NCBI GenBank assembly: GCA_021647985.1 | Contig: JAKITQ010000011.1 | Location: forward strand, 1 to 64,000 | Source: Flavobacteriaceae bacterium | Lineage (GTDB): Bacteria; Bacteroidota; Bacteroidia; Flavobacteriales; Flavobacteriaceae | Reading direction: 5' to 3' | Length of the DNA: 64,000 nt | In this document: positions 1 through 64,000 of the stretch, piece by piece | How the letters are laid out: the number at the start of each line of letters is the position of its first letter | Numbering within the stretch: the stretch's first letter is position 1 | The notes under the pieces: model-generated | What the model saw: the letters and a program-made list of their open reading frames with translations, nothing else | What the model was told of the DNA's origin: nothing | The model's database searches: none | Translations under genes and position numbers: made by a program

Positions 1-2
1 TG

Positions 3-215
3 CCTGATGTCTTAAGAAAATTTGATAGAGCAGCAAATGATTTGTATTCAAGAGCTGTATCAAAAATTAGGCAACCAATTGAAGCTTTGTTTAGCTGGCT
101 TATTGAAAAATCAGATATACAAAAAGCAAGCAAAGTAAGATCTGCAAAAGGACTTACCCTACATGTTTATGGACGACTAGCTGCGGCATTTATAACACTA
201 ATATTCAACTCTTGA
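3..215 (+). CDS. DDE-type transposase, C-terminal 70 residues (cut by window start)
   Basis: An open frame enters from the left edge and stops at TGA 213-215. The product contains RQPIEALFSWLIEKSDIQ followed by KASKVRSAKGLTLHVYGR, the pattern seen around the last acidic residue (E) and the conserved C-terminal helix of DDE insertion-sequence transposases of the IS4/IS5/IS982 superfamily. I cannot say which IS family, because the catalytic core and terminal inverted repeat lie outside the window. Its presence fits the accessory character of the first 2 kb. Confidence 0.6.
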   Translation, partial: PDVLRKFDRAANDLYSRAVSKIRQPIEALFSWLIEKSDIQKASKVRSAKGLTLHVYGRLAAAFITLIFNS

Positions 216-232
216 TTCGCATTTAAAACAAT

Positions 233-1408
233 TTATTGGAATTCAATGATCTTGTTCATCATATCAAACAAGGAAATTACAGTAATATCATTTTTAATAG
301 AAAAAGTATCATTACCAGAATACACCAAAAATTTACGGGTTGCTTTAATATCTTCGCAAGCAATATGAAATCCTTTAGATATTTTTGGGGCAGAACTTCT
401 TTTAATTTCAATTGCCCATAATTCAGTAATACTAAATTCTAAGATAAGATCAATTTCGGCTCCACCTGTAGTTCTGTAATAAAAAGCATTAATATTTAAT
501 TGCAATATAGATGCGATGTTTTCAATTACAAAGCCTTCCCAACTACCACCAACCACAGGATGACTAATTAAATCTTCAAAATCTTTAATATTGAGTAGAG
601 CGTGGGTTATTCCGCTATCTCTAACAAATATCTTTGGAGCTTTTACTAGCCTTTTTCCAATATTAAAAGTGTATGGTTTTAATTGCCTTACAAGTAATAA
701 ATCTACCATCAAATCTAGATATCTTATGACTGTTGTACCACTAACATCTAAATTCCTTGCTAAATTTGAAACATTAATTGTTGATCCTTGTTTATGAGCA
801 AGCATTGTCCAAAACCTCCTTAAAGTTTCAACTGGAATTCTAGGCCCAAATTGAGGAATGTCTCTTTCTAAATATGTTTTAATAAAATTAATTCTCCATT
901 CAAGGCTATTCTGATTGTTTTTGGAAAGATAACTATCCGGAAACCCTCCTCGAATCCATAATTTATGAATATTGGTAATTTCAGTATTCTTAATTTCTTT
1001 AATATTTAGTGGAAAAAGTTCAAAATAGGATATTCTACCTGCAAGTGATTCACTTGATTGTTTTAAAAGATCCATAGAGGCAGAACCTAAAAAGAGAAAT
1101 AAAGCAGATTTATTACCATTCTGACGTTCTTTATCAATCAAGCCCCTGAATTGAGGAAATGATTCTGGAATCTTTTGAATTTCATCTAAAACAATCAATT
1201 TATTTTTATTTTCTTCATATAGCAATTTCATATCTTGAACTTTAATTAAATCAAGATTGTCTTCCAAATCAAAATAAACAGAATCTATTGTTTTTGATAA
1301 TTGCTTGGCTAAGGTGGTTTTTCCCACTTGTCTTGAGCCTAACAAAGCTATAGAGGAACTTATTTCTAGTGTTTTCTTTATTTTATTTTCTAATAATCTT
1401 TTTAACAT
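233..1408 (-). CDS. AAA ATPase with DUF4143 domain
   Basis: 391 residues. Walker A GSRQVGKT at residues 24-31 and Walker B LIVLDEIQKI near residues 71-80 form an N-terminal AAA_14-type ATPase. The C-terminal half is DUF4143, ending in GGAEIDLILE followed by WAIEIKRS, which resembles the PD-(D/E)xK nuclease-like core reported for this family. The family is common in bacterial and archaeal genomes; its cellular role is unsettled, and it is often found in accessory DNA. The start codon lies only six bases after a good TAnnTTTG box, so the mRNA may be leaderless. A second family member is at 14956-16149. No partner gene is adjacent. Confidence 0.85.
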   Translation of the reverse strand: MLKRLLENKIKKTLEISSSIALLGSRQVGKTTLAKQLSKTIDSVYFDLEDNLDLIKVQDMKLLYEENKNKLIVLDEIQKIPESFPQFRGLIDKERQNGNKSALFLFLGSASMDLLKQSSESLAGRISYFELFPLNIKEIKNTEITNIHKLWIRGGFPDSYLSKNNQNSLEWRINFIKTYLERDIPQFGPRIPVETLRRFWTMLAHKQGSTINVSNLARNLDVSGTTVIRYLDLMVDLLLVRQLKPYTFNIGKRLVKAPKIFVRDSGITHALLNIKDFEDLISHPVVGGSWEGFVIENIASILQLNINAFYYRTTGGAEIDLILEFSITELWAIEIKRSSAPKISKGFHIACEDIKATRKFLVYSGNDTFSIKNDITVISLFDMMNKIIEFQ

Positions 1409-1444
1409 CTATGCAAATTTAATATAATATATTGAATTTGCATA
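1409..1444 (-). promoter_or_regulatory. Promoter inside an 11-bp perfect inverted repeat
   Basis: CTATGCAAATT (1409-1419) and AATTTGCATAG (1434-1444) form an 11-bp perfect inverted repeat with a 14-bp AT-only spacer. On the minus strand the proximal arm contains TAAATTTG (1421-1414), matching the Bacteroidetes -7 box. The ATG of the ATPase follows at 1408. The repeat would place a dimeric regulator directly over the -7 box. Confidence 0.5.
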
Positions 1445-2008
1445 GATAAAAATAAAAAAAATCAATTGATTATTTTTTTATAACGGCTAAAACGACCTTT
1501 TGACTAATTGAAAATCAGTAATATAAAATTCAAAATACTGATAAAATCATTAAGTAATAATTCAAATTAACAAATATGTATCCATAATGAGATTACGACA
1601 ACATTACTCTAAGTATCATTAGAGCAATGCAATGTGAAGGCTATTTAAAAGGCTCAATGTATTAAAAAATATAGATAAACAGGCCTAAAGATTCTCTGTG
1701 AAACTCCGTGTTTTCTTTGTGAAGCTCTGTGTAATAGCTGTTATTTGATCAAAGCTACTTTTAGGTGTGTGTTTTAGTAAGTTTGAAAGTATAAAAGTTG
1801 AATGTTAAAAAGTTGAGATGGAATCATAAGAAAAAACTTCTGTCTTCAAACTTAATATTCGACGTACTTTTAGTCATCATCAGATGACTAACAAATACAG
1901 TGATAAGAGTCATCAGATGAATTTCGAATTCAAGTTATTTTTTTAATTTAATTCGTAAAGGTTAAGGAGTACAATTATTATTAAACTCAAAACTCATAAT
2001 TCAAAACT
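1445..2008. other. Intergenic stretch without a gene
   Basis: No credible ORF is seen. It holds short degenerate repeats of the kind common between flavobacterial genes: two imperfect tandem copies around 1693-1733 (CTCTGTGAAACTCCGTG and CTTTGTGAAGCTCTGTG), a hairpin AGTCATC/GATGACT at 1872-1889 with a partial second copy near 1908-1920, and a CATAATTCAAAACTC phrase near 1994. Confidence 0.5.
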
Positions 2009-2038
2009 CTAATGCGCTTCCAGCCAATTATTACCTTC
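2009..2038 (-). pseudogene. Remnant of a polA 3' end
   Basis: The minus strand reads EGNNWLEAH and stop, matching the last residues of the intact polA in this window (EGDNWLEAH and stop, 6711-6740). 26 of 30 bases agree and the differences are mostly at third codon positions. It lies in frame directly behind the LuxR gene stop codon (2042-2044), on the same strand as polA. See the finding on direct repeats bounding the 2.0-6.7 kb segment. Confidence 0.6.
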
Positions 2039-2041
2039 ACA

Positions 2042-2809
2042 CTAAATAATCCCTTCTTTAATATATTGCACACATAACTCTATGATATTTTTCACTTTGC
2101 ATTTTGCAATCATATTCTTTCTATGAGTTTTTACTGTATGTTCACTAATAGATAATTTATTGGCAATTTGTTTGCTCGTTAAACCCAAAATAAGTAGTTT
2201 TAAAATTTCCAATTCACGTATTGAAATTCCATTTTCTAATAATTCACAACCATAAATTTTCCTAAAAACAGTTTTATATTCGTTTTGGTCATTTAAATAA
2301 CGTACCACAGCTTCCATAGGTTTGGGTTTTCCTTCCCCAAAAACCGTAAAATGTCTTAAGTCAATATTTGGTTTGCCTTTGTCATCTGTAAGTAAATTGA
2401 CTTGATTTTCTAAAATATTAAGATATTTTCCGTTACTTCCTTTTATTCTGTAATTGTATTGAAATTCTAATTTTTTTAAATCTTCTACTTTATAGTTCAA
2501 CAAATAAAACTCCATGAACTCTTTTATGATTTGCATGTAGTTTTCTATTTCTTTTGGGTGAATTAACGAAAGAAAATACGAAATACCATTTTCCATCAAA
2601 GCAGCTTTTGACAAGCCCGTCGCATACTCTAAATTGTTACTAATTAATTCATAATTATCTTTATTAGTATTGGTTATCATAAAAAAAGAAGAGCTTGGAG
2701 GTAAAACATCATTAAGCAATTGAAATCGTTCTAAGTGAACTGTCATCAATTCGTCTGTAAGCTTGTAATCTGTTTTAATTAATTCATCATATTGGTTAAT
2801 AATATTCAT
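2042..2809 (-). CDS. PAS-LuxR family transcriptional regulator
   Basis: 255 residues. Residues about 30-165 look like a PAS sensor fold (LIHPKEIENYMQIIKEF, then FQYNYRIKGSNGKY). Residues about 192-255 are a LuxR-type helix-turn-helix with the core LILGLTSKQIANKLSISEHT. There is no receiver domain and no autoinducer-binding domain, so quorum sensing is not indicated. It is divergent from the outer-membrane gene at 2957 and shares a 147-bp intergenic region containing a palindrome (2880-2899) that would suit a LuxR dimer. Its short leader carries CCCCUC next to the AUG, complementary to the loops of the ncRNAs at 17.4, 17.7 and 60 kb. The ligand is unknown. Confidence 0.85.
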   Translation of the reverse strand: MNIINQYDELIKTDYKLTDELMTVHLERFQLLNDVLPPSSSFFMITNTNKDNYELISNNLEYATGLSKAALMENGISYFLSLIHPKEIENYMQIIKEFMEFYLLNYKVEDLKKLEFQYNYRIKGSNGKYLNILENQVNLLTDDKGKPNIDLRHFTVFGEGKPKPMEAVVRYLNDQNEYKTVFRKIYGCELLENGISIRELEILKLLILGLTSKQIANKLSISEHTVKTHRKNMIAKCKVKNIIELCVQYIKEGII

Positions 2810-2820
2810 TTTTGAGGGGA
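2810..2820 (-). promoter_or_regulatory. Possible sRNA pairing site in the LuxR leader
   Basis: The mRNA reads UCCCCUCAAAA immediately before the AUG at 2809. This is the exact complement of UUUUGAGGGGA, present in hairpin 1 of ncRNA unit 3 (60470-60480 region). The other ncRNAs match over GAGGGG plus a few bases. Pairing would cover the translation initiation region. This is inference from complementarity only. Confidence 0.35.
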
Positions 2821-2845
2821 TTTAGTTAGTATTTTACATTATACT

Positions 2846-2853
2846 CAAATATA
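2846..2853 (-). promoter_or_regulatory. -7 box of the LuxR regulator gene
   Basis: TATATTTG on the minus strand matches TAnnTTTG. It predicts a transcript start near 2839 and a leader of about 30 nt that includes the CCCCUC site. No clear TTTG was found at the usual -33 distance, which would fit activator dependence. Confidence 0.5.
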
Positions 2854-2879
2854 TACAAAAAACATTACACATGTAAAAA

Positions 2880-2899
2880 AATACCTACAAGTAGGTATT
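2880..2899. promoter_or_regulatory. Palindromic operator between divergent genes
   Basis: AATACCTAC-AA-GTAGGTATT is a 9-bp perfect inverted repeat. Its core TACCT-N6-AGGTA (2882-2897) recurs at 5149-5164 upstream of another gene of the same cluster. It overlaps the -33 element of the + strand promoter. It is the natural candidate binding site for the LuxR-type regulator encoded next to it. Confidence 0.5.
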
Positions 2900-2928
2900 G
2901 TGCTGTATTACAATAATATTTAAATTTG
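2898..2928 (+). promoter_or_regulatory. Promoter of the outer-membrane protein gene
   Basis: TTG (2898-2900), 20 bp, then TAAATTTG (2921-2928): a good match to the Bacteroidetes sigma-A type promoter. The leader to the ATG at 2957 is about 20 nt. Confidence 0.6.
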
Positions 2929-2956
2929 AAATACTGTTAACTAAATTGCCCTCACT

Positions 2957-3577
2957 ATGAAAAAGACCCTTATTTTTTGCATGTTATTTTCTACATGCCT
3001 CATATTTTCACAAGAATTCAAACAAGAAGAAATCAAAGTAGATGATATCAATCCATTTAGAATTGGGTTAAAGGCAGGCATCTTAAATGGTATTGGTGGT
3101 GGTATCGAATATGTGACCCCTCTCTTAGGCAATCGCATTGCTCTCTTTGCTGATTTTGGTATCATGCCCATTTCCACATTTGAATCAACTTATTTTGAAC
3201 TCGGCTCAAATATTTATTTTAATAATAAAGGTAAAGGCGGTTATATTTCTCTTTCATATGGAAATTTGGATGCTAAAATGTCTGAATTAGAATTGGACAC
3301 AGACGATGGCAACATTCTAACCAATGGTGTTGCTCATGAAAAAATACCTTCTTACAATGTTAAATTAGGAGTTAAATTTGGAAAAAAGCTTTATTTCAGG
3401 ATGGAAGGTGGTTATGCTATTGGCAGTTTCCCAACTGAAATTCCAGTTACTGGTGATGTAGATGGGAATCAAGAAACTATCATATTCGATATTAATGAAA
3501 TACTAGATGAATATGGATTCAGCCTTTCAGGTAATGGCTATATTTTATTCAACATAGGAATTGGATATTCATTTTAA
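2957..3577 (+). CDS. Secreted outer-membrane beta-barrel-like protein
   Basis: 206 residues with a signal peptide (MKKTLIFCMLFSTCLIFSQ, probable cleavage after SQ). The mature part is rich in alternating aromatic/glycine strands (LKAGILNGIGGGIEYVTPLL, GGYISLSYGNLDAK, LYFRMEGGYAIGSF) and ends in NIGIGYSF, an aromatic C-terminus typical of outer-membrane barrels. The length suits a small 8-strand barrel. It is the first gene of a + strand run (2957, 3604, 4378, 5257) and is preceded by the palindrome and promoter. I do not recognise a specific family. Confidence 0.65.
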   Translation: MKKTLIFCMLFSTCLIFSQEFKQEEIKVDDINPFRIGLKAGILNGIGGGIEYVTPLLGNRIALFADFGIMPISTFESTYFELGSNIYFNNKGKGGYISLSYGNLDAKMSELELDTDDGNILTNGVAHEKIPSYNVKLGVKFGKKLYFRMEGGYAIGSFPTEIPVTGDVDGNQETIIFDINEILDEYGFSLSGNGYILFNIGIGYSF

Positions 3578-3603
3578 AATTATAAATCAATAAAAATCAA
3601 ATT

Positions 3604-4314
3604 ATGAAAAAAATATTACACCTATTCATTATTGCAATAATTAGTAACACTTCAATTACATATGCAACCGAACTTAATGTGTTAAAAAATACAAACAACA
3701 CCTATTTAGTTGGCAAAAAGAAAATAAAGTTGACCTGTTCTCAGTCCGATGCCGAAATTTATGTAAATGATAAACTTATGGGTAAGGGAAGTTTTGAAAT
3801 AAAGGTTCCTGATGAAGGGTGTACCACAGTTGAAGTAATAAAAGAAGGATACATTACAGCAAAAGAAGAGTTTTGCAATAAAAAAGGTCTTTCAAAATTA
3901 CCCAGCAAATATCACTTTAGTTTGAAGAAAGATGATGCATTTGATGCGACTGTACATTCGGATATTGTAAATGTTGATTTTAAAATTACTGCTTTAAAGG
4001 GTAAAGATGAATCCTGGAAAAAGATCAATCAAATTATATTGAATCAATTTGACGCTATTGAAATTGCCGATAAAGAAACAGGGTATTTACGTACCTCATG
4101 GGTAGTAAAACGTTTTAAATACTCTGCAGTAAGAACTCGTTTTATTGTAAAAGAGTTTTCAAGCAACCCCTTAGTTTATAAAGTGAAACTTGCAAGTGAA
4201 CATTCGCAAAATGCAATGGCCGGAGCTAATCAAGGTGAGCATTTTAAAGAATGGGGCCGTGTTTTGCGAAAATATTCCAACATAGAATCTGAAATTCAAG
4301 CTAGAGTAAAATAG
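3604..4314 (+). CDS. Secreted protein with PEGA-like domain
   Basis: 236 residues; signal peptide about 1-22 (ending ITYATE). Residues about 37-90 (KKIKLTCSQSDAEIYVNDKL, then GKGSFEIKVPDEGCTTVEVI) match the PEGA pattern of a small beta-domain common in surface proteins. The rest (about 110-236) is a charged domain I do not recognise. It starts 26 bp after the preceding barrel gene, so co-transcription is likely. A role at the cell envelope is inferred from the signal peptide and neighbours only. Confidence 0.6.
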   Translation: MKKILHLFIIAIISNTSITYATELNVLKNTNNTYLVGKKKIKLTCSQSDAEIYVNDKLMGKGSFEIKVPDEGCTTVEVIKEGYITAKEEFCNKKGLSKLPSKYHFSLKKDDAFDATVHSDIVNVDFKITALKGKDESWKKINQIILNQFDAIEIADKETGYLRTSWVVKRFKYSAVRTRFIVKEFSSNPLVYKVKLASEHSQNAMAGANQGEHFKEWGRVLRKYSNIESEIQARVK

Positions 4315-4377
4315 ACTCTTTAATTGTAAATAAAATTTCTTGAAAAAATATTAAAATTAAGCAACAAAACCATTATT

Positions 4378-5076
4378 ATGAAAAAAATTAAATTATTGTC
4401 TATGAGTATGCTAGCCATCTTATTATTCATGACAGCATGTGATACTGAAGATGAGACGGATGGAAGATATTATATTGAGGGAGAATACACAGGTGTATTG
4501 ATTGGTTCAACTGGATCCTATACATTGAATTTAGAAGAGGGTAAGGTGACTGCCAAAGTTCTATTTGATAATATAATATATAATTTGTCAATTAATGAAT
4601 CACTTTATGAGGGAGAGAGCATTACCTTGACAGATGGTAAGATTACCATACTATTAGTTGACGATGGTGTTGATATAAACATTTCATTTAATATTCCAAA
4701 TCATCATATTGAATCAACAATAGTATTGTCAGAATCCTCTGAACCAAATCGAGATTATATAGGTTGGACTGAAAACTTTAGAAATGGTGTAAAAGTATAT
4801 AGAACAACAGTTAATTTGACACTACATCAAGGAAAAAGATGGACTGGTATTGAAAGAGTGGATGTTGATGTAAATCCTGATGACCCTAACCATGAGAGTG
4901 ATCAAGGGAAAATAACCAAGGTGAATGGAACCTTTTCAGAGGATAATAGTAGTATTAGCTTTTTTTTTACAGATGGGAGCCCAATTTTTACGCTAATAAA
5001 AGTTGAAAACAAACTAACCGTGTTTGAAAATGGCACCACAACCTTTGAAGTTGAATTAACAAGAGTAGATTTATAA
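4378..5076 (+). CDS. Putative lipoprotein
   Basis: 232 residues. The N-terminus MKKIKLLSMSMLAILLFMTAC is a lipoprotein signal with the lipobox MTAC and DTEDE directly after the cysteine. The body is beta-rich, with repeated strand-turn patterns such as VTAKVLFDNIIYNLSI and FSEDNSSISFFFTDG, resembling lipocalin-like or DUF-type lipoproteins, but no family is recognised. It starts 63 bp after the PEGA gene on the same strand. Confidence 0.6.
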   Translation: MKKIKLLSMSMLAILLFMTACDTEDETDGRYYIEGEYTGVLIGSTGSYTLNLEEGKVTAKVLFDNIIYNLSINESLYEGESITLTDGKITILLVDDGVDINISFNIPNHHIESTIVLSESSEPNRDYIGWTENFRNGVKVYRTTVNLTLHQGKRWTGIERVDVDVNPDDPNHESDQGKITKVNGTFSEDNSSISFFFTDGSPIFTLIKVENKLTVFENGTTTFEVELTRVDL

Positions 5077-5148
5077 AAGATCAAAATATAAGATTTGATA
5101 TTGAATTGGAACCAAGTGCATAGTTCAAAATTTGTGTTCAGTCAAAAC

Positions 5149-5164
5149 TACCTAGTATCAGGTA
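5149..5164. promoter_or_regulatory. Second copy of the TACCT-N6-AGGTA palindrome
   Basis: TACCT-AGTATC-AGGTA has the same half-sites and the same 6-bp spacing as the palindrome at 2882-2897. It lies 48 bp before the ATG at 5213 of the next lipoprotein gene, with a weak -7 box (TATTTTTA, 5179-5186) in between. Confidence 0.4.
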
Positions 5165-5212
5165 TTTTATATTAATCATATTTTTAAGCTATTAACTAAC
5201 ACTTTATTTTTT

Positions 5213-5258
5213 ATGAAAAATCTAATACCTGGAATTTTAGTTTTATTTGTTTTTTTTT
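5213..5258 (+). other. Out-of-frame signal peptide with a 9-T slippage tract
   Basis: ATG at 5213 encodes MKNLIPGILVLFVFF, a good lipoprotein signal core, but it is one base out of frame with the downstream gene. The junction is a run of nine T (5250-5258). With ten T the product would read LFVFFLGCTINDIDEE, with a perfect lipobox LGC. The present tract leaves the signal peptide disconnected from the body, either by true phase variation, mutation or a homopolymer sequencing error. Confidence 0.65.
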
Positions 5259-6471
5259 GGGTTGCACAATCAATGATATTGATGAAGAAAACCGCAGTGA
5301 TGATGATATCTTGACAATTTTAGACAATGAAATGGCAATTGGTTATTTTCCTGACTCAGAAACTCCATATGTCTTTTTTGATGAAAATCTTTATACAATA
5401 ATGGCATACGACCAGAATTTAGATTCAACGGTAGATGGTGTTTTTTTAAAAAGTGGTGATTCTCAGGCTTTAATATATTTTGATCCTGATAGTTATCTTC
5501 CTACATCGATAACTTCTAGTGACGGAGATTTGATTTCATTTTATTATAACGAAGAATTAACTTCTGTTACAGTGAAATTTCAATATGAAAATCAAGATGA
5601 TGCATCTGTAATAATTGAAACTAATCCAGATGATTTGACTTTTGATGCTTTCAAAAGAAGAGGTATTTCATCTAAGAAAAATGGTGGTACTATTGCAGGG
5701 GCAAAGGTATTTTTGAATGCTGCAACGTTTGCAACGAGTTTTGTAACTTGTATTGTTTCTTCTGCTGTCGCTGTTGCTGGGATTCCTTTGACGGGAGGAT
5801 TAGCGACTGCCTTGACATCAACAACAGCACTTTTAAGCTGTTCATCTGCTGTTGCTGGTTTTGCTGGATTTTTCACTGCACAAAATCCAAATACGCAGTT
5901 AGTACCGACTGAAATTACTACTATTAATACGGCAGGTACTGCTGTTGATGCAGTTCGGTGTTTTTTGCAGAAAGATATTTTTAGTTGTATCTCTGTTGGA
6001 CTCGGGATAGGTACTATTGCACTAAATGAACTCTCAGAATATTTGAATAACAAGATAGTGCTAATTGACTTATCAGGTACTTGGGTTATGAAATTTAATA
6101 CAGCAACTTGTAGTCAAGGCAATATTCCTTCTGGTAGTTTAATTGAGTTTATTTTTAATTTAAATAATACGATTACATTTGTTGGAACCTATTCAAGTTT
6201 AAATGATGGAATAACACTTGTTAACAATTACAAATTAAATGATGATAGTTTGTCAATCAATTGGCGTACTAACGAAAATGGATATAATTCAGATGAATGT
6301 AATGGTGTTTATTATGATTTTTCTATAGATGATACAATTAACTTTAGTGGTAGTTACCAAAGTGAAAATAAATTCAAAGGTAATTACACTTTTTCAAGTC
6401 TTGAAGTTCCTAATTATCCATGTGCTGATAATACTAATTGTAGTGGTTCTATGAGAATTTTCAAACAATAA
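5257..6471 (+). CDS. Putative lipoprotein, signal peptide frameshifted
   Basis: The open frame can be read from TTG 5257 as 404 residues (GCTINDIDEE). The biological start is most likely ATG 5213, separated by a 1-base frameshift in a poly-T tract. After an acidic N-terminal domain (residues about 10-130) comes a long small-residue hydrophobic stretch (about 150-215, e.g. ALLSCSSAVAGFAGFF). A C-terminal lipocalin-like domain starts at LSGTWVMKFNTATCS (about 273-404). Function unknown. It is the last gene of the cluster under the LuxR regulator and is followed by a terminator-like hairpin. Confidence 0.6.
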   Translation: MGCTINDIDEENRSDDDILTILDNEMAIGYFPDSETPYVFFDENLYTIMAYDQNLDSTVDGVFLKSGDSQALIYFDPDSYLPTSITSSDGDLISFYYNEELTSVTVKFQYENQDDASVIIETNPDDLTFDAFKRRGISSKKNGGTIAGAKVFLNAATFATSFVTCIVSSAVAVAGIPLTGGLATALTSTTALLSCSSAVAGFAGFFTAQNPNTQLVPTEITTINTAGTAVDAVRCFLQKDIFSCISVGLGIGTIALNELSEYLNNKIVLIDLSGTWVMKFNTATCSQGNIPSGSLIEFIFNLNNTITFVGTYSSLNDGITLVNNYKLNDDSLSINWRTNENGYNSDECNGVYYDFSIDDTINFSGSYQSENKFKGNYTFSSLEVPNYPCADNTNCSGSMRIFKQ

Positions 6472-6618
6472 TAAACAGTCCACGAATAATGCATAGTTTT
6501 GGCATTACTGTCTTAAAGTATTGAATTTGTATGGTTAACATTAATAACGATCAAGGTTTTTTAGACACTATCCCGTAAAGTGTGTAAACTTAAAATCATA
6601 GGGTTCAATTTTTAAGTT

Positions 6619-6672
6619 AGTCAGGGCTTCACTAATATCCAATCCCAAAAAAAGCGAAACCCTGACTTTTTG
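6619..6672 (+). terminator. Terminator-like hairpin
   Basis: AGTCAGGG (6619-6626) pairs with CCCTGACT (6660-6667), followed by TTTTTG. The loop is long (about 33 nt), with extra TTC/GAA pairing possible. It would close the + strand lipoprotein cluster. Upstream, 6562-6585 holds a small ACACT/AGTGT repeat resembling insertion-sequence ends, too short to assign. Confidence 0.4.
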
Positions 6673-6710
6673 AAATCAAAACTTTTAACCAAGAGTCCAA
6701 AACCTTAAAA

Positions 6711-9548
6711 CTAATGCGCTTCTAACCAATTATCTCCTTCTCCCAAATCAACCGTTAAAGGAATAGATAATTTATAAGCATTTTCCATTTCAAATTTTAT
6801 AATGGGTTTTAATACTTCTAATTCGTCCTTATGAATGTCGAAAACCAATTCATCATGTACCTGCAATAACATTTTCGACTTATAGTTTTCTTTTTTGAAC
6901 AATTTATGAATATTAATCATGGCAATTTTTATAATATCAGCTGCACTTCCTTGAATAGGTGCATTTACCGCATTCCGTTCATCAGCAGATCTAACAATGG
7001 CATTTCGAGAGTTTATATTTTTCAAATATCGCCTTCTACCTAAAATAGTTTCTACATAACCATGGTCTTTTGCAAAATCGATTTGTTTTGCGATATATGC
7101 TTTTAGTGTTGGGTAGGTTTGATAATAGGTTTCAATTAATTCTTTTGCTTCTGATCTGCTCAGATCGGTTTGCTGACTTAATCCAAATGCCGATACACCA
7201 TAAATAATTCCGAAATTAACCGTTTTGGCATAACTTCTATGTGCTCTGGTAACATCTTTTAAATCAAGGCCAAATACTTTGGCTGCAGTAGAACGGTGAA
7301 TGTCTTCACCACGTAAAAATGAGGCTTTCATTTCTTCATCGCCACTCATTTCGGCAATTAATCTAAGCTCTATTTGTGAATAATCCGCCGCAAGCAATAT
7401 ATAATCATTACTACGTGGAATAAATGCCTTTCTAACTTGTTTGCCTCTCTCTGTTCTTATAGGAATGTTTTGCAAGTTGGGATTATTCGAACTCAAACGA
7501 CCTGTGGCAGCAACAGCTTGACTATAAGTTGTATGGATTCTTCCTGTATTGATATTTACCTCATTAGGTAAGGCGTCTACATAGGTGTTTTTTAATTTAA
7601 CTAGGCCGCGCCACGCAAGTATATTGGCAACAATTTTATGTTTTGGAGCTAATTTAGAAAGTATTTCTTCTCCGGTTGCATATTGCCCAGTTTTGGTTTT
7701 TTTTGGCTTTTCAACCAATTTCAATTCTTCAAATAATACAACACCCAATTGTTTAGGAGAAGCCAAATTAAAATCGGTATCTGCTTCTGCATAAATTTCT
7801 TTTTCTAATAGGTCAATGTCTTTGGTTAATGATTCCGATAAGGAATTTAAAAACTTTTGATCAATATGAATACCTTCCATTTCCATATTGGCTAAAACAT
7901 TTAGAAGTGGAATTTCGATTTCTCGGAATAGTTTAGTCAAGTTATTCTTTGCCAATTCTTTTTCAAAAATTTGCTTCAATTTCCACGTTATATCCGCTAC
8001 TTCAACTACATATTCAGTTTGTTCTTTTACTTTAACATCACGAAATGCGCCTTGATTTTTCCCTTTTTTTCCAATCAATGTTTCAATAGTTATAGGAGTG
8101 TAGTTCAAATAAGTTTCCGAAAGTACATTCATGCCATGTCGCATATCAGGGTTGATTAAATAATGGGCAATCATTGTATCAAAATGAAAACCATTTACAT
8201 CGATATGGTAATTTTTAAGTACTTTTAAATTCGACTTTAAATTGTGAGCAATTTTTTCGATATTTTCATTTTCAAAGAATGGTTTAAAAATTTCTAAAAC
8301 CATCATTGCTTCTACTTGATTTTCAGCTATTGGTACATAGTAACCTTTACCTTTTTCAAATGAAAATGAAATGCCTGTGATCTTGGCTTCGAAAGTATTT
8401 AAACCAGTTGTTTCTATATGAAAACTAACAGATTTTTGGTTTAAAAGTTTTTTAATTAATAGCATTTGAGCAAAAGGTGTATTGACGTATTGGTAAAAAT
8501 GATTGGTATTTTTAGCTTCTTTATAACCGGTGATAACCTCTTGGCTTTCACTTTCAGTATTCACAGCAAAAATATTCAATTGCTGACTTACCTGATTATT
8601 AATTTTTGGACTGTCTTTTGTTGGTGTGTTCTCTTGATTTTTTACAGGAATGACATTAGAATTTTGGTTAAAAATCCTATTCATATTATCAAGTGTTCTT
8701 CGAAATTCTAATTCTTGAAAAATAGTGGTTACCTTTTGAAAATCAGGTGTGTTTAGTTCGAAATTTTCTTCATGAAATTCAACAGGGCAGTCTAAAATTA
8801 TGGTTGCCAATTGTTTGGATAAAACACCAAGATCAGCATTGGCTTCAACCTTCTCTTTCATTTTACCTTTTAGCTCGTGGGTATTGGCCAAAAGATTTTC
8901 CATGCTACCGTATTGTTTTAGAAATTTTTTAGCTGTTTTATCTCCAACACCTGGAAGTCCTGGAATATTATCGGCAGCATCGCCCATCATACCTAAATAA
9001 TCTATAACCTGCTTGGGATCATCAATTTCAAACTTTTCTTTTACTTGGTCTACTCCCCAAATTTCAATACCATTTCCCATTCGGGCTGGTTTGTACATAA
9101 AAACATTGTCGGTTACCAATTGTGCAAAATCTTTGTCGGGTGTAACCATAAATGTTTGAAAACCAGCTTTTTCTGCCTGTACAGAAAGTGTGCCAATCAA
9201 ATCATCCGCTTCAAAACCAGCTACTTCAACAATGGGTATATGCATTGCTTCAAGAATTTTATGAATATATGGAACCGCTATTTTGATCGCTTCAGGAGTT
9301 TCTTGCCGATGCGATTTATATTCAGGAAATGCTTCGGTTCTTGCCACAGAACCTCCTTTGTCAAAAGCAACAGCTAAATGATCGGGTTTTTCCCTTCTTA
9401 TAACATCTAAAAGCGAATTGGTAAAACCCAAAATGGCTGAGGTATCCATTCCTTTTGAGTTTATTTGTGGGTTTTTAATTAAGGCATAATAGCCCCTAAA
9501 TATCAATGCAAAAGCATCTAGTAAAAAAAGTCGTTTTTGTTTGGACAT
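6711..9548 (-). CDS. polA: DNA polymerase I
   Basis: 945 residues, the usual length. The 5'-nuclease domain (about 1-290) contains DAFALIFRGYYAL and VTPDKDFAQLV. The polymerase domain (about 570-945) has motif A LLAADYSQIELRL, motif B RSYAKTVNFGIIYG and motif C QVHDELVFD, all intact. The central 3'-5' exonuclease fold is present but its metal ligands are not: the first Asp is His377 (FHIETTG; Glu379 kept), the second is Asn440 (HNLKSNLKVL), and the Y-x3-D motif reads Y513-VVE-V517. Proofreading is therefore predicted to be absent, while gap filling and primer removal should remain. The 3' end is duplicated at 2009-2038. Confidence 0.97.
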   Translation of the reverse strand: MSKQKRLFLLDAFALIFRGYYALIKNPQINSKGMDTSAILGFTNSLLDVIRREKPDHLAVAFDKGGSVARTEAFPEYKSHRQETPEAIKIAVPYIHKILEAMHIPIVEVAGFEADDLIGTLSVQAEKAGFQTFMVTPDKDFAQLVTDNVFMYKPARMGNGIEIWGVDQVKEKFEIDDPKQVIDYLGMMGDAADNIPGLPGVGDKTAKKFLKQYGSMENLLANTHELKGKMKEKVEANADLGVLSKQLATIILDCPVEFHEENFELNTPDFQKVTTIFQELEFRRTLDNMNRIFNQNSNVIPVKNQENTPTKDSPKINNQVSQQLNIFAVNTESESQEVITGYKEAKNTNHFYQYVNTPFAQMLLIKKLLNQKSVSFHIETTGLNTFEAKITGISFSFEKGKGYYVPIAENQVEAMMVLEIFKPFFENENIEKIAHNLKSNLKVLKNYHIDVNGFHFDTMIAHYLINPDMRHGMNVLSETYLNYTPITIETLIGKKGKNQGAFRDVKVKEQTEYVVEVADITWKLKQIFEKELAKNNLTKLFREIEIPLLNVLANMEMEGIHIDQKFLNSLSESLTKDIDLLEKEIYAEADTDFNLASPKQLGVVLFEELKLVEKPKKTKTGQYATGEEILSKLAPKHKIVANILAWRGLVKLKNTYVDALPNEVNINTGRIHTTYSQAVAATGRLSSNNPNLQNIPIRTERGKQVRKAFIPRSNDYILLAADYSQIELRLIAEMSGDEEMKASFLRGEDIHRSTAAKVFGLDLKDVTRAHRSYAKTVNFGIIYGVSAFGLSQQTDLSRSEAKELIETYYQTYPTLKAYIAKQIDFAKDHGYVETILGRRRYLKNINSRNAIVRSADERNAVNAPIQGSAADIIKIAMINIHKLFKKENYKSKMLLQVHDELVFDIHKDELEVLKPIIKFEMENAYKLSIPLTVDLGEGDNWLEAH

Positions 9549-9614
9549 AGAATCGGTTTTATTCTTTGTAAAAGTACAAATTTGTACACCTAGATTATAA
9601 TATTGTTTAAAGTT

Positions 9615-9870
9615 TACTTAGGGTTTGCTGAAAAACATTTAAAATATTGATTTTTAGATTATTATATTCTATAATAGCATTGTAAATGCAAAGATTTATA
9701 ACATAAAACGCTAATACTTTTGCATTTTTTATCTCGTTTTAGATAAAAAATAAGTTAGCCAGCAGCACATCATATTTTGCATTTGCTTCAGTTCGAGGTA
9801 TATATACATCTTTACTTTGCAAACACAAAATCTGACGCACTGCTGACTTATTCAGCAAACCCCCTACTTA
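9615..9870. mobile_element. MITE-like element with terminal repeats and 6-bp target duplication
   Basis: A 244-bp non-coding element (9621-9864) starts GGGTTTGCTGAA and ends TTCAGCAAACCCCC. It is flanked by the direct repeat TACTTA (9615-9620 and 9865-9870), the signature of transposition. Inside are an imperfect palindrome (around 9750-9768 against 9836-9853, sharing AATAAGT and CAGCAG) and a hairpin near 9727-9753. It encodes no protein, so it would depend on a transposase elsewhere. Confidence 0.55.
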
Positions 9871-9916
9871 AAGAGCTAATATTTGGTTGTTTATAAGTTC
9901 TGTAAAGATAAAATGT

Positions 9917-9924
9917 TATATTTG
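9917..9924 (+). promoter_or_regulatory. -7 box of the thioredoxin-like gene
   Basis: TATATTTG matches TAnnTTTG, 20 bp before the ATG at 9945. No -33 element at the normal spacing was recognised. Confidence 0.45.
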
Positions 9925-9944
9925 TATATAAGAAAAAAAATGGC

Positions 9945-10241
9945 ATGACAAAGTTTGGCGAATTAATAGGTTCAAAAATTCCTACTTTAATTGATTTTTA
10001 TTCAGAATGGGAAGGAGACAAAAGCAGTTTGCGCCCAGTATTACGTGATGTAGCGGCGGCTTTAGGTGATAAGGCCAAGGTGGTGAAAATTGACGTTTCA
10101 AAAAATGAAACTTTAGCTTCAGCTTTGCGAATTAAGGGAAATCCAACTTTTATTATTTATAAAGATGGTGAAATGAAATGGCGACAAACGGGTCATCAAG
10201 ATGCCAATACCTTGATAAGTTTGGTACAACAGTATGTTTGA
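9945..10241 (+). CDS. Thioredoxin-fold protein lacking the CxxC site
   Basis: 98 residues. The fold is recognisable: LIDFYSEW replaces the usual FWAxWC stretch, then VVKIDVSKNETLASALRIKG and NPTFIIYKDGEMKWRQTG with the conserved cis-Pro loop (NPTF). The redox motif is gone (EWEGDKSSLRPV) and there is no cysteine in the protein, so it cannot act as a disulfide reductase; a binding or chaperone role is possible. The ATG at 9945 was chosen because the ATG at 9940 is followed at once by a stop. It is divergent from polA, beyond a MITE-like element. Confidence 0.75.
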   Translation: MTKFGELIGSKIPTLIDFYSEWEGDKSSLRPVLRDVAAALGDKAKVVKIDVSKNETLASALRIKGNPTFIIYKDGEMKWRQTGHQDANTLISLVQQYV

Positions 10242-10335
10242 GAGAGGTGAGAAGAGAGAAGTGAGAAAAGAGAGAGAAGTGAGTGAGAAGTTTCTTAATA
10301 ACAAAAGACAAAAGAAAAGACAAAAGCTAAAAACC
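10239..10335. repeat. Purine-rich low-complexity repeat
   Basis: Runs of GAGAGAAGTGAGAA and then ACAAAAGAAAAGACAAAAGC follow the thioredoxin-like gene. The same kind of GA sequence occurs inside the neighbouring deacetylase gene (10682-10738) and between fhs and mdh (56420-56450). Confidence 0.6.
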
Positions 10336-10350
10336 TGATAAATACCCTTT

Positions 10351-11070
10351 TCAAAAACCTTCCAAACCCCTAAAAACAAACCCTTTTTCAGAAAAGTACC
10401 TCAAAACTTTAGGCAAGACATATTCTAAATTTTTAAAGGCTTTTTCACTGTCGTGGAAAACAATTACACTACCATTTTGAGTGTTTTTCAATACATTTTG
10501 TAAGCATTTTTCTTTGCTTATATTTTTATCAAAATCGGCGCTCAGCACATCCCACATAATAATTTGATATCCCGTTCTAAGTAGGGTTTTTGCTTGACTA
10601 GGTTTTATTTTCCCGTAAGGTGGGCGGAAGAGTTTTGAATTTTGAAATTTGGCTTTTATTATTTGGGATTTGAATTTTCGAATTATTTCCCCTTTCTCTC
10701 TTCTCTCTTCTCTCTTTTCTCTTTTCTTCTCTCTAAAAATTTCTTCTGCTTGCTCAATGTTGTTAAAATAACTAATGTTATCTGTTTTCCAACCATTTAA
10801 ATGATTGAAAGTATGATTGCCAGTACAGTGTTTTTGTTTGAGGATTTGACTAAAAACCTTAGGATATTTAAGCATGTTTTCTCCAATACAAAAAAAAGTT
10901 GCTTTGGCATTGTAATTCGCTAAAATTTTTAAAACCCAAGGTGTGATTTCAGGATGTGGACCATCGTCAAAAGTAAGATAGATTTCTTTTTTATTAGAGC
11001 CCATACTCCAGATATACTCCGAAAAAATTTTCTGAATTAATTTGGGCGTTTTTGTGAAATAAGCTTTCAT
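10351..11070 (-). CDS. Polysaccharide deacetylase (NodB/CE4 family)
   Basis: 239 residues from the ATG at 11070; an in-frame upstream ATG (11109) lies in repetitive DNA and is less likely. NodB motifs are in order: TFDDGP (33-38, catalytic base and metal Asp), NHTFNH (85-90, metal-binding histidines), RPPYG (149-153), DVLSADF (174-180) and VFHDSE (204-209). The expected activity is N- or O-deacetylation of a cell-wall or exopolysaccharide sugar. No signal peptide is clear; the N-terminal KTPKLIQKIFSEYIWSM is family-like. Residues about 113-144 (EKKREKREERREKGEIIRK and on) are a foreign-looking in-frame insertion derived from the local GA repeat. Confidence 0.88.
   Translation of the reverse strand: MKAYFTKTPKLIQKIFSEYIWSMGSNKKEIYLTFDDGPHPEITPWVLKILANYNAKATFFCIGENMLKYPKVFSQILKQKHCTGNHTFNHLNGWKTDNISYFNNIEQAEEIFREKKREKREERREKGEIIRKFKSQIIKAKFQNSKLFRPPYGKIKPSQAKTLLRTGYQIIMWDVLSADFDKNISKEKCLQNVLKNTQNGSVIVFHDSEKAFKNLEYVLPKVLRYFSEKGFVFRGLEGF
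10639..10738 (-). repeat. Intergenic-type repeat inserted in frame in the deacetylase gene
   Basis: On the + strand 10682-10738 is a CT run (TTTCTCTCTTCTCTCTTCTC and on), followed towards 10639 by a phrase of the TTTGAAATTTGGCTTTTATT type. Both resemble intergenic repeats in this window, yet here they code for a lysine/arginine/glutamate-rich stretch between conserved deacetylase motifs. Confidence 0.6.
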
Positions 11071-11109
11071 TGTTTTAATAAAAGATATAAGACTTATGAC
11101 AAATGACAA

Positions 11110-11165
11110 AAGATTTATGACTCAAAGCTAAAGGCAAAAGACTAATAGCTAATAGCTAATAGCCA
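11110..11165. repeat. Short tandem repeat between the deacetylase and DUF2723 genes
   Basis: CTAATAGCTAATAGCTAATAG (about 11141-11161) is a 7-bp unit repeated three times, next to AAAGCTAAAGGCAAAAG. No promoter or gene is visible. Confidence 0.5.
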
Positions 11166-11172
11166 AAGATTA

Positions 11173-14100
11173 TTATTCTTCTCCTAAAACATCTTCTAAC
11201 AAATTAACCGACACCATAAATTCATTTTTCATTTGCTCTGTATATTCTTTAGTATCAAATTCTTGTGATGTTGCAATAATATATCTGTATAGATCTAATG
11301 TTCCTTCAAGATCACTAAAATTTTGAGTTAATTCATAAGCGTTTAAACCGCTATAATATGTAATTTTTTCTTGAAAATTATTGATTAAAAAGGCAATTAT
11401 TTCTCTAGCTTTTTCAGGTTTATTAACCTTGTAGTAAGAATCAATATGCCCAATAACCAAACGATAATAACCATATTTTTCAATGGGCATTTTGTTCATA
11501 GACAGATCTAAAATTTCTTCTGCTTTTTCAAAATCACCTTCTTTAATAAATTCATCTGCAAGCCTTCCTAAACTATTTCTAAATGAAATTCCGTTTTTTC
11601 TAGTTTCTGGGTCAACATAAATATCGCTGTTAGAGTTTTTCCAAGTCCACTTTTTAACATTAGCATACATAGTATCAGTATCTATTCGCCCCATATCCAT
11701 AAAGCTTTTGTTATTAAGAGGCGTTTTAATAGGTACAAACTTATAAGCCAATCCGTCAAGTTGTAAATAATCTTTTAACCAAATATATTCTTCAGCGGCT
11801 TGGGCTCCTCCTGTAAAGTAAATAGGTCTCTCCCAGTTGTTATTAGCTAAAACATCTAGCATTAAAATTCTGTTTTTGATCAATGCAGCTTCTGATATTA
11901 CTATATCAATATAAGGTACAATTAGCGCAGAATCTTTGGCGGCAACGATTCCGTTTTTAAGGACGGCCTCTTTATCAACCATCAACCTAATTTTATTGGT
12001 TGGGTATACCTTTTCAGGATGGCCATTTTCTTCAAAATCAATAGTTGTTCTGGTGTCATCACTTGCCATCCATCTCATAAAAAATTTAATATCTACAATA
12101 GAATCTTTAAATTGTGGATAAGGGTATGGGTAATGATAAGCTACATCTAATGAGCCTTCTTTATAATCATTGTGTGTTAATTGACCAGGAATAGGATCTG
12201 CCAAATATGTTTTTCTTTTTTGCTGATCGATATACCAATCTTTTGCAAATAAGCTAGTATTGATTAATTTAATATCTGTACGATAATTTTCAACTTCTTG
12301 CATATACCAAAGAGGGAAAGTATCATTATCACCAATGGTAAACATGATAGCATTTTCCTGACAAGAATCTAAATAAGCTTTGGCATTATTATAAGTTGCA
12401 TATTTTCCCGATCGGTCATGGTCATCCCAGTTTTCTTTTGCCATGATAGTTGGTACTGCCAATAAACCAATAACAGAAACGGCAATGGCTAAAGGTTTTG
12501 GTTTGAACTTATTTTTAAATTGCTCAAATAAAGCCAAGACACCAAAGCCAATCCAAATGGCAAAAACATAAAACGAACCTACAACTGCATAATCTCTTTC
12601 CCTTGGTTCAAAGGGTTTTGGGTTGGTATAAAAGATAATTGCCAATCCGGTAAAGGCAAAAAACAAGAGCAAAACATAAAAATTATTTTTATCTTTTTTA
12701 AGATGAAAAAACAAACCAATCAGCCCTAAAATCAAGGGTAAAAAATAGTATTTATTTCTTCCTTTGTTCTCTAAAACTTCACTGGGTAGATTTTTTTGAG
12801 AGCCCCTAAATATTTCATCAATAAAAGTGATACCACTAATCCAGTTTCCATGATTGTCTAAATTTCCTTGGATATCATCTTGTTTTCCAACAAAATTCCA
12901 CATAAAATACCTACCATACATATATCCAAATTGATATTTCACCATAAAGGTGATATTTTCTGCAAAAGTTGGCCTGCGTTTACTACGTTGTGGTATTCCA
13001 GCAATAGCCTTATAATTATTTACTACACTAACCGTTGGATCGACCATTCGAGGGATAAACCCCTTGTGTTTATCACTAAAATTATTTAAAGCATTTTTAT
13101 AATTATTTACGATGATGTATTTTCCTGCTTTTTCATCTTTTTCGTATTTTGGTTTACCATCTCGAAAAGGGGTTTTTTCATCTTTTTCACCTGTTTCTGT
13201 ATAGTAAGACCCATAAAATACATTTGCATCACCATATTGCTCACGATTGTAATAAGCCAATAATTCACGAGCACTGGAAGGGTTATTTTCATTGATTGTT
13301 GTGTTTGCATTTGCTCTAATAGGCAACATTAACCATGACGAAAATCCTATCATGATAAATACAACAGAAAGTAACAAAAGGTTTGCCGTATACTTTTTGT
13401 TTTTACGTGTGTATTTTAAGCCAAAATAAAATAATGCTACCAAAATAAGTCCTGCAATAATACTTCCCGAATCAAATGGCAAACCAATGGTGTTGACAAA
13501 GAAAAGCTCAGTAGCGCTAAAAAATGTTAAGGTGTATGGAAATAAAAATTTAAATACAAAAGCCAAAACCAAGATAGAAACTAGATTGGCCAATATAAAT
13601 TGTTTGGTATTTAACTTTGGGTGCTTTTTATAAATATAAATAAAAACTATTGGAGGGATAACCAATAATGAAAGTATATGTACCCCAAATGATAAACCTA
13701 CGATAAAACAAATTAAAAGCAACCATTTGTTGCCTCGTGGTTTGTCCATTTCAGCTTCCCAGTGAAGTGCCAGCCAAAATAACAAGGCCATCAAAAATGA
13801 TGACATGGCGTACACTTCTGCCTCAACAGCGCTAAACCAAAAACTATCTGAAAATGTATATGCCAAAGCTCCCACCAAACCACTGCCTAAAATGGCAATA
13901 GAACTAGATGTTGACAGCTCTTTATCTTCTTTTAATACTACTTTTTTAGCAAGTGCTGTGATGGTCCAAAATAAAAATAATATGGTAAATGCACTAGCCA
14001 AGGCCGACATAAAATTTACCATCATGGCTATTTGTGATGTATCGGAAGTGAACATGGCAAAAAATGCGCCTAACATTTGAAAAAGTGGCGCTCCTGGCGG

Positions 14101-14262
14101 ATGACCTACTTCTAATTTAACTGAAGTTGCAATATATTCACCGGCATCCCAATAACTTACTGTTGGTTCAAGGGTTAACGTGTAGGTTAATAATGCAATT
14201 GCAAAAGCCAACCAACCTAATATGGTGTTGTATTTTTTATAATTAAAAGACAGCATAGACAT
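11173..14262 (-). CDS. DUF2723 family multi-spanning membrane protein
   Basis: 1029 residues. The N-terminal half has about a dozen hydrophobic segments and the family signature YWDAGEYIATSVKLEVGHPP near residues 36-55, followed by GAPLFQMLGAF. The C-terminal third is soluble and ends in helical, TPR-like sequence (FEKAEEILDLSMNKM). DUF2723 is related to the GT-C fold glycosyltransferase region of animal TMEM260, an O-mannosyltransferase, so glycosyl transfer from a lipid-linked sugar at the inner membrane is plausible; the bacterial substrate is unknown. It is the usual length for flavobacterial members. Confidence 0.85.
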   Translation of the reverse strand: MSMLSFNYKKYNTILGWLAFAIALLTYTLTLEPTVSYWDAGEYIATSVKLEVGHPPGAPLFQMLGAFFAMFTSDTSQIAMMVNFMSALASAFTILFLFWTITALAKKVVLKEDKELSTSSSIAILGSGLVGALAYTFSDSFWFSAVEAEVYAMSSFLMALLFWLALHWEAEMDKPRGNKWLLLICFIVGLSFGVHILSLLVIPPIVFIYIYKKHPKLNTKQFILANLVSILVLAFVFKFLFPYTLTFFSATELFFVNTIGLPFDSGSIIAGLILVALFYFGLKYTRKNKKYTANLLLLSVVFIMIGFSSWLMLPIRANANTTINENNPSSARELLAYYNREQYGDANVFYGSYYTETGEKDEKTPFRDGKPKYEKDEKAGKYIIVNNYKNALNNFSDKHKGFIPRMVDPTVSVVNNYKAIAGIPQRSKRRPTFAENITFMVKYQFGYMYGRYFMWNFVGKQDDIQGNLDNHGNWISGITFIDEIFRGSQKNLPSEVLENKGRNKYYFLPLILGLIGLFFHLKKDKNNFYVLLLFFAFTGLAIIFYTNPKPFEPRERDYAVVGSFYVFAIWIGFGVLALFEQFKNKFKPKPLAIAVSVIGLLAVPTIMAKENWDDHDRSGKYATYNNAKAYLDSCQENAIMFTIGDNDTFPLWYMQEVENYRTDIKLINTSLFAKDWYIDQQKRKTYLADPIPGQLTHNDYKEGSLDVAYHYPYPYPQFKDSIVDIKFFMRWMASDDTRTTIDFEENGHPEKVYPTNKIRLMVDKEAVLKNGIVAAKDSALIVPYIDIVISEAALIKNRILMLDVLANNNWERPIYFTGGAQAAEEYIWLKDYLQLDGLAYKFVPIKTPLNNKSFMDMGRIDTDTMYANVKKWTWKNSNSDIYVDPETRKNGISFRNSLGRLADEFIKEGDFEKAEEILDLSMNKMPIEKYGYYRLVIGHIDSYYKVNKPEKAREIIAFLINNFQEKITYYSGLNAYELTQNFSDLEGTLDLYRYIIATSQEFDTKEYTEQMKNEFMVSVNLLEDVLGEE

Positions 14263-14640
14263 AATTTAATTCTGAGGCGAATTTACTAAAATTAATGGAA
14301 TATAACGGGAATTCATTAAAACCATGATATAGTTTATGGTACAAATTAAAAGGATAGTTCTATGTTGACTTTATAGTTGCTTGCTAAAATATTTTTAAAG
14401 AGAATTAGGGGTATGAACTTTGCTTCTAATTAGAAATCATTAAGACCAATTTACTTTGACTTTTGTATATATTTAAATAGGATGTTTTAGGGCAATAGTT
14501 CGTTATGTTTTCGCATATTGTTGATTTATAGTTAGTTGCACTATAACTCTTAAATACGATAACTCGTTGGTATTCAAAAATTTAATTCATAATTCATAAT
14601 TCAATATTCATAATTATACGAAGTGTTTTAAGGATATAGG
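14263..14640. other. Intergenic stretch without a gene
   Basis: No ORF of note. The right end has repeated TTCATAATTCATAATTCA phrases (14584-14615), common low-complexity intergenic sequence. The rest is plain AT-rich DNA. Confidence 0.4.
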
Positions 14641-14666
14641 CCTCTTAAAAAAAATAAAAAAACTGT

Positions 14667-14697
14667 TTTGTCAATCAAAAACTTTGTATTAAATTTG
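14667..14697 (+). promoter_or_regulatory. Promoter of tRNA-Gln
   Basis: TTTG (14667-14670), 19 bp, TAAATTTG (14690-14697): a near-perfect Bacteroidetes promoter ending 10 bp before the mature tRNA. Confidence 0.8.
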
Positions 14698-14707
14698 CAG
14701 CCGCAAT

Positions 14708-14778
14708 TGACCCATGGTGTAACGGTAGCACTCCGGTTTTTGGTATCGTCAGTCAAGGTTCGAATCCTTGTGGGTCAA
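14708..14778 (+). tRNA. tRNA-Gln (anticodon TTG)
   Basis: The cloverleaf is clear: acceptor TGACCCA with TGGGTCA, discriminator A, and a T arm CAAGG-TTCGAAT-CCTTG. The anticodon loop TTTTGGT has TTG at positions 34-36. CCA is not encoded. A partial copy of the T arm and acceptor 3' side lies at 16401-16428. Confidence 0.93.
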
Positions 14779-14785
14779 CAACTCT

Positions 14786-14830
14786 AAAACGCAATCAACT
14801 TATTATTAGTGTATTGCGTTTTTTATTTTT
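14786..14830 (+). terminator. Intrinsic terminator after tRNA-Gln
   Basis: AAAACGCAAT (14786-14795) pairs with ATTGCGTTTT (14813-14822), followed by TTATTTTTT. Confidence 0.75.
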
Positions 14831-14955
14831 TAATATGCAACATTTGTGTTAATATTAAAGGTTGATAACTATGGATAATTTGCTTAATTATTAGGTTTCG
14901 GTCAGCCTGTTTAAACTCTTTCAATATTTTACAACACACCATTTTTTTGGTGCGA

Positions 14956-16149
14956 TTAATACATAAATCCAAAAAGCCAGATTGGAATCTTATTTTTGAA
15001 ACCATATTCTATATCATCTGCAGCGATGTATGAGTTTTTAATTCCGGCAATCTGTTTTTGAGTTTTGCTTTTCCCTCCAACTTCAAAGATATATTTCTCA
15101 TCTACCATAAAATCACCGTTTTTAGGATAGGTTACTTTATGGTTTACAGATAACTGATTGAGAAAGAAAGTTTCTCTTAAATTTCCTACGTCAACAATTT
15201 CTGAACCAAATGTATATGCCAAATTTGTATTAGATAGATATACTTTATCAGGTTTGTTTAAATAATTTATTCCAAAACTATCTCTTCCTAAAATTTTGAT
15301 TATTTGAGCTTTATCCAAATAATACAAATATTTTAATAAGGTGGGTCTTGTTGTTTCAATTTGCTGAGCTAATTTCTCAATGTTTGGAGTATAAGGAACT
15401 ATTCTTGAAATAACAGATACTAATTTTTTTAATTTTAGCACAGAATTAAAATCCATATTATGAATGGCCGGCAGATCATTTTCTATAACCAGATTTATTG
15501 TTGAAGAAAGCTGGCGCAGATAATTTGACTCAAATTCTTTGAAGAATGGATAATAGCCCTCTTTTAAATATTCTCTAAAAACAGGAAAAATCTTTATATT
15601 AGAGAGTATTTGGTTAGATGTAGCGGCTTTATTTTCAAGGATCTGGTTTAGTGTAAGAACTGGGAATTTAATGTCGTATTTAAAATCGATGAATTCTCTG
15701 ACCGATAATCCGGCCAAATGATAAACCAATGCCCTGCGACTTAAGTCATGAGATCCTTTATGAATCTCTAAAGCAGATGAACTGGTAAAAACAATCTTAA
15801 GTTCAAATACTGTATCGTAAATATTCTTTAGTTCCTGTGACCAATTAGAATATTTATGAACTTCATCTAAAAAAAGATACTCTCCACCATTTCTTGCAAA
15901 ATCTTGTGCAAAATAGACCAGATGATTTTCAGAGAAGTACAAATCATCCAAACTAACATATAATGCCTTTTTCCCCTGATCTAAAATTTTTTTCATTTGC
16001 TGAAGTAAAAGAATAGTTTTACCACTACCTCTTGCTCCTGAAATTCCAATGAGTTTTGTATTCCAACTTATTTCATTGGTTAAATACCTTTCAAAATTTA
16101 TTGGTACATTTTTTACAGCTGCATTAGAAATATCTATTAATCTGTTCAT
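14956..16149 (-). CDS. AAA ATPase with DUF4143 domain
   Basis: 397 residues. Walker A is GARGSGKT near residues 38-45, and Walker B is YLFLDEVHKYSNW near 90-102, with LKIVFTSSSALEIHKG matching the sensor-1 region (TSSSALEI). The C-terminal DUF4143 part includes LAQQIETTRPTLLKYLYYLD (winged-helix-like) and ends with YIFEVGGKSKTQKQI. It is the same family as the protein at 233-1408 but a divergent branch. It lies alone between tRNA-Gln and a duplicated tRNA 3' end, suggesting arrival as a small integrated segment. No integrase is present. Confidence 0.85.
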   Translation of the reverse strand: MNRLIDISNAAVKNVPINFERYLTNEISWNTKLIGISGARGSGKTILLLQQMKKILDQGKKALYVSLDDLYFSENHLVYFAQDFARNGGEYLFLDEVHKYSNWSQELKNIYDTVFELKIVFTSSSALEIHKGSHDLSRRALVYHLAGLSVREFIDFKYDIKFPVLTLNQILENKAATSNQILSNIKIFPVFREYLKEGYYPFFKEFESNYLRQLSSTINLVIENDLPAIHNMDFNSVLKLKKLVSVISRIVPYTPNIEKLAQQIETTRPTLLKYLYYLDKAQIIKILGRDSFGINYLNKPDKVYLSNTNLAYTFGSEIVDVGNLRETFFLNQLSVNHKVTYPKNGDFMVDEKYIFEVGGKSKTQKQIAGIKNSYIAADDIEYGFKNKIPIWLFGFMY

Positions 16150-16400
16150 CTATTTTTTTATTTTTTCAAATATACAAAACAATATTGCATTATTGATATT
16201 TATATAAAAAATCAATTTTAGATTATTGAATATATTTAATTGAAATTACCTTCAATATCATTAATCATCATTCATATGGCGTGTTTTATAACTATTTTGT
16301 TTTTTAATGTATTTTTGTCTTAGTAAATTTTAAAAACTGTATAAGAAGATGTGTATCAGGTAGTAAATCAGGTGTTTGTATAAATTTTGATAAAGAAAAA

Positions 16401-16428
16401 AAGGTTGGGGTTTTTTGTGGGTCAACAA
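16401..16428 (+). repeat. Partial copy of the tRNA-Gln 3' end (att-like)
   Basis: TTGTGGGTCAACAA (16415-16428) is identical to tRNA-Gln 14768-14781. AAGGTT (16401-16406) matches 14755-14760, with a diverged 8-bp middle (7 bp in the tRNA). The pair of direct repeats brackets the DUF4143 gene. Confidence 0.6.
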
Positions 16429-16430
16429 AG

Positions 16431-16460
16431 AGCTTTCTATTTTATAGAGAGCTTTTTTTT
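16431..16460 (+). terminator. Intrinsic terminator following the tRNA 3' copy
   Basis: AGCTTTCTAT (16431-16440) pairs with ATAGAGAGCT (16444-16453), then seven T. There is no gene directly upstream on the + strand, so it may be the original terminator of tRNA-Gln, displaced by an insertion. Confidence 0.6.
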
Positions 16461-16584
16461 GAATTGTTTTTGGAGTATAACATTAACAATTATTTAACTT
16501 AAATAATTGATTTAGGGCATTGTATTTCGTGTCGAAATTGTTTGTAGAATGGTATATTTGCAAAATATTTAAAAGTAAATCGTT

Positions 16585-17163
16585 ATGAAAAAGTTCCTCA
16601 ATATTACATTTATATTTTTTTTCTCATTTACAGTTGCTCAAACGTGTAACATTACTCTTAATGACATTCTTACTATTGACTCACAAGAAAGTTTTGAAAG
16701 AGTATTAATAGAGAATAATTTTGAAAGAAATATAGAAGGATTGAATGTAATCTTGAAGAAGGTCTTGGGGAAAGAAGGAGGTAATTTAGACAACCTTACA
16801 GAAGAAGAACTGGATAAATTGATGGAAAAGATGAATAAGGATGGTTTAGGTTTAGTTAAATATGACTTTGGACGCCTAAAAATAAAAGATGATTATGTAT
16901 CAGAAATCACATCTGCAGGTATGTTTTCTAGTGATATTTTCTTTTTTATATTTCAAGACAACCTTGCTGAATATTCAGATAGTTTTTATAATAGAATTTT
17001 TACAGAGGTAAAAGGAAAGTGCACGTTTGATGAAGTTAATCAAGTAATAAATGGTAAGAGTGCAGCTGTATATAATTGCCCAAGTGCTAAATTTAAAGGT
17101 AAAGTAGGTTTTTTCTTAGTTGATGGACAAGGCATGATTTATTATATTTCAGAGGGGTCATAA
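16585..17163 (+). CDS. Secreted hypothetical protein
   Basis: 192 residues. Signal peptide MKKFLNITFIFFFSFTVAQ with cleavage probably after AQ. The mature protein starts TCNITLNDILTI and is mixed alpha/beta. A conserved-looking core is KYDFGRLKIKDDYVSEITSA, and there are cysteines near 21, 145 and 169. No family is recognised. A -7 box TATATTTG lies at 16553-16560, 24 bp before the ATG; no -33 element at normal spacing is evident. Confidence 0.55.
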   Translation: MKKFLNITFIFFFSFTVAQTCNITLNDILTIDSQESFERVLIENNFERNIEGLNVILKKVLGKEGGNLDNLTEEELDKLMEKMNKDGLGLVKYDFGRLKIKDDYVSEITSAGMFSSDIFFFIFQDNLAEYSDSFYNRIFTEVKGKCTFDEVNQVINGKSAAVYNCPSAKFKGKVGFFLVDGQGMIYYISEGS

Positions 17164-17357
17164 ATTATTCTGATCTTTTACATTCTTTTTTTAAGTACTT
17201 ATTTGAATTAACCAGACAGATATTTAATCAATAAAATAGTATGGCTTTATTTAAGGTCATTTTAATTTTATAAGAAATCAACAAGATATTTACAAAATAA
17301 CAGACTGATATATAAAAAAACAACACCAAATTTAAATTATATTCAATAAATAAAATG
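17164..17357. other. Intergenic stretch before the short ncRNAs
   Basis: AT-rich, no ORF and no strong hairpin. The region from 17358 to 17822 holds two short ncRNAs, a palindrome and a bidirectional terminator, listed separately. Confidence 0.4.
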
Positions 17358-17370
17358 TATATTCGCTTCG

Positions 17371-17440
17371 CTTTAAATTTCTGAGGGGATAATTTTAAAG
17401 TTTAAAACCAAACCTAAATATTTTACATTCAGGTTTTTTT
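17371..17440 (+). ncRNA. Short structured RNA A (TGAGGGG loop)
   Basis: A weak -7 box TATATTCG (17358-17365) precedes. Hairpin 1: CTTTAAATTT (17371-17380) pairs, with one mismatch, to AATTTTAAAG (17391-17400), leaving CTGAGGGGAT in the loop. Terminator: AACCTAAAT (17411-17419) against ATTCAGGTT (17427-17435), then TTTTT. The same layout occurs in RNA B and, with an added hairpin, in the three RNAs at 59.8-60.6 kb. Confidence 0.55.
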
Positions 17441-17620
17441 ATTGCAATAAATCTTTTTTTTATATGTGAAAAGAATGAGTTTGTAACCGGTTAATATTTG
17501 TAGCATTAATTTAGGATAAAAGATCAAAGACAACTTCGTTTAAAGAAAAAAGACTTAATTATAATTATCAAATAATACTACAAATATAAAAACTTGTAAT
17601 AAAGAGGATTTATAATCCAA

Positions 17621-17636
17621 CATGATAATTATCATG
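17621..17636. promoter_or_regulatory. 16-bp palindrome upstream of RNA B (Fur-box-like)
   Basis: CATGATAATTATCATG is a perfect palindrome containing TGATAATTATCA, which resembles the half-sites of Fur boxes. It ends 21 bp before the -7 box TATATTTA (17658-17665), so it covers the -33 region of RNA B. Confidence 0.4.
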
Positions 17637-17671
17637 ATTTTATCAATGACATTATTCTATATTTACAGTCA

Positions 17672-17748
17672 CTTAAAATTTCTGAGGGGGAAATTTTAAA
17701 GCTATGAAATTAACCTGAATGTTCAGCATTCAGGTTTTGTTTTTTTTT
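17672..17748 (+). ncRNA. Short structured RNA B (TGAGGGG loop)
   Basis: Hairpin 1: CTTAAAATTT (17672-17681) pairs with AAATTTTAAAG (17691-17701) with one bulged base; the loop is CTGAGGGGG. Terminator: AACCTGAATG (17712-17721) pairs perfectly with CATTCAGGTT (17727-17736), followed by a T run interrupted by one G. It shares hairpin, loop and terminator sequence with RNA A, 300 bp upstream, so the two look like a tandem duplication. Confidence 0.6.
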
Positions 17749-17786
17749 AAAAGCACCTTATTAATTAAATAACATTTTGATAATCG

Positions 17787-17822
17787 AAAAGAACCCCCAA
17801 TGCTTGCATCGGGGGTTCTTTT
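17787..17822. terminator. Bidirectional terminator
   Basis: AAAAGAACCCCC-A-ATGC pairs with GCAT-C-GGGGGTTCTTTT, with A and T runs on either side. It serves RNA B on the + strand and the universal stress gene on the - strand. Confidence 0.8.
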
Positions 17823-17873
17823 GAAATATAATCTCTGTCCGCCAACAAGGCAGATCGAAAGGTGAATCGAAAT

Positions 17874-18704
17874 TTAAATTTTAAAAGTAATTACTGGTCG
17901 CAAAGCATGGTTTGTTAATTCTTGACCAATACTGCCATTAAACAATTGCGAAAGACCACTACGTCCATGTGTGTTTAAGGCAATAAGATCGGCATCAATA
18001 TCTCTACTATAACTCAATATTCCTTTTTCAATGGAAATGTCATTGTAAATTCTTCTAGTATAATCACCCAATTCAAAATCTTTAATAAAAGTTTCAATTT
18101 TACTTTCTATAGCTGGTGTAGTATTAAAATTATGAATGGTATTTACATATAATAAATTAATTTTTGCGTTAAATAGATTGGCAAAATCAATTACTTTTTG
18201 AAATGTTTTTTTACATTCATTACTAAAATCTGATGCAAATACAATGTTTTTGATAGCAAAGTTGTCTTTCCCTTTTTTAATTACAAGAACAGGAATACTT
18301 GAACGACGAACAACTTTTTCAGTATTTGAACCGATAAACATTTCTTGTAAACCGGAGGCTCCTTGAGATCCCATTACGATAAGATCAATATTATTTTTTT
18401 CACTTTCACTTATAATACCCGCAAACGCATGATGAAATTGAACAGATTCAATAACTTTTATACCTTTAAAAAAAGGAAGTTGTTTAAATTTGTTAAATTT
18501 TTGATGTGCCAGTTTCATAAAATATATGATTTGTGGTTCACTTCTTAAGCCTGACATATCTGCTGGGTCAATGGTATTAACAGGTAATTCAAGCATATGT
18601 AATAAGTAAATTTCACTATTTGTTTTTTTGGCAATACTGGCGGCAACCTTAGCAGCACTTTCTGCCTCTTTTGAAAAATCAATTGGGACTAATATTCGTT
18701 TCAT
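17874..18704 (-). CDS. Universal stress protein (two UspA domains)
   Basis: 276 residues, a tandem of two Usp folds (about 1-145 and 146-276). Domain 1 begins MKRILVPIDFSKEAESAAKV and carries the nucleotide-binding pattern GSQGASGLQEMFIGSNTEKV; domain 2 has LNTHGRSGLSQLFNGSIGQE. Such proteins are induced in growth arrest and stress and often bind ATP; the precise role in flavobacteria is not known. It is a single-gene unit between a bidirectional terminator and the rimP promoter region. Confidence 0.92.
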   Translation of the reverse strand: MKRILVPIDFSKEAESAAKVAASIAKKTNSEIYLLHMLELPVNTIDPADMSGLRSEPQIIYFMKLAHQKFNKFKQLPFFKGIKVIESVQFHHAFAGIISESEKNNIDLIVMGSQGASGLQEMFIGSNTEKVVRRSSIPVLVIKKGKDNFAIKNIVFASDFSNECKKTFQKVIDFANLFNAKINLLYVNTIHNFNTTPAIESKIETFIKDFELGDYTRRIYNDISIEKGILSYSRDIDADLIALNTHGRSGLSQLFNGSIGQELTNHALRPVITFKI

Positions 18705-18764
18705 AACATAATGATTTAAATTGCAAGATAAAGTTAATTATTTTAACTTAAAAAAGAGATGATT

Positions 18765-18795
18765 TTTGTCATTATCAAATGAATTACTATATTTG
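18765..18795 (+). promoter_or_regulatory. Promoter of rimP-nusA-infB
   Basis: TTTG (18765-18768), 19 bp, TATATTTG (18788-18795). It predicts a leader of about 60 nt carrying the hairpin at 18824-18844. Confidence 0.75.
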
Positions 18796-18823
18796 CAGCG
18801 AAATTTACGACGGAATATAGTTG

Positions 18824-18849
18824 GAGGGGACAAAAAGTCCCCTCTTTTT
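18824..18849 (+). terminator. Attenuator-like hairpin in the rimP leader
   Basis: GAGGGGAC (18824-18831) pairs with GTCCCCTC (18837-18844) around an A5 loop, followed by TTTTTA. It has all the marks of an intrinsic terminator, yet lies between the promoter and the rimP ATG (18864). It could be an attenuator acted on by NusA, a product of the operon. Confidence 0.6.
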
Positions 18850-18863
18850 ATACAAAAAATTGA

Positions 18864-19322
18864 ATGAAAAATAAAGTTACAACTTTGGTAAATGAAGCTA
18901 TTGAAGAAAATAGTGCTTTATTTTTAATAGATTTAATATTTTCAAATGACAATAGTATCTTGGTTGTAGTAGATGGAGATCAAGGTGTTCCGCTAAGTGA
19001 ATGCATTAGAATTAGCAGACACGTTGAACACAATTTAGACAGAGAGGAAGAAGATTTTTCTTTGGAGGTAACTACTCCAAATATTACGGATCCGATAGTG
19101 AATTTTAGACAGTATAATAAGAATATTAATAGAACTTTAAAAGTTAGAACGGAAACTGAAAAATTTGAAGGAAAATTAATTGAAGTAAATGAGAATAATA
19201 TAACTTTACATTGGAAAGCTCGTGAGCCAAAGCCAATAGGTAAAGGAAAGGTTACGGTGGAAAAACAACAAACAATTCCACTTAGTGAAGTAAAACAAGC
19301 AAAAGTGAAAATTATTTTTTAA
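18864..19322 (+). CDS. rimP: Ribosome maturation factor RimP
   Basis: 152 residues. The N-terminal domain holds FLIDLIFSNDNSILVVVDGD and CIRISRHVEHNLDRE; the C-terminal Sm-like domain starts with the motif FEGKLIEVNENNITLHW. RimP is needed for late 30S subunit maturation in the cytoplasm. It is the first gene of rimP-nusA-infB, an order conserved across bacteria; the nusA ATG follows 12 bp after the stop. Confidence 0.93.
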   Translation: MKNKVTTLVNEAIEENSALFLIDLIFSNDNSILVVVDGDQGVPLSECIRISRHVEHNLDREEEDFSLEVTTPNITDPIVNFRQYNKNINRTLKVRTETEKFEGKLIEVNENNITLHWKAREPKPIGKGKVTVEKQQTIPLSEVKQAKVKIIF

Positions 19323-19334
19323 TAATTATTGATC

Positions 19335-20579
19335 ATGGAAAATATTGCATTAATTGAGTCATTTTCGGAGTTTAAAGACGAAAAAAGTATTGATAGAGTA
19401 ACTCTAATGGCCATACTTGAAGAAGTATTTAGATCGGCGTTAAAAAGAAAATACGGATCGGATGATAATTTTGATATTATTATTAATCCTGACAAGGGAG
19501 ATTTAGAAATTTGGAGGAATAGAGTAATAGTTGAAGATGGTATGGTAGAAGATGATAATGAAGAAATTTCGTTATCTGAAGCTATAAAAATTGAACCTGA
19601 TTTTGAGGTTGGTGAAGAAGCTTCAGAAGAAGTGAAGTTAGTTGATTTAGGTAGAAGAGCTATTTTAGCTTTGCGTCAAAACTTAATTTCAAAAATTCAC
19701 GAACACGACAATACCAATATCTTTAAGCAATATAAAGAACTTGAAGGTGAATTGTACAGTGCTGAGGTACATCATATTCGACATAATGCAATTATTTTAT
19801 TGGATGATAATGGCAACGAATTAATTTTACCAAAAAGTGAACAAATTCGATCTGATTTTTTCCGTAAAGGAGAATCGGTAAGAGGGATCATTAAAACCGT
19901 TGAATTAAGAGGAAACAAACCTTCAATTATTTTATCAAGAACGGCTCCTGAATTTTTGGTAAAACTTTTTGAGCAGGAAATTCCGGAAGTATTTGATGGT
20001 TTAATTACTATTGAACGTGTTGCTAGAATACCTGGTGAAAAAGCGAAAATAGCAGTAGATTCTTATGATGATAGAATTGACCCAGTTGGAGCTTGTGTTG
20101 GAATGAAAGGATCGAGAATTCACAGTATTGTTCGTGAATTAGGTAACGAAAACATCGATGTAATTAATTACACAAAGATTGACGAACAATTTATAAAAAG
20201 AGCATTGAGTCCAGCAAAAGTAGTTTCAATTAAATTACATGAAGCTATAGGTGATGCCAGACCAAGAGTGGATGTTTTTTTAAAGCCTGAAGAAGTTTCA
20301 AAAGCGATAGGTAAAGGCGGAGTTAATATTAGGTTGGCTAGTCAATTAACTGGCTATGAGATTGATGTACAAAGAGAAGGTGTCGAAGATGATGTTGAAT
20401 TAACAGAATTCTCTGATGAAATTGAAGAATGGGTAATTAAGGAATTTAAAAACATTGGTTTAGATACAGCTAAAAGTGTTTTAGATTTAGATATATCCGA
20501 ATTAACCAAAAGAACGGATTTAGAGGAAGAGACTGTAATTGAAGTTCAAAGAATATTAAAAGAAGAATTCGAATCATAA
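19335..20579 (+). CDS. nusA: Transcription termination/antitermination protein NusA
   Basis: 414 residues from ATG 19335; an in-frame TTG two codons upstream is less likely. Order: N-terminal RNA-polymerase-binding domain (about 1-130, with SFSEFKDEKSIDRVTLMAIL), S1 domain (about 135-200, VRGIIKTVELRGNKPSIILS), and two KH domains (GACVGMKGSRIHSIVREL; VSKAIGKGGVNIRLASQLTG). A short C-terminal helical region includes LDISELTKRTDLEEETVIEV. NusA modulates pausing and termination. It may act on the operon's own leader hairpin. Confidence 0.96.
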   Translation: MENIALIESFSEFKDEKSIDRVTLMAILEEVFRSALKRKYGSDDNFDIIINPDKGDLEIWRNRVIVEDGMVEDDNEEISLSEAIKIEPDFEVGEEASEEVKLVDLGRRAILALRQNLISKIHEHDNTNIFKQYKELEGELYSAEVHHIRHNAIILLDDNGNELILPKSEQIRSDFFRKGESVRGIIKTVELRGNKPSIILSRTAPEFLVKLFEQEIPEVFDGLITIERVARIPGEKAKIAVDSYDDRIDPVGACVGMKGSRIHSIVRELGNENIDVINYTKIDEQFIKRALSPAKVVSIKLHEAIGDARPRVDVFLKPEEVSKAIGKGGVNIRLASQLTGYEIDVQREGVEDDVELTEFSDEIEEWVIKEFKNIGLDTAKSVLDLDISELTKRTDLEEETVIEVQRILKEEFES

Positions 20580-20630
20580 ATATATTAGTATTTTTAATAA
20601 TTAATTACGAGGTTCACATTAAATTATTTT

Positions 20631-23477
20631 ATGACTGCATATAAACCACAACGATTTAATAAAGTTTTAAGGGAATTGAATATTTCTTTGGATAGAGCTG
20701 TTGAGTTTCTTTCCGGTAAAGGAATAGACATAGATGCTCGTCCAACAACGAAGGTTTCTCAAGAAATTTATACTATTCTTTCTGATGAATTTCAAACAGA
20801 TAAAAGTAAAAAAGTTGCTTCTAAAGAAATAGGTGAAGAAAAGCGAAAAGAAAAAGAAGAAATTCGATTAACACAAGAAAAAGAAGCTGAAGAAAAACGT
20901 TTGGTGGAAGAAGAGAAAAGAAAAGAGATCTTTAAAACAGAATCTAAAAAAATTACAGGAGTAAAAACTGTTGGTAAAATTGATATTGCACCTAAAGTAG
21001 AAGTTAAAGAAGAAACTAAACCTGAAATAGTATCAAAAAAAGAAGCTGTTAAAGAAGAGCCAATAAAAGAAGAAGAGATTATTAAAGGGGCAAAAAAACT
21101 ACCAGGGTTAAAGCAAGTTGGTAAAATAGATATAGAGAAAGAGCAACCTAAGAAGAAAGAATCTATTAAAAAAGTTGAAGAACCAAAGTCAGAACCTAAG
21201 GTAAAGCCAGAAAAAGAAGTGGCTCAAAATCCGACTATTAGTAAGAAGCAAGAAAAAGAGAATGAAGAGTTAAAAGCCGAAAATGCTGAAACTAGAAAAA
21301 CGGAATACACCAAATTATCTGGGCCTAAATTAACAGGAGAGAAAATAGATTTAACAAAATTTATAAAACCCAAGAAAAAACCCGTTGATAAGAAAGATCA
21401 AAATAAAACTAAAGTTGATGCCGGAGCGGCCAAAAAGAAACGAAAAAGAATTCACAAACCTAGAGTAGATTTTAAACCAGGTCAAGGGCAACAAGGTGCT
21501 GGCAAAAGTCGATTTGCAAAAGGACCAAATGCAGGAGGCGGAAGAAGAAGGTCAATTGTTAAAGAAGAACCATCTCCAGAAGAAGTTCAAAAACAAGTTA
21601 GAGAGACTCTTGAAAGATTACAAGGAAAATCTAAAAAAGGAAAAGGAGCGAAATATCGTAAAGAAAAAAGAGATCTTCACCGTCAGCAAGTAGAAAAAGA
21701 TATTGAGCAGCAAGAGGCTGATAGTAAGGTAGTAAAACTAACAGAATTTGTTACGGCCAATGAGGTTGCAACGATGATGAATGTTTCAGTTACCGACGTA
21801 ATATCGGCTTGTATGTCGTTGGGAATGATGATTTCAATGAACCAAAGACTAGATGCTGAAACACTTACAATAGTTGCTGAAGAATTTGGGTATCAAGTTG
21901 AATTTATAAGTGCAGAAGTTGAAGAAACGGTTGAGGAAGAGGTAGATAATCCAGAAGATTTATTGCCTAGAGCACCTATTGTTACTGTAATGGGGCATGT
22001 AGATCACGGTAAAACTTCCTTATTAGATTATATAAGAAAAGAAAATGTAATTGCTGGAGAATCAGGTGGAATTACACAACATATTGGAGCATATGCCGTA
22101 AAATTAGAGGATGGTCAAAAGATTACCTTTCTTGACACACCTGGTCACGAAGCCTTTACAGCGATGCGTGCTCGTGGTACGCAAGTAACAGATATTGCAG
22201 TAATTGTAATTTCTGCCGATGACTCTATTATGCCACAAACAAAAGAAGCTATTAGTCATGCGCAAGCAGCTGGAGTGCCAATTGTTTTTGCAATAAATAA
22301 AATTGATAAACCGGATGCAAATCCTGATAAAGTAAAAGAAGAACTTGCTCAAATGAATCTTTTGGTTGAAGATTGGGGAGGTAAAATACAATCACATGAT
22401 GTTTCGGCCTTAAAAGGAACAGGTGTTCAAGAATTATTAGAAAAAATATTGTTAGAAGCTGAATTATTAGAGCTTAAGGCAAATCCAAATAAAACTGCAA
22501 ATGGTTCGGTTGTTGAAGCATTTTTAGATAAAGGAAAAGGTTATGTGTCAACCATATTGGTTGATGGAGGTACATTGAAAGTAGGTGATTTTATTTTGGC
22601 AGGTCAACATTCTGGAAAAATAAAAGCCCTTCATGATGAACGAGGAAATAATATTAATGAAGCGGGTCCTTCTACTCCAGTTTCTGTATTAGGTTTAGAT
22701 GGAGCACCTCAGGCAGGAGATAAATTTAAAGTTTATGATGATGAACGTGAGGCCAAGCAAATTGCAGCAAAACGATCTCAATTAAGTCGTGAGCAATCGG
22801 TTAGAACACAACGTCATATTACTTTAGATGAAATAGGTAGACGTATTGCCCTTGGAGGATTTAAAGAGTTGAATATTATTTTGAAAGGTGATGTGGATGG
22901 TTCTGTGGAAGCTTTGACAGATTCGTTACAAAAATTATCTACCGAAGAAATTCAAGTGAATATTATTTATAAAGGAGTAGGAGCTATTACGGAATCGGAT
23001 GTGTTACTTGCATCTGCTTCTGAGGCCATTATTATTGGATTTAATGTAAGGCCAACAGGTAGTGCCCGCCAAATAGCTGATAAGGAAGAAATAGATATCC
23101 GTAACTATTCAATTATTTATAAAGTAATTGATGAGATTAAAGATGCAATGGAAGGTATGTTATCACCAGATATTGTAGAAGAAATTACCGGTAATGCAGA
23201 AATTAGAGAAACTTATAAAATTTCAAAGGTTGGTACTATTGCAGGTTGTATGGTACTTGATGGTAAGATTTTTAGAAATTCGAAAATTAGATTAATTAGA
23301 GATAATGTAGTAATCTTTACAGGTTTATTGGATTCGTTGAAACGATTTAAAGATGATGCTAAAGAAGTTGCTAAAGGTTATGATTGTGGTATGCAGGTAA
23401 AAAACTACAACGATATAATGGTTAACGATATTATCGAAGCTTATCAAGAAGTTGAGGTCAAAAAGAAACTAAAATAA
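20631..23477 (+). CDS. infB: Translation initiation factor IF-2
   Basis: 948 residues. A long, highly charged Lys/Glu N-terminal region (about 60-370) contains two similar [10 protein letters not shown] / [10 protein letters not shown] elements. The GTPase core has G1 [10 protein letters not shown]3 [15 protein letters not shown] and G4 NKID. C-terminal domains bind initiator tRNA. IF-2 brings fMet-tRNA to the 30S subunit. Last gene of the operon, followed by a strong terminator. Confidence 0.97.
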
Positions 23478-23496
23478 GTTTTTAGATTAAAAGAAT

Positions 23497-23527
23497 AAAA
23501 AAAGCTACCAATTTGGTAGCTTTTTTT
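23497..23527. terminator. Bidirectional terminator after infB
   Basis: AAAAAAAGCTACCA and TGGTAGCTTTTTTT form a perfect stem with an ATT loop. It also lies at the 3' end of the convergent HAD gene (stop at 23526-23528). Confidence 0.85.
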
Positions 23528-23954
23528 ATTTTGAGCTTTTAAAAAAATTAAAAATACTTTTTTTATTTTTGTGCTCTTTTGGTTTTTCGGTTTTTAAAAG
23601 CTGTTGATAAATTTCTCCCCAACCCAATAGGCCACCAACATTTCTATCGTCAATAAAAACGTCAGCATTTACTTTACGGCTTATGGAGTTATCGAATTTT
23701 TCTTCTGGGTAACTTTTGTTAACGGCATAAAATTCTAAGCCATTTTTTCTACAAAATTCAACAGCGTCTTGTAAGCGATCACCATACCTGTATGTCCATA
23801 AAATCAATCGATGTCCTTTTTTTTGTAATTCGAGTAATGTATCAAATGCAAATATTTTTGCAGGGCCAACATATGGATACTCATCATCAACGATAGTCCC
23901 ATCAAAATCGACTGCAATAAGTAAAGAGTTTTTTGGTAGCATTTTATTTATCAT
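23526..23954 (-). CDS. HAD-like hydrolase (BT0820-like)
   Basis: About 142 residues; the exact start among three in-frame ATGs (23963, 23954, 23942) is unresolved. HAD motif I is AVDFDGTIVDDEYPYVG, motif II is LILWTYRYG, and VFIDDRNVGG matches motif IV. No cap domain is visible. The pattern resembles the small HAD group typified by Bacteroides BT0820; substrate unknown. The C-terminal tail KEHKNKKSIFNFFK is basic and probably disordered. Confidence 0.78.
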   Translation of the reverse strand: MINKMLPKNSLLIAVDFDGTIVDDEYPYVGPAKIFAFDTLLELQKKGHRLILWTYRYGDRLQDAVEFCRKNGLEFYAVNKSYPEEKFDNSISRKVNADVFIDDRNVGGLLGWGEIYQQLLKTEKPKEHKNKKSIFNFFKSSK

Positions 23955-23987
23955 AGTTAACAAAACTAATACAATTTATAAATCTAA

Positions 23988-25514
23988 CTAATATTTTAAC
24001 AAGGTTTTTTGTGTCATTGCCTTAGGTTGTTCAATTTTCAATAAATCTAAAATTGTTGGGGCAATATCACCAAGTACTCCATTATCAATATGAATTGCTT
24101 TATTTTTCTCTACCAATATAATTGGAACAGGGTTTGTTGTATGGGCTGTGTTTGGACTACCATCAGGATTGATCATCACTTCACTATTTCCGTGATCGGC
24201 AATAATAATACTCGTATAATTATTTTCAAGGGCAGTATCCACCACATTTTTTAAGCAAGCATCAACAGCTTCTGCCGCTTTTTTTGCTGCTTCCATGATG
24301 CCTGTATGACCAACCATATCGGTATTGGCAAAATTTAAACAAATAAAGTCAGCTTCTTGTTTTTTTAACTCAGGTATAATGGCATCTTGAATATCTTTTG
24401 CACTCATTTCAGGTTTTAGATCATAAGTTGCAACTTTTGGTGAGGGGCAAAGCAATCGACTTTCACCTTCAAATTCTTCTTCTCTACCACCTGAAAAGAA
24501 AAATGTAACGTGTGGATATTTTTCAGTTTCAGCAATTCGGATTTGTTTTTTGTTATTTTTTTCTAACACCTCACCTAAAGTTTCGGTTAAATTATCTTTA
24601 GGATAAATAACATCAATATTTTTAAATGATTTATTATAATTGGTCATGGTTACATAGTGCAAGTTTAGCTTATGCATATTAAATTCATGAAAATCTTCTT
24701 GATTTAATACTCGCGTTAACTGACGACCACGATCTGTTCTAAAATTAAAGAAAATAATGACATCGTTCTCTTGAATTGTGGCAACGGGGTTTTCATTATC
24801 ATCAACCATAACAATTGGCTTGACAAATTCATCGGTAATAATTTCATCGTAACTTTTTTGCAAAGAGTCCACTGCATTATATGATTTTTCGCCAATACCG
24901 TTTACCATGGCATCATAAGATAATTTTATTCTTTCCCAGCGTTGATCTCTATCCATGGCGTAATATCTACCACAAATACTCGCAAGTTTACCAGTGGTTT
25001 GATGCATGTAATTTTCAATTTCAGCAATAAATCCTTTACCCGATTTTGGGTCTACATCTCTACCATCCGTAAAGGCATGTAAATAAATATCGGTTAAATC
25101 AACCTCATTAGCTGCTTTTAACAAGCCTTTTACATGGTTGATATGTGAATGCACCCCGCCATCTGAGAGTAATCCTAGTAAGTGTACTTTTTTATTATTT
25201 ACTTTTGCATAATTAAAGGCTTCAACCAATGGTTTTTCATTGGCAATGGAGCCATCCGCAACAGCGTTATTAATCTTAACAAAATCTTGGTATACTATTC
25301 GACCTGCACCAAGATTCATGTGACCAACCTCCGAATTTCCCATTTGCCCTTTTGGTAAACCTACGTGTAAACCATCGGTACGCAAACTCGCATTGGGATA
25401 ATTATTAATTAGAGAATCAAAATATGGAGTTTTTGCTTGATCAATAGCCGAAACTTTAGGGTTTTGGGTTTCTCCCCAGCCATCGAGAATGATTAAAATT
25501 ACTTTTTTTTGCAT
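23988..25514 (-). CDS. gpmI: 2,3-bisphosphoglycerate-independent phosphoglycerate mutase
   Basis: 508 residues, the family's usual length. It begins KKVILIILDGWGE (metal-binding Asp). The phosphoserine motif is MGNSEVGHMNLGAGR, with further metal-binding sites TDGRDVDP, FANTDMVGHTG and IIADHGNSE. It interconverts 3- and 2-phosphoglycerate in glycolysis and gluconeogenesis using two Mn ions. It is transcribed toward the HAD gene with a 33-bp gap. Confidence 0.96.
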   Translation of the reverse strand: MQKKVILIILDGWGETQNPKVSAIDQAKTPYFDSLINNYPNASLRTDGLHVGLPKGQMGNSEVGHMNLGAGRIVYQDFVKINNAVADGSIANEKPLVEAFNYAKVNNKKVHLLGLLSDGGVHSHINHVKGLLKAANEVDLTDIYLHAFTDGRDVDPKSGKGFIAEIENYMHQTTGKLASICGRYYAMDRDQRWERIKLSYDAMVNGIGEKSYNAVDSLQKSYDEIITDEFVKPIVMVDDNENPVATIQENDVIIFFNFRTDRGRQLTRVLNQEDFHEFNMHKLNLHYVTMTNYNKSFKNIDVIYPKDNLTETLGEVLEKNNKKQIRIAETEKYPHVTFFFSGGREEEFEGESRLLCPSPKVATYDLKPEMSAKDIQDAIIPELKKQEADFICLNFANTDMVGHTGIMEAAKKAAEAVDACLKNVVDTALENNYTSIIIADHGNSEVMINPDGSPNTAHTTNPVPIILVEKNKAIHIDNGVLGDIAPTILDLLKIEQPKAMTQKTLLKY

Positions 25515-25628
25515 TGCAAGATCAGTTAAAAAATGATTTGCAAAGGTAGTGAAGAATTAGTTTTTGTTTTAATATTTACCGCTTATTTAACGAGATTGCG
25601 TTTTATGTTAAAAACAGCAAAAACAATA

Positions 25629-26741
25629 TTAATTAGGTACTATTCTTATGATACCAAATTGTTCAATAGCAACATAAATATAACCATCAGGTGCTTGTTT
25701 TACGGTTCGAATACGGCCCATATTTTCTAATAATTTTTCTTCTTTAGTCACCTTGTTATTTTTAAGAACAATCCGGTCTAAATATTTAAATTTTAAAGAA
25801 CCGGTCATGATATTTCCTTTCCAACTGGGGTATTTATCACTTGTTACGAAATCCATACCGCTTGGTGCTATAGAAGGCGTCCAAAAATGTAAGGGCTGTT
25901 CCATACCCGGTAATGCTGTGTCATCAGTTATTACACTATCATCATAATTAATTCCGTAAGTAATTTTAGGCCAACCATAATTTTTCCCTTTTGTTACAAT
26001 ATTAATCTCATCACCTCCTTGTGGCCCGTGTTCATGGATCCAAATTTTTCCCGTTTCCGGATGGATAGTCATTCCTTGAGGATTTCTGTGCCCGTAAGAG
26101 TAAATCGCTGTTTTGGCATTTTTTACATGAACAAATGGATTGTCATCAGGGATTCTTCCATCATCATAGATTCTATATATTTTACCTCCATCTTTAGTTA
26201 TATCTTGCGGATTAACATCTCGATTTCCTCGATCACCAATCGAAAAATACAAATAACCTTCACGGTCAAATTGCAACCTAGAACCATAGTGTTGTGTTTT
26301 TTTTGTATTCGGTGTTGCTTTGTAAAGTATTTCTTGATTTACAAGTTCATGGTTGATAATTTTGGCTCTCATAATAGTAGTATTTCCACCTTTATCATCA
26401 TTTTCAACATTGCCGGAATACGAAAAGTAAATCCATCCATTATTCTTATAATCAGGATGCAAGGCAATATCTAATAAACCACCTTGGTTTTTGTAAATAA
26501 CCTTTGGTACATTACTGATCAAGGTTTTTTCACCATTTTTAAAAAGAATCAACTTCCCTTCCAATTCACTTATTAAAATGGATCCATCAGGTAAGAAGGC
26601 CATTCCCCAAGGAATATCTAAACCGTCAACAACAATTTCAGTTCTAAAATTAAAAGATTCGGATTGGAAACTGATTTCTTTCTCTTGGCAAGAAGCTAAA
26701 AAGTAAGAGAATACAATTAAAAGAAAGTTTAGTTTTCTCAT
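25629..26741 (-). CDS. PQQ-dependent sugar dehydrogenase-like lipoprotein
   Basis: 370 residues. Lipoprotein signal MRKLNFLLIVFSYFLASC (lipobox LASC). The body is a six-bladed propeller of the soluble aldose/sorbosone dehydrogenase family: IPWGMAFLPDGSILISE, then YGSRLQFDREGYLYFSIGDRG, SYGHRNPQGMTIHPETGKIW and HEHGPQGGDEINIV, with the HRNPQG motif characteristic. The expected reaction is PQQ-dependent oxidation of sugars in the periplasm; PQQ use cannot be confirmed from sequence alone. It lies 45 bp downstream of the TonB receptor gene on the same strand. Confidence 0.88.
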   Translation of the reverse strand: MRKLNFLLIVFSYFLASCQEKEISFQSESFNFRTEIVVDGLDIPWGMAFLPDGSILISELEGKLILFKNGEKTLISNVPKVIYKNQGGLLDIALHPDYKNNGWIYFSYSGNVENDDKGGNTTIMRAKIINHELVNQEILYKATPNTKKTQHYGSRLQFDREGYLYFSIGDRGNRDVNPQDITKDGGKIYRIYDDGRIPDDNPFVHVKNAKTAIYSYGHRNPQGMTIHPETGKIWIHEHGPQGGDEINIVTKGKNYGWPKITYGINYDDSVITDDTALPGMEQPLHFWTPSIAPSGMDFVTSDKYPSWKGNIMTGSLKFKYLDRIVLKNNKVTKEEKLLENMGRIRTVKQAPDGYIYVAIEQFGIIRIVPN

Positions 26742-26786
26742 TGTTATAAAATTTTAAGAAGGTTTATGATATAAAAATACAACATT

Positions 26787-29099
26787 TTAAAATGTATATT
26801 TTAAATTTAGTCCAGAATAATAATTTACAGGTTCTCCAGGGTAATAATATCTTGGAGCTCTACCTCCAAAGCTACCTGCATTAATAAGTAACATGGATGC
26901 ATATTTTTCGTTGAATAAATTATTGATTCCAACAAATAAATCTAATTGAAACTTCTTATTTTTATTTGTTCTAAATCCAATTTTAGTATTTACCAATTGA
27001 TGATTTTCTGAAAATATAGAATTGTCATCTCTCATTGGTATTTCACCTACATAATTATATGTTAAGAATGCGTAAAAACCTATAGACGATTCCATATGAA
27101 GTCTTGAATAAAAAGTAAAATCAGGTACACCAGTCAATTGGTTTCCGGCATAATTATTATCGAGGTCTTCAAATTCTATAAATTTAAAATCGTTGTAAGC
27201 CATAGCATTTAAATGCGATAATTTTATAGCCTTTGTTTTAATTAAGTGGTAGTTTAATGTAAATTCAATACCATTATAACTGGTCTCCCCTGCATTAACT
27301 CCAATAAATTCATCGTCTGATGTTCGCCTTGCCACCAATAAATCTTTGACATTCATTTGATAAATAGCAATATCGTAATTAAAGATATTATTTATAAAAC
27401 TACCTCTACTACCAATTTCAAAGTTCCACCCTGTTTCAGGTTTTATATTGGTGTTTATTAATCCATCAGGTAGAAGGGTTTCTTCTAAAGTAGGTGGTGA
27501 AAACCCATGACTTATTGTGCCATAAAACATGGAATGATCATTAATTTGGTATGTCAAGCCCAATTTAGGTGAGAGGATAGCATCAAAACTATAATTACCG
27601 GAAAAATCGATATTATTACCATCAAATTTATCTTCGAGTTTGTAGGAAGTCTGATTAAAATTCAATCCAAAATTAAGGCTCAACTTTTCAGATAACAAAT
27701 ATTTTGAATCTATAAATACATTAAAATACAAACGATTTTCTTCAAAATCGCTAAGTTGATTTCCTTGTACACTTCCTGTTCCTGGTGGGAAATCGTTGTA
27801 AAGATTTTCAAAGGTTTGCAGTTTGTTTTTATCATTAAAAAATTCACCACCAATGGTCCATTGTAATGTTTTTTTAAAAATTGTAGATTCGCTTAAAATT
27901 CGTGTTCTTAAACCAATTGCATTGGTTTTTTCTTTTAAAATATTAAAAGGTCTGGGCTCATAAGAATCTAAAAAAGAAGTAAATACACTTGTAATTTGTT
28001 TGACCTTAACATTGTATTTGTGTTCCCATGAAATTCCGAATAATCCTTTTTTATAATCTTCATGACCTTTTGCTTTTCCCCAGGTAAAAGCTGCAGATTC
28101 AGGGTTATTTAAATAATCATCTTCGTTTAAAGAGCTAGGTATAAAGGCTTTTAAATCAATGAAATTCCCGATAAGCGTAATTTTATTAGCTTCATTTAAA
28201 AAATGATTAGAAGCCAAAGAAATGACTTGTCGGTTCAGCGAATTATTTTCACGATAACCTTCACTTTGTGTATTTGAATAAACCACACTTGCAGAATTTG
28301 TCAAATTACCAAAATTTACCTGAGTCATAAATTTTTGTAAACCAAAAGAACCAAAAAGATAGGAACTGTTTACAGATGTTTCGTCAAAGCTTCCTTTATT
28401 TGGTATCAATTGAATCGTTCCGCCTAAGCCTGCGCCATAAATACTTGATGAAGGACCTTTTAAAACTTCCATACTACCCAATGCACTCAATTCTATATCT
28501 TCTATAGTAGATTCACCAGACCCATTTGTAAGAGGAATATCTTGATAATATGCTCTTATTTTACTAGTTCCATAAAGGTTTCTTGAGCCAATACCTCTAA
28601 TCGTGATTCGGTTTGTGTTTAAGGTTCCATTATGCATATAAACTCCTGCAACAGTATTTAAAATGGGTGCAATATTGATGGAATTATTTTGTTGAATTTC
28701 TTGGGTTGGAATCAAAGTAATTGCGCCATCAAATGTTTTTAAAGTTGTTGATAAATTACTACTGCTAATTACAACTTCTTTTAGTATTTCGGATGACAAC
28801 TCTAAAGCAACAACAATTAGGTTTTCTCCTAAAATTAAAATAGTTTTCGATTTGTACCCTTCTTTTGAAAAAGTAAGGGTATCTTTTGATTGGAATAGAT
28901 ATTCACCATTTATGTTCGAAATATCTGAAAAAGTGTTTTTAGCATTTACAATTTGAACATAAGGAATAGCCAAAGAATTTTCAGAATCAATAATTTTTAT
29001 TTGCGTTTTTTGAGCTTTTAATGAAAATGAGATGAATAAAAAGCACATCATTTTCATGAAAAATAAAAAATGCGTTTTATGTATGAAATTATTAAACAC
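26787..29099 (-). CDS. TonB-dependent outer-membrane receptor
   Basis: Up to 770 residues; the start is probably the ATG at 29057 (MKMMCFLFISFSLKAQ, a good signal peptide). A carboxypeptidase-regulatory-like domain (about 30-110) is followed by a plug domain with RITIRGIGSRNLYG and GSMEVLKGPSSSIYGAGLGG, and then a 22-strand barrel ending in an aromatic residue (GLNLKYTF). It imports a ligand across the outer membrane with TonB/ExbB energy. No SusD partner is present, so a siderophore, metal complex or peptide is more likely than a glycan; the M14 peptidase 7 bp upstream suggests peptide-linked substrates. Confidence 0.92.
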   Translation of the reverse strand: MFNNFIHKTHFLFFMKMMCFLFISFSLKAQKTQIKIIDSENSLAIPYVQIVNAKNTFSDISNINGEYLFQSKDTLTFSKEGYKSKTILILGENLIVVALELSSEILKEVVISSSNLSTTLKTFDGAITLIPTQEIQQNNSINIAPILNTVAGVYMHNGTLNTNRITIRGIGSRNLYGTSKIRAYYQDIPLTNGSGESTIEDIELSALGSMEVLKGPSSSIYGAGLGGTIQLIPNKGSFDETSVNSSYLFGSFGLQKFMTQVNFGNLTNSASVVYSNTQSEGYRENNSLNRQVISLASNHFLNEANKITLIGNFIDLKAFIPSSLNEDDYLNNPESAAFTWGKAKGHEDYKKGLFGISWEHKYNVKVKQITSVFTSFLDSYEPRPFNILKEKTNAIGLRTRILSESTIFKKTLQWTIGGEFFNDKNKLQTFENLYNDFPPGTGSVQGNQLSDFEENRLYFNVFIDSKYLLSEKLSLNFGLNFNQTSYKLEDKFDGNNIDFSGNYSFDAILSPKLGLTYQINDHSMFYGTISHGFSPPTLEETLLPDGLINTNIKPETGWNFEIGSRGSFINNIFNYDIAIYQMNVKDLLVARRTSDDEFIGVNAGETSYNGIEFTLNYHLIKTKAIKLSHLNAMAYNDFKFIEFEDLDNNYAGNQLTGVPDFTFYSRLHMESSIGFYAFLTYNYVGEIPMRDDNSIFSENHQLVNTKIGFRTNKNKKFQLDLFVGINNLFNEKYASMLLINAGSFGGRAPRYYYPGEPVNYYSGLNLKYTF

Positions 29100-29106
29100 G
29101 TGAAAT

Positions 29107-30564
29107 TTATTTTACTATTCCGTTAATTACTCCGTTTTCGTTTTTACTCAAATCATATACAAAACCATTGATAATAGCATAAACAACTTTGTCATTTTTA
29201 GTCAATAAAAAATTAGGGTTGTTACCTAGAGAAACAGGAGGTTTAGGAATTGTATTATTTTTAGGAATAGAAATATTTCTAACATCAATAATATTGATCG
29301 GATATTCTATAAATTTAATCTCCTTTGGCAAAGAATCAATACTAACGGAGGTGTATCCTTGTTCTAATAACTTTTTAAAATCGAGTTGTTTAAAGGTCTC
29401 AAAATCAGAAATTATTTTAGGGTAAGTTTCTCCAATTTTAAATTTTAAATTGTTGGCATCTATATTTTTATATCCATAATAGGTGGATAGATCGCCTATA
29501 TCAACAATGCTACCCATATTATAAAATACGGTGTGTTTTTTATTCTCTTTCTCAAAATGCTTAATACCCAAATCAATTGTATAAGATTTTCCTAAATATG
29601 GGAATGTTAAGTTGGTAATTTTTAGGTCGAATAATTTCCTGTCATTCTTAGGAATTTCTTCATATTTATTAATCGCGGCATTTTCAAAACTACCTGTTCC
29701 AATTGAATGAATGGCGGCGAGAATAGAAACATAGTTTAATTTGCGAATATATTGTTTCTCAACATCATTTTGATAGCCGCCTGATTCTATTAAAATTGTG
29801 CTTGTACCCCATTTTTGGATATTATCGCCAAAGGCTCTAGGTTCAAAATCATCTGAATACCTTCCTACTTGCCCAGGTGCATATTGTTGAATAATTGTAT
29901 GCATTACAACAATAATTTTCATCGCATTGGCTCTGGTTTTATTGATGCTTTTTTCGTAATTATATGTTGGTGCCAAATAAGAAATTGTAGCAGGTTTGTC
30001 TGTACGGTTGGCATTGTAATATTTACTTTGGTCGTGTAAATTAAAACCGAAATCGGCATTTAAACTATCTCGTGCGGCTTTTAAAATTTTAGATTCCGGA
30101 CTCTGTAATTGCACTGCATCACGGTTGATATCGATACCAATAGCATTTCTTCGTGTAAATTTTTCTGCACCATCTGGATTTAACATGGGTATAAAATGAA
30201 TTTTTATATTTTTAAGAATTTCTTTATTTTGTTTTAAATAATTAAAAATATCAAACAAGGCCATCGTTGCTGTTGATTCATCGCCGTGCATTTGTGACCA
30301 CAATAAAATATTGGTTTTTCCAGACCCTATACTTATCATAGAAATCGACCGACCTTCAATAGATTTACCCAACTCATTTACCTCAAAACCTTTTGTCTCT
30401 TTTAGTTTTGCAATTAAAGGTTGAATATCATTATGTTTAAATCGTCTGTTTTTTAGGCTTGTCTCTTTATAATTATCATAATTGGTAAATAAATTTTGAC
30501 TTATAGTATTTTGAGAAAATCCTAAAAATGGGATTATTAAAAAAAGAAAGAATAATTTTTTCAT
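29107..30564 (-). CDS. M14 family zinc carboxypeptidase, secreted
   Basis: 485 residues; signal peptide MKKLFFLFLIIPFLGFSQ. Zinc site HGDE in LWSQMHGDESTATM, with the third ligand His in FNLHDQS. MLNPDGAEKFTRRNAIGIDI is typical of the family, and the catalytic Glu is in STILIESGGYQND. The C-terminal 130 residues form an extra domain I do not recognise. It should remove C-terminal residues from peptides in the periplasm or outside. First gene of a likely operon with the TonB receptor (7-bp gap) and sugar dehydrogenase. Confidence 0.92.
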   Translation of the reverse strand: MKKLFFLFLIIPFLGFSQNTISQNLFTNYDNYKETSLKNRRFKHNDIQPLIAKLKETKGFEVNELGKSIEGRSISMISIGSGKTNILLWSQMHGDESTATMALFDIFNYLKQNKEILKNIKIHFIPMLNPDGAEKFTRRNAIGIDINRDAVQLQSPESKILKAARDSLNADFGFNLHDQSKYYNANRTDKPATISYLAPTYNYEKSINKTRANAMKIIVVMHTIIQQYAPGQVGRYSDDFEPRAFGDNIQKWGTSTILIESGGYQNDVEKQYIRKLNYVSILAAIHSIGTGSFENAAINKYEEIPKNDRKLFDLKITNLTFPYLGKSYTIDLGIKHFEKENKKHTVFYNMGSIVDIGDLSTYYGYKNIDANNLKFKIGETYPKIISDFETFKQLDFKKLLEQGYTSVSIDSLPKEIKFIEYPINIIDVRNISIPKNNTIPKPPVSLGNNPNFLLTKNDKVVYAIINGFVYDLSKNENGVINGIVK

Positions 30565-30786
30565 TGTTTATTATTAATAAACAAATATCCTAATTTAATA
30601 TTTATTTTAATCAACACAAATCATTTTTTATTTTCATATTTCACAGACTTATCTATTTTTTTATTGAAAATGAGAATGGGTTTAAGCTAAATGTATTATA
30701 TATTCAATTTACAATCTAGAACATTAAGAATATACTAAAAAAGCAAAAATATTTAAAAGTATTAACTTTACATCAATAGTTAAATT

Positions 30787-32538
30787 ATGGGTAAAGAGAT
30801 AATTTTAAATAATGTATTAGAGAAGTTGCCTTATCATTTAAGGAGCTTTATTTTAAAACAACCTTATGATGGGTATACTTCTCAAAACCAATCGGTTTGG
30901 CGTTATGTTATGCGTAAAAACATCGATTATTTAAGTGCAGTTGCACATGAGTCATATATTAAAGGTTTGAAAATAACAGGGATATCTGTAGATAAAATTC
31001 CTAAAATGGAAGGAATGAATCGAATTTTAAAGGATATTGGATGGGCAGCAGTTTCTGTAGATGGTTTTATACCACCCAATGCATTTATGGAATTCCAAGC
31101 CTATAATACATTGGTTATTGCAGCCGACATTAGAACGGCTAAACATATAGAATATACTCCAGCACCAGATATTATTCATGAGGCAGCAGGTCATGCTCCC
31201 ATTATAGCAAATCCAGAATATGCCGAATATTTACGTAGGTTTGGAGAAATAGGTTCTAAAGCAATTTCATCTGCAAAAGATTATGATTTGTATGAAGCAA
31301 TTAGGCATTTATCTATCATAAAGGAAGACCCTAATACGTTACAGAAAGATATTTTAGAGGCCGAAAATGCTATCGATAAAATCACCAGTAATATGGGAGA
31401 ACCAAGTGAAATGTCAAAAATTAGAAATATGCACTGGTGGACAGTTGAATACGGTTTGATAGGAAACTTAGAAAACCCTAAAATTTACGGTGCGGGTTTG
31501 TTGTCATCTATAGGAGAAAGTAAATGGTGCATGAGCAATAATGTAAAAAAAGAACTGTATAGTATAGCTGCTTGTCATGTTGGTTTTGATATTACAAAAC
31601 CACAACCAAAACTTTTTGTTACCCCAAATTTTGCTTACTTGAGTTTTGTTTTGGAAGAATTTGCAAATAAAATGGCATTGAGAAATGGTGGCTTAACTGG
31701 AGTTGAAAAGCTGATAGACTCAAAAGATTTGGGCACGATCGAATTAAGTACTGGAATTCAAATTTCAGGTAAGTTTACCAAGGTTATTACCGATGAAAAT
31801 AAAAGGGTTGTTTATATTAATACTACAGGTTCTACAGCTCTTGCATATAAGAATAAAGAAATAATTGGACATGATAAAGATTATCACTGTGATGGTTTTG
31901 GTTCGCCAATTGGAAAATTAAAAGGAATAAATATAGCCATTGAAGATATGTCACCAACCGATTTAGAGGTTTATGGAATTTACGAAGGTAAAAGGTGTAA
32001 TTTAATATTTGAAGGAGATATAATTGTAAGTGGTGAAATAATTACTGGAAAAAGAAATTTACAAGGAAAGATTATTTTAATATCATTTAAAAATTGTACG
32101 GTTAAAAAAGGTGATGAAATTTTATTTGATCCTTCCTGGGGTGTTTATGATATGGCAGTTGGAGCATCAATTGTTTCCGCCTTTTCTGGAATAGCTGATC
32201 CAAATAGTTTTGGATTGCATTTTGAGCCACCTAAAGAAAAAACGCATAAAATTAAATACAGTACTGACGAAATTAAACTACATGAATTGTATACCAGAGT
32301 AAGCCTTATTAGAAACAGTAAGCAGGCTGAACTTAATGCATTAAAAGATATTTTTAAAAACTTAGAAACGGACTTTAAAAGTGACTGGTTGTTGGTTCTT
32401 GAAATTTATGAGCTTATTTACAATGAAAAAGATAAAGAGTTTACAAACAAGGTATTATCTCATTTAAAAGGCTTGTCACAACAAAAATCAATTGCTAACT
32501 TAATTTTAGATGGGATTGATTTAATCAAAAAACCTTAA
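30787..32538 (+). CDS. Aromatic amino acid hydroxylase (phenylalanine 4-monooxygenase type)
   Basis: 583 residues. The iron site is in DIIHEAAGHAPIIANPEYAE with the Glu in RRFGEIGSKA, giving the 2-His-1-Glu facial triad. Residues about 1-330 cover the biopterin-dependent hydroxylase domain. The C-terminal 250 residues are an added domain found in the flavobacterial long form; I cannot assign it a role. The likely reaction is tetrahydropterin- and oxygen-dependent hydroxylation of phenylalanine to tyrosine. A -7-like TAACTTTA lies about 20 bp before the ATG. Confidence 0.9.
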   Translation: MGKEIILNNVLEKLPYHLRSFILKQPYDGYTSQNQSVWRYVMRKNIDYLSAVAHESYIKGLKITGISVDKIPKMEGMNRILKDIGWAAVSVDGFIPPNAFMEFQAYNTLVIAADIRTAKHIEYTPAPDIIHEAAGHAPIIANPEYAEYLRRFGEIGSKAISSAKDYDLYEAIRHLSIIKEDPNTLQKDILEAENAIDKITSNMGEPSEMSKIRNMHWWTVEYGLIGNLENPKIYGAGLLSSIGESKWCMSNNVKKELYSIAACHVGFDITKPQPKLFVTPNFAYLSFVLEEFANKMALRNGGLTGVEKLIDSKDLGTIELSTGIQISGKFTKVITDENKRVVYINTTGSTALAYKNKEIIGHDKDYHCDGFGSPIGKLKGINIAIEDMSPTDLEVYGIYEGKRCNLIFEGDIIVSGEIITGKRNLQGKIILISFKNCTVKKGDEILFDPSWGVYDMAVGASIVSAFSGIADPNSFGLHFEPPKEKTHKIKYSTDEIKLHELYTRVSLIRNSKQAELNALKDIFKNLETDFKSDWLLVLEIYELIYNEKDKEFTNKVLSHLKGLSQQKSIANLILDGIDLIKKP

Positions 32539-32603
32539 ATTCTTTTTTTTATTAAAATTCTAATTTTATAAACCCTTTTTAAATAGTAAACTATTTAAAT
32601 TTT

Positions 32604-32640
32604 CATGTGTCTAAACTTTAATTTTTATAGGTGACACATG
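32604..32640. promoter_or_regulatory. Inverted repeat CATGTGTC/GACACATG
   Basis: CATGTGTC (32604-32611) and GACACATG (32633-32640), with 21 bp between, just downstream of another inverted repeat AAATAGT/ACTATTT (32581-32596). It may be an operator or a weak terminator after the hydroxylase gene. Confidence 0.35.
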
Positions 32641-32694
32641 CTGTTCGCTATTAGTCATTCCCTTGTGTGTCAAAATTTGCATGCTCGTTTCATA

Positions 32695-32726
32695 TTTGCT
32701 TTATTTACTTTTATCGTCTATTTTTG
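32695..32726 (+). promoter_or_regulatory. Promoter of the small Cys-rich membrane protein
   Basis: TTTG (32695-32698), 20 bp, TATTTTTG (32719-32726). It supports the short downstream gene and its TTG start at 32767. Confidence 0.65.
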
Positions 32727-32766
32727 TGCCGAAAGAGAAAAAAAATAAATACTAAACTACTTTACT

Positions 32767-32982
32767 TTGAAAAAAAAACTTTGCTACACTTTAATTTTAT
32801 TCCTATTCACTCAAGTAATGGAGGCGCAATGCGCCATGTGTAGAGCTGTAGTTGAGCAAGGTGGTAAAGAAATGGCAGAAGGCATTAACTTAGGCATAAT
32901 ATATTTAATGGCTTTTCCATATATTATTGTAGGTGTTGTAGCTTATCTCTTTTACAGAAATTGGAAGAAAGGAAACTCTTGA
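32767..32982 (+). CDS. Small membrane protein with CAMC motif
   Basis: 71 residues from a TTG start (no in-frame ATG upstream before a stop). Signal peptide KKKLCYTLILFLFTQVMEAQ, then CAMCRAVVEQ and a C-terminal transmembrane helix (LGIIYLMAFPYIIVGVVAYLFY) with a positive tail. The cysteine pair directly after the cleavage site suggests a redox-active or metal-binding periplasmic patch. Similar short proteins occur in flavobacteria without assigned function, as far as I recall. The good promoter at 32695-32726 supports expression. Confidence 0.65.
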   Translation: MKKKLCYTLILFLFTQVMEAQCAMCRAVVEQGGKEMAEGINLGIIYLMAFPYIIVGVVAYLFYRNWKKGNS

Positions 32983-33062
32983 TTATTTTTTCCAATAAAG
33001 TGTAACAAATTTTTCTACCACTCGTCATATACAACAAATTCAAATATTGAAATTTTACTTTT

Positions 33063-34508
33063 ATGAAAGCAAAACATACCCTGATCTTATTTTTCAGTTT
33101 TATATTTTCGATTTATGCACAAGATTCGAATATTGATAAAAAAAAATGGACCTTAAAAGAATGTGTAGAATACGCTATTGAAAATAATCTAACAGTTAAA
33201 CAAAGTGAATATGATATAGCTTTAGCTGAAATTGATAGAAAGGATGCCGTAGGTAATTTTTTGCCTAGCTTAAATTTTAATGGTAACCAATCCTGGAACA
33301 GAGGTTTATCAGTTGATGCAGCAACTGGTGTCTTGGTCAACGAAACTACACAAACATCTGGTATTGGTGCTTCTTCCGGAGTTACAATCTATAGTGGATT
33401 GCAAAACCTAAATCAAATACGAAGAGCAGATTTAAGTATATTAGCTAGTCGTTATCAATTGGATAAAATTAAAGATGATATCTCTATCAATGTGATCAAT
33501 GCTTATTTACAAGTTCTTTTTAATAAAGAAGCAGTAAATGTTGCTTTACCTCAATTAGAAATATCTCGTGAACAATTACAAAGAACCAATAAGCTTGTAG
33601 AAGCAGGCACTTTACCAAGAGGAGATCTCCTAGATATTGTAGCGACACTGGCCAATGATGAACAAAATTTAATAATTACCCAAAATAACACACAAATCTC
33701 ATTAATAAGTTTGGCGCAATTATTACAATTGAATGATTATAATAATTTTAATATAGCCGATGAAGAAATTGAATCTTTACCACTTATTAATTTGTCAAAT
33801 TATTCAGTTGATGCCATTTTTGATAAAGCATTAGAAAATAGAAATCAAATATTAGTAGCTAAAACGAATATTGAAATTGCCGAAAAAGATATAAAATTAG
33901 CCAAAGGAGCATTACAACCAAGCCTATCCGGATTTTATAATTTTAACTCTAGGTATTCAAATAGGGATCAAATTATTGGTTTTGATCCTGATCCAAATAA
34001 TCCTACACGAGTTATTGGTGTAGTAGAAGGAACAGGACAAAACGTAATTGCACCAAATTCTATACCAATAGTAGGTGGTCCCGATCCATTTTTTGATCAA
34101 ATTAATAGAAATAGAGGTAGCTCTTTTGGTTTAAGCTTAAGAATTCCGGTTTTAAATGGTTTTAGAGCCTCAAACAATGTTAAAAGAGCTAAGGTCCAGT
34201 TTGATAAGCAAAAAATTCGTTTAGGCGAAGAAGAATTAATACTAGAAAGAATTATACATCAGATTTATGCAGATGCAATGGGAGCTTTAAAACTATATGA
34301 AGCAACTCAAAAATCATTAGATGCGCAACAAGAATCTTTTAGATATGCCCAAGAAAGATTTAATGTTGGTGTAATGAATTCGTTTGATTTTAGCCAGGTT
34401 AAAAACAGGCTAGTTAACGCAGAGTCTAATTTCTTAAGAGCTAAATACGATTTTATTTTTAAAATTAAATTGTTAGAATTTTATTACGGAGTTCCTGTAA
34501 ATATGTAA
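33063..34508 (+). CDS. TolC family outer-membrane efflux protein
   Basis: 481 residues; signal peptide ending IYAQ. Two repeats of the outer-membrane efflux fold: WTLKECVEYAIENNLTVKQS at the N-terminus and IFDKALENRNQILVAKTNIE in the second half, with long amphipathic helices (LYEATQKSLDAQQESFRYAQ; ERFNVGVMNSFDFSQVKNRL). TolC-type trimers form the outer-membrane exit duct for tripartite pumps and type I secretion. No membrane-fusion or pump gene is adjacent, so its partner must be elsewhere. Confidence 0.93.
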   Translation: MKAKHTLILFFSFIFSIYAQDSNIDKKKWTLKECVEYAIENNLTVKQSEYDIALAEIDRKDAVGNFLPSLNFNGNQSWNRGLSVDAATGVLVNETTQTSGIGASSGVTIYSGLQNLNQIRRADLSILASRYQLDKIKDDISINVINAYLQVLFNKEAVNVALPQLEISREQLQRTNKLVEAGTLPRGDLLDIVATLANDEQNLIITQNNTQISLISLAQLLQLNDYNNFNIADEEIESLPLINLSNYSVDAIFDKALENRNQILVAKTNIEIAEKDIKLAKGALQPSLSGFYNFNSRYSNRDQIIGFDPDPNNPTRVIGVVEGTGQNVIAPNSIPIVGGPDPFFDQINRNRGSSFGLSLRIPVLNGFRASNNVKRAKVQFDKQKIRLGEEELILERIIHQIYADAMGALKLYEATQKSLDAQQESFRYAQERFNVGVMNSFDFSQVKNRLVNAESNFLRAKYDFIFKIKLLEFYYGVPVNM

Positions 34509-34557
34509 TAATACTTACCTTTGCAAGGTAGATTTTAACAATTAAAGCTATTGTAAT

Positions 34558-35238
34558 TTGGCGATTATTTTAAATATTGAAACCGCAACGAAAAATTGTT
34601 CGGTTAGTCTGTCTGATAAACAATCAATTTTAGCATTGGTTGAATTGAATGAAGGTCAGTTTTCTCACGCCGAAAAATTACACACATTTATTTTAAAGGT
34701 ATTAAAAACATCTCATAAAACCATGCAAGATATTGATGCAATAGCCGTTAGTAAAGGTCCAGGATCTTATACCGGACTTAGAATTGGAGTTTCTGCAGCA
34801 AAAGGGCTGTGTTTTGCATTGGATAAACCTTTGATTTCAGTACCAACTTTAAGTGCTTTAGCAAAGGCTTTTACTATGGATAAGAGAGATTTTATAATCC
34901 CCGTATTAGATGCCAAACGGATGGAAGTTTATTGTACTGTTTTAGACGGTAGTTATAATGAAATTGAGAAAACAAGTGCAAAAATAATTGATGAGCATTC
35001 TTTTTTAGATATATTAAATAAAGGAAAAGTATTTTTTATAGGAGATGGCGCAGAAAAATGTAAAGGAATCATTACGAATGATAATGCAATTTTTTTAGAG
35101 GATTATTTTCCATCTGCAAAAGAAATGGCAAGTATTTCCTATAAAAAATTTCAAGAAAATGACTTCGAGGATGTGGCCTACTTTGAACCGTATTATTTAA
35201 AAGATTTTGTAGCAGGAAAACCCAAAAAGTTATTTTAG
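34558..35238 (+). CDS. tsaB: tRNA threonylcarbamoyladenosine biosynthesis protein TsaB
   Basis: 226 residues from a TTG start (MAIILNIETATKNCSVSLSD). The ASKHA fold pattern VSKGPGSYTGLRIGVSAAKG is diagnostic of TsaB, the non-catalytic partner of TsaD in forming t6A37 on ANN-decoding tRNAs. A -7 box TACCTTTG is at 34516-34523. The protein ends VAGKPKKLF, a common C-terminus in flavobacterial TsaB. Confidence 0.93.
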   Translation: MAIILNIETATKNCSVSLSDKQSILALVELNEGQFSHAEKLHTFILKVLKTSHKTMQDIDAIAVSKGPGSYTGLRIGVSAAKGLCFALDKPLISVPTLSALAKAFTMDKRDFIIPVLDAKRMEVYCTVLDGSYNEIEKTSAKIIDEHSFLDILNKGKVFFIGDGAEKCKGIITNDNAIFLEDYFPSAKEMASISYKKFQENDFEDVAYFEPYYLKDFVAGKPKKLF

Positions 35239-35240
35239 TC

Positions 35241-35258
35241 AGTGTCTGGTCCGAAATA
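35241..35258 (+). repeat. 18-bp dispersed repeat, copy 1
   Basis: AGTGTCTGGTCCGAAATA, just after the tsaB stop. Close copies lie on the - strand at 44156-44173 and 60003-60020. Confidence 0.55.
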
Positions 35259-35319
35259 AACCAATTTTATTTTTGATTGATTTTTTTTAGATGCCGTAGT
35301 ATCAAAAACCTAAGACTTG

Positions 35320-35676
35320 TTAAAGGTGTATCGCGAATAAAGCCAATAAAGCGGGTAAGGTTTGAACATAAATTAAAGACACTTTTCTTGTTGAATATGC
35401 ACCATAAATTCCAGCAATAATTACGCACGATAAAAAGAATATTGCCAAAGAATAAGTTTGATCTATCTCTAATATCGACCAAATTAATCCGGCGGCAAGA
35501 AAACCGTTGTATAACCCTTGATTTGCTGCCAATACTTTGCTGTTTTCAGCACTTTCTTTGGTGAGGCCAAATGTTTTCAAACCTTTTGGTTTGGTCCAAT
35601 AAAACATCTCCAAAATCATAAAATAAACATGTTCTAGTGCAACCAATGCGATTAAAAATATTTGTAAATATTTCAT
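35320..35676 (-). CDS. DUF1304 family membrane protein
   Basis: 118 residues with four hydrophobic helices. The family pattern is clear: ALEHVYFMILEMFYWTKPKG near the N-terminus, LAANQGLYNGFLAAGLIW in the middle, and IIAGIYGAYSTRKVSLIYVQ towards the end. DUF1304 proteins are small inner-membrane proteins of unknown function. It stands alone, convergent with tsaB. Confidence 0.9.
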   Translation of the reverse strand: MKYLQIFLIALVALEHVYFMILEMFYWTKPKGLKTFGLTKESAENSKVLAANQGLYNGFLAAGLIWSILEIDQTYSLAIFFLSCVIIAGIYGAYSTRKVSLIYVQTLPALLALFAIHL

Positions 35677-35723
35677 AGGGTTTAATTTTAAGAATTGATA
35701 TGAATTACGACATAAAATTGTAT

Positions 35724-37844
35724 TTAGTATTGAATTTTAATTTGCTTTAAAGCATCACTTACTTTGTTAACAGGCAATTGACAAGCACCATCTACACAAA
35801 CATAAATAGTAGTTTTATTTGCTGAATATTTATATTCTAACAAAACCAAGTTACTTTCTTTGGTACTACCAACTATTAATTTATTAGGGATATAATTTTG
35901 ATTTAATTCTTTTAATTTTTCAAGAGCATCTTCTCCCGAAATTGCAATTTCATAAAAATCACCAATATAATTGGCGTATAAATTTAACCAGTTTGAGGCA
36001 CCAGCACCATATTTAATTGCTTTTTCTTTGATGTTGTTTAACATGGTTTTTGCACTGGTACTATAATTTTTATTACTGTAATAATGGCCAAGTTTGAAAA
36101 GATTATTTGCCATGATTGAGTTTGATGATGAGATTACATTATCATCAACTTCAATTTTTCTGGTAATTAACTCGAGGTCTTTATCGGAGGTGAAAAAGAA
36201 CATTTTACTTTGATCATCAAAAAAATGATCATAGCTATAATCCGTTAATTGTTTTGCTGTTTGCAACCAAGTCTCATCTAAAGTAGCTTCATATAGGCTG
36301 ATAAAAGCATCAATTACTGTGGCATAATCTTCTAAGTATGCTTCGATATTACTTTTGTTATTTTTATAATTTCTGTAAAGACCTCCATCTTCTTTTATTT
36401 GTTGATTGACAATAAAATGAGCATTTTTAAGCGCTATTTTTAAAAATTTTTCATCTTCAAATGATGTATATGCATCTACATAAGCTTTAAGCATTAAAGC
36501 ATTCCATGAGGTTAAAGTTTTATCATCTAAACGAGGTTTATTTTTTAAATCTCTTTTGGAATTTAATATCTCTTTCCATTTATCAACTTTTGCACTTAGT
36601 TCATTTTCTGTAATGTTAAACTTTCTTGAAAATTCTTTATCAGAAATATTACGTATCAAATGATAATATTCTTTTTCCCATTTTCCATAGCTGTTAACAT
36701 TATAATAATTGGAAAATAATTCAAAATCTGCACCTATATTTTTTTCTAGTTCTTCTTTGGTCCAAACATAATATACGCCTTCTTCTAATTCTCCTGTTGC
36801 AGTTTCACTATCCGCGTCAAGCGAAGAATAAAAAGCACCAACATCACTATAAAGTTCATTTTCAACAAATTGGGTGGTATTATATACAACCTGTTTGTAC
36901 AACGGATTTTTTGTGGCCGTATAAGCTTTGGCATATAAGGAGACCAATTGGGCATTATCATATAACATTTTTTCAAAATGAGGTATATGCCAGTGATCAT
37001 CCACTGAATAACGAGCAAAACCACCTTCAATATGGTCAAAAATTCCTCCGTAGGCCATTTGAGTTAAGGAGGTATTTACATATTCTAGAATTGTTGAATT
37101 GTTTGACTGAACGGCATAACGCAATAGGAATTGAATGTTATTTGGCATCGGAAATTTTGGCGCCCCTTTTCGCCCACCATTTTTAAAATCCATATAGGCT
37201 TGCCAATTCGAAACAATGGTGTCTAATTCGTTTTTGGTAAAATTGGCTTCTTCTTTGTTTAATGCAATAAGGTCTGATTCTTTTATGCCAGCCGTAAGTT
37301 TTGTAGCAAATTCTTCTGCTTTTTCAGGATTTTTTTCATATAATTCAGCTAATTGTGTTATAGCATTCATCCAATTATCTTTTGGAAAATATGTACCTCC
37401 CCAAATTGGTCTTCCATCAGGTAAGGCAATGGCATTTAATGGCCACCCACCTTTACCGGTTAAAAGTTGAACAGCATTCATATAAATTTGATCGATATCG
37501 GGTCTTTCTTCACGGTCAACTTTTACATTAATAAAATGCTTATTCATAATTGCTGCTACTGCCGTATCTTCAAAGCTTTCATGTTCCATTACATGACACC
37601 AATGGCAAGCCGAATAACCAATAGAGATTAGTAAAAGTTTATTTTCTTTTTTTGCCAATTCTAAGGTTTCTTTGTTCCAAGCATGCCAGTTAACTGGATT
37701 ATGTGCATGTTGTAATAAATACGGACTTGTTTCATGAATCAAATCATTTGTATATTGATGTGTTTTGTCCATATTTTTATTGGTTTGACTTTTACAACTG
37801 ATAAAAATGATAAGTATAGTTGCTAGAAATAAAAAACGATTCAT
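35724..37844 (-). CDS. DUF255 thioredoxin-domain protein (YyaL/SSP411 family), lipoprotein
   Basis: 706 residues. Signal peptide with lipobox ([17 protein letters not shown]). Signature: [20 protein letters not shown], then a thioredoxin-like domain with [13 protein letters not shown] and [20 protein letters not shown]. The remainder is an (alpha/alpha)6-barrel as in N-acylglucosamine epimerases (GARYS-like: [36 protein letters not shown]). It is related to human SPATA20; biochemical function unproven. An envelope location is inferred from the lipobox. Confidence 0.92.
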
Positions 37845-37882
37845 ATTTTTTTTTTCAAAGATAATACAATTGTGTATAGATT

Positions 37883-37907
37883 AAAAAAGCCTAGTTTTAA
37901 ACTAGGC
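37883..37907 (-). terminator. Terminator of the dodecin gene
   Basis: Stem GCCTAGTTT/AAACTAGGC (37889-37907) followed on the - strand by TTTTTTAA, directly after the dodecin stop codon. Confidence 0.75.
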
Positions 37908-37914
37908 CATTTGA

Positions 37915-38118
37915 TTAATCTTTAACTTCGAAAGTAATTTTTACATTAACCCGAAATTGGGTGACTTCGTTGTTGTCAACAACAACACTTTGTGATTGTA
38001 CAAAGGCAGATTTGATTCCTTTGATACTTTTGCTTGCATGGTTTACAGCATTTCTGGTAGCATCTTCCCAACTTTTAGTTGAGTTTGCCATAATTTCAAT
38101 TACTTTTAATACAGACAT
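37915..38118 (-). CDS. Dodecin family flavin-binding protein
   Basis: 67 residues, the normal dodecin size: SVLKVIEIMANSTKSWEDAT, then AVNHASKSIKGIKSAFVQSQ and VTQFRVNVKITFEV. The conserved aromatic Trp of the flavin site is W17. Dodecins form hollow dodecamers that store riboflavin or FMN in the cytoplasm. Single gene with its own terminator. Confidence 0.93.
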   Translation of the reverse strand: MSVLKVIEIMANSTKSWEDATRNAVNHASKSIKGIKSAFVQSQSVVVDNNEVTQFRVNVKITFEVKD

Positions 38119-38300
38119 AATTTAAGGTTATAGATTATAATAATATTTGAACATTAAAAATACGAAATATTAATGAGAATTAAATTGAAATTGTATTAAA
38201 TGATAGGGTTTAAAAATCTGTTTGAAATCTCATTTCAAAAATATTTAGATTTCCATCACCTATTTCTTTTTTATTTATATCTGTTCAACAGAATTAAATA

Positions 38301-38507
38301 TTATTCTGGTATAGGAGTATAAATACCAATTCGTTCCGAATGAAATATCATGTTGTTCTCCGCCAAATTTGAGTCTACTTTTTTAGAACTACCCACTTTA
38401 AACCTATAACCCCATTCAATGGTAAAGGGGTTTGGGTCACTTTCCTGCGCGAGGATATTTAAACATTAAAATCCAATCATAATGTAAACTAAAAGCAATC
38501 TTATCAT
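38301..38507 (-). pseudogene. Small secreted protein gene broken by an in-frame stop
   Basis: The minus strand reads MIRLLLVYIMIGF, stop (TAA), then in the same frame CLNILAQESDPNPF, TIEWGYRFKVGSSKKVDSN and LAENNMIFHSERIGIYTPIP, E, stop at 38301. Without the stop at codon 14, MIRLLLVYIMIGFxCLNILAQ would be a normal signal peptide ending AQ. The body has normal coding character. I do not recognise the family. The rest of the 38119-38582 gap holds no other gene. Confidence 0.55.
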
Positions 38508-38609
38508 TGTTAAATTAATTTTATATGTTTTTTTAAAATGGTAACATTTAGTTAACATTAGAATCTTTTATGTAGTATAGCTTTGCATAAAAATTTTAAA
38601 TATTGTTTT

Positions 38610-40874
38610 ATGGGTGATCCATACATTTTAATGCTCGTAGCATTAACAGTTTTAGCGGTAATAGATTTGGTAGTTGGTGTAAGTAATGATGCAGTTAACT
38701 TTTTAAATTCAGCCATTGGTTCAAAGGCTATTTCTATTAAAAAAATTATGATTATTGCTAGTATTGGTGTTGCAGTTGGTGCAATAACTTCTAGTGGTAT
38801 GATGGAAGTAGCTAGAAAAGGTATTTTTGTACCTAAGGAATTCTATTTCAATGAAATCATGTACATTTTTATGGCTGTGATGATTACCGATATACTTTTG
38901 TTAGATGTATTTAACTCACTTGGTATGCCAACTTCCACTACGGTTTCCATTGTTTTTGAATTACTTGGAGCAGCAGTAGCAATTTCATTAATAAAAATAT
39001 CGGCAACAGATGATGAAACAATATCTGATATTTGGAAATATATCAATTCTGAAAAAGCTTTACAAATTATATTTGGAATTCTTCTTTCGGTCGTCGTCGC
39101 ATTTTCAATAGGTGCTTTGGTACAATATGTATCAAGACTGATTTATTCTTTTGATCTTGATAAAAGACCAGCATATATTAGTGCACTTTTTGGTGGTTTT
39201 GCAATTACAGCAATTACTTATTTTATATTTATTAAAGGGTTAAAAGGCACTCCATTTTATAAAGATGTTCAACATTTAATTGAAGGACAAACAGGTCAGA
39301 TAATGGCTATAAGTTTTGTTTTATGGACAATAATTTCTCAATTATTAATAAAAATTTTTAATGTAAATATTTTAAAATTCATCATTGCTATTGGTACTTT
39401 TTCATTGGCCATGGCATTTTCAGGGAATGATTTGGTAAATTTTATTGGTGTACCAATAGCTGCATTAAATTCCTATGAAGCTTGGCATGGATCGGGTATT
39501 CCGGCAAACGAATTTTCTATGGGAATTTTAGAGGGTAAAGTTCCAGCAAATACTATTTTATTATTAGTTGCAGGTGGTATCATGGTGATTACCTTATGGT
39601 TTTCAAAAAAAGCAAAAGCAGTTATTGAAACTGGAATCAACTTATCTAGACAAGGTGAAGGGCATGAGAAATTTCAACCAAATCCATTGTCTAGAGTTGT
39701 AGTTAGAGCTGCAATGGGAATCAATATGGGGATTGTCTATATTTTGCCTAAGAAAACCGTTGATTTTATTGATTCAAAATTTCAAAAGCCAGTAATTAAA
39801 TTACCAAAGAACAAAGCTTATGAAATGCCAGCATTTGACATGATAAGGGCTTCAGTAAACCTTATCGTTGCTGGGGTTTTAATATCTATTGGTACCTCAT
39901 TAAAATTACCATTATCAACAACTTATGTTACTTTTATGGTTGCCATGGGTACATCATTGGCAGATAGGGCCTGGGGTAGAGAAAGTGCTGTTTATAGAGT
40001 TGCAGGAGTAATTAATGTTATTGGTGGTTGGTTTATAACTGCTTTTGTTGCATTTACTGCTGCTGCTACTGCTGCTTATTTGATTAGCCTTGGCGGAATT
40101 GTAATGGTTGCAGTATTGCTGTTGTTGGTTGTTGGTTTAATGACAAGAAATTCTATAATATTTTCTAAAAAAACGAAAGAAGTTAAAAAACAACGATTTA
40201 TTGAAAGAGCCGAATTGATAACAATAAATGGTGTAATTGAAGAGACTTCTGATCATATTTCTGAAGTTGTTCGTCGCGTGCATAAATTGTATTCAAGTGT
40301 GGTGACAGATTTATCTAAACACGATTTGAATAAATTAAAGAAGAATGACAAACACGTTAATAAATTAAATGAAGAGGTAGATAATTTAAAAGATGAAGCA
40401 TTTTATTTTATAAAATCTTTAGATGATACCTCTGTTGAAGCAAGTAGATTTTATATTTTGGTTTTAGGATATTTACAAGATATTTCTCAATCTATAAGTT
40501 ATATATCTAAGGCAAGTTATAAACACGTAAATAACAATCATAAAAACTTGAAAAAAGGTCAAGTTAAAGATCTTAAAACTATTGATAATGAATTGGGTGA
40601 TATTTTAACCGAAATTGAACAAATATTTGAAACAAGAAGTTTTGATAACTTGAACGAAATTCTTTCTAAAAAACAACATTTATTCAATCATGTTTCTGAA
40701 TCTATAGAAAAACAGATCAATAGAATACGTAACGAAGAGACAAGTGCTAAGAATACCACCTTGTATTTTGGTAACTTGTTGGAGACAAAAGATTTGATAT
40801 CTGCTATTATGAATTTATTGGAATTATATCAAGATTTTCATTTAAGTATGAAAAAGGCAAATATTAAAATGTAA
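38610..40874 (+). CDS. PiT family inorganic phosphate transporter with PhoU-like C-terminus
   Basis: 754 residues from ATG 38610; an upstream in-frame start at 38583 overlaps the -7 box TAGCTTTG (38578-38585) and is rejected. The membrane part (about 1-520) has the duplicated PiT signatures GVSNDAVNFLNSAIGSKAIS and FSGNDLVNFIGVPIAALNSY, with LGMPTSTTVSIVFELLGAA and LKLPLSTTYVTFMVAMGTSL. The last 220 residues are a helical PhoU-like cytoplasmic domain (SDHISEVVRRVHKLYSSVVT). It takes up phosphate with cations; the fused domain probably regulates it. Confidence 0.92.
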   Translation: MGDPYILMLVALTVLAVIDLVVGVSNDAVNFLNSAIGSKAISIKKIMIIASIGVAVGAITSSGMMEVARKGIFVPKEFYFNEIMYIFMAVMITDILLLDVFNSLGMPTSTTVSIVFELLGAAVAISLIKISATDDETISDIWKYINSEKALQIIFGILLSVVVAFSIGALVQYVSRLIYSFDLDKRPAYISALFGGFAITAITYFIFIKGLKGTPFYKDVQHLIEGQTGQIMAISFVLWTIISQLLIKIFNVNILKFIIAIGTFSLAMAFSGNDLVNFIGVPIAALNSYEAWHGSGIPANEFSMGILEGKVPANTILLLVAGGIMVITLWFSKKAKAVIETGINLSRQGEGHEKFQPNPLSRVVVRAAMGINMGIVYILPKKTVDFIDSKFQKPVIKLPKNKAYEMPAFDMIRASVNLIVAGVLISIGTSLKLPLSTTYVTFMVAMGTSLADRAWGRESAVYRVAGVINVIGGWFITAFVAFTAAATAAYLISLGGIVMVAVLLLLVVGLMTRNSIIFSKKTKEVKKQRFIERAELITINGVIEETSDHISEVVRRVHKLYSSVVTDLSKHDLNKLKKNDKHVNKLNEEVDNLKDEAFYFIKSLDDTSVEASRFYILVLGYLQDISQSISYISKASYKHVNNNHKNLKKGQVKDLKTIDNELGDILTEIEQIFETRSFDNLNEILSKKQHLFNHVSESIEKQINRIRNEETSAKNTTLYFGNLLETKDLISAIMNLLELYQDFHLSMKKANIKM

Positions 40875-40896
40875 ATTAATCATTTTCATGATAAAG

Positions 40897-40925
40897 ATCC
40901 TGTAATGTTTTACAGGATTTTTTTT
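40897..40925 (+). terminator. Terminator of the phosphate transporter gene
   Basis: ATCCTGTAA (40897-40905) pairs with TTACAGGAT (40910-40918), followed by TTTTTTTT. Confidence 0.8.
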
Positions 40926-41194
40926 GTTTTAATCCGTCGGGTTAATTTTTTAAAACTCGTATAAAATTAATGAATGTAACTTAAGTAGCTATTGACTTGT
41001 TAAATAATGTGTCACTTTGTACCCAGAAACAAACTGGCACATATATTGCATTGGTTTGAAAAGTATAAATAAAAGGTATTAACCAAGATCCCGCTAGATG
41101 CTGAAACAAGTTCAGCACGGGTAGCGGGATTAGTTCGACTAACTAAAAAACCGAAATTAATTTTTTAGAGTCTCACGAATAAAATTAATTAGAT
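40926..41194. repeat. Intergenic region with a nested hairpin repeat (41088-41130)
   Basis: ATCCCGCT (41088-41095) pairs with AGCGGGAT (41123-41130), and inside it TGCTGAA (41099-41105) pairs with TTCAGCA (41111-41117). This two-level hairpin is of the type dispersed between flavobacterial genes. No other feature is visible before trxA. Confidence 0.5.
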
Positions 41195-41554
41195 ATGACC
41201 GAGTTATTAACGAAAGAAACTTTTTTAAAAAAGGTTTTTAATTACGAAGAAAATAAAGATTGGAAATTTGAAGGAGATAAACCATGTATTATAGATTTTT
41301 ATGCTGATTGGTGTGGGCCTTGTAAAATGGTAGCTCCTATTTTAGAAGAACTATCAGAAGAATATAAAGGGAAAATTGATATTTATAAAGTTGATACGGA
41401 GGCTGAGCAAGAATTATCAGCTGCGTTTGGTATTAAAAGTATTCCATCTATGTTATTTTGTCCGGCTGAAGGTCAACCTCAAATGGCACAAGGTGCTTTG
41501 CCAAAAAACAATCTTGAAGAAGTGATTAAAAATGTTTTAAAAGCAGAAAAATAA
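41195..41554 (+). CDS. trxA: Thioredoxin
   Basis: 119 residues. Active site DFYADWCGPCKMVAPILEEL with the canonical WCGPC, and the cis-Pro loop IKSIPSMLFCP. It is slightly long at the N-terminus (about 25 residues before the fold). General disulfide reductase in the cytoplasm, fed by thioredoxin reductase. It is convergent with asd and shares a strong terminator with it. Confidence 0.95.
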   Translation: MTELLTKETFLKKVFNYEENKDWKFEGDKPCIIDFYADWCGPCKMVAPILEELSEEYKGKIDIYKVDTEAEQELSAAFGIKSIPSMLFCPAEGQPQMAQGALPKNNLEEVIKNVLKAEK

Positions 41555-41590
41555 GAAGGGGAGATTGCAGAAAAATTGAAAAAAAGAAAG

Positions 41591-41621
41591 AAAAAAGCTC
41601 GTTGTTAAACGAGCTTTTTTT
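41591..41621. terminator. Bidirectional terminator between trxA and asd
   Basis: AAAAAAGCTCGTT and AACGAGCTTTTTT form the stem, flanked by A and T runs. Confidence 0.85.
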
Positions 41622-41670
41622 ATAATCTATCAGTGCATTCCGATTATAATTAACGATAATCCATTAAAAA

Positions 41671-42660
41671 TTACACCAAATTATTAGCAGTTAAATATTC
41701 TGCAATTTGAATGGTATTTGTGGCAGCTCCTTTTCGTAAATTATCACTTACCACCCACATATTTAATGTATTACGTTGAGATTCGTCCAATCGAATTCTT
41801 CCAACAAAAACATCGTCTTTTCCTTCTGCATAAATAGGCATAGGATAAATATTAGTATCTAAATTATCTTTTACTGTTACCCCAGAAGTTTCGTGTAATA
41901 TTTTACGAATATCAGCAACGTTAATCTCCTTTTCAAATGCAATATTTACACTTTCAGAATGCCCACCAACAACTGGAATCCTTACAGCCGTTGCAGTTAC
42001 TGCAATGGTATTGTCATTCAATATTTTTTGTGTTTCACGTACCAATTTCATTTCTTCTTTGGTATAGCCATTGGCCTCAAAAACATCACAATGCGGAATA
42101 GCATTCTTGTGAATAGGATACGGATAAGCCATTTCACCTTGTACACCATTAAATTCATTTTCTAACTGTTGTACTGCTTTTACACCAGTACCTGTTATCG
42201 ATTGATAGGTAGAAATAACCAATCGCTTGATCTGGTATTTTTTATGTAACGGAGCTAATGCCATTACCAATTGAATTGTTGAACAATTGGGGTTTGCAAT
42301 AATTTTATCTTCTTTGGTTAATGTATTGGCATTGATCTCTGGAACAATTAATTTTTTTGTAGCATCCATTCTCCATGCAGAAGAATTATCAACTACAGTA
42401 GTTCCAACTTCGGCAAATTTTGGAGCCCATTCCAATGAAGTATTTCCACCAGCAGAAAATAATGCGATATTTGACTTTTGATCTACAGCATCTTGTAACC
42501 CAACTACTGTATATTCTGTTCCTTTAAATGTCATTTTTTTACCAACAGATCTTTCTGAAGCAACTAAAAGTAATTCCGTAAACGGAAAATTTCTTTCCTC
42601 TAAAATTTGTAACATTACGGTTCCTACCATACCGGTGGCACCTACAACAGCAATTTTCAT
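41671..42660 (-). CDS. asd: Aspartate-semialdehyde dehydrogenase
   Basis: 329 residues from ATG 42660 (MKIAVVGATGMVGTVMLQIL); the longer frame to 42696 lacks support. The NADP-binding GATGMVG, the catalytic Cys in IIANPNCSTIQLVMAL, and the substrate region IPVVGGHSESVNIAFE are present. It reduces aspartyl phosphate to aspartate semialdehyde, the branch point to lysine/diaminopimelate, threonine and methionine. It is a single gene here. Confidence 0.95.
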   Translation of the reverse strand: MKIAVVGATGMVGTVMLQILEERNFPFTELLLVASERSVGKKMTFKGTEYTVVGLQDAVDQKSNIALFSAGGNTSLEWAPKFAEVGTTVVDNSSAWRMDATKKLIVPEINANTLTKEDKIIANPNCSTIQLVMALAPLHKKYQIKRLVISTYQSITGTGVKAVQQLENEFNGVQGEMAYPYPIHKNAIPHCDVFEANGYTKEEMKLVRETQKILNDNTIAVTATAVRIPVVGGHSESVNIAFEKEINVADIRKILHETSGVTVKDNLDTNIYPMPIYAEGKDDVFVGRIRLDESQRNTLNMWVVSDNLRKGAATNTIQIAEYLTANNLV

Positions 42661-42835
42661 TTTGTGATATTTTTTATGTAATTTTTGAAGCTGCAAAGAT
42701 TATAAAATATTTTTTAGATAAACAGATAATATGTTATGTTTTGTTGCAAATTGTTTAAATTATTCCAATATTTTACTCAGATAGTTAATATTTAACAGTG
42801 AATAAATCATTAAAGTTGGTTCTAATAATATATTG

Positions 42836-42843
42836 TATTTTTG
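42836..42843 (+). promoter_or_regulatory. -7 box of the U32 gene
   Basis: TATTTTTG, with a TTG at 42816-42818 (17-bp spacing, slightly short). The ATG is at 42879. Confidence 0.5.
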
Positions 42844-42878
42844 CAGCTCCTTAAAATGGACTATTTTAATATAAGATA

Positions 42879-44147
42879 ATGGCATTAAAAAGTAAATATA
42901 AGATTGAACTAATGGCTCCTGCAGGTAATTTTGAATCACTTCAGGCAGCATTGGATAATGGAGCAGATTCTGTTTATTTTGGAGTGGAACAATTGAACAT
43001 GCGTGCTAGAGCATCAATTAATTTCACTTTAGATGATTTACAAGAAATTTCAAAAAGATGTGCAGAAAAAGGAGTTAGAACTTACCTAACTTTAAATACA
43101 ATCATCTACGATCATGATCTTACGATTGTAAAAACATTGATAAATAAGGCCAAGGAGGCTGAAATAACAGCAGTTATTGCGATGGATCAGGCGGTTATTA
43201 CCATTGCCCGTCAAGCGGAATTGGAAGTGCACATTTCAACCCAAATAAATGTAACCAACATTGAAACTTTAAAGTTTTATGCCATGTTTGCAGACACCAT
43301 TGTTTTGAGTAGAGAGCTGAGTTTGCGACAGGTTAAAAGTATAACGGATCAAATAGAAAAAGAAGAAATTAAAGGCCCGGCAGGCCGTTTGATTGAAATA
43401 GAAATTTTTGGTCATGGTGCTTTGTGTATGGCTGTTTCAGGTAAATGTTATATGAGTTTACATTCGTACAACTCTTCCGCCAATCGCGGAGCCTGCAAAC
43501 AAAATTGCCGTAAAAAGTATACGGTTATAGATCAAGAAACTGGTTTTGAAATGGAATTGGATAATGAGTATATTATGTCACCAAAAGATTTGTGCACCAT
43601 AGATTTTTTAGATCAGGTGGCTGATGCCGGAATTAAAGTTTTAAAAATTGAAGGTAGAGGTAGAGCTCCAGAATATGTGGCAAAAGTTATTAAATCTTAT
43701 CGTGACGCCATTGATAGTTTGGCTGAGGGGACCTACGATAAAGAGAAAGTAATTGGTTGGATGCTCGAATTAGAAAAAGTGTACAATCGTGGATTTTGGA
43801 ATGGATATTATCTCGGACAAAAATTAGGTGAATGGAGTAAAGGTTCAGGATCTCATGCTACACAAAAAAAAGTTTATGTTGGTAAAGGTGTTCACTTTTT
43901 TCCTAAGGCAAATATTGGTGAATTCAAATTAGAAGCCTTTGACCTTAAAATTGGTGACACAATTCTAATTACTGGTCCAACAACTGGTGCGAAAGAATTA
44001 AAAATCAAAGAGATGTATGTAAATGATAAGCAGGGTGAAAAGGCAAAACGTGGCGATTCGATGACGATTCCTTTAGATTTTAGAATAAGACCAAGTGATA
44101 AATTATATAAAATTGTGATGGTTGAAAAAGAAGTGGAAAGTATTTAG
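42879..44147 (+). CDS. U32 family protein (TrhP-like tRNA hydroxylation factor)
   Basis: 422 residues. It begins ELMAPAGNFESLQAALDNGA. The U32 signature is EIFGHGALCMAVSGKCYMS, followed by SANRGACKQNCRKKY, which with the preceding cysteines can bind an iron-sulfur cluster. U32 proteins were called peptidases, but YegQ/TrhP makes 5-hydroxyuridine in tRNA and RlhA hydroxylates 23S rRNA C2501. This length and the NRGxCxxxC motif fit TrhP best; the exact target is not proved by sequence. Confidence 0.88.
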   Translation: MALKSKYKIELMAPAGNFESLQAALDNGADSVYFGVEQLNMRARASINFTLDDLQEISKRCAEKGVRTYLTLNTIIYDHDLTIVKTLINKAKEAEITAVIAMDQAVITIARQAELEVHISTQINVTNIETLKFYAMFADTIVLSRELSLRQVKSITDQIEKEEIKGPAGRLIEIEIFGHGALCMAVSGKCYMSLHSYNSSANRGACKQNCRKKYTVIDQETGFEMELDNEYIMSPKDLCTIDFLDQVADAGIKVLKIEGRGRAPEYVAKVIKSYRDAIDSLAEGTYDKEKVIGWMLELEKVYNRGFWNGYYLGQKLGEWSKGSGSHATQKKVYVGKGVHFFPKANIGEFKLEAFDLKIGDTILITGPTTGAKELKIKEMYVNDKQGEKAKRGDSMTIPLDFRIRPSDKLYKIVMVEKEVESI

Positions 44148-44155
44148 ATCCATTC

Positions 44156-44173
44156 TATTTCCGACCAGACACT
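44156..44173 (-). repeat. 18-bp dispersed repeat, copy 2
   Basis: Minus strand AGTGTCTGGTCGGAAATA; 17 of 18 bases match copy 1 (35241-35258) and copy 3 (60003-60020). It overlaps the last codon of the small gene at 44172 by two bases. Confidence 0.55.
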
Positions 44174-44369
44174 ATTTATGTAGCCAAAAAGTTAAAACAG
44201 CAAATAATGTTACTACAATAAAAATACCAAGGGCTACGATCCAAACATTTTTGTAATAATATTTATGTAGTTTTATATCTTTTCTGTAACTCCATATCAT
44301 TAACCCAATAAAAACTATTGCAAAAAAAGCTGCAAATATTAGTTGACCTTCACTAAATAAACTAGACAT
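44172..44369 (-). CDS. Small two-helix membrane protein
   Basis: 65 residues with two transmembrane helices (LIFAAFFAIVFIGLMIWSY and NVWIVALGIFIVVTLFAVLT) separated by the basic loop RKDIKLHKYYYK. The context gives no function. The composition and helix-loop-helix layout are convincing for a real membrane protein, and no other frame here codes. Confidence 0.6.
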   Translation of the reverse strand: MSSLFSEGQLIFAAFFAIVFIGLMIWSYRKDIKLHKYYYKNVWIVALGIFIVVTLFAVLTFWLHK

Positions 44370-44414
44370 TTTACTTTATATTTATTGTTGCAAATTTAGA
44401 TTAAATTTAATACA

Positions 44415-44670
44415 ATGCGTAAAAAAGCTATAGTTTTTGGAGCAACATCTGGTATTGGAAAAGAATTGGCAAAACTTCTAGTTAATGATGGGTTTGTTGT
44501 TGCAATTACTGGAAGAAGGGATGAAAAGTTAAAAGAAATCCAAATTTCAAGTCCAAATATACACTGCAATAAAACTAAAAAAGAAAAAAGTTTATATCAC
44601 TAAAAGATGGCGTATCATTGCATTCATATTAAAAAGAATACCCGCGAATTTAATCATAAAATTATCATAA
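44415..44670 (+). pseudogene. Short-chain dehydrogenase gene with large internal deletion
   Basis: The first 50 residues are a normal SDR nucleotide-binding start: VFGATSGIGKELAKLL, then VAITGRRDEKLKEI. After about residue 50 the frame runs to a stop at 44601. In the +1 frame a typical SDR tail follows: KKKKVYITKRWRIIAFILKR, then IPANLIIKLS and stop at 44668-44670. The catalytic Ser-Tyr-Lys middle part (about 150 residues) is missing. It ends 3 bp before the MazG-like gene start, so the original gene was probably co-transcribed with it. Confidence 0.7.
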
Positions 44671-44673
44671 AGT

Positions 44674-45060
44674 ATGAATAATAAATTAGAAGCTGTAAAA
44701 GAATTCCATAAAGCATTTGGATTAGGAGTTAAAGAAATGCCAACGGCTAGTTTACCTGAAAAAAAATTAAAACTACGTTTTGATTTAATGGCCGAAGAAA
44801 ATGAAGAGTATTTAGAAGCTGCGCAAAATAATGATTTGGTTGAAGTTGCAGATGCTTTAGGAGATATGCTCTATATTTTATGTGGTACTATTTTAGAGCA
44901 TGGTATGCAATATAAAATTGAGGAAGTTTTTAATGAAATTCAAAGAAGTAATATGAGTAAACTGGGTGCGAATGGCAAACCAATTTACCGTGAAGATGGT
45001 AAAGTTATGAAAGGTCCAAATTACTTTAAACCGAATATTTTAAAGGTTTTGGAGCAGTAA
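44674..45060 (+). CDS. MazG-like nucleotide pyrophosphohydrolase
   Basis: 128 residues. The all-alpha NTP pyrophosphatase motif is present: AEENEEYLEAAQNNDLVEVA supplies EExxE, and ADALGDMLYILCG supplies the second ExxD element. It resembles the phosphoribosyl-ATP pyrophosphohydrolase-like/MazG-like group. The likely role is hydrolysis of non-canonical or excess nucleoside triphosphates to monophosphates. It directly follows the decayed SDR gene. Confidence 0.85.
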   Translation: MNNKLEAVKEFHKAFGLGVKEMPTASLPEKKLKLRFDLMAEENEEYLEAAQNNDLVEVADALGDMLYILCGTILEHGMQYKIEEVFNEIQRSNMSKLGANGKPIYREDGKVMKGPNYFKPNILKVLEQ

Positions 45061-45136
45061 TAGAAATAAAACTATCTTTATCCGTGTTGGGCACAAAACC
45101 GAAAAAACTCACGTAATTAGAAAACAGCTTTTTAAA

Positions 45137-46009
45137 ATGCTATCTGAATTATACGAAGACAAATTATTTCAAACTAGAATTCACTTCAAAACAATACTAG
45201 AAGAAGGATTACGTATTATAAAAGAGAACAATAAAGAACTTAACGTTTATCATAGTCTTTTTAGAAGATACATATATTGTTTAGAATCTATAAACTTACT
45301 TATAACAGACTTTGATGTTGATAAAAAATATAGAGAACAATCAATTGCAATTGTATTACGTGCAAGTCTTTTAGATTATTTAACAACATTATATTTGAGA
45401 ACATTTCTCGCCGAAAAAAAAGCTGGAATAAAAAGTTTAAAGTCAAGCTATGATGAGGAATTTGACAAATTATTATCTGAACAAATAAGACGCATTCTTA
45501 CAGTTTCAAATAAAGACAAAAACACTTCCGCTTACAATCACGAAAGATTTTGCAAGTCTGTTGATACAATGTATAATAATTTTAGAACCCTATTTGACAA
45601 ATCAAAGCCCCTAGATTATGAGAAACCAGCAAATTCATTGAAATACAAAAGACGAGATGATATTTCGCCTATCAAAATAAGAGAAAGGCTTGACAATTTC
45701 TCAAAGAATTTAAAGAGCATTGACTACTTAAAGGTTTTCTCATTGTATGACATTTATTCTAAATATGACCATTTTGGAGTAATGTCAATGCTTTTAGAAC
45801 AAATGGATATTAATGAGGTTTGTGATAATATGCTTTGGTCTGTTTTTCATATAACAGATGGAATTTCTTTTTGTGTTGACTTATTAAAAGACGAAGTTGG
45901 TTGTAATTCAGATTTTGAAAAAATGTTGAATGAAATAGATTATTTAAGAGGTGTTATTTATACAAAAACATATTGGTTAAGTAAAGAATATAAAGAAAAA
46001 CACAAATAA
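45137..46009 (+). CDS. Hypothetical helical protein
   Basis: 290 residues, mostly alpha-helical and charged, without signal peptide or membrane helix. I recognise no motif with confidence. The segment QSIAIVLRASLLDYLTTLYL resembles the core of DUF5677-like proteins, but this is weak. It stands alone between the MazG-like gene and ilvE, with a hairpin starting in its stop codon; such orphan genes are often mobile cassettes or defence-related, but nothing here proves that. Confidence 0.55.
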   Translation: MLSELYEDKLFQTRIHFKTILEEGLRIIKENNKELNVYHSLFRRYIYCLESINLLITDFDVDKKYREQSIAIVLRASLLDYLTTLYLRTFLAEKKAGIKSLKSSYDEEFDKLLSEQIRRILTVSNKDKNTSAYNHERFCKSVDTMYNNFRTLFDKSKPLDYEKPANSLKYKRRDDISPIKIRERLDNFSKNLKSIDYLKVFSLYDIYSKYDHFGVMSMLLEQMDINEVCDNMLWSVFHITDGISFCVDLLKDEVGCNSDFEKMLNEIDYLRGVIYTKTYWLSKEYKEKHK

Positions 46010-46252
46010 GTTCAGTGCACAACAATGAACTGTGGTAAAAAAATAAATTTTCATTAATTTTTAACTAAAGTACTTCTATAAGTTTCATCAGATATTAGTC
46101 CTGATTTTCCTATCGGAAAATCATCGCGGATGAACAATAGGTTAGTCTTTTTTTATTAACTTAAACATTACAAACCTAAAGGAAATCATAGTAAAAAAAC
46201 CGATAAAAAGATTTTTATACTTCATTATTCAGACTTCCGTCTTCGAGTTTAT
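46009..46252. repeat. Intergenic hairpins between the orphan gene and ilvE
   Basis: AGTTCA (46009-46014) with TGAACT (46026-46031), starting in the stop codon of the orphan gene; and GATTTTCC (46103-46110) with GGAAAATC (46115-46122). The second has the look of a dispersed short palindromic repeat. No gene is seen. Confidence 0.45.
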
Positions 46253-47323
46253 TTATTTAACTACAACTCTCCAACCAAATTTGTCTTCCGCACGATTGTA
46301 CTGAATATCGGTAATTCGTTTTTTTAATCTTGTAGCATAGGTGTTTTCTAATTCGGGTAAATCATAGTCCTTATCTTGATATCCAAAACCTGCAATTGGC
46401 GAAATAACTGCCGCAGTACCTGCACCAAACATTTCTTTTAAGGAGCCATTTTTAGCAGCTTCAACCAATTCACTTACCGTAATTTTTCTAACTTCAACAG
46501 CTATATTTTCATCTTTAGCAATATCGATTATACTTTTACGAGTAATCCCATCTAAAATTCTATCACTGGTGGGACCAGTAATTAATGTGTCACCAATTCT
46601 AATAAAAATATTCATTGCACCGGCCTCTTCAATATATTCATGTTTATGATCATCTGTCCAAATAACTTGCTGGTACCCTTTTTCAACTGCAAGTTGGGTA
46701 GGATAAAATTGGCCAGCATAATTCCCACCAGCTTTGGCAAAACCAACGCCACCATTAGCAGATCGAGAGTATTTTTGTTCTATTAATACTTTAACTTTTC
46801 CTGAAAAATAAGCCCCAGAAGGAGAACATGCAATAATAAATTTGTACTCATCTGCCGGAGATGCGTGAAAACCATTACCTGATGCAAAAATAAAAGGACG
46901 AATATATAAAGATGTGTTATCTTGGGTAGGAATCCAGTCACTATCTAGTTTTAACAAAGCTTTTAAACCTTCCATAAAATAAGATTCTGGTAATTCGGGC
47001 ATTGCGAGTCTTTTTGCTGAAATATTTATTCGTTTTTGATTTTCTATTGGGCGAAATAATAAAATTTGACCATTAGTATCTTTATAGGCTTTCATACCTT
47101 CAAAAACAGATTGGCCATAGTGAAAAATTTTAGATGAAGGATCTAAACTAATATTTTGATATGGTACAATTTGTGGTTGTTGCCATGCACCATTTTTATA
47201 GGTACAAACAAGCATATGATCGGTCATATCTTGACCAAAAGACAAATTATCAAAATCAATATTGTTAATTTTAGAATTTTTTATTTTTTCAATCTTTATT
47301 GTTGGGTTTGCCTCTATATTCAT
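46253..47323 (-). CDS. ilvE: Branched-chain amino acid aminotransferase
   Basis: 356 residues, fold-type IV PLP enzyme of the long (BCAT-like) class. Substrate/PLP motifs: GQSVFEGMKAYKDTNGQILL, IRPFIFASGNGFHASPADEY, GGVGFAKAGGNYAGQFYPTQ (with the PLP lysine), and EEAGAMNIFIRIGDTLITG. It interconverts branched-chain amino acids and their 2-oxo acids. Single gene; the rest of the ilv pathway is not in the window. Confidence 0.94.
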   Translation of the reverse strand: MNIEANPTIKIEKIKNSKINNIDFDNLSFGQDMTDHMLVCTYKNGAWQQPQIVPYQNISLDPSSKIFHYGQSVFEGMKAYKDTNGQILLFRPIENQKRINISAKRLAMPELPESYFMEGLKALLKLDSDWIPTQDNTSLYIRPFIFASGNGFHASPADEYKFIIACSPSGAYFSGKVKVLIEQKYSRSANGGVGFAKAGGNYAGQFYPTQLAVEKGYQQVIWTDDHKHEYIEEAGAMNIFIRIGDTLITGPTSDRILDGITRKSIIDIAKDENIAVEVRKITVSELVEAAKNGSLKEMFGAGTAAVISPIAGFGYQDKDYDLPELENTYATRLKKRITDIQYNRAEDKFGWRVVVK

Positions 47324-47435
47324 AGTAAAATAATTTGATACAAAAATACTTAATAATCCCTAATTTTTGAGAGTATTTATTGATAATTTAATAAAATTAA
47401 TAAGATTGAGAAATCTTTTTTTCGAACTTAAATCA

Positions 47436-47466
47436 TTGTTTTTTTAGTTTAAAAGTATTAAATTTG
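47436..47466 (+). promoter_or_regulatory. Promoter of the DUF4920-cytochrome-mnmD run
   Basis: TTG (47436-47438), 20 bp, TAAATTTG (47459-47466), 20 bp before the ATG at 47487. Confidence 0.65.
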
Positions 47467-47486
47467 GTAGATAAATAAATTAGGAT

Positions 47487-47987
47487 ATGAAAAATAAAAT
47501 TATTGCATTTGTTTTACTACTATCGGTAGTTGCTTGTAAAGAAACTAATAAAGAAACTCAAGAGCCTCGGAGTATTTCTGAAATATCGTATGCTTCTTTT
47601 GGAAAAAAAATAACAAATAAAAACTCAATATCAAGAGAAGAAATGGCTAAAAAATTTAATCTTCTTAATATGGGTGATACTATTAATGTTAAGTTTACTT
47701 CCATAATAAATGAAGTGTGTAAGAAAAAAGGCTGTTGGATGAAGTTAGATTTAGGTGATGAAAAAGAATCTATGGTTAGATTTACAGATTATAGTTTTTT
47801 GATGCCTTTAAATTCAGATAATAGAGAAGTAATTGTTGAAGGTAGGGCATTTATTTCTGAGATTTCTGTTGATGAGTTACGCCATTATGCTGAAGACGCT
47901 GGAAAAACTAAAGATGAAATAGCAATGATTACTGAGCCTAAAATCACTCTTTCCATTGAAGCTGATGGTGTTTTAATGATAAAATAA
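47487..47987 (+). CDS. DUF4920 lipoprotein
   Basis: 166 residues; lipobox in MKNKIIAFVLLLSVVAC. The DUF4920 pattern is strong: EMAKKFNLLNMGDTINVKFT, then EVCKKKGCWMKLDL and VDELRHYAEDAGKTKDEIAM. Function unknown; the conserved CxxxGCW motif is reminiscent of OB-fold proteins near metal or heme biology. Its stop codon overlaps the start of the next gene (TAATG), a mini-cytochrome, so translation is coupled and a common envelope function is likely. Confidence 0.85.
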   Translation: MKNKIIAFVLLLSVVACKETNKETQEPRSISEISYASFGKKITNKNSISREEMAKKFNLLNMGDTINVKFTSIINEVCKKKGCWMKLDLGDEKESMVRFTDYSFLMPLNSDNREVIVEGRAFISEISVDELRHYAEDAGKTKDEIAMITEPKITLSIEADGVLMIK

Positions 47988-48412
47988 TGAAGCCTGTATA
48001 TTTATTCTTAAGTATTTTTATTGTGTTGTTTTCTTGTAAGAAAGAATCAACCAAGCCAGAAGTAAAAGAAGAATTAATTATGTATGAAGCATCAGAAATG
48101 ACTGTATTAATGCGAGATATTTACGAATTTAATAAGGCATTAAAAGTTAGAATAGAAGAAAAAAAAGAATTGTTAGAGTATCCAAATGAATTTTTTAAAA
48201 TAAATACGGCAAAGCTTACTAATCCAGACTACAGAAATGCTGAATTTGATAGTTTGGCAACTATTTTTTTAGAAAATCAAAGAGCATCATTCTCACCTAA
48301 TACAGATTCATTAGTGATTAATTATAACAAGTCAATAAAGGCCTGTATTGAATGTCATAAAACCAGATGTACAGGTCCATTACCTAAAATTAAAAAATTA
48401 ATGATTCATTAA
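47987..48412 (+). CDS. Small lipoprotein with a CxxCH heme site
   Basis: 141 residues; signal peptide with lipobox (MKPVYLFLSIFIVLFSC). Near the C-terminus KACIECHKTRCTGPLPKIKK contains one CxxCH, the c-type heme attachment motif, plus a further Cys. Upstream helices (VLMRDIYEFNKALKVRIEEK) suggest a helical-bundle monoheme cytochrome, but no classical cytochrome c methionine loop is evident. It is translationally coupled with the DUF4920 gene and followed 2 bp later by mnmD. Confidence 0.7.
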   Translation: MKPVYLFLSIFIVLFSCKKESTKPEVKEELIMYEASEMTVLMRDIYEFNKALKVRIEEKKELLEYPNEFFKINTAKLTNPDYRNAEFDSLATIFLENQRASFSPNTDSLVINYNKSIKACIECHKTRCTGPLPKIKKLMIH

Positions 48413-48414
48413 TT

Positions 48415-49086
48415 TTGAAAAAAAAAATTATAAAAACAGCTGATGGTTCTTCAAGCATTTATTTACCCGACTGGGATGAGTCTTATCACTCAAAACATGG
48501 CGCCATTCAAGAAGCTTATCATGTGTTTATTAAGCATGGTTTAGATTTGTTTAAGGCGAATGAAAAAGTAAACATTTTGGAAATTGGATTTGGTACAGGA
48601 CTGAATTGTTTTATTACTTTTTTAGAAGCTCTAAAAAGAAATTTAAAAATAAAATATGATGGTATAGAAGCTTATCCGCTTAAAGCGGAAGAAATATTAG
48701 CATTAAATTATGTGGAGAAGTTAAAAGCAACAAATTACTCAAAAATATTTGCCATGTTGCATGCTGTGGAATGGGAAGAAATTCAAGAGATTTATGCCAA
48801 CTTCAAACTATTAAAAAGAAAAATACTCTTTAAAGATATCAAAGATCAAAATAAATTTGATTTGATTTATTTTGATGCCTTTGGGGCAAGGGTTCAACCA
48901 GAATTATGGACAGAAGATATTTTTAGAATTATGTACAAATCTCTTAAAGATAAGGGTATTTTAGTAACATATTCGGCTAAAGGAAGTGTTCGTAGAGTGA
49001 TGCAACAAGTTGGATTTTTGGTAGAAAAATTACCTGGACCACCAGGTAAAAGAGAAATGCTTAGAGGAAGTAAAATAAAAAATTAA
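48415..49086 (+). CDS. mnmD: tRNA (5-methylaminomethyl-2-thiouridine) methyltransferase MnmD
   Basis: 223 residues from a TTG start. The SAM-binding motif is ILEIGFGTGLNCFITFLEAL; FDLIYFDAFGARVQPELWTE is the characteristic DUF752/MnmD catalytic region, followed by GILVTYSAKGSVRRVMQQVG. It methylates nm5s2U34 to mnm5s2U34 in tRNAs for Lys, Glu and Gln. The MnmC oxidase domain is absent, as in other stand-alone MnmD proteins. It closes the run with the two lipoproteins but is functionally unrelated. Confidence 0.92.
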   Translation: MKKKIIKTADGSSSIYLPDWDESYHSKHGAIQEAYHVFIKHGLDLFKANEKVNILEIGFGTGLNCFITFLEALKRNLKIKYDGIEAYPLKAEEILALNYVEKLKATNYSKIFAMLHAVEWEEIQEIYANFKLLKRKILFKDIKDQNKFDLIYFDAFGARVQPELWTEDIFRIMYKSLKDKGILVTYSAKGSVRRVMQQVGFLVEKLPGPPGKREMLRGSKIKN

Positions 49087-49097
49087 ACTAGTATTAT

Positions 49098-49226
49098 ATG
49101 ACCAATACAAAATTTGTAAAACGAAAAAAGCCAAATACTAAAAAGGCATTAATTCTATTCATATTGTTGGGAATTATATTGGTATTATGGAAATATTTAG
49201 ATGAATTGATGGAATTAATTTTTTAA
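49098..49226 (+). CDS. Small single-helix membrane protein, 42 aa
   Basis: ATG 49098, stop TAA 49224-49226. A positive N-terminus (MTNTKFVKRKKPNTKK) is followed by one transmembrane helix (ALILFILLGIILVLWKYLDE). It starts 11 bp after mnmD on the same strand. Short proteins of this form are often overlooked; coding is supported only by the composition and tight spacing. Confidence 0.45.
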   Translation: MTNTKFVKRKKPNTKKALILFILLGIILVLWKYLDELMELIF

Positions 49227-49250
49227 AATACAATAGGCTTGATTTAAAAA

Positions 49251-50243
49251 TTATATATTTAACATCTTCCAGAGTTCATCTTTTAATTCAATAAGACCGG
49301 TTTGTGCAACAGATGAAATAAATAAATGTTTTAAATCCGTGGGTAATTCTTTTGTAATTTCAACTTTTAATTCATCATCTAGCATATCAGATTTTGAAAT
49401 AGCCAATAAACGGTCTTTATCTAGTAATTCAGGGTTGTGTTTTTTAAGCTCATTCAATAAAATATTGTATTCATTTTGAATGTCATCACTATCTGCCGGA
49501 ATTAAAAATAATAAAGTAGAATTGCGTTCAATATGACGTAAAAATCTATGACCAAGCCCTTTACCTTCTGCAGCTCCTTCTATTATACCGGGGATATCTG
49601 CCATAACAAAAGTTTTATAATCACGATATTCTACTATACCTAAATTGGGTTTTAGGGTAGTAAATTCATAATCGGCAATTTTAGGTTTTGCCGAGGTAAT
49701 TACAGATAATAGAGTTGATTTACCTGCATTTGGAAAACCTACAAGACCTACATCTGCCAGTAATTTTAATTCAAGTTGGTACCATCCTTCTATGCCTTCA
49801 ATTCCCGGTTGTGCATATCGGGGTGTTTGGTTGGTAGATGATTTAAAGTGCCAGTTACCACGGCCGCCTTGACCACCTTCTGCAAGAATTATCTCTTGTT
49901 TATTTGTGGTTATTTCATAAAGCAATTCTTGTGTTTCTCCGTCGCGAATAATAGTACCTAACGGAACTTCAATATACTTATCTTGGCCATCTTTACCTGT
50001 ACTTCGGTTTTTACTTCCTGCACCACCATGTTCTGCTTTAAAGTGTTTTTTAAATTTTAAGTGAAATAAAGTCCACATATTTTTAGTACCTCTTAAAATC
50101 ACATGTCCACCACGACCACCATCACCTCCATCGGGTCCTCCTTTTGTGATATATTTTTCGCGATGTAAATGCACAGAGCCTTTACCACCACTACCAGAAG
50201 CGGCCCAAATTTTAATATAGTCAACAAAATTTCCTTCAGTCAT
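49251..50243 (-). CDS. obgE: Obg GTPase
   Basis: 330 residues from ATG 50243 ([20 protein letters not shown]); the upstream extension to 50282 is not supported. The glycine-rich Obg fold spans 1-158 ([18 protein letters not shown]). The G domain has G1 [14 protein letters not shown]3 [20 protein letters not shown] and a G4-like SKSD. Obg GTPases act in 50S ribosome assembly and stress signalling. There is no C-terminal extension. It follows adk by 63 bp in the hpt-adk-obg order of Bacteroidetes. Confidence 0.95.
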
Positions 50244-50306
50244 AATATTAGATAAAAAAAGGCATAAAAAGATTAGACCCATTATTTAGATGCAAAAATA
50301 ATGTAT

Positions 50307-50882
50307 TTAACTCAAATTGTTAAACACTTTTTGTAAACGTTCGTTAATGTCTTCAATAGAGCCAACGCCATCAACAGCATAAAATTTATTTTGCTTTTCG
50401 TAGTAACTTTGTAAGATGGATGTTTTTTCTTTGTATTCATTGAATCTGTTTCTAATCTTAACCTCATCTTGATCGTCAGCTCTGCCACTGGTTTCACCTC
50501 TTTTTAGAAGACGTTCTACAAGTAAATTTTCAGGGACTTCTAAAGATACCATACCACTTATTGATGTATTTTTTTTCGTTAAAAAAACATCAAGGGCATT
50601 TGCCTGAGATTCTGTTCTAGGAAAACCATCAAAAAGAAAACCGTTGGCTTGGTTATTTTTTTCAACTTCTTGTTTTAACATATCAATGGTTACTTGATCA
50701 GGTACCAAATCGCCATTATCCATGTAAGTTTTTGCAAGCGTACCCAATGCCGTTTTATTTTTAATATTATATCTAAATACATCACCCGTAGAAATATGCA
50801 CAAGATTGTATTTATTTTTTAATAACTCAGCTTGTGTTCCTTTACCTGCTCCTGGAGGTCCAAATAAAACTATGTTTTTCAT
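50307..50882 (-). CDS. adk: Adenylate kinase
   Basis: 191 residues from ATG 50882 (MKNIVLFGPPGAGKGTQ). P-loop GPPGAGKGT, AMP-binding HISTGDVFRYNIKNKTALG, FLFDGFPRTESQANAL, and the short lid RLLKRGETSGRADDQDE without a zinc finger: the short bacterial form. Converts ATP plus AMP to two ADP. It follows hpt after 21 bp. Confidence 0.95.
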   Translation of the reverse strand: MKNIVLFGPPGAGKGTQAELLKNKYNLVHISTGDVFRYNIKNKTALGTLAKTYMDNGDLVPDQVTIDMLKQEVEKNNQANGFLFDGFPRTESQANALDVFLTKKNTSISGMVSLEVPENLLVERLLKRGETSGRADDQDEVKIRNRFNEYKEKTSILQSYYEKQNKFYAVDGVGSIEDINERLQKVFNNLS

Positions 50883-50903
50883 GTGTTTAAATTTCATTTT
50901 TTA

Positions 50904-51443
50904 TTATTCACTCAATTGATAAATATCTGCAAAGTTTCTACCCAAACCATCATAATCGAGACCGTATCCTACAATAAATTTATCTTCGATAGATTTACCT
51001 ATATAATCTATGTGTAGTTCTTTACGAAAAACATCTGGTTTAAAAAACAGGGTAGCAATTTTAAGTGATTTTACATTTTTATCTTTAAAGATCTCATAAA
51101 TTTCGGCAAGTGTATTACCAGTATCAATAATATCTTCTAAAATAATTATTGTTTTTCCTTCGAGATTTTCATTGATGCCAACAAGTTGTTTAATTTTACC
51201 TGTTGTTTTAGAACCTGTATATGAGGCCAATTTTACAAAAGACACATGACAATCATAAGGATATTCTCTAACAAAATCAGCAGCAAACATAAAAGAACCA
51301 TTTAGTATACCAATAAAAATAGGAACTTCTTTATCTCCCAAATCATTGGCTACTTCATCTGCTAAGTATTTAACATATTTGGCAATATCTTCTTTAACAA
51401 TATAGGGTTTGAAATTTTTATTATGTAATTTAATAAGTTTCAT
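50904..51443 (-). CDS. hpt: Hypoxanthine phosphoribosyltransferase
   Basis: 179 residues from ATG 51443 (MKLIKLHNKNFKPYIVKEDI). The longer frame to 51482 overlaps a -7 box (TATTTTTG, 51487-51480) and is rejected. PRPP-binding motif IIILEDIIDTGNTLAEI; flexible loop LASYTGSKTTGKI; purine pocket KFIVGYGLDYDGLGRN. Salvages hypoxanthine and guanine to IMP and GMP. First gene of hpt-adk-obg. Confidence 0.94.
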   Translation of the reverse strand: MKLIKLHNKNFKPYIVKEDIAKYVKYLADEVANDLGDKEVPIFIGILNGSFMFAADFVREYPYDCHVSFVKLASYTGSKTTGKIKQLVGINENLEGKTIIILEDIIDTGNTLAEIYEIFKDKNVKSLKIATLFFKPDVFRKELHIDYIGKSIEDKFIVGYGLDYDGLGRNFADIYQLSE

Positions 51444-51567
51444 ATACATTATTATTTTAGTTTTTCTGAAAAGAAAATGCAAAAATACACAAAAAGTAAA
51501 AACCTTTTAAGAAATTCATCTTAAAAGGTTTGTTGTTTTATTAATTTATCCGCAATAGCGAAAAAAA

Positions 51568-54558
51568 TTACTCCTTTTTATGGTCTAACTTAACTGTAGT
51601 ATCATACATTATTGGTGAAGCAATAAATAATGATGAATAAGTACCTACCAGTACACCAATAATTAATGCGAACATAAATCCTTTGATAGAATCTCCACCA
51701 AATAAGAATATGGCTAATAATACGATTAAGGTAGTTGCAGAAGTATTGATAGTTCTTCCCAAGGTGCTACTTAATGCAGCATCAACAACACGATTAAATT
51801 GCCATGTTGTATGCTTGTTGGTAAACTCTCTAATTCTATCAAAAATTACAACCGTATCATTTAGTGAATAACCTACTACTGTTAATATAGCTGCAATAAA
51901 CGATTGACCAATTTCCATGTCGAACGGTAATAAATTTTGAAAGATAGAAAATATAGACAATACGATAATCACATCATGAAAAACTGCCATCACAGCTCCT
52001 AAACTATATTGCCATTTTCTAAACCTAATCAAAATATAAATAAATACTACAATTAACGAACCTAATATAGCCCATAATGCAGCTTGTTTGATATCATCAG
52101 CAATAGTAGGCCCAACTTTAGCATAACCCATTATACCAACCTTATGTACGGTATCACTTCCTTTAACTACAAAATTATCGTAAGTAATATCGCTAGGTAA
52201 ATAGGCTTGTAAACCTTTAAATAATAAGTGTTGTACTTCGTCATCAATGGTAATGCCATCATTGTCAATTTTATAAACCGTAGTGATTTTCAATTGATTT
52301 GCAGAACCAAATGTTTTTACTTCTGGTGAGCTTCCAAAAACTTCTTTTAAACTACTTGCAATTTTTGGGGCATTTACATTTTCAGTAAAACGAACGGTAT
52401 AAGTTCTCCCTCCTTTAAAGTCAACTCCATAATTTAATCCGCTAGTAAATAATGAACCCAAACCTAAAACAACAATAGTTCCTGAAATAATATAGGCCAT
52501 TTTTCTTTTTTTCAAGAAATCAATTCTAATATTTTGGAACCATTTTTTAGTAATAGCAGTATTGAAAGTTAATTTATTTCCTTTTTTATTCAAATACCAT
52601 TCAATTAACAAACGGGTAATAAAAATAGCGGAGAATAATGATGTGATAATACCTATCATTAAGGTAGTTGCGAATCCTTTAACCGGACCGGTACCGAAAA
52701 TATAAAGAATAATACCGGTTAATAGGGTAGTAACATTTGCATCTAAAATAGAAGATAAGGCACCACCGAAACCGTCATTAACACTTTCTTTTAACCCTTT
52801 ACCTTTAGATAATTCTTCTTTAATCCTTTCGTAGATAAGTACATTCGCATCTACAGACATACCTATGGTTAATACGATACCTGCAATACCAGGTAAGGTT
52901 AATACAGCGCCAAAAGCAGCCAACACTCCAAAAATAAATAGAATGTTTAATGCCAGAGCAATATCTGAGAAAATTCCAGCTTTACCATAATAAAAAAGCA
53001 TCCATGTTAAAACGATTACTAATGCTAATGCAAATGATATGGAACCACTATCTATTGCTTCCTGACCTAGAGAAGGTCCAACAACATCAGATTGTATTAT
53101 ACGAGCAGCAGCAGGTAATTTACCCGATTTTAAGGCATTGGCTAAATCTTGTGCTTCATCAATAGTAAAGTTTCCAGAAATAGATGTCCTTCCAGTTGTA
53201 ATAGCATCATTTACATGAGGTGCAGAGTATACATAATTATCTAAAACAACTGCTACAAATTTACCAACATTAGCAGTGGTTAATTTACTCCATTGTTTGG
53301 TACCTCTACTATTCATGGTCATACTAACCTCAGGACTTGCGCCTAATTGATCAAATACTTGTGATGCATCAGAAATTACATCTCCTTGAATAGGTGCTTT
53401 GTCTTCTCTGTTAGATTTTAAAACATAAAGGTTGATTTGTTCGGAATCTTTTATAGGTTTAACATCCCAAGCAAATTTGGCATATTTCATATCTGCAGGT
53501 AATAAATTTCTCAGCTCTTTCATAGCGAGATATTTATTAACCATAGCGGTATCGGCTACTTTTGCATAACCAACTATAGAGCTTAGTTGATTTTGTGATT
53601 GAGGAATATTTGGTAAAAAAACAGAGAATAAAGGGTTTAAAGTCTCTGAGTTTATAGAGTCATTTACAGCACCTAATAAATCATCAATTTCGGCATCTGC
53701 TATAGATGTAGAATCTTGAGTTTTTTCTACAACAACTTCTTCCGATTTTTTTATTTCGGCTAATTTAGAATTGGCAGAAATAAAGAATTGTGCCATATCT
53801 TGATTGGTATACACTTCCCAAAATTGTAATTCGGCAGTACTTTGCAATAGTTTTTTAACACGATCTATATCTCTTGCACCTGGTAATTCAATTAATATTC
53901 TTCCAGATTCACCAATACGTTGGATATTTGGTTGTGTTACACCAAAGCGATCAATTCTACTTCTTAATACTTCAAATGCAGTACTAATAGATCCTTTAAC
54001 CTCTTCCTTTAAAATTGGTTTAACTTCATCATTACTCATTTTGAAGTTAATTTTATCTTTTAAAGATTTGTTACCAAAAATACTAGGGTCGCTTAATTTT
54101 ACAGAACCTTTACTCGCTTCATCAAAAGCAATATAAAATAGATCTAAATAATCTTTGTCGCTATTTTTTTCTGCTTTGCTTGCCGCAGATAGTGCTTCGT
54201 TAAAAACAGAATTTTTAGATTGGTTGGAAAGACCTTTTAAGATATCTCTTACAGATACTTCCAAAGTAGCATTGATACCTCCTTTTAAGTCTAAACCTAA
54301 ATTGATTTCTTTTTCTTTTACTTCGTTGTAAGTAAATTCAGTAAATCCTAAATTTACAACTGGCATATTTGCTACAGAGTCTAAATACTTCTTTTCTAAT
54401 TTTTTAATTGCATTTGAATCTGTACTTTCTACATTTGAATTTGCATAAATAGCTGCATCTTTCTCTACATTTTTTGCAAACCATGTAAATGATAGTTGGT
54501 ATAAACAAACTATGCTAAATACGATTGCAAATAATTTAATAAGTCCTTTGTTTTGCAT
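51568..54558 (-). CDS. secDF: Protein translocase subunit SecDF (fused)
   Basis: 996 residues with 12 predicted membrane helices: SecD half (about 1-640) then SecF half (about 650-996). SecD motifs: LGLDLKGGINATLEVSVRDI, SRIDRFGVTQPNIQRIGESG, TIGMSVDANVLIYERIKEEL. SecF motifs: LNYGVDFKGGRTYTVRF and VGYSLNDTVVIFDRIREF. It uses the proton gradient to pull proteins out at the periplasmic side. The fused form is standard in Bacteroidetes. A -7 box TATATTTG lies at 54607-54600. Confidence 0.96.
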   Translation of the reverse strand: MQNKGLIKLFAIVFSIVCLYQLSFTWFAKNVEKDAAIYANSNVESTDSNAIKKLEKKYLDSVANMPVVNLGFTEFTYNEVKEKEINLGLDLKGGINATLEVSVRDILKGLSNQSKNSVFNEALSAASKAEKNSDKDYLDLFYIAFDEASKGSVKLSDPSIFGNKSLKDKINFKMSNDEVKPILKEEVKGSISTAFEVLRSRIDRFGVTQPNIQRIGESGRILIELPGARDIDRVKKLLQSTAELQFWEVYTNQDMAQFFISANSKLAEIKKSEEVVVEKTQDSTSIADAEIDDLLGAVNDSINSETLNPLFSVFLPNIPQSQNQLSSIVGYAKVADTAMVNKYLAMKELRNLLPADMKYAKFAWDVKPIKDSEQINLYVLKSNREDKAPIQGDVISDASQVFDQLGASPEVSMTMNSRGTKQWSKLTTANVGKFVAVVLDNYVYSAPHVNDAITTGRTSISGNFTIDEAQDLANALKSGKLPAAARIIQSDVVGPSLGQEAIDSGSISFALALVIVLTWMLFYYGKAGIFSDIALALNILFIFGVLAAFGAVLTLPGIAGIVLTIGMSVDANVLIYERIKEELSKGKGLKESVNDGFGGALSSILDANVTTLLTGIILYIFGTGPVKGFATTLMIGIITSLFSAIFITRLLIEWYLNKKGNKLTFNTAITKKWFQNIRIDFLKKRKMAYIISGTIVVLGLGSLFTSGLNYGVDFKGGRTYTVRFTENVNAPKIASSLKEVFGSSPEVKTFGSANQLKITTVYKIDNDGITIDDEVQHLLFKGLQAYLPSDITYDNFVVKGSDTVHKVGIMGYAKVGPTIADDIKQAALWAILGSLIVVFIYILIRFRKWQYSLGAVMAVFHDVIIVLSIFSIFQNLLPFDMEIGQSFIAAILTVVGYSLNDTVVIFDRIREFTNKHTTWQFNRVVDAALSSTLGRTINTSATTLIVLLAIFLFGGDSIKGFMFALIIGVLVGTYSSLFIASPIMYDTTVKLDHKKE

Positions 54559-54716
54559 TCTTTCTTTTCTTTTAATCTATGTATTTGAATATAAACGCGC
54601 AAATATACTCAAAAGATTTAGTTTTAAAAGAAATAAATAAGGTAATTTAAGTCAATTTGACATATAAAATTTACCTTAAATTTTAGTAATTTTGATGAAT
54701 CTTAAAAAATAATAAA

Positions 54717-56393
54717 ATGAAATACTTGACCGATATTGAAATTGCTCAAAACACAAAGTTAATTCATATTAAAGAAATTGCTGAAAAAATTAAGATAGAT
54801 GAAGATGATTTAGAATATTATGGTAAGTATAAAGCAAAATTACCACTTGATTTAATTGACGAGACCAAGATAAAAAATAATAACTTAGTATTAGTTACGG
54901 CCTTAACACCAACTCCAGCTGGTGAGGGTAAAACTACGGTTTCTATTGGTTTGACAGAAGGACTAAATAAAATAGGAAAACAAGCTACAGTTGTATTACG
55001 AGAACCCTCATTGGGTCCTGTTTTTGGTATTAAAGGAGGTGCTGCCGGTGGTGGATATTCTCAAGTTGTGCCAATGGAGGATATCAATTTGCATTTTACA
55101 GGTGATTTTAATGCCGTTGAAAAGGCGAATAATTTACTTGCCGCTTTGATTGATAATAATTTACAAAGTAAGACGAATAATTTAGGTCTTGATGGAAGAA
55201 CAATTACTTGGAAAAGAGTAATTGATATGAATGATAGAGCACTTAGAGACATTACAATTGGATTAGGTGGAACGGCAAATGGAATTCCTCGTCAAGATGG
55301 GTTTAATATTACACCTGCTTCAGAGGTTATGGCAATTTTATGTATGGCCAATGGTTTTGAAGATTTAAAAGATAGGTTGGGTAATATTTTTATTGGATTT
55401 ACTTTTGATAAAAAACCAATTTTTGCTCGTGACCTGAAAGCCGAAGATGCGATGGCAATTTTATTAAAAGATGCTATTAAACCAAATTTGGTGCAAACTT
55501 TAGAAAAGAATCCGGCAATAATTCACGGAGGACCTTTTGCCAATATTGCGCAAGGAACCAATACAATATTAGCAACAAAAATGGGTCTTTCACTTTCTAA
55601 TTATGTTGTTACGGAAGCTGGATTTGGAGCAGATTTAGGGGCTGAGAAATTTTTAGATATCAAATGCGTTGCCGCAGATTTAAATCCAAAATGTGTTGTT
55701 TTGGTTGCAACAATTAGAGCCCTACGTCATCATGGAGGCTCACCAAGTAAGGAGTTTAATAACCCTAGTGTTGAAAGTGTTGAAAAAGGCTTTGTAAATT
55801 TAGAAAAACATATTGAAAATATTAGAAAATTTAATATTGAGCCAGTAGTTGCAATCAATTCATTTGTTAGCGATACTTTAGAAGAAGTACAATTGGTTAT
55901 AGAAAAGTGTAAAAAATTAGATGTGCAGGCAGTGGTTTCTGAAGGATGGGCAAAAGGAGGTGAAGGCACCACGGATTTGGCAAAAGCTGTTGTGGATATC
56001 GTTGAAAATAAAGCTACACAATTTATACCATTATATGATTGGAAATCTTCTGTAAAAGAAAAAATTGAAAAGATTGCCAAAGAAATTTATGGCGCTGAAG
56101 GTGTTGATTTTGATAAAAAAGCAGAACTTAATTTACGCAGGGTAGATAGGTTAGGTTTTAATGATTTTGCGATTTGTATGGCTAAAACGCAAAAATCATT
56201 TTCTGATAATGATAAACTAATTGGTCGACCAACCGGATTTAGAGTAACAGTAAGAGAAATTGAAATAGCAGCAGGAGCAAAATTTTTAATTCCTATTTTA
56301 GGAAAAATGATGCGTATGCCTGGATTACCAGCGATACCGGCATCAGAAAATATGAGCATTGACGCAAATGGTAAAATATCTGGATTGTCGTGA
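54717..56393 (+). CDS. fhs: Formate--tetrahydrofolate ligase
   Basis: 558 residues, the standard length. P-loop TPTPAGEGKTTVSIGLTEGL; folate/formyl phosphate region EPSLGPVFGIKGGAAGGGYS; VVLVATIRALRHHGG; C-terminal GKMMRMPGLPAIPASENMSI. Makes 10-formyl-THF from formate and ATP. A -7 box TAATTTTG lies at 54687-54694. Its stop codon overlaps one arm of a 29-bp inverted repeat shared with the convergent mdh gene. Confidence 0.96.
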   Translation: MKYLTDIEIAQNTKLIHIKEIAEKIKIDEDDLEYYGKYKAKLPLDLIDETKIKNNNLVLVTALTPTPAGEGKTTVSIGLTEGLNKIGKQATVVLREPSLGPVFGIKGGAAGGGYSQVVPMEDINLHFTGDFNAVEKANNLLAALIDNNLQSKTNNLGLDGRTITWKRVIDMNDRALRDITIGLGGTANGIPRQDGFNITPASEVMAILCMANGFEDLKDRLGNIFIGFTFDKKPIFARDLKAEDAMAILLKDAIKPNLVQTLEKNPAIIHGGPFANIAQGTNTILATKMGLSLSNYVVTEAGFGADLGAEKFLDIKCVAADLNPKCVVLVATIRALRHHGGSPSKEFNNPSVESVEKGFVNLEKHIENIRKFNIEPVVAINSFVSDTLEEVQLVIEKCKKLDVQAVVSEGWAKGGEGTTDLAKAVVDIVENKATQFIPLYDWKSSVKEKIEKIAKEIYGAEGVDFDKKAELNLRRVDRLGFNDFAICMAKTQKSFSDNDKLIGRPTGFRVTVREIEIAAGAKFLIPILGKMMRMPGLPAIPASENMSIDANGKISGLS

Positions 56394-56685
56394 ATATAGT
56401 AGTGAGATATTAGTATTGAGTATTGAGGAGAGAGTAGAAAGGAGAAAGTTCAAAGTGAATTTCAATTAGCAAAAGCGAAAAGCTAAATACTTGAAGCCAA
56501 AATCCAAATCCGTCTTCACGAGTCGCGAAGATATGAGTGGCGTGGGTGATCCGTTCGAAGTTAAAAGAAGAAAGTTGAAAGAAGAAAGTTTAGAACAAAA
56601 AAACCGCCTTTCGGAGGTTTTTTTAAATCTCTATACTCAATACTAATATCTCTATACTCAATACTAATATCTCACTACTATATTC
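56392..56685. repeat. 29-bp perfect inverted repeat framing the fhs-mdh gap
   Basis: The left arm (56392-56420, starting GAATATAGTAGTGAGATATT) and the right arm (56657-56685) are exact reverse complements. Each begins at the stop codon of its gene. Between them are a GA-rich tract, the phrase GAAAGTTGAAAGAAGAAAGT, a terminator, and 2.5 tandem copies of a unit starting ATCTCTATACTCAATACTAA (56627-56675). Confidence 0.75.
56597..56624. terminator. Bidirectional terminator between fhs and mdh
   Basis: AAAAAAACCGCC and GGAGGTTTTTTT pair with one G-A mismatch around TTTC. Confidence 0.75.
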
Positions 56686-57611
56686 TATACATCTAGTAAA
56701 CCATTGGTTTTTTTAACCGCTGCTGCACTTTCTTGAATTTTAGCTTTTTCTGCATCGTTTAAATCTAAAGCAACTATTTTTTCTATACCGCCTTTACCAA
56801 TAATACAAGGAACACCAAATGAAATATCACGCAATCCATATTCACCTTCTAGTAAAGCAGAACAAGCAAACATTTTTTTCTGATCACAAGCTATTGCTTG
56901 AACCATAGAAGATACAGCTGCTCCTGGAGCATACCAGGCACTGGTGCCTAACATTTTTGTTAAAGTAGCACCTCCAACTTTAGTGTCTTGGGCAACTTTA
57001 TTTAACCTCTCCTCAGATAAAAATTTACTTACGGGAATACTGTTTCTTACAGCCAATCTCGTTAATGGAATCATACCTGTATCACTATGACCGCCAATTA
57101 CCATGCCATTCACATCAGAAGATGGACAGCCTAAAGCTTCGGCCAAACGATATTTAAAACGAGCGCTATCTAATGCACCACCCATACCAATAATTCTATT
57201 TTTTTCAATGCCTAAAGCTTTGTGTGTTAAATAAGCCATGGTATCCATTGGATTACTAACAACAATAAAAATTACGTTTGGTGAGTGCTCTATTACGCTT
57301 TGGGTCACAGATTTTACTATACCGGCATTAATGCCAATTAATTCTTCACGAGTCATGCCTGGCTTACGTGGAATACCACTTGTAATTACTGCAATGTCAC
57401 TACCTGCTGTTTTTGAATAATCATTAGTACTACCTGTAATTTTAGTGTCAAAACCCATTAATGATGCGGTTTGCATCAAATCCATTGCTTTCCCTTCAGC
57501 ATAATTTTCTTTGATATCGATAATTACAACTTCTGAAGCGAAATTTTTTATAGCTATATACTCTGCACAACTTGCACCTACAGCTCCTGCACCTACTACG
57601 GTTATTTTCAT
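56685..57611 (-). CDS. mdh: Malate dehydrogenase
   Basis: 308 residues, LDH-like type. NAD-binding GAGAVGASCAEYIA; the acidic residue VVIIDIKEN gives NAD preference; substrate arginines in SGIPRKPGMTREELI; catalytic His in VIGGHSDTGMIPLTRL. Oxidises malate to oxaloacetate in the TCA cycle. Downstream of gyrB on the same strand but separated by a terminator, so separately transcribed. Confidence 0.95.
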   Translation of the reverse strand: MKITVVGAGAVGASCAEYIAIKNFASEVVIIDIKENYAEGKAMDLMQTASLMGFDTKITGSTNDYSKTAGSDIAVITSGIPRKPGMTREELIGINAGIVKSVTQSVIEHSPNVIFIVVSNPMDTMAYLTHKALGIEKNRIIGMGGALDSARFKYRLAEALGCPSSDVNGMVIGGHSDTGMIPLTRLAVRNSIPVSKFLSEERLNKVAQDTKVGGATLTKMLGTSAWYAPGAAVSSMVQAIACDQKKMFACSALLEGEYGLRDISFGVPCIIGKGGIEKIVALDLNDAEKAKIQESAAAVKKTNGLLDV

Positions 57612-57652
57612 AATATATTTAATGTTTTAGATTATAGTTCTATTTAATATTG

Positions 57653-57687
57653 TAAAAAAAACAACCATTATTTAATGATTGTTTTTT
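57653..57687 (-). terminator. Terminator of gyrB
   Basis: On the minus strand AACAATCATTA pairs with TAATGGTTGTT around a short loop, followed by TTTTTT. It lies 25 bp after the gyrB stop. Confidence 0.75.
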
Positions 57688-57711
57688 AGGAATTTGTTTC
57701 GTTATTTTTAA

Positions 57712-59733
<2,022 letters not shown>

Positions 59734-59820
59734 TTAAGTATGAAGTTATCAACATTTTTAATTGTTTATCATATCGATAATATACCTGAGGATCTGCTGA
59801 AAATAATAGAAAGTATTAAA

Positions 59821-60044
59821 AAGTAAAAAGCCTGTTTTAAATGAATAAAACAGGCTTTTATTTTGATTGCAATTTATAAAAATAGCTTAATATTTTAATT
59901 TTGCAATACATTAGTTTCTTTGTTTAAATAACAATCCCCTCAGCTTGTATTTAACGGAAACGAACCTAAGTTATCTAAATTTTAGTCTAGATAATTTTGA
60001 CCTATTTCCGGCCAGACACTAATTAAAGTGAAAAAGAAATAAAA
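59821..60044 (-). ncRNA. Structured RNA unit 1 of a tandem array
   Basis: A -7 box TATCTTTG at 60058-60051 gives a transcript of about 220 nt. Hairpin 1: AAATACAA and TTGTTATTT pair around GCTGAGGGGA (about 59931-59952). Hairpin 2: ATTGCAA (59907-59901) with TTGCAAT (59872-59866), inner TAAAATA/TATTTTTA, loop TTAAGC (59890-59885). Terminator: AAAAGCCTGTTTT with AAAACAGGCTTTT (59826-59859), then TACTT. The 5' part carries the dispersed 18-bp repeat (60003-60020) and lacks the CTGAAG sites of units 2 and 3. No protein of normal size is encoded. Confidence 0.7.
60003..60020 (-). repeat. 18-bp dispersed repeat, copy 3
   Basis: Minus strand AGTGTCTGGCCGGAAATA, inside the 5' part of ncRNA unit 1. 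Confidence 0.55.
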
Positions 60045-60050
60045 TCTGTG

Positions 60051-60058
60051 CAAAGATA
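60051..60058 (-). promoter_or_regulatory. -7 box of ncRNA unit 1
   Basis: TATCTTTG, 270 bp from the matching box of unit 2. Unlike units 2 and 3 there are no CTGAAG repeats upstream (60069-60085), so control should differ. Confidence 0.5.
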
Positions 60059-60091
60059 TGTGAAGTGGTTGTATAAAAATTATAATGGAAT

Positions 60092-60314
60092 GTTAAAAAA
60101 CCCGTTAAAAATAAATTTAACGGGTTTTTTTGTGCAAATTAAAATAGCTTAATATTTCAATATATTTGCTAGGTTTTATCTAAATTTTTAATATTATTCC
60201 CCTCAGATAAATATTAAGGATCTAGATAAAATAGTAAAAACTATAATTTTTTCAGCTTTCTTATTCGTAATCATAGCACGTACTGAAATTTGTTAAAAAA
60301 ACATCATTTTAATA
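60092..60314 (-). ncRNA. Structured RNA unit 2 of a tandem array
   Basis: Promoter TATGTTTG at 60328-60321. Hairpin 1: TTAATATT (60217-60210) with AATATTAA (60195-60188), with CTGAGGGG (60206-60199) in the loop. Hairpin 2: GCAAAT (60169-60164) with ATTTGC (60139-60134), loop TTAAGC (60152-60147). Terminator: AAAAAACCCGTTAAA with TTTAACGGGTTTTTT (60095-60130). The stems differ from those of units 1 and 3 while the loops are kept, which is compensatory change supporting real RNA structure. A 23-codon ORF (MITNKKAEKIIVFTILSRSL and on) ends at the TGA of the loop motif. Confidence 0.75.
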
Positions 60315-60320
60315 ACGCAA

Positions 60321-60355
60321 CAAACATACAAATGAATTCTGAAGAAATTCTGAAG
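60321..60355 (-). promoter_or_regulatory. Promoter and OmpR-type direct repeat of ncRNA unit 2
   Basis: CTGAAG at 60339-60344 and 60350-60355 on the + strand (11-bp period, extended TTCTGAAGAAATTCTGAAG), then 10 bp, then the -7 box TATGTTTG on the minus strand (60328-60321). The repeat occupies the -33 region. Confidence 0.65.
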
Positions 60356-60370
60356 TTAACTCCAGAATTA

Positions 60371-60587
60371 AAAAATTAAAAAGGATCTTATCTTTTTATA
60401 AGATCCTTAATATAAACAAAAACAGCTTAATGTTTCGTTTATTTCTAGTATTTCCCCTTAATAATACCATTCCCCTCAAAATATATTATAAAGATTCAAT
60501 ACTAATTTTTTAATCGATATTTCAGCATTCATAGCAATGAATTTTGAACTTTCTGAAATAGTTATCAATTTTGATTAAAAAACAATA
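60371..60587 (-). ncRNA. Structured RNA unit 3 of a tandem array
   Basis: Promoter TACATTTG at 60601-60594. Hairpin 1: ATAATA (60489-60484) with TATTAT (60466-60461) plus ATT/AAT, with TTGAGGGG (60479-60472) in the loop. Hairpin 2: ATAAAC-G-AAACA (60442-60431) with TGTTT-TT-GTTTAT (60424-60412), loop TTAAGC (60430-60425). Terminator: AAGGATCTTAT with ATAAGATCCTT (60381-60408), then a T-rich run. It has a second GGGG (AAGGGGAAA) after hairpin 1. An 18-codon ORF (MNAEISIKKLVLNLYNIF) ends at the TGA of the loop motif. Confidence 0.75.
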
Positions 60588-60593
60588 ACAGGA

Positions 60594-60628
60594 CAAATGT
60601 ATGTACCATTTCTGAAGAGAATCTGAAG
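60594..60628 (-). promoter_or_regulatory. Promoter and OmpR-type direct repeat of ncRNA unit 3
   Basis: CTGAAG at 60612-60617 and 60623-60628 (11-bp period), then 10 bp, then TACATTTG on the minus strand (60601-60594). The layout is identical in every spacing to the unit 2 promoter. Confidence 0.65.
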
Positions 60629-60671
60629 AATTATAATTTAAAATGTTAAAATTAGCATATTTAAAATAGCA

Positions 60672-61919
60672 TTAGAAGTACAATGTTATATTGTGTTGAT
60701 TTTCAGTATAAGAATGGTTTATTTTCCAATTATAATTATCGCAAACTTTTTTTACAATTGCCAAACCAAGACCAAATGAATTTGAAGCACTACTTTCTTT
60801 TTTAAATCGTACAAACAAAGCATCTGATTTTAATTGCAGTGGTTTGCCAGTATTGCTAAAACTAATAAATAGGTCGGTCGTTAAAATATCGATGTTGCCA
60901 TTTTTTAAATTGTGCTTAATAGCATTACTCAATAAGTTTGAAATAACCATATCAAGCAACAAAGGGTTGGCTTCAATTTTGGCATTAAGTGTGAAATTTT
61001 TATTTATTGTTATCTTTTTATTTTCTATAAAATCTTCGTAAATTTCTAGGTGTTTATTTACAATGTCATTAATTAATATTGGCTCTTTTTCTTTAAATTG
61101 TCTATTCTCAATTTTTGATAATAATAATAGAGTTTTGTTTAGTTTAGATAGTCGTTGAACCGCCAAATAAATGGCCTTAATTTGTTGAATTTGATCTTGA
61201 TCTAGGTTTTCACTTTGCATCAATTGCTCTGATTTAGACTGCATGATGGCCAATGGAGTTTGCATTTCATGTGAGGCGTTTTCTGTAAACTCTTTTAAAT
61301 TATTAAAATCGGAGTTAATTTTATCCGTTAATTTTTTTAAGGAATCATTTAACTGTTGAAATTCATCAATATCGGTAGCTTGTAAGTGAATGGGCTGATT
61401 GCTTTCTACAGAGAAATTTTTTAAAATTTCAAGATTTTTATGAAATGGTAACCATGCATTTTTCATAATGATGGTATTTACATAATAAACCGTAATTATT
61501 AATAGCAAGACTACAATACCAACAGACAAGGTAATAATTAAAATAAAGTCTTGATTTTTTACCAAAGAGTCTCTGGTAATAATTTTATAGGTTTTATTAT
61601 GTAATGATTCTATAGAGGTTAATTGGCGATATAATTCACGTTTCTCAACACCGTTAACCACACTATAAAACAAAGTGTCTTTATAATAAACGGTATCTTT
61701 AACCAAAGATGTACTAATATAATCATCTACTTCAAAAATAGGAAGTGGATAATCGTATTTTATTTTTTGAGCGATTAATTCTTTATAAAAAAGTAATCTC
61801 TCATCTTGTTTTTTAGTGATGATTCTTTTTAAAGTAACATAAATAATGGTACTAGAAATAATAAAAATAATTAATGAATAAATGATATAAGTACGCCTTG
61901 TCCTTTCAAATAACCTCAT
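60672..61919 (-). CDS. Two-component sensor histidine kinase
   Basis: 415 residues. Membrane helices at about 11-31 and 124-148 enclose a periplasmic sensor domain of about 90 residues. HisKA: phosphoacceptor H217 in ENASHEMQTPLAIMQ. HATPase: N box NLLSNAIKHN, a G1 box reduced to FSNTGKPL, and G2 FGLGLAIVKKVCDN. Its start overlaps the response regulator stop by one base, so the pair is translationally coupled. The signal is unknown. The 3' end faces the ncRNA array, whose promoters carry direct repeats suited to the partner regulator. Confidence 0.93.
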   Translation of the reverse strand: MRLFERTRRTYIIYSLIIFIISSTIIYVTLKRIITKKQDERLLFYKELIAQKIKYDYPLPIFEVDDYISTSLVKDTVYYKDTLFYSVVNGVEKRELYRQLTSIESLHNKTYKIITRDSLVKNQDFILIITLSVGIVVLLLIITVYYVNTIIMKNAWLPFHKNLEILKNFSVESNQPIHLQATDIDEFQQLNDSLKKLTDKINSDFNNLKEFTENASHEMQTPLAIMQSKSEQLMQSENLDQDQIQQIKAIYLAVQRLSKLNKTLLLLSKIENRQFKEKEPILINDIVNKHLEIYEDFIENKKITINKNFTLNAKIEANPLLLDMVISNLLSNAIKHNLKNGNIDILTTDLFISFSNTGKPLQLKSDALFVRFKKESSASNSFGLGLAIVKKVCDNYNWKINHSYTENQHNITLYF

Positions 61920-62593
61920 TATTCCCCAAATTTATAACCTAATCCATAAATGGTTTGTAAATAATCAGTAGCGCCATTTTCCTTTAACTTTTTTCTTAGA
62001 TTTCTCATATGGGTATAGATAAAATCAAAATTATCTACCAAATCGATATTATCTCCCCAAAGGTGTTCTGCAATAGCCTCTTTGGTTAGAACTCTGTTTT
62101 TATTGGTGATAAAATACAGCAACAAATAATATTCTTTTTTAGTAAGATCAAGGGTTTTGTTATTGGCAGTAACTGTTATTGCCTCTGGATCAATTTCAAT
62201 TTCGTTGAAAACAATATTTTTACTTCCGGCAAATTTTTTCCTTCTTATAAGTGAGTTCACTCTAGAGTTTAATTCGGCCAAATGAAACGGTTTAGTAATA
62301 TAATCATCTGCTCCAAGATCTAAACCTTTTAATTTATCATCTAAAGAGTTTTTTGCGGAAACAATTAAGACGCCCATTTCTGGTGCCTTTTCTTTAATGA
62401 GATTTAAAAGATCTAGACCATTTCCATCAGGTAAATTAATATCTAAAATAACGATATCATATTTATAGGTAATTAATTTATCTTCAGCTTCAAAATATGA
62501 TGCCGCCGATTCACATATAAATTCTTCCTTTTGTAAATACTCCAGAGTAGTATTTAATAATTCAATTTCGTCTTCTACAATTAGAATCTTCAT
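61919..62593 (-). CDS. OmpR-family response regulator
   Basis: 224 residues from ATG 62593 (MKILIVEDEIELLNTTLEYL); the longer frame to 62665 overlaps a -7 box (TATTTTTG, 62623-62616). Receiver domain 1-120: acidic pocket EDE, phosphoacceptor D51 in VILDINLPDG, switch residues S and K in LIVSAKN and DYITKPF. Winged-helix DNA-binding domain about 125-224: LDLTKKEYYLLLYFITNKNR and VYTHMRNLRKKL-like FIYTHMRNLRKKLKEN. OmpR-type regulators bind direct repeats 10-11 bp apart, matching the CTGAAG-N5-CTGAAG sites at 60339 and 60612. Confidence 0.94.
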   Translation of the reverse strand: MKILIVEDEIELLNTTLEYLQKEEFICESAASYFEAEDKLITYKYDIVILDINLPDGNGLDLLNLIKEKAPEMGVLIVSAKNSLDDKLKGLDLGADDYITKPFHLAELNSRVNSLIRRKKFAGSKNIVFNEIEIDPEAITVTANNKTLDLTKKEYYLLLYFITNKNRVLTKEAIAEHLWGDNIDLVDNFDFIYTHMRNLRKKLKENGATDYLQTIYGLGYKFGE

Positions 62594-62922
62594 AATAACA
62601 TTGATTTTAGAGAAACAAAAATAACGTTTTTTATTATAATCAAAAAGCTTTGTAAAACACAGCATTTCGTTTAATCTTGAGTTACGAATTTTGATTTATA
62701 AATTAAATATATGAATATTAGAAAGTTATCACAATTTCACATTGTTGTATAACTTGCTATAAATTAATCCTATAAAAAACAAATCGGACTATTATAAACA
62801 ATAAAACTGTAAATATTTATAAAGAAAATATTTTGAATTCAAACAGATAAGTTTTTTAATAAAATAAATTAGATAATCTAACGTTATTATTATCCACTAA
62901 TCAATTAAATAAATTTTCTGCT
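62594..62922. other. Intergenic region between the response regulator and DUF2911 genes
   Basis: It holds the -7 box of the regulator (62616-62623, minus) and a small palindrome TTAGATAATCTAA (62869-62881) before the DUF2911 gene. No CTGAAG repeat and no TGAGGGG motif is present. No ORF of note. Confidence 0.45.
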
Positions 62923-63483
62923 ATGAAAAAGTTATTTTTGACTCTTGGTATTTTAATTGTGTTTGTCTTTCAAAATCAATTATATGCCCAGAAATTTGAT
63001 CATTTAGATCAAGCACCTATCGATATTGCTTATTTACGCAAAAACAATAGTTCAAAACCAATGGTTAAAGTCGTTTATGGGCGACCTATAAAAATTGATG
63101 ATACTGTATTTGGAAGTCAAGTACCATATGGAGAAATATGGAGAACAGGTTCAAATGAAGCCACAGAAATAAAGTTTTATAAGGATATGAAATTTGGCAA
63201 TAAACTTGTAAAAGCGGGTACTTATATTTTACATACTATTCCTGGTGAAAAAGAATGGACCATCATATTAAATAGTAATACAGATACATGGGGATCTTTT
63301 TTTTACGATGCATCTAAAGATGTAGTTCGAATTAAAGTACCAATTAAACAAGCGAAAGAATTGGATGTTTTTTCTATTGCATTTAGAAAGAATTTTAATA
63401 ACACTTATATGGTTTTGGCTTGGGACTCCACACAAATTGATATTCCTCTTGCAACGCAAGGTGACATATTAGCTGAACTTTAA
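62923..63483 (+). CDS. DUF2911 secreted protein
   Basis: 186 residues; signal peptide ending LYAQ. The DUF2911 pattern is VKVVYGRPIKIDDTVFGSQV, PYGEIWRTGSNEATEIKFYK, AGTYILHTIPGEKEWTIILN. Function unknown; the family is common in Bacteroidetes and predicted periplasmic. A close paralogue follows 51 bp downstream, indicating tandem duplication. Confidence 0.9.
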   Translation: MKKLFLTLGILIVFVFQNQLYAQKFDHLDQAPIDIAYLRKNNSSKPMVKVVYGRPIKIDDTVFGSQVPYGEIWRTGSNEATEIKFYKDMKFGNKLVKAGTYILHTIPGEKEWTIILNSNTDTWGSFFYDASKDVVRIKVPIKQAKELDVFSIAFRKNFNNTYMVLAWDSTQIDIPLATQGDILAEL

Positions 63484-63534
63484 TATCATAACAAAATAGT
63501 TTGGTATCAACCTTGCTCTTTTAAACACTTATTC

Positions 63535-64000
63535 ATGAAAAAAATATATTTAAAATCGATTTTTGTATTTGCTATTCTTTATTTTTTTAGTGTACAAAGT
63601 AAAGCTCAGGATTTTAAAGAGTTGGATAAAAGTCCGCATGATATTGTATACTTCAGAACCAATAAAATATCACCACCAATAATAAAAGTTTTATATGGTA
63701 GGCCTCAAAAAAGAGGCAGAAAAATATTTGGTGAATTAATTCCTTATGATAAAATTTGGAGGGTTGGAGCTGATGAAGCAACGGAAATAAAATTTTATAA
63801 AGATGTTGTTTTTGGAGGTGAGCAAGTAAAAGCAGGAACTTATGTTTTGTACGCAATTCCACGTGAAAAAGAATGGACATTGATTTTAAATTCAAATTTA
63901 GACGTGTGGGGTACTTATGAGTATCAAGAAAAGTATGATGTTGCTAGAGTTAAGGCCAAAGTTAGTTTTTCTGAGCCTGTTGAGTCATTTTCAATTGGCT
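63535..64000 (+). CDS. DUF2911 secreted protein, second copy (cut by window end)
   Basis: 155 residues are visible from ATG 63535. Signal peptide MKKIYLKSIFVFAILYFFSV ending SKAQ. It shares the DUF2911 blocks with its neighbour: IKVLYGRPQKRGRKIFGELI, YDKIWRVGADEATEIKFYKD, AGTYVLYAIPREKEWTLILN. The C-terminus lies beyond the window. Confidence 0.9.
   Translation, partial: MKKIYLKSIFVFAILYFFSVQSKAQDFKELDKSPHDIVYFRTNKISPPIIKVLYGRPQKRGRKIFGELIPYDKIWRVGADEATEIKFYKDVVFGGEQVKAGTYVLYAIPREKEWTLILNSNLDVWGTYEYQEKYDVARVKAKVSFSEPVESFSIG

Follow-up and report, generated by a model that had tools for sequence, protein, structure and literature searches.

Three minus-strand units that repeat every 270–273 bp between a histidine-kinase gene and a gyrB-like gene of a Flavobacteriaceae bacterium are, judged from their sequence, likely to be sibling trans-acting small RNAs (sRNAs) that give the neighbouring PorY-family two-component system a non-coding output. 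Because two of the units bear what is likely the switch sequence of the sensor, and because the array recurs across the genus, a new family of regulatory RNAs probably carries part of the sensor's action. The window, by which we mean the whole stretch of DNA analysed, is 64,000 nucleotides long; all features of the array given below lie on its minus strand.

Layout and structure of the array

The array lies between the gene for the sensor histidine kinase (60672–61919, minus strand) and, on its other side, a gyrB-like gene (57712–59700, identified by eye). In each unit, a TAnnTTTG motif, which we take from its type to be a −7 promoter box, is followed by TGAGGGG, a hairpin with TTAAGC in its loop and a terminator, in this order. 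The boxes start at 60594, 60321 and 60051, with spacings of 273 and 270 bp. These coordinates bear out an earlier note on this DNA, which had described a tandem array of three paralogous structured sRNAs of about 220 nt each beside a two-component system; measured from immediately past the −7 box through the terminator, the predicted RNAs are 213 (unit A), 223 (unit B) and 225 nt (unit C) long.

Unit A (predicted RNA at 60376–60588; −7 box TACATTTG at 60594–60601) has hairpin 1 with the loop UUUUGAGGGGAA (60447–60503), hairpin 2 with the loop UUAAGC (60413–60444) and a terminator (60378–60408), each seen in both sequence and fold. It also has a hairpin on the 5′ side (60518–60561), which had escaped the earlier note. 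Unit B (predicted RNA at 60093–60315; −7 box TATGTTTG at 60321–60328) has hairpin 1 with UGAGGGG (60174–60231) and a terminator (60095–60130), again in sequence and fold, and hairpin 2 with the loop UUAAGC (60134–60169), part of which, its 5′ arm, is paired with the 5′ region of the RNA in the minimum free energy fold of the whole unit. Unit C (predicted RNA at 59824–60048; −7 box TATCTTTG at 60051–60058) is a diverged member of the set; hairpin 2, with the loop UUAAGC (59866–59907), and the terminator (59825–59859) are seen in sequence and fold, and hairpin 1 is weak. TGAGGGG had been placed in the loop of hairpin 1 in all three units: the string is indeed present in every unit, but the predicted fold of unit C does not have it in a clean apical loop.

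All three units fold better than their shuffled sequences, with z-scores of −5.08 (A), −6.21 (B) and −4.31 (C), and none of 200 shuffles was as good for any of them. Hairpin 2 has three different stems (ATTGCAA/TTGCAAT, GCAAAT/ATTTGC and ATAAAC/GTTTAT) under the constant TTAAGC loop, exactly as had been noted. ATTAAGCT on its own is no more frequent in the window than chance predicts (4 found versus 5.6 expected); what goes beyond chance is the combination of features and its conservation, rather than ATTAAGCT alone.

Conservation across the genus

We based a covariance model, R1, on 27 units from 19 of the same set of genus genomes that was searched and from named contigs. At E ≤ 0.001, R1 matches units A, B and C and nothing else in the genome of the window (81.1, 56.7 and, for unit C, 46.2 bits). 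Across 22 genomes of the genus, six of which reach 90% completeness with no more than 5% contamination, R1 has 45 matches at E ≤ 1, the units used in building it matching by construction; these are found in 22/22 genomes (21/22 at E ≤ 0.001), and 45/45 fall inside the array. The place beside the two-component system is kept in 22/22 genomes. With stricter filters, R1 matched two of 120 genomes of the family, both of the genus; at E ≤ 1 it matched none of 22 genomes with a kinase homologue, an empty answer that shows little as there was no known positive.

For a closer comparison, 54 units were located through an exact GAGGGGA lying close to a box, one further GAGGGGA, inside gyrB, being dropped. 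They come from 24 assemblies, namely all genus genomes but G016 (21/22) and the three named contigs L008–L010. The presence of GAGGGGA in 54/54 units therefore only reflects how they were chosen. A T directly precedes this string in 54/54 units, and ATTAAGC follows it at 30–70 nt in 41 of the 52 units of sufficient length, nine of the 11 units that lack it being first units. By a strict perfect-stem rule 30/51 units have a terminator, some of the misses having imperfect stems by eye, and at least four first units (in L014, L020, L024 and L030) seem to have no terminator and to run into the next promoter. The 5′ hairpin of unit A recurs, with at most two substitutions per half, in 17 further units (18/54 together); an internal stretch that reads AACGTTCAAAA in most of them is highly conserved and could be a second interaction site. 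In the third units of L014, L020 and L024 only 32 nt separate the −7 box from GAGGGGA; with so short a 5′ side, the 5′ domain appears to be dispensable.

That pairing rather than sequence is conserved, as had been proposed from the three units, holds in the relatives as well, where stems vary under constant loops. The two arms on either side of the loop pair with a mean of −14.4 kcal/mol within a unit, versus −7.6 (s.d. 3.1) when arms are crossed between units (52 units), and the own partner is better than all the others in 15 units. In a fixed-register test, for which the A-type and B/C-type groups and the registers were set by eye, the inner helix of hairpin 1 had 82.6% of cells paired in 33 B/C-type units versus 35–69% in slid registers, with arm shuffles reaching at most 77.3% (0/2000 as good). 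The corresponding value for 19 A-type units was 57.9% versus 20–51%, with 1/2000 shuffles as good, and helix support is weaker in A-type than in B/C-type units. Six of eight pairs are changed on both sides in the two types alike, a count that says nothing alone because slid registers give as many. Hairpin 2, in 32 cores chosen by TTAAGC, had 79.3% of cells paired versus 41–51% in slid registers, and one of its pairs is T–A in 21 cores and C–G in eight. Plain RNAalifold on sequence-aligned units retains only the inner helix and the loop-closing pairs, 4/10 of which are changed on both sides; it gives little for the outer stem because stem length varies, hence the use of the crossed-arm and fixed-register tests.

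The Rfam search, which the earlier note had proposed together with a covariance model, gave no family at the array. At the gathering score Rfam 15 finds only a tRNA at 14708 in the window and nothing on 20 loci with the arrays of relatives; the best sub-threshold score at the array is 31.7 bits versus a gathering score of 49. The suggestion that the units might belong to Flavo-1 (RF01705) has to be dropped, as this motif has no match in the window or elsewhere in the genome. Flavo-1 is rare in the genus of the array (two of 13 genomes searched, G017 and G012, on contigs other than the array contig) and many-copied in G140 and G143, two genomes from elsewhere in the order, outside this family (14 and 42 matches, respectively).

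The constant loop

UGAGGGGA is invariant while the stems and flanks vary. If the units are trans-acting sRNAs, the exposed UGAGGGG loop may pair with C-rich stretches of mRNAs, perhaps those of envelope proteins; the RNAs would then adjust other genes, and the copies may add dose. A less likely, though serious, alternative is that a protein, rather than mRNAs, is what the RNAs bind. RsmY/CsrB RNAs soak up an RNA-binding protein through their GGA loops, and the repeated G-rich UGAGGGGA loops could likewise serve as a sponge, with copy number setting its capacity. The invariance of the loop would fit this, as would its presence in short dispersed hairpins (see below) and the result of a seed test, in which complementary sites before ATGs were not enriched (TTCCCCTC was found within 30 nt before an ATG 359 times, versus 392 times for the reversed pattern). 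However, the partner protein would be a putative one, CsrA being, as far as is known, rare in Bacteroidota, and the UUAAGC loops and 5′ hairpins, which are also conserved, would have to be explained in some other way. Sibling trans-acting sRNAs remain the favoured reading; the seed test lends no support to a pairing of the loop with mRNAs.

TGAGGGGAAT has 108 sites in 22 genomes versus 38 for the reversed control. The arrays account for 48 of them, and of 20 sites fetched from the 60 others, 15 lie within a frame of at least 100 codons. In the genome of the window, a perfect-looking hairpin with the loop UUUUGAGGGGAA, together with a terminator, sits after a gene for a protein that resembles an iron–sulphur repair (ScdA/RIC-like) protein (L149, contig C53 near 2820); it is possibly a 3′-UTR RNA with the same loop.

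The window itself has two short hairpins on the plus strand, at 17371–17440 (with UCUGAGGGG) and at 17672–17748, which have TCTGAGGGG in common in the loop and are followed by terminators. The covariance model does not support them as members of the array family: 17349–17441 scores 20.7 bits (E 0.44) under R1, versus 46.2–81.1 bits for the units of the array, and the hairpin at 17672 is not among the matches listed at E ≤ 10. Neither has a regulator box (see below) within two mismatches. They may represent a separate class that shares the loop. A search with the pattern AAATTTCTGAGGGG, allowing one mismatch, gave scattered matches at about the control level; hairpins that look like similar short RNAs stand behind promoter-like boxes in other gene contexts at L181 (G018) and at L184 and L151 (G001).

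A direct repeat at fixed promoter distance and the two-component system

The kinase scores 421.3 bits against the NCBIfam PorY family (NF052314), above the cut-off of 350. PorY takes part in the control of type IX secretion in Porphyromonas. The gene next to it (61919–62665, minus strand) encodes a response regulator of the OmpR/PhoB type (Response_reg and Trans_reg_C), which reaches the cut-off of none of the 25 families shown for it. Upstream of units A and B we found a direct repeat, CTTCAGA-N4-CTTCAGA (60611–60628 and 60338–60355, respectively), presumably the site of a response regulator and likewise absent from the earlier note. Its distance to TAnnTTTG is exactly 9 bp in both units; unit C has no direct repeat upstream. 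With up to two mismatches the box occurs twice in the window versus 0.33 expected (3/100 shuffles reach two), and if at most one mismatch is allowed the whole genome has two copies, both at the array, versus one for the reversed control.

Searched with at most one mismatch, the module of box, 9 bp and TAnnTTTG turned up 80 times across the 22 genus genomes, 47 times in arrays and 33 times outside them, versus three times for the reversed pattern. In a more permissive search, which allows the box three substitutions at most, it stands before 50/54 units of the 24 assemblies. The units without it are unit C of the window, the last unit of L029, one unit of L023 and one of L015, where the box is present and a fitting −7 box is absent. 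In nine named loci the box starts 25–48 nt past the point where the kinase match ends. That a direct repeat keeps a constant spacing to the promoter makes the two-component system the probable controller of the array, beyond a mere neighbour, and the module is most likely bound by the neighbouring OmpR-type regulator. Unit C of this genome, with no box, may answer to something else.

We fetched 20 of the 33 module sites outside the arrays. In 13 of them, from 13 genomes, the module stands before a lipoprotein gene of a common N-terminal pattern (L129 and L130–L141); the copy in the genome of the window (L129, contig C78 from 20234), the sole one scanned, belongs to the OmpA family (64.9 bits), and this OmpA-like lipoprotein gene is a probable second member of the regulon. 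Four further sites (L142–L145, in four genus genomes) precede a gene for a long secreted-looking protein with the N-terminal pattern LSNFRIEN...DRVYFD, which had no Pfam match in the one scanned. The remaining three sites lie before a DUF4382 protein, before a small lipoprotein without a Pfam match and with no gene start close by, respectively. We suggest that the phosphorylated regulator would bind the direct repeat in place of a −33 element and recruit RNA polymerase, firing several copies at once, and that the OmpA-like lipoprotein gene would be fired together with the units via the same module. As a prediction from the promoters, binding of the repeat by the regulator, with firing of both the units and the OmpA-like gene, is well supported by sequence.

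Kinase homologues (E ≤ 1e-40) are present in 24/120 genomes of the family, 22 of them outside the genus, with identities of 50% in one genome and 30–37% in the rest, which leaves orthology unproven. Across 26 kinase loci of other genera, the module occurs nine times at a spacer of 9 bp and once at all other spacers from 4 to 15 taken together, with one match for the reversed control. The nine fall in 6/26 loci, and in the other 20 the module was not found. Three of them stand directly before the response-regulator gene (L047, L050 and L052, near position 750), which suggests autoregulation; with up to two mismatches, no such box was found before the window's own regulator gene. The other six follow the kinase gene directly and precede genes whose products, judged from their N-termini, are secreted, outer-membrane-like or membrane proteins.

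These loci also bear on the possibility that the units are sRNAs under another regulator, their closeness to the kinase gene being a coincidence of gene order. Such bacteria have several OmpR-type regulators per genome, which would allow for this; however, the recurrence of the module beside kinase homologues in other genera, at three loci directly before the regulator gene, argues against it, as does the 11-bp pitch of the direct repeats, which fits regulators of the OmpR/PhoB type, and we regard a different regulator as improbable. Even less credible is that the units are small-protein genes, leaders or decaying repeats instead of regulatory RNAs: unit A does have two TTG-started frames (27 and 30 codons) and unit C is diverged, but units B and C have no frame of at least 10 codons with a stop, the minus strand within the array has no open reading frame of 60 codons, the units have their own promoters, their pairing is kept in relatives, and each of the three ends in its own terminator, as had been noted, even though the array precedes gyrB.

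The proposed circuit and its known counterparts

With the array read as the RNA output of the PorY-family system, the locus would be a testable circuit of a sensor, a regulator and an 18-bp site at a fixed distance from the promoter, with two or three RNAs and at least one protein, the OmpA-like lipoprotein, as outputs. Little is known of regulatory RNAs in Bacteroidota, and the titles, abstract openings and excerpts surveyed link none of them to a defined two-component system. The locus also suggests how the local target of a regulator may shift from protein to RNA between genera. Several other genera have a module-driven gene behind the kinase, whereas this genus has an sRNA array with the module there; on this ground we tentatively propose that the PorY-type system of the genus swapped its local target from a protein to RNA. 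As part of the same tentative proposal, the UGAGGGG loop may define a wider class of sRNAs in the genus, including the short dispersed RNAs, which would tie envelope or secretion control to RNA regulation.

With at least two paralogous units that have, on sequence, their own promoters, the array can be compared with known sets of sibling sRNAs. Among these, OmrA and OmrB of E. coli are under OmpR control. In the titles and abstract openings of open-licence papers on flavobacterial and Bacteroidetes sRNAs, whether two-component or tandem, the array is not described; the comparisons that follow draw on excerpts of the papers cited. Like the units of the array, OmrA and OmrB are tandem siblings; they have shared ends, a variable middle and envelope targets, but they are 82–88 nt long, Hfq-bound and present in two copies, and bear no sequence relation to the array (PMC4211561). 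FopS/GibS of Bacteroides thetaiotaomicron are likewise a paralogous sRNA family of Bacteroidota, but its 14 copies are dispersed and carry a single-stranded 5′ seed and a single terminator hairpin (PMC11697453). Rfp18 of Flavobacterium psychrophilum is a structured sRNA of the same bacterial family with its pairing region within a stem-loop; compared by description, it differs in that the excerpt presents it neither as an array nor as two-component-controlled (PMC9723704).

The csRNAs of Streptococcus are five similar sRNAs, some of them in tandem as in the array, which are controlled by the two-component system CiaRH and act additively; they differ from the array in sequence and phylum, their genes are mostly dispersed and their targets are known (PMC4507080). 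LhrC1-5 of Listeria are activated by LisR of the LisRK system (PMC5880928). Their loops are CU-rich and pair with Shine-Dalgarno regions, whereas the loop of the array, UGAGGGG, is not CU-rich, and the array further differs in its flavobacterial host, its lack of an Rfam match and its place adjoining its two-component genes (PMC5880928). In both cases, however, there are sibling sRNAs with exposed constant loops that are, or in the array are predicted to be, co-activated by an OmpR-type regulator, in LhrC as part of cell-envelope stress (PMC5880928).
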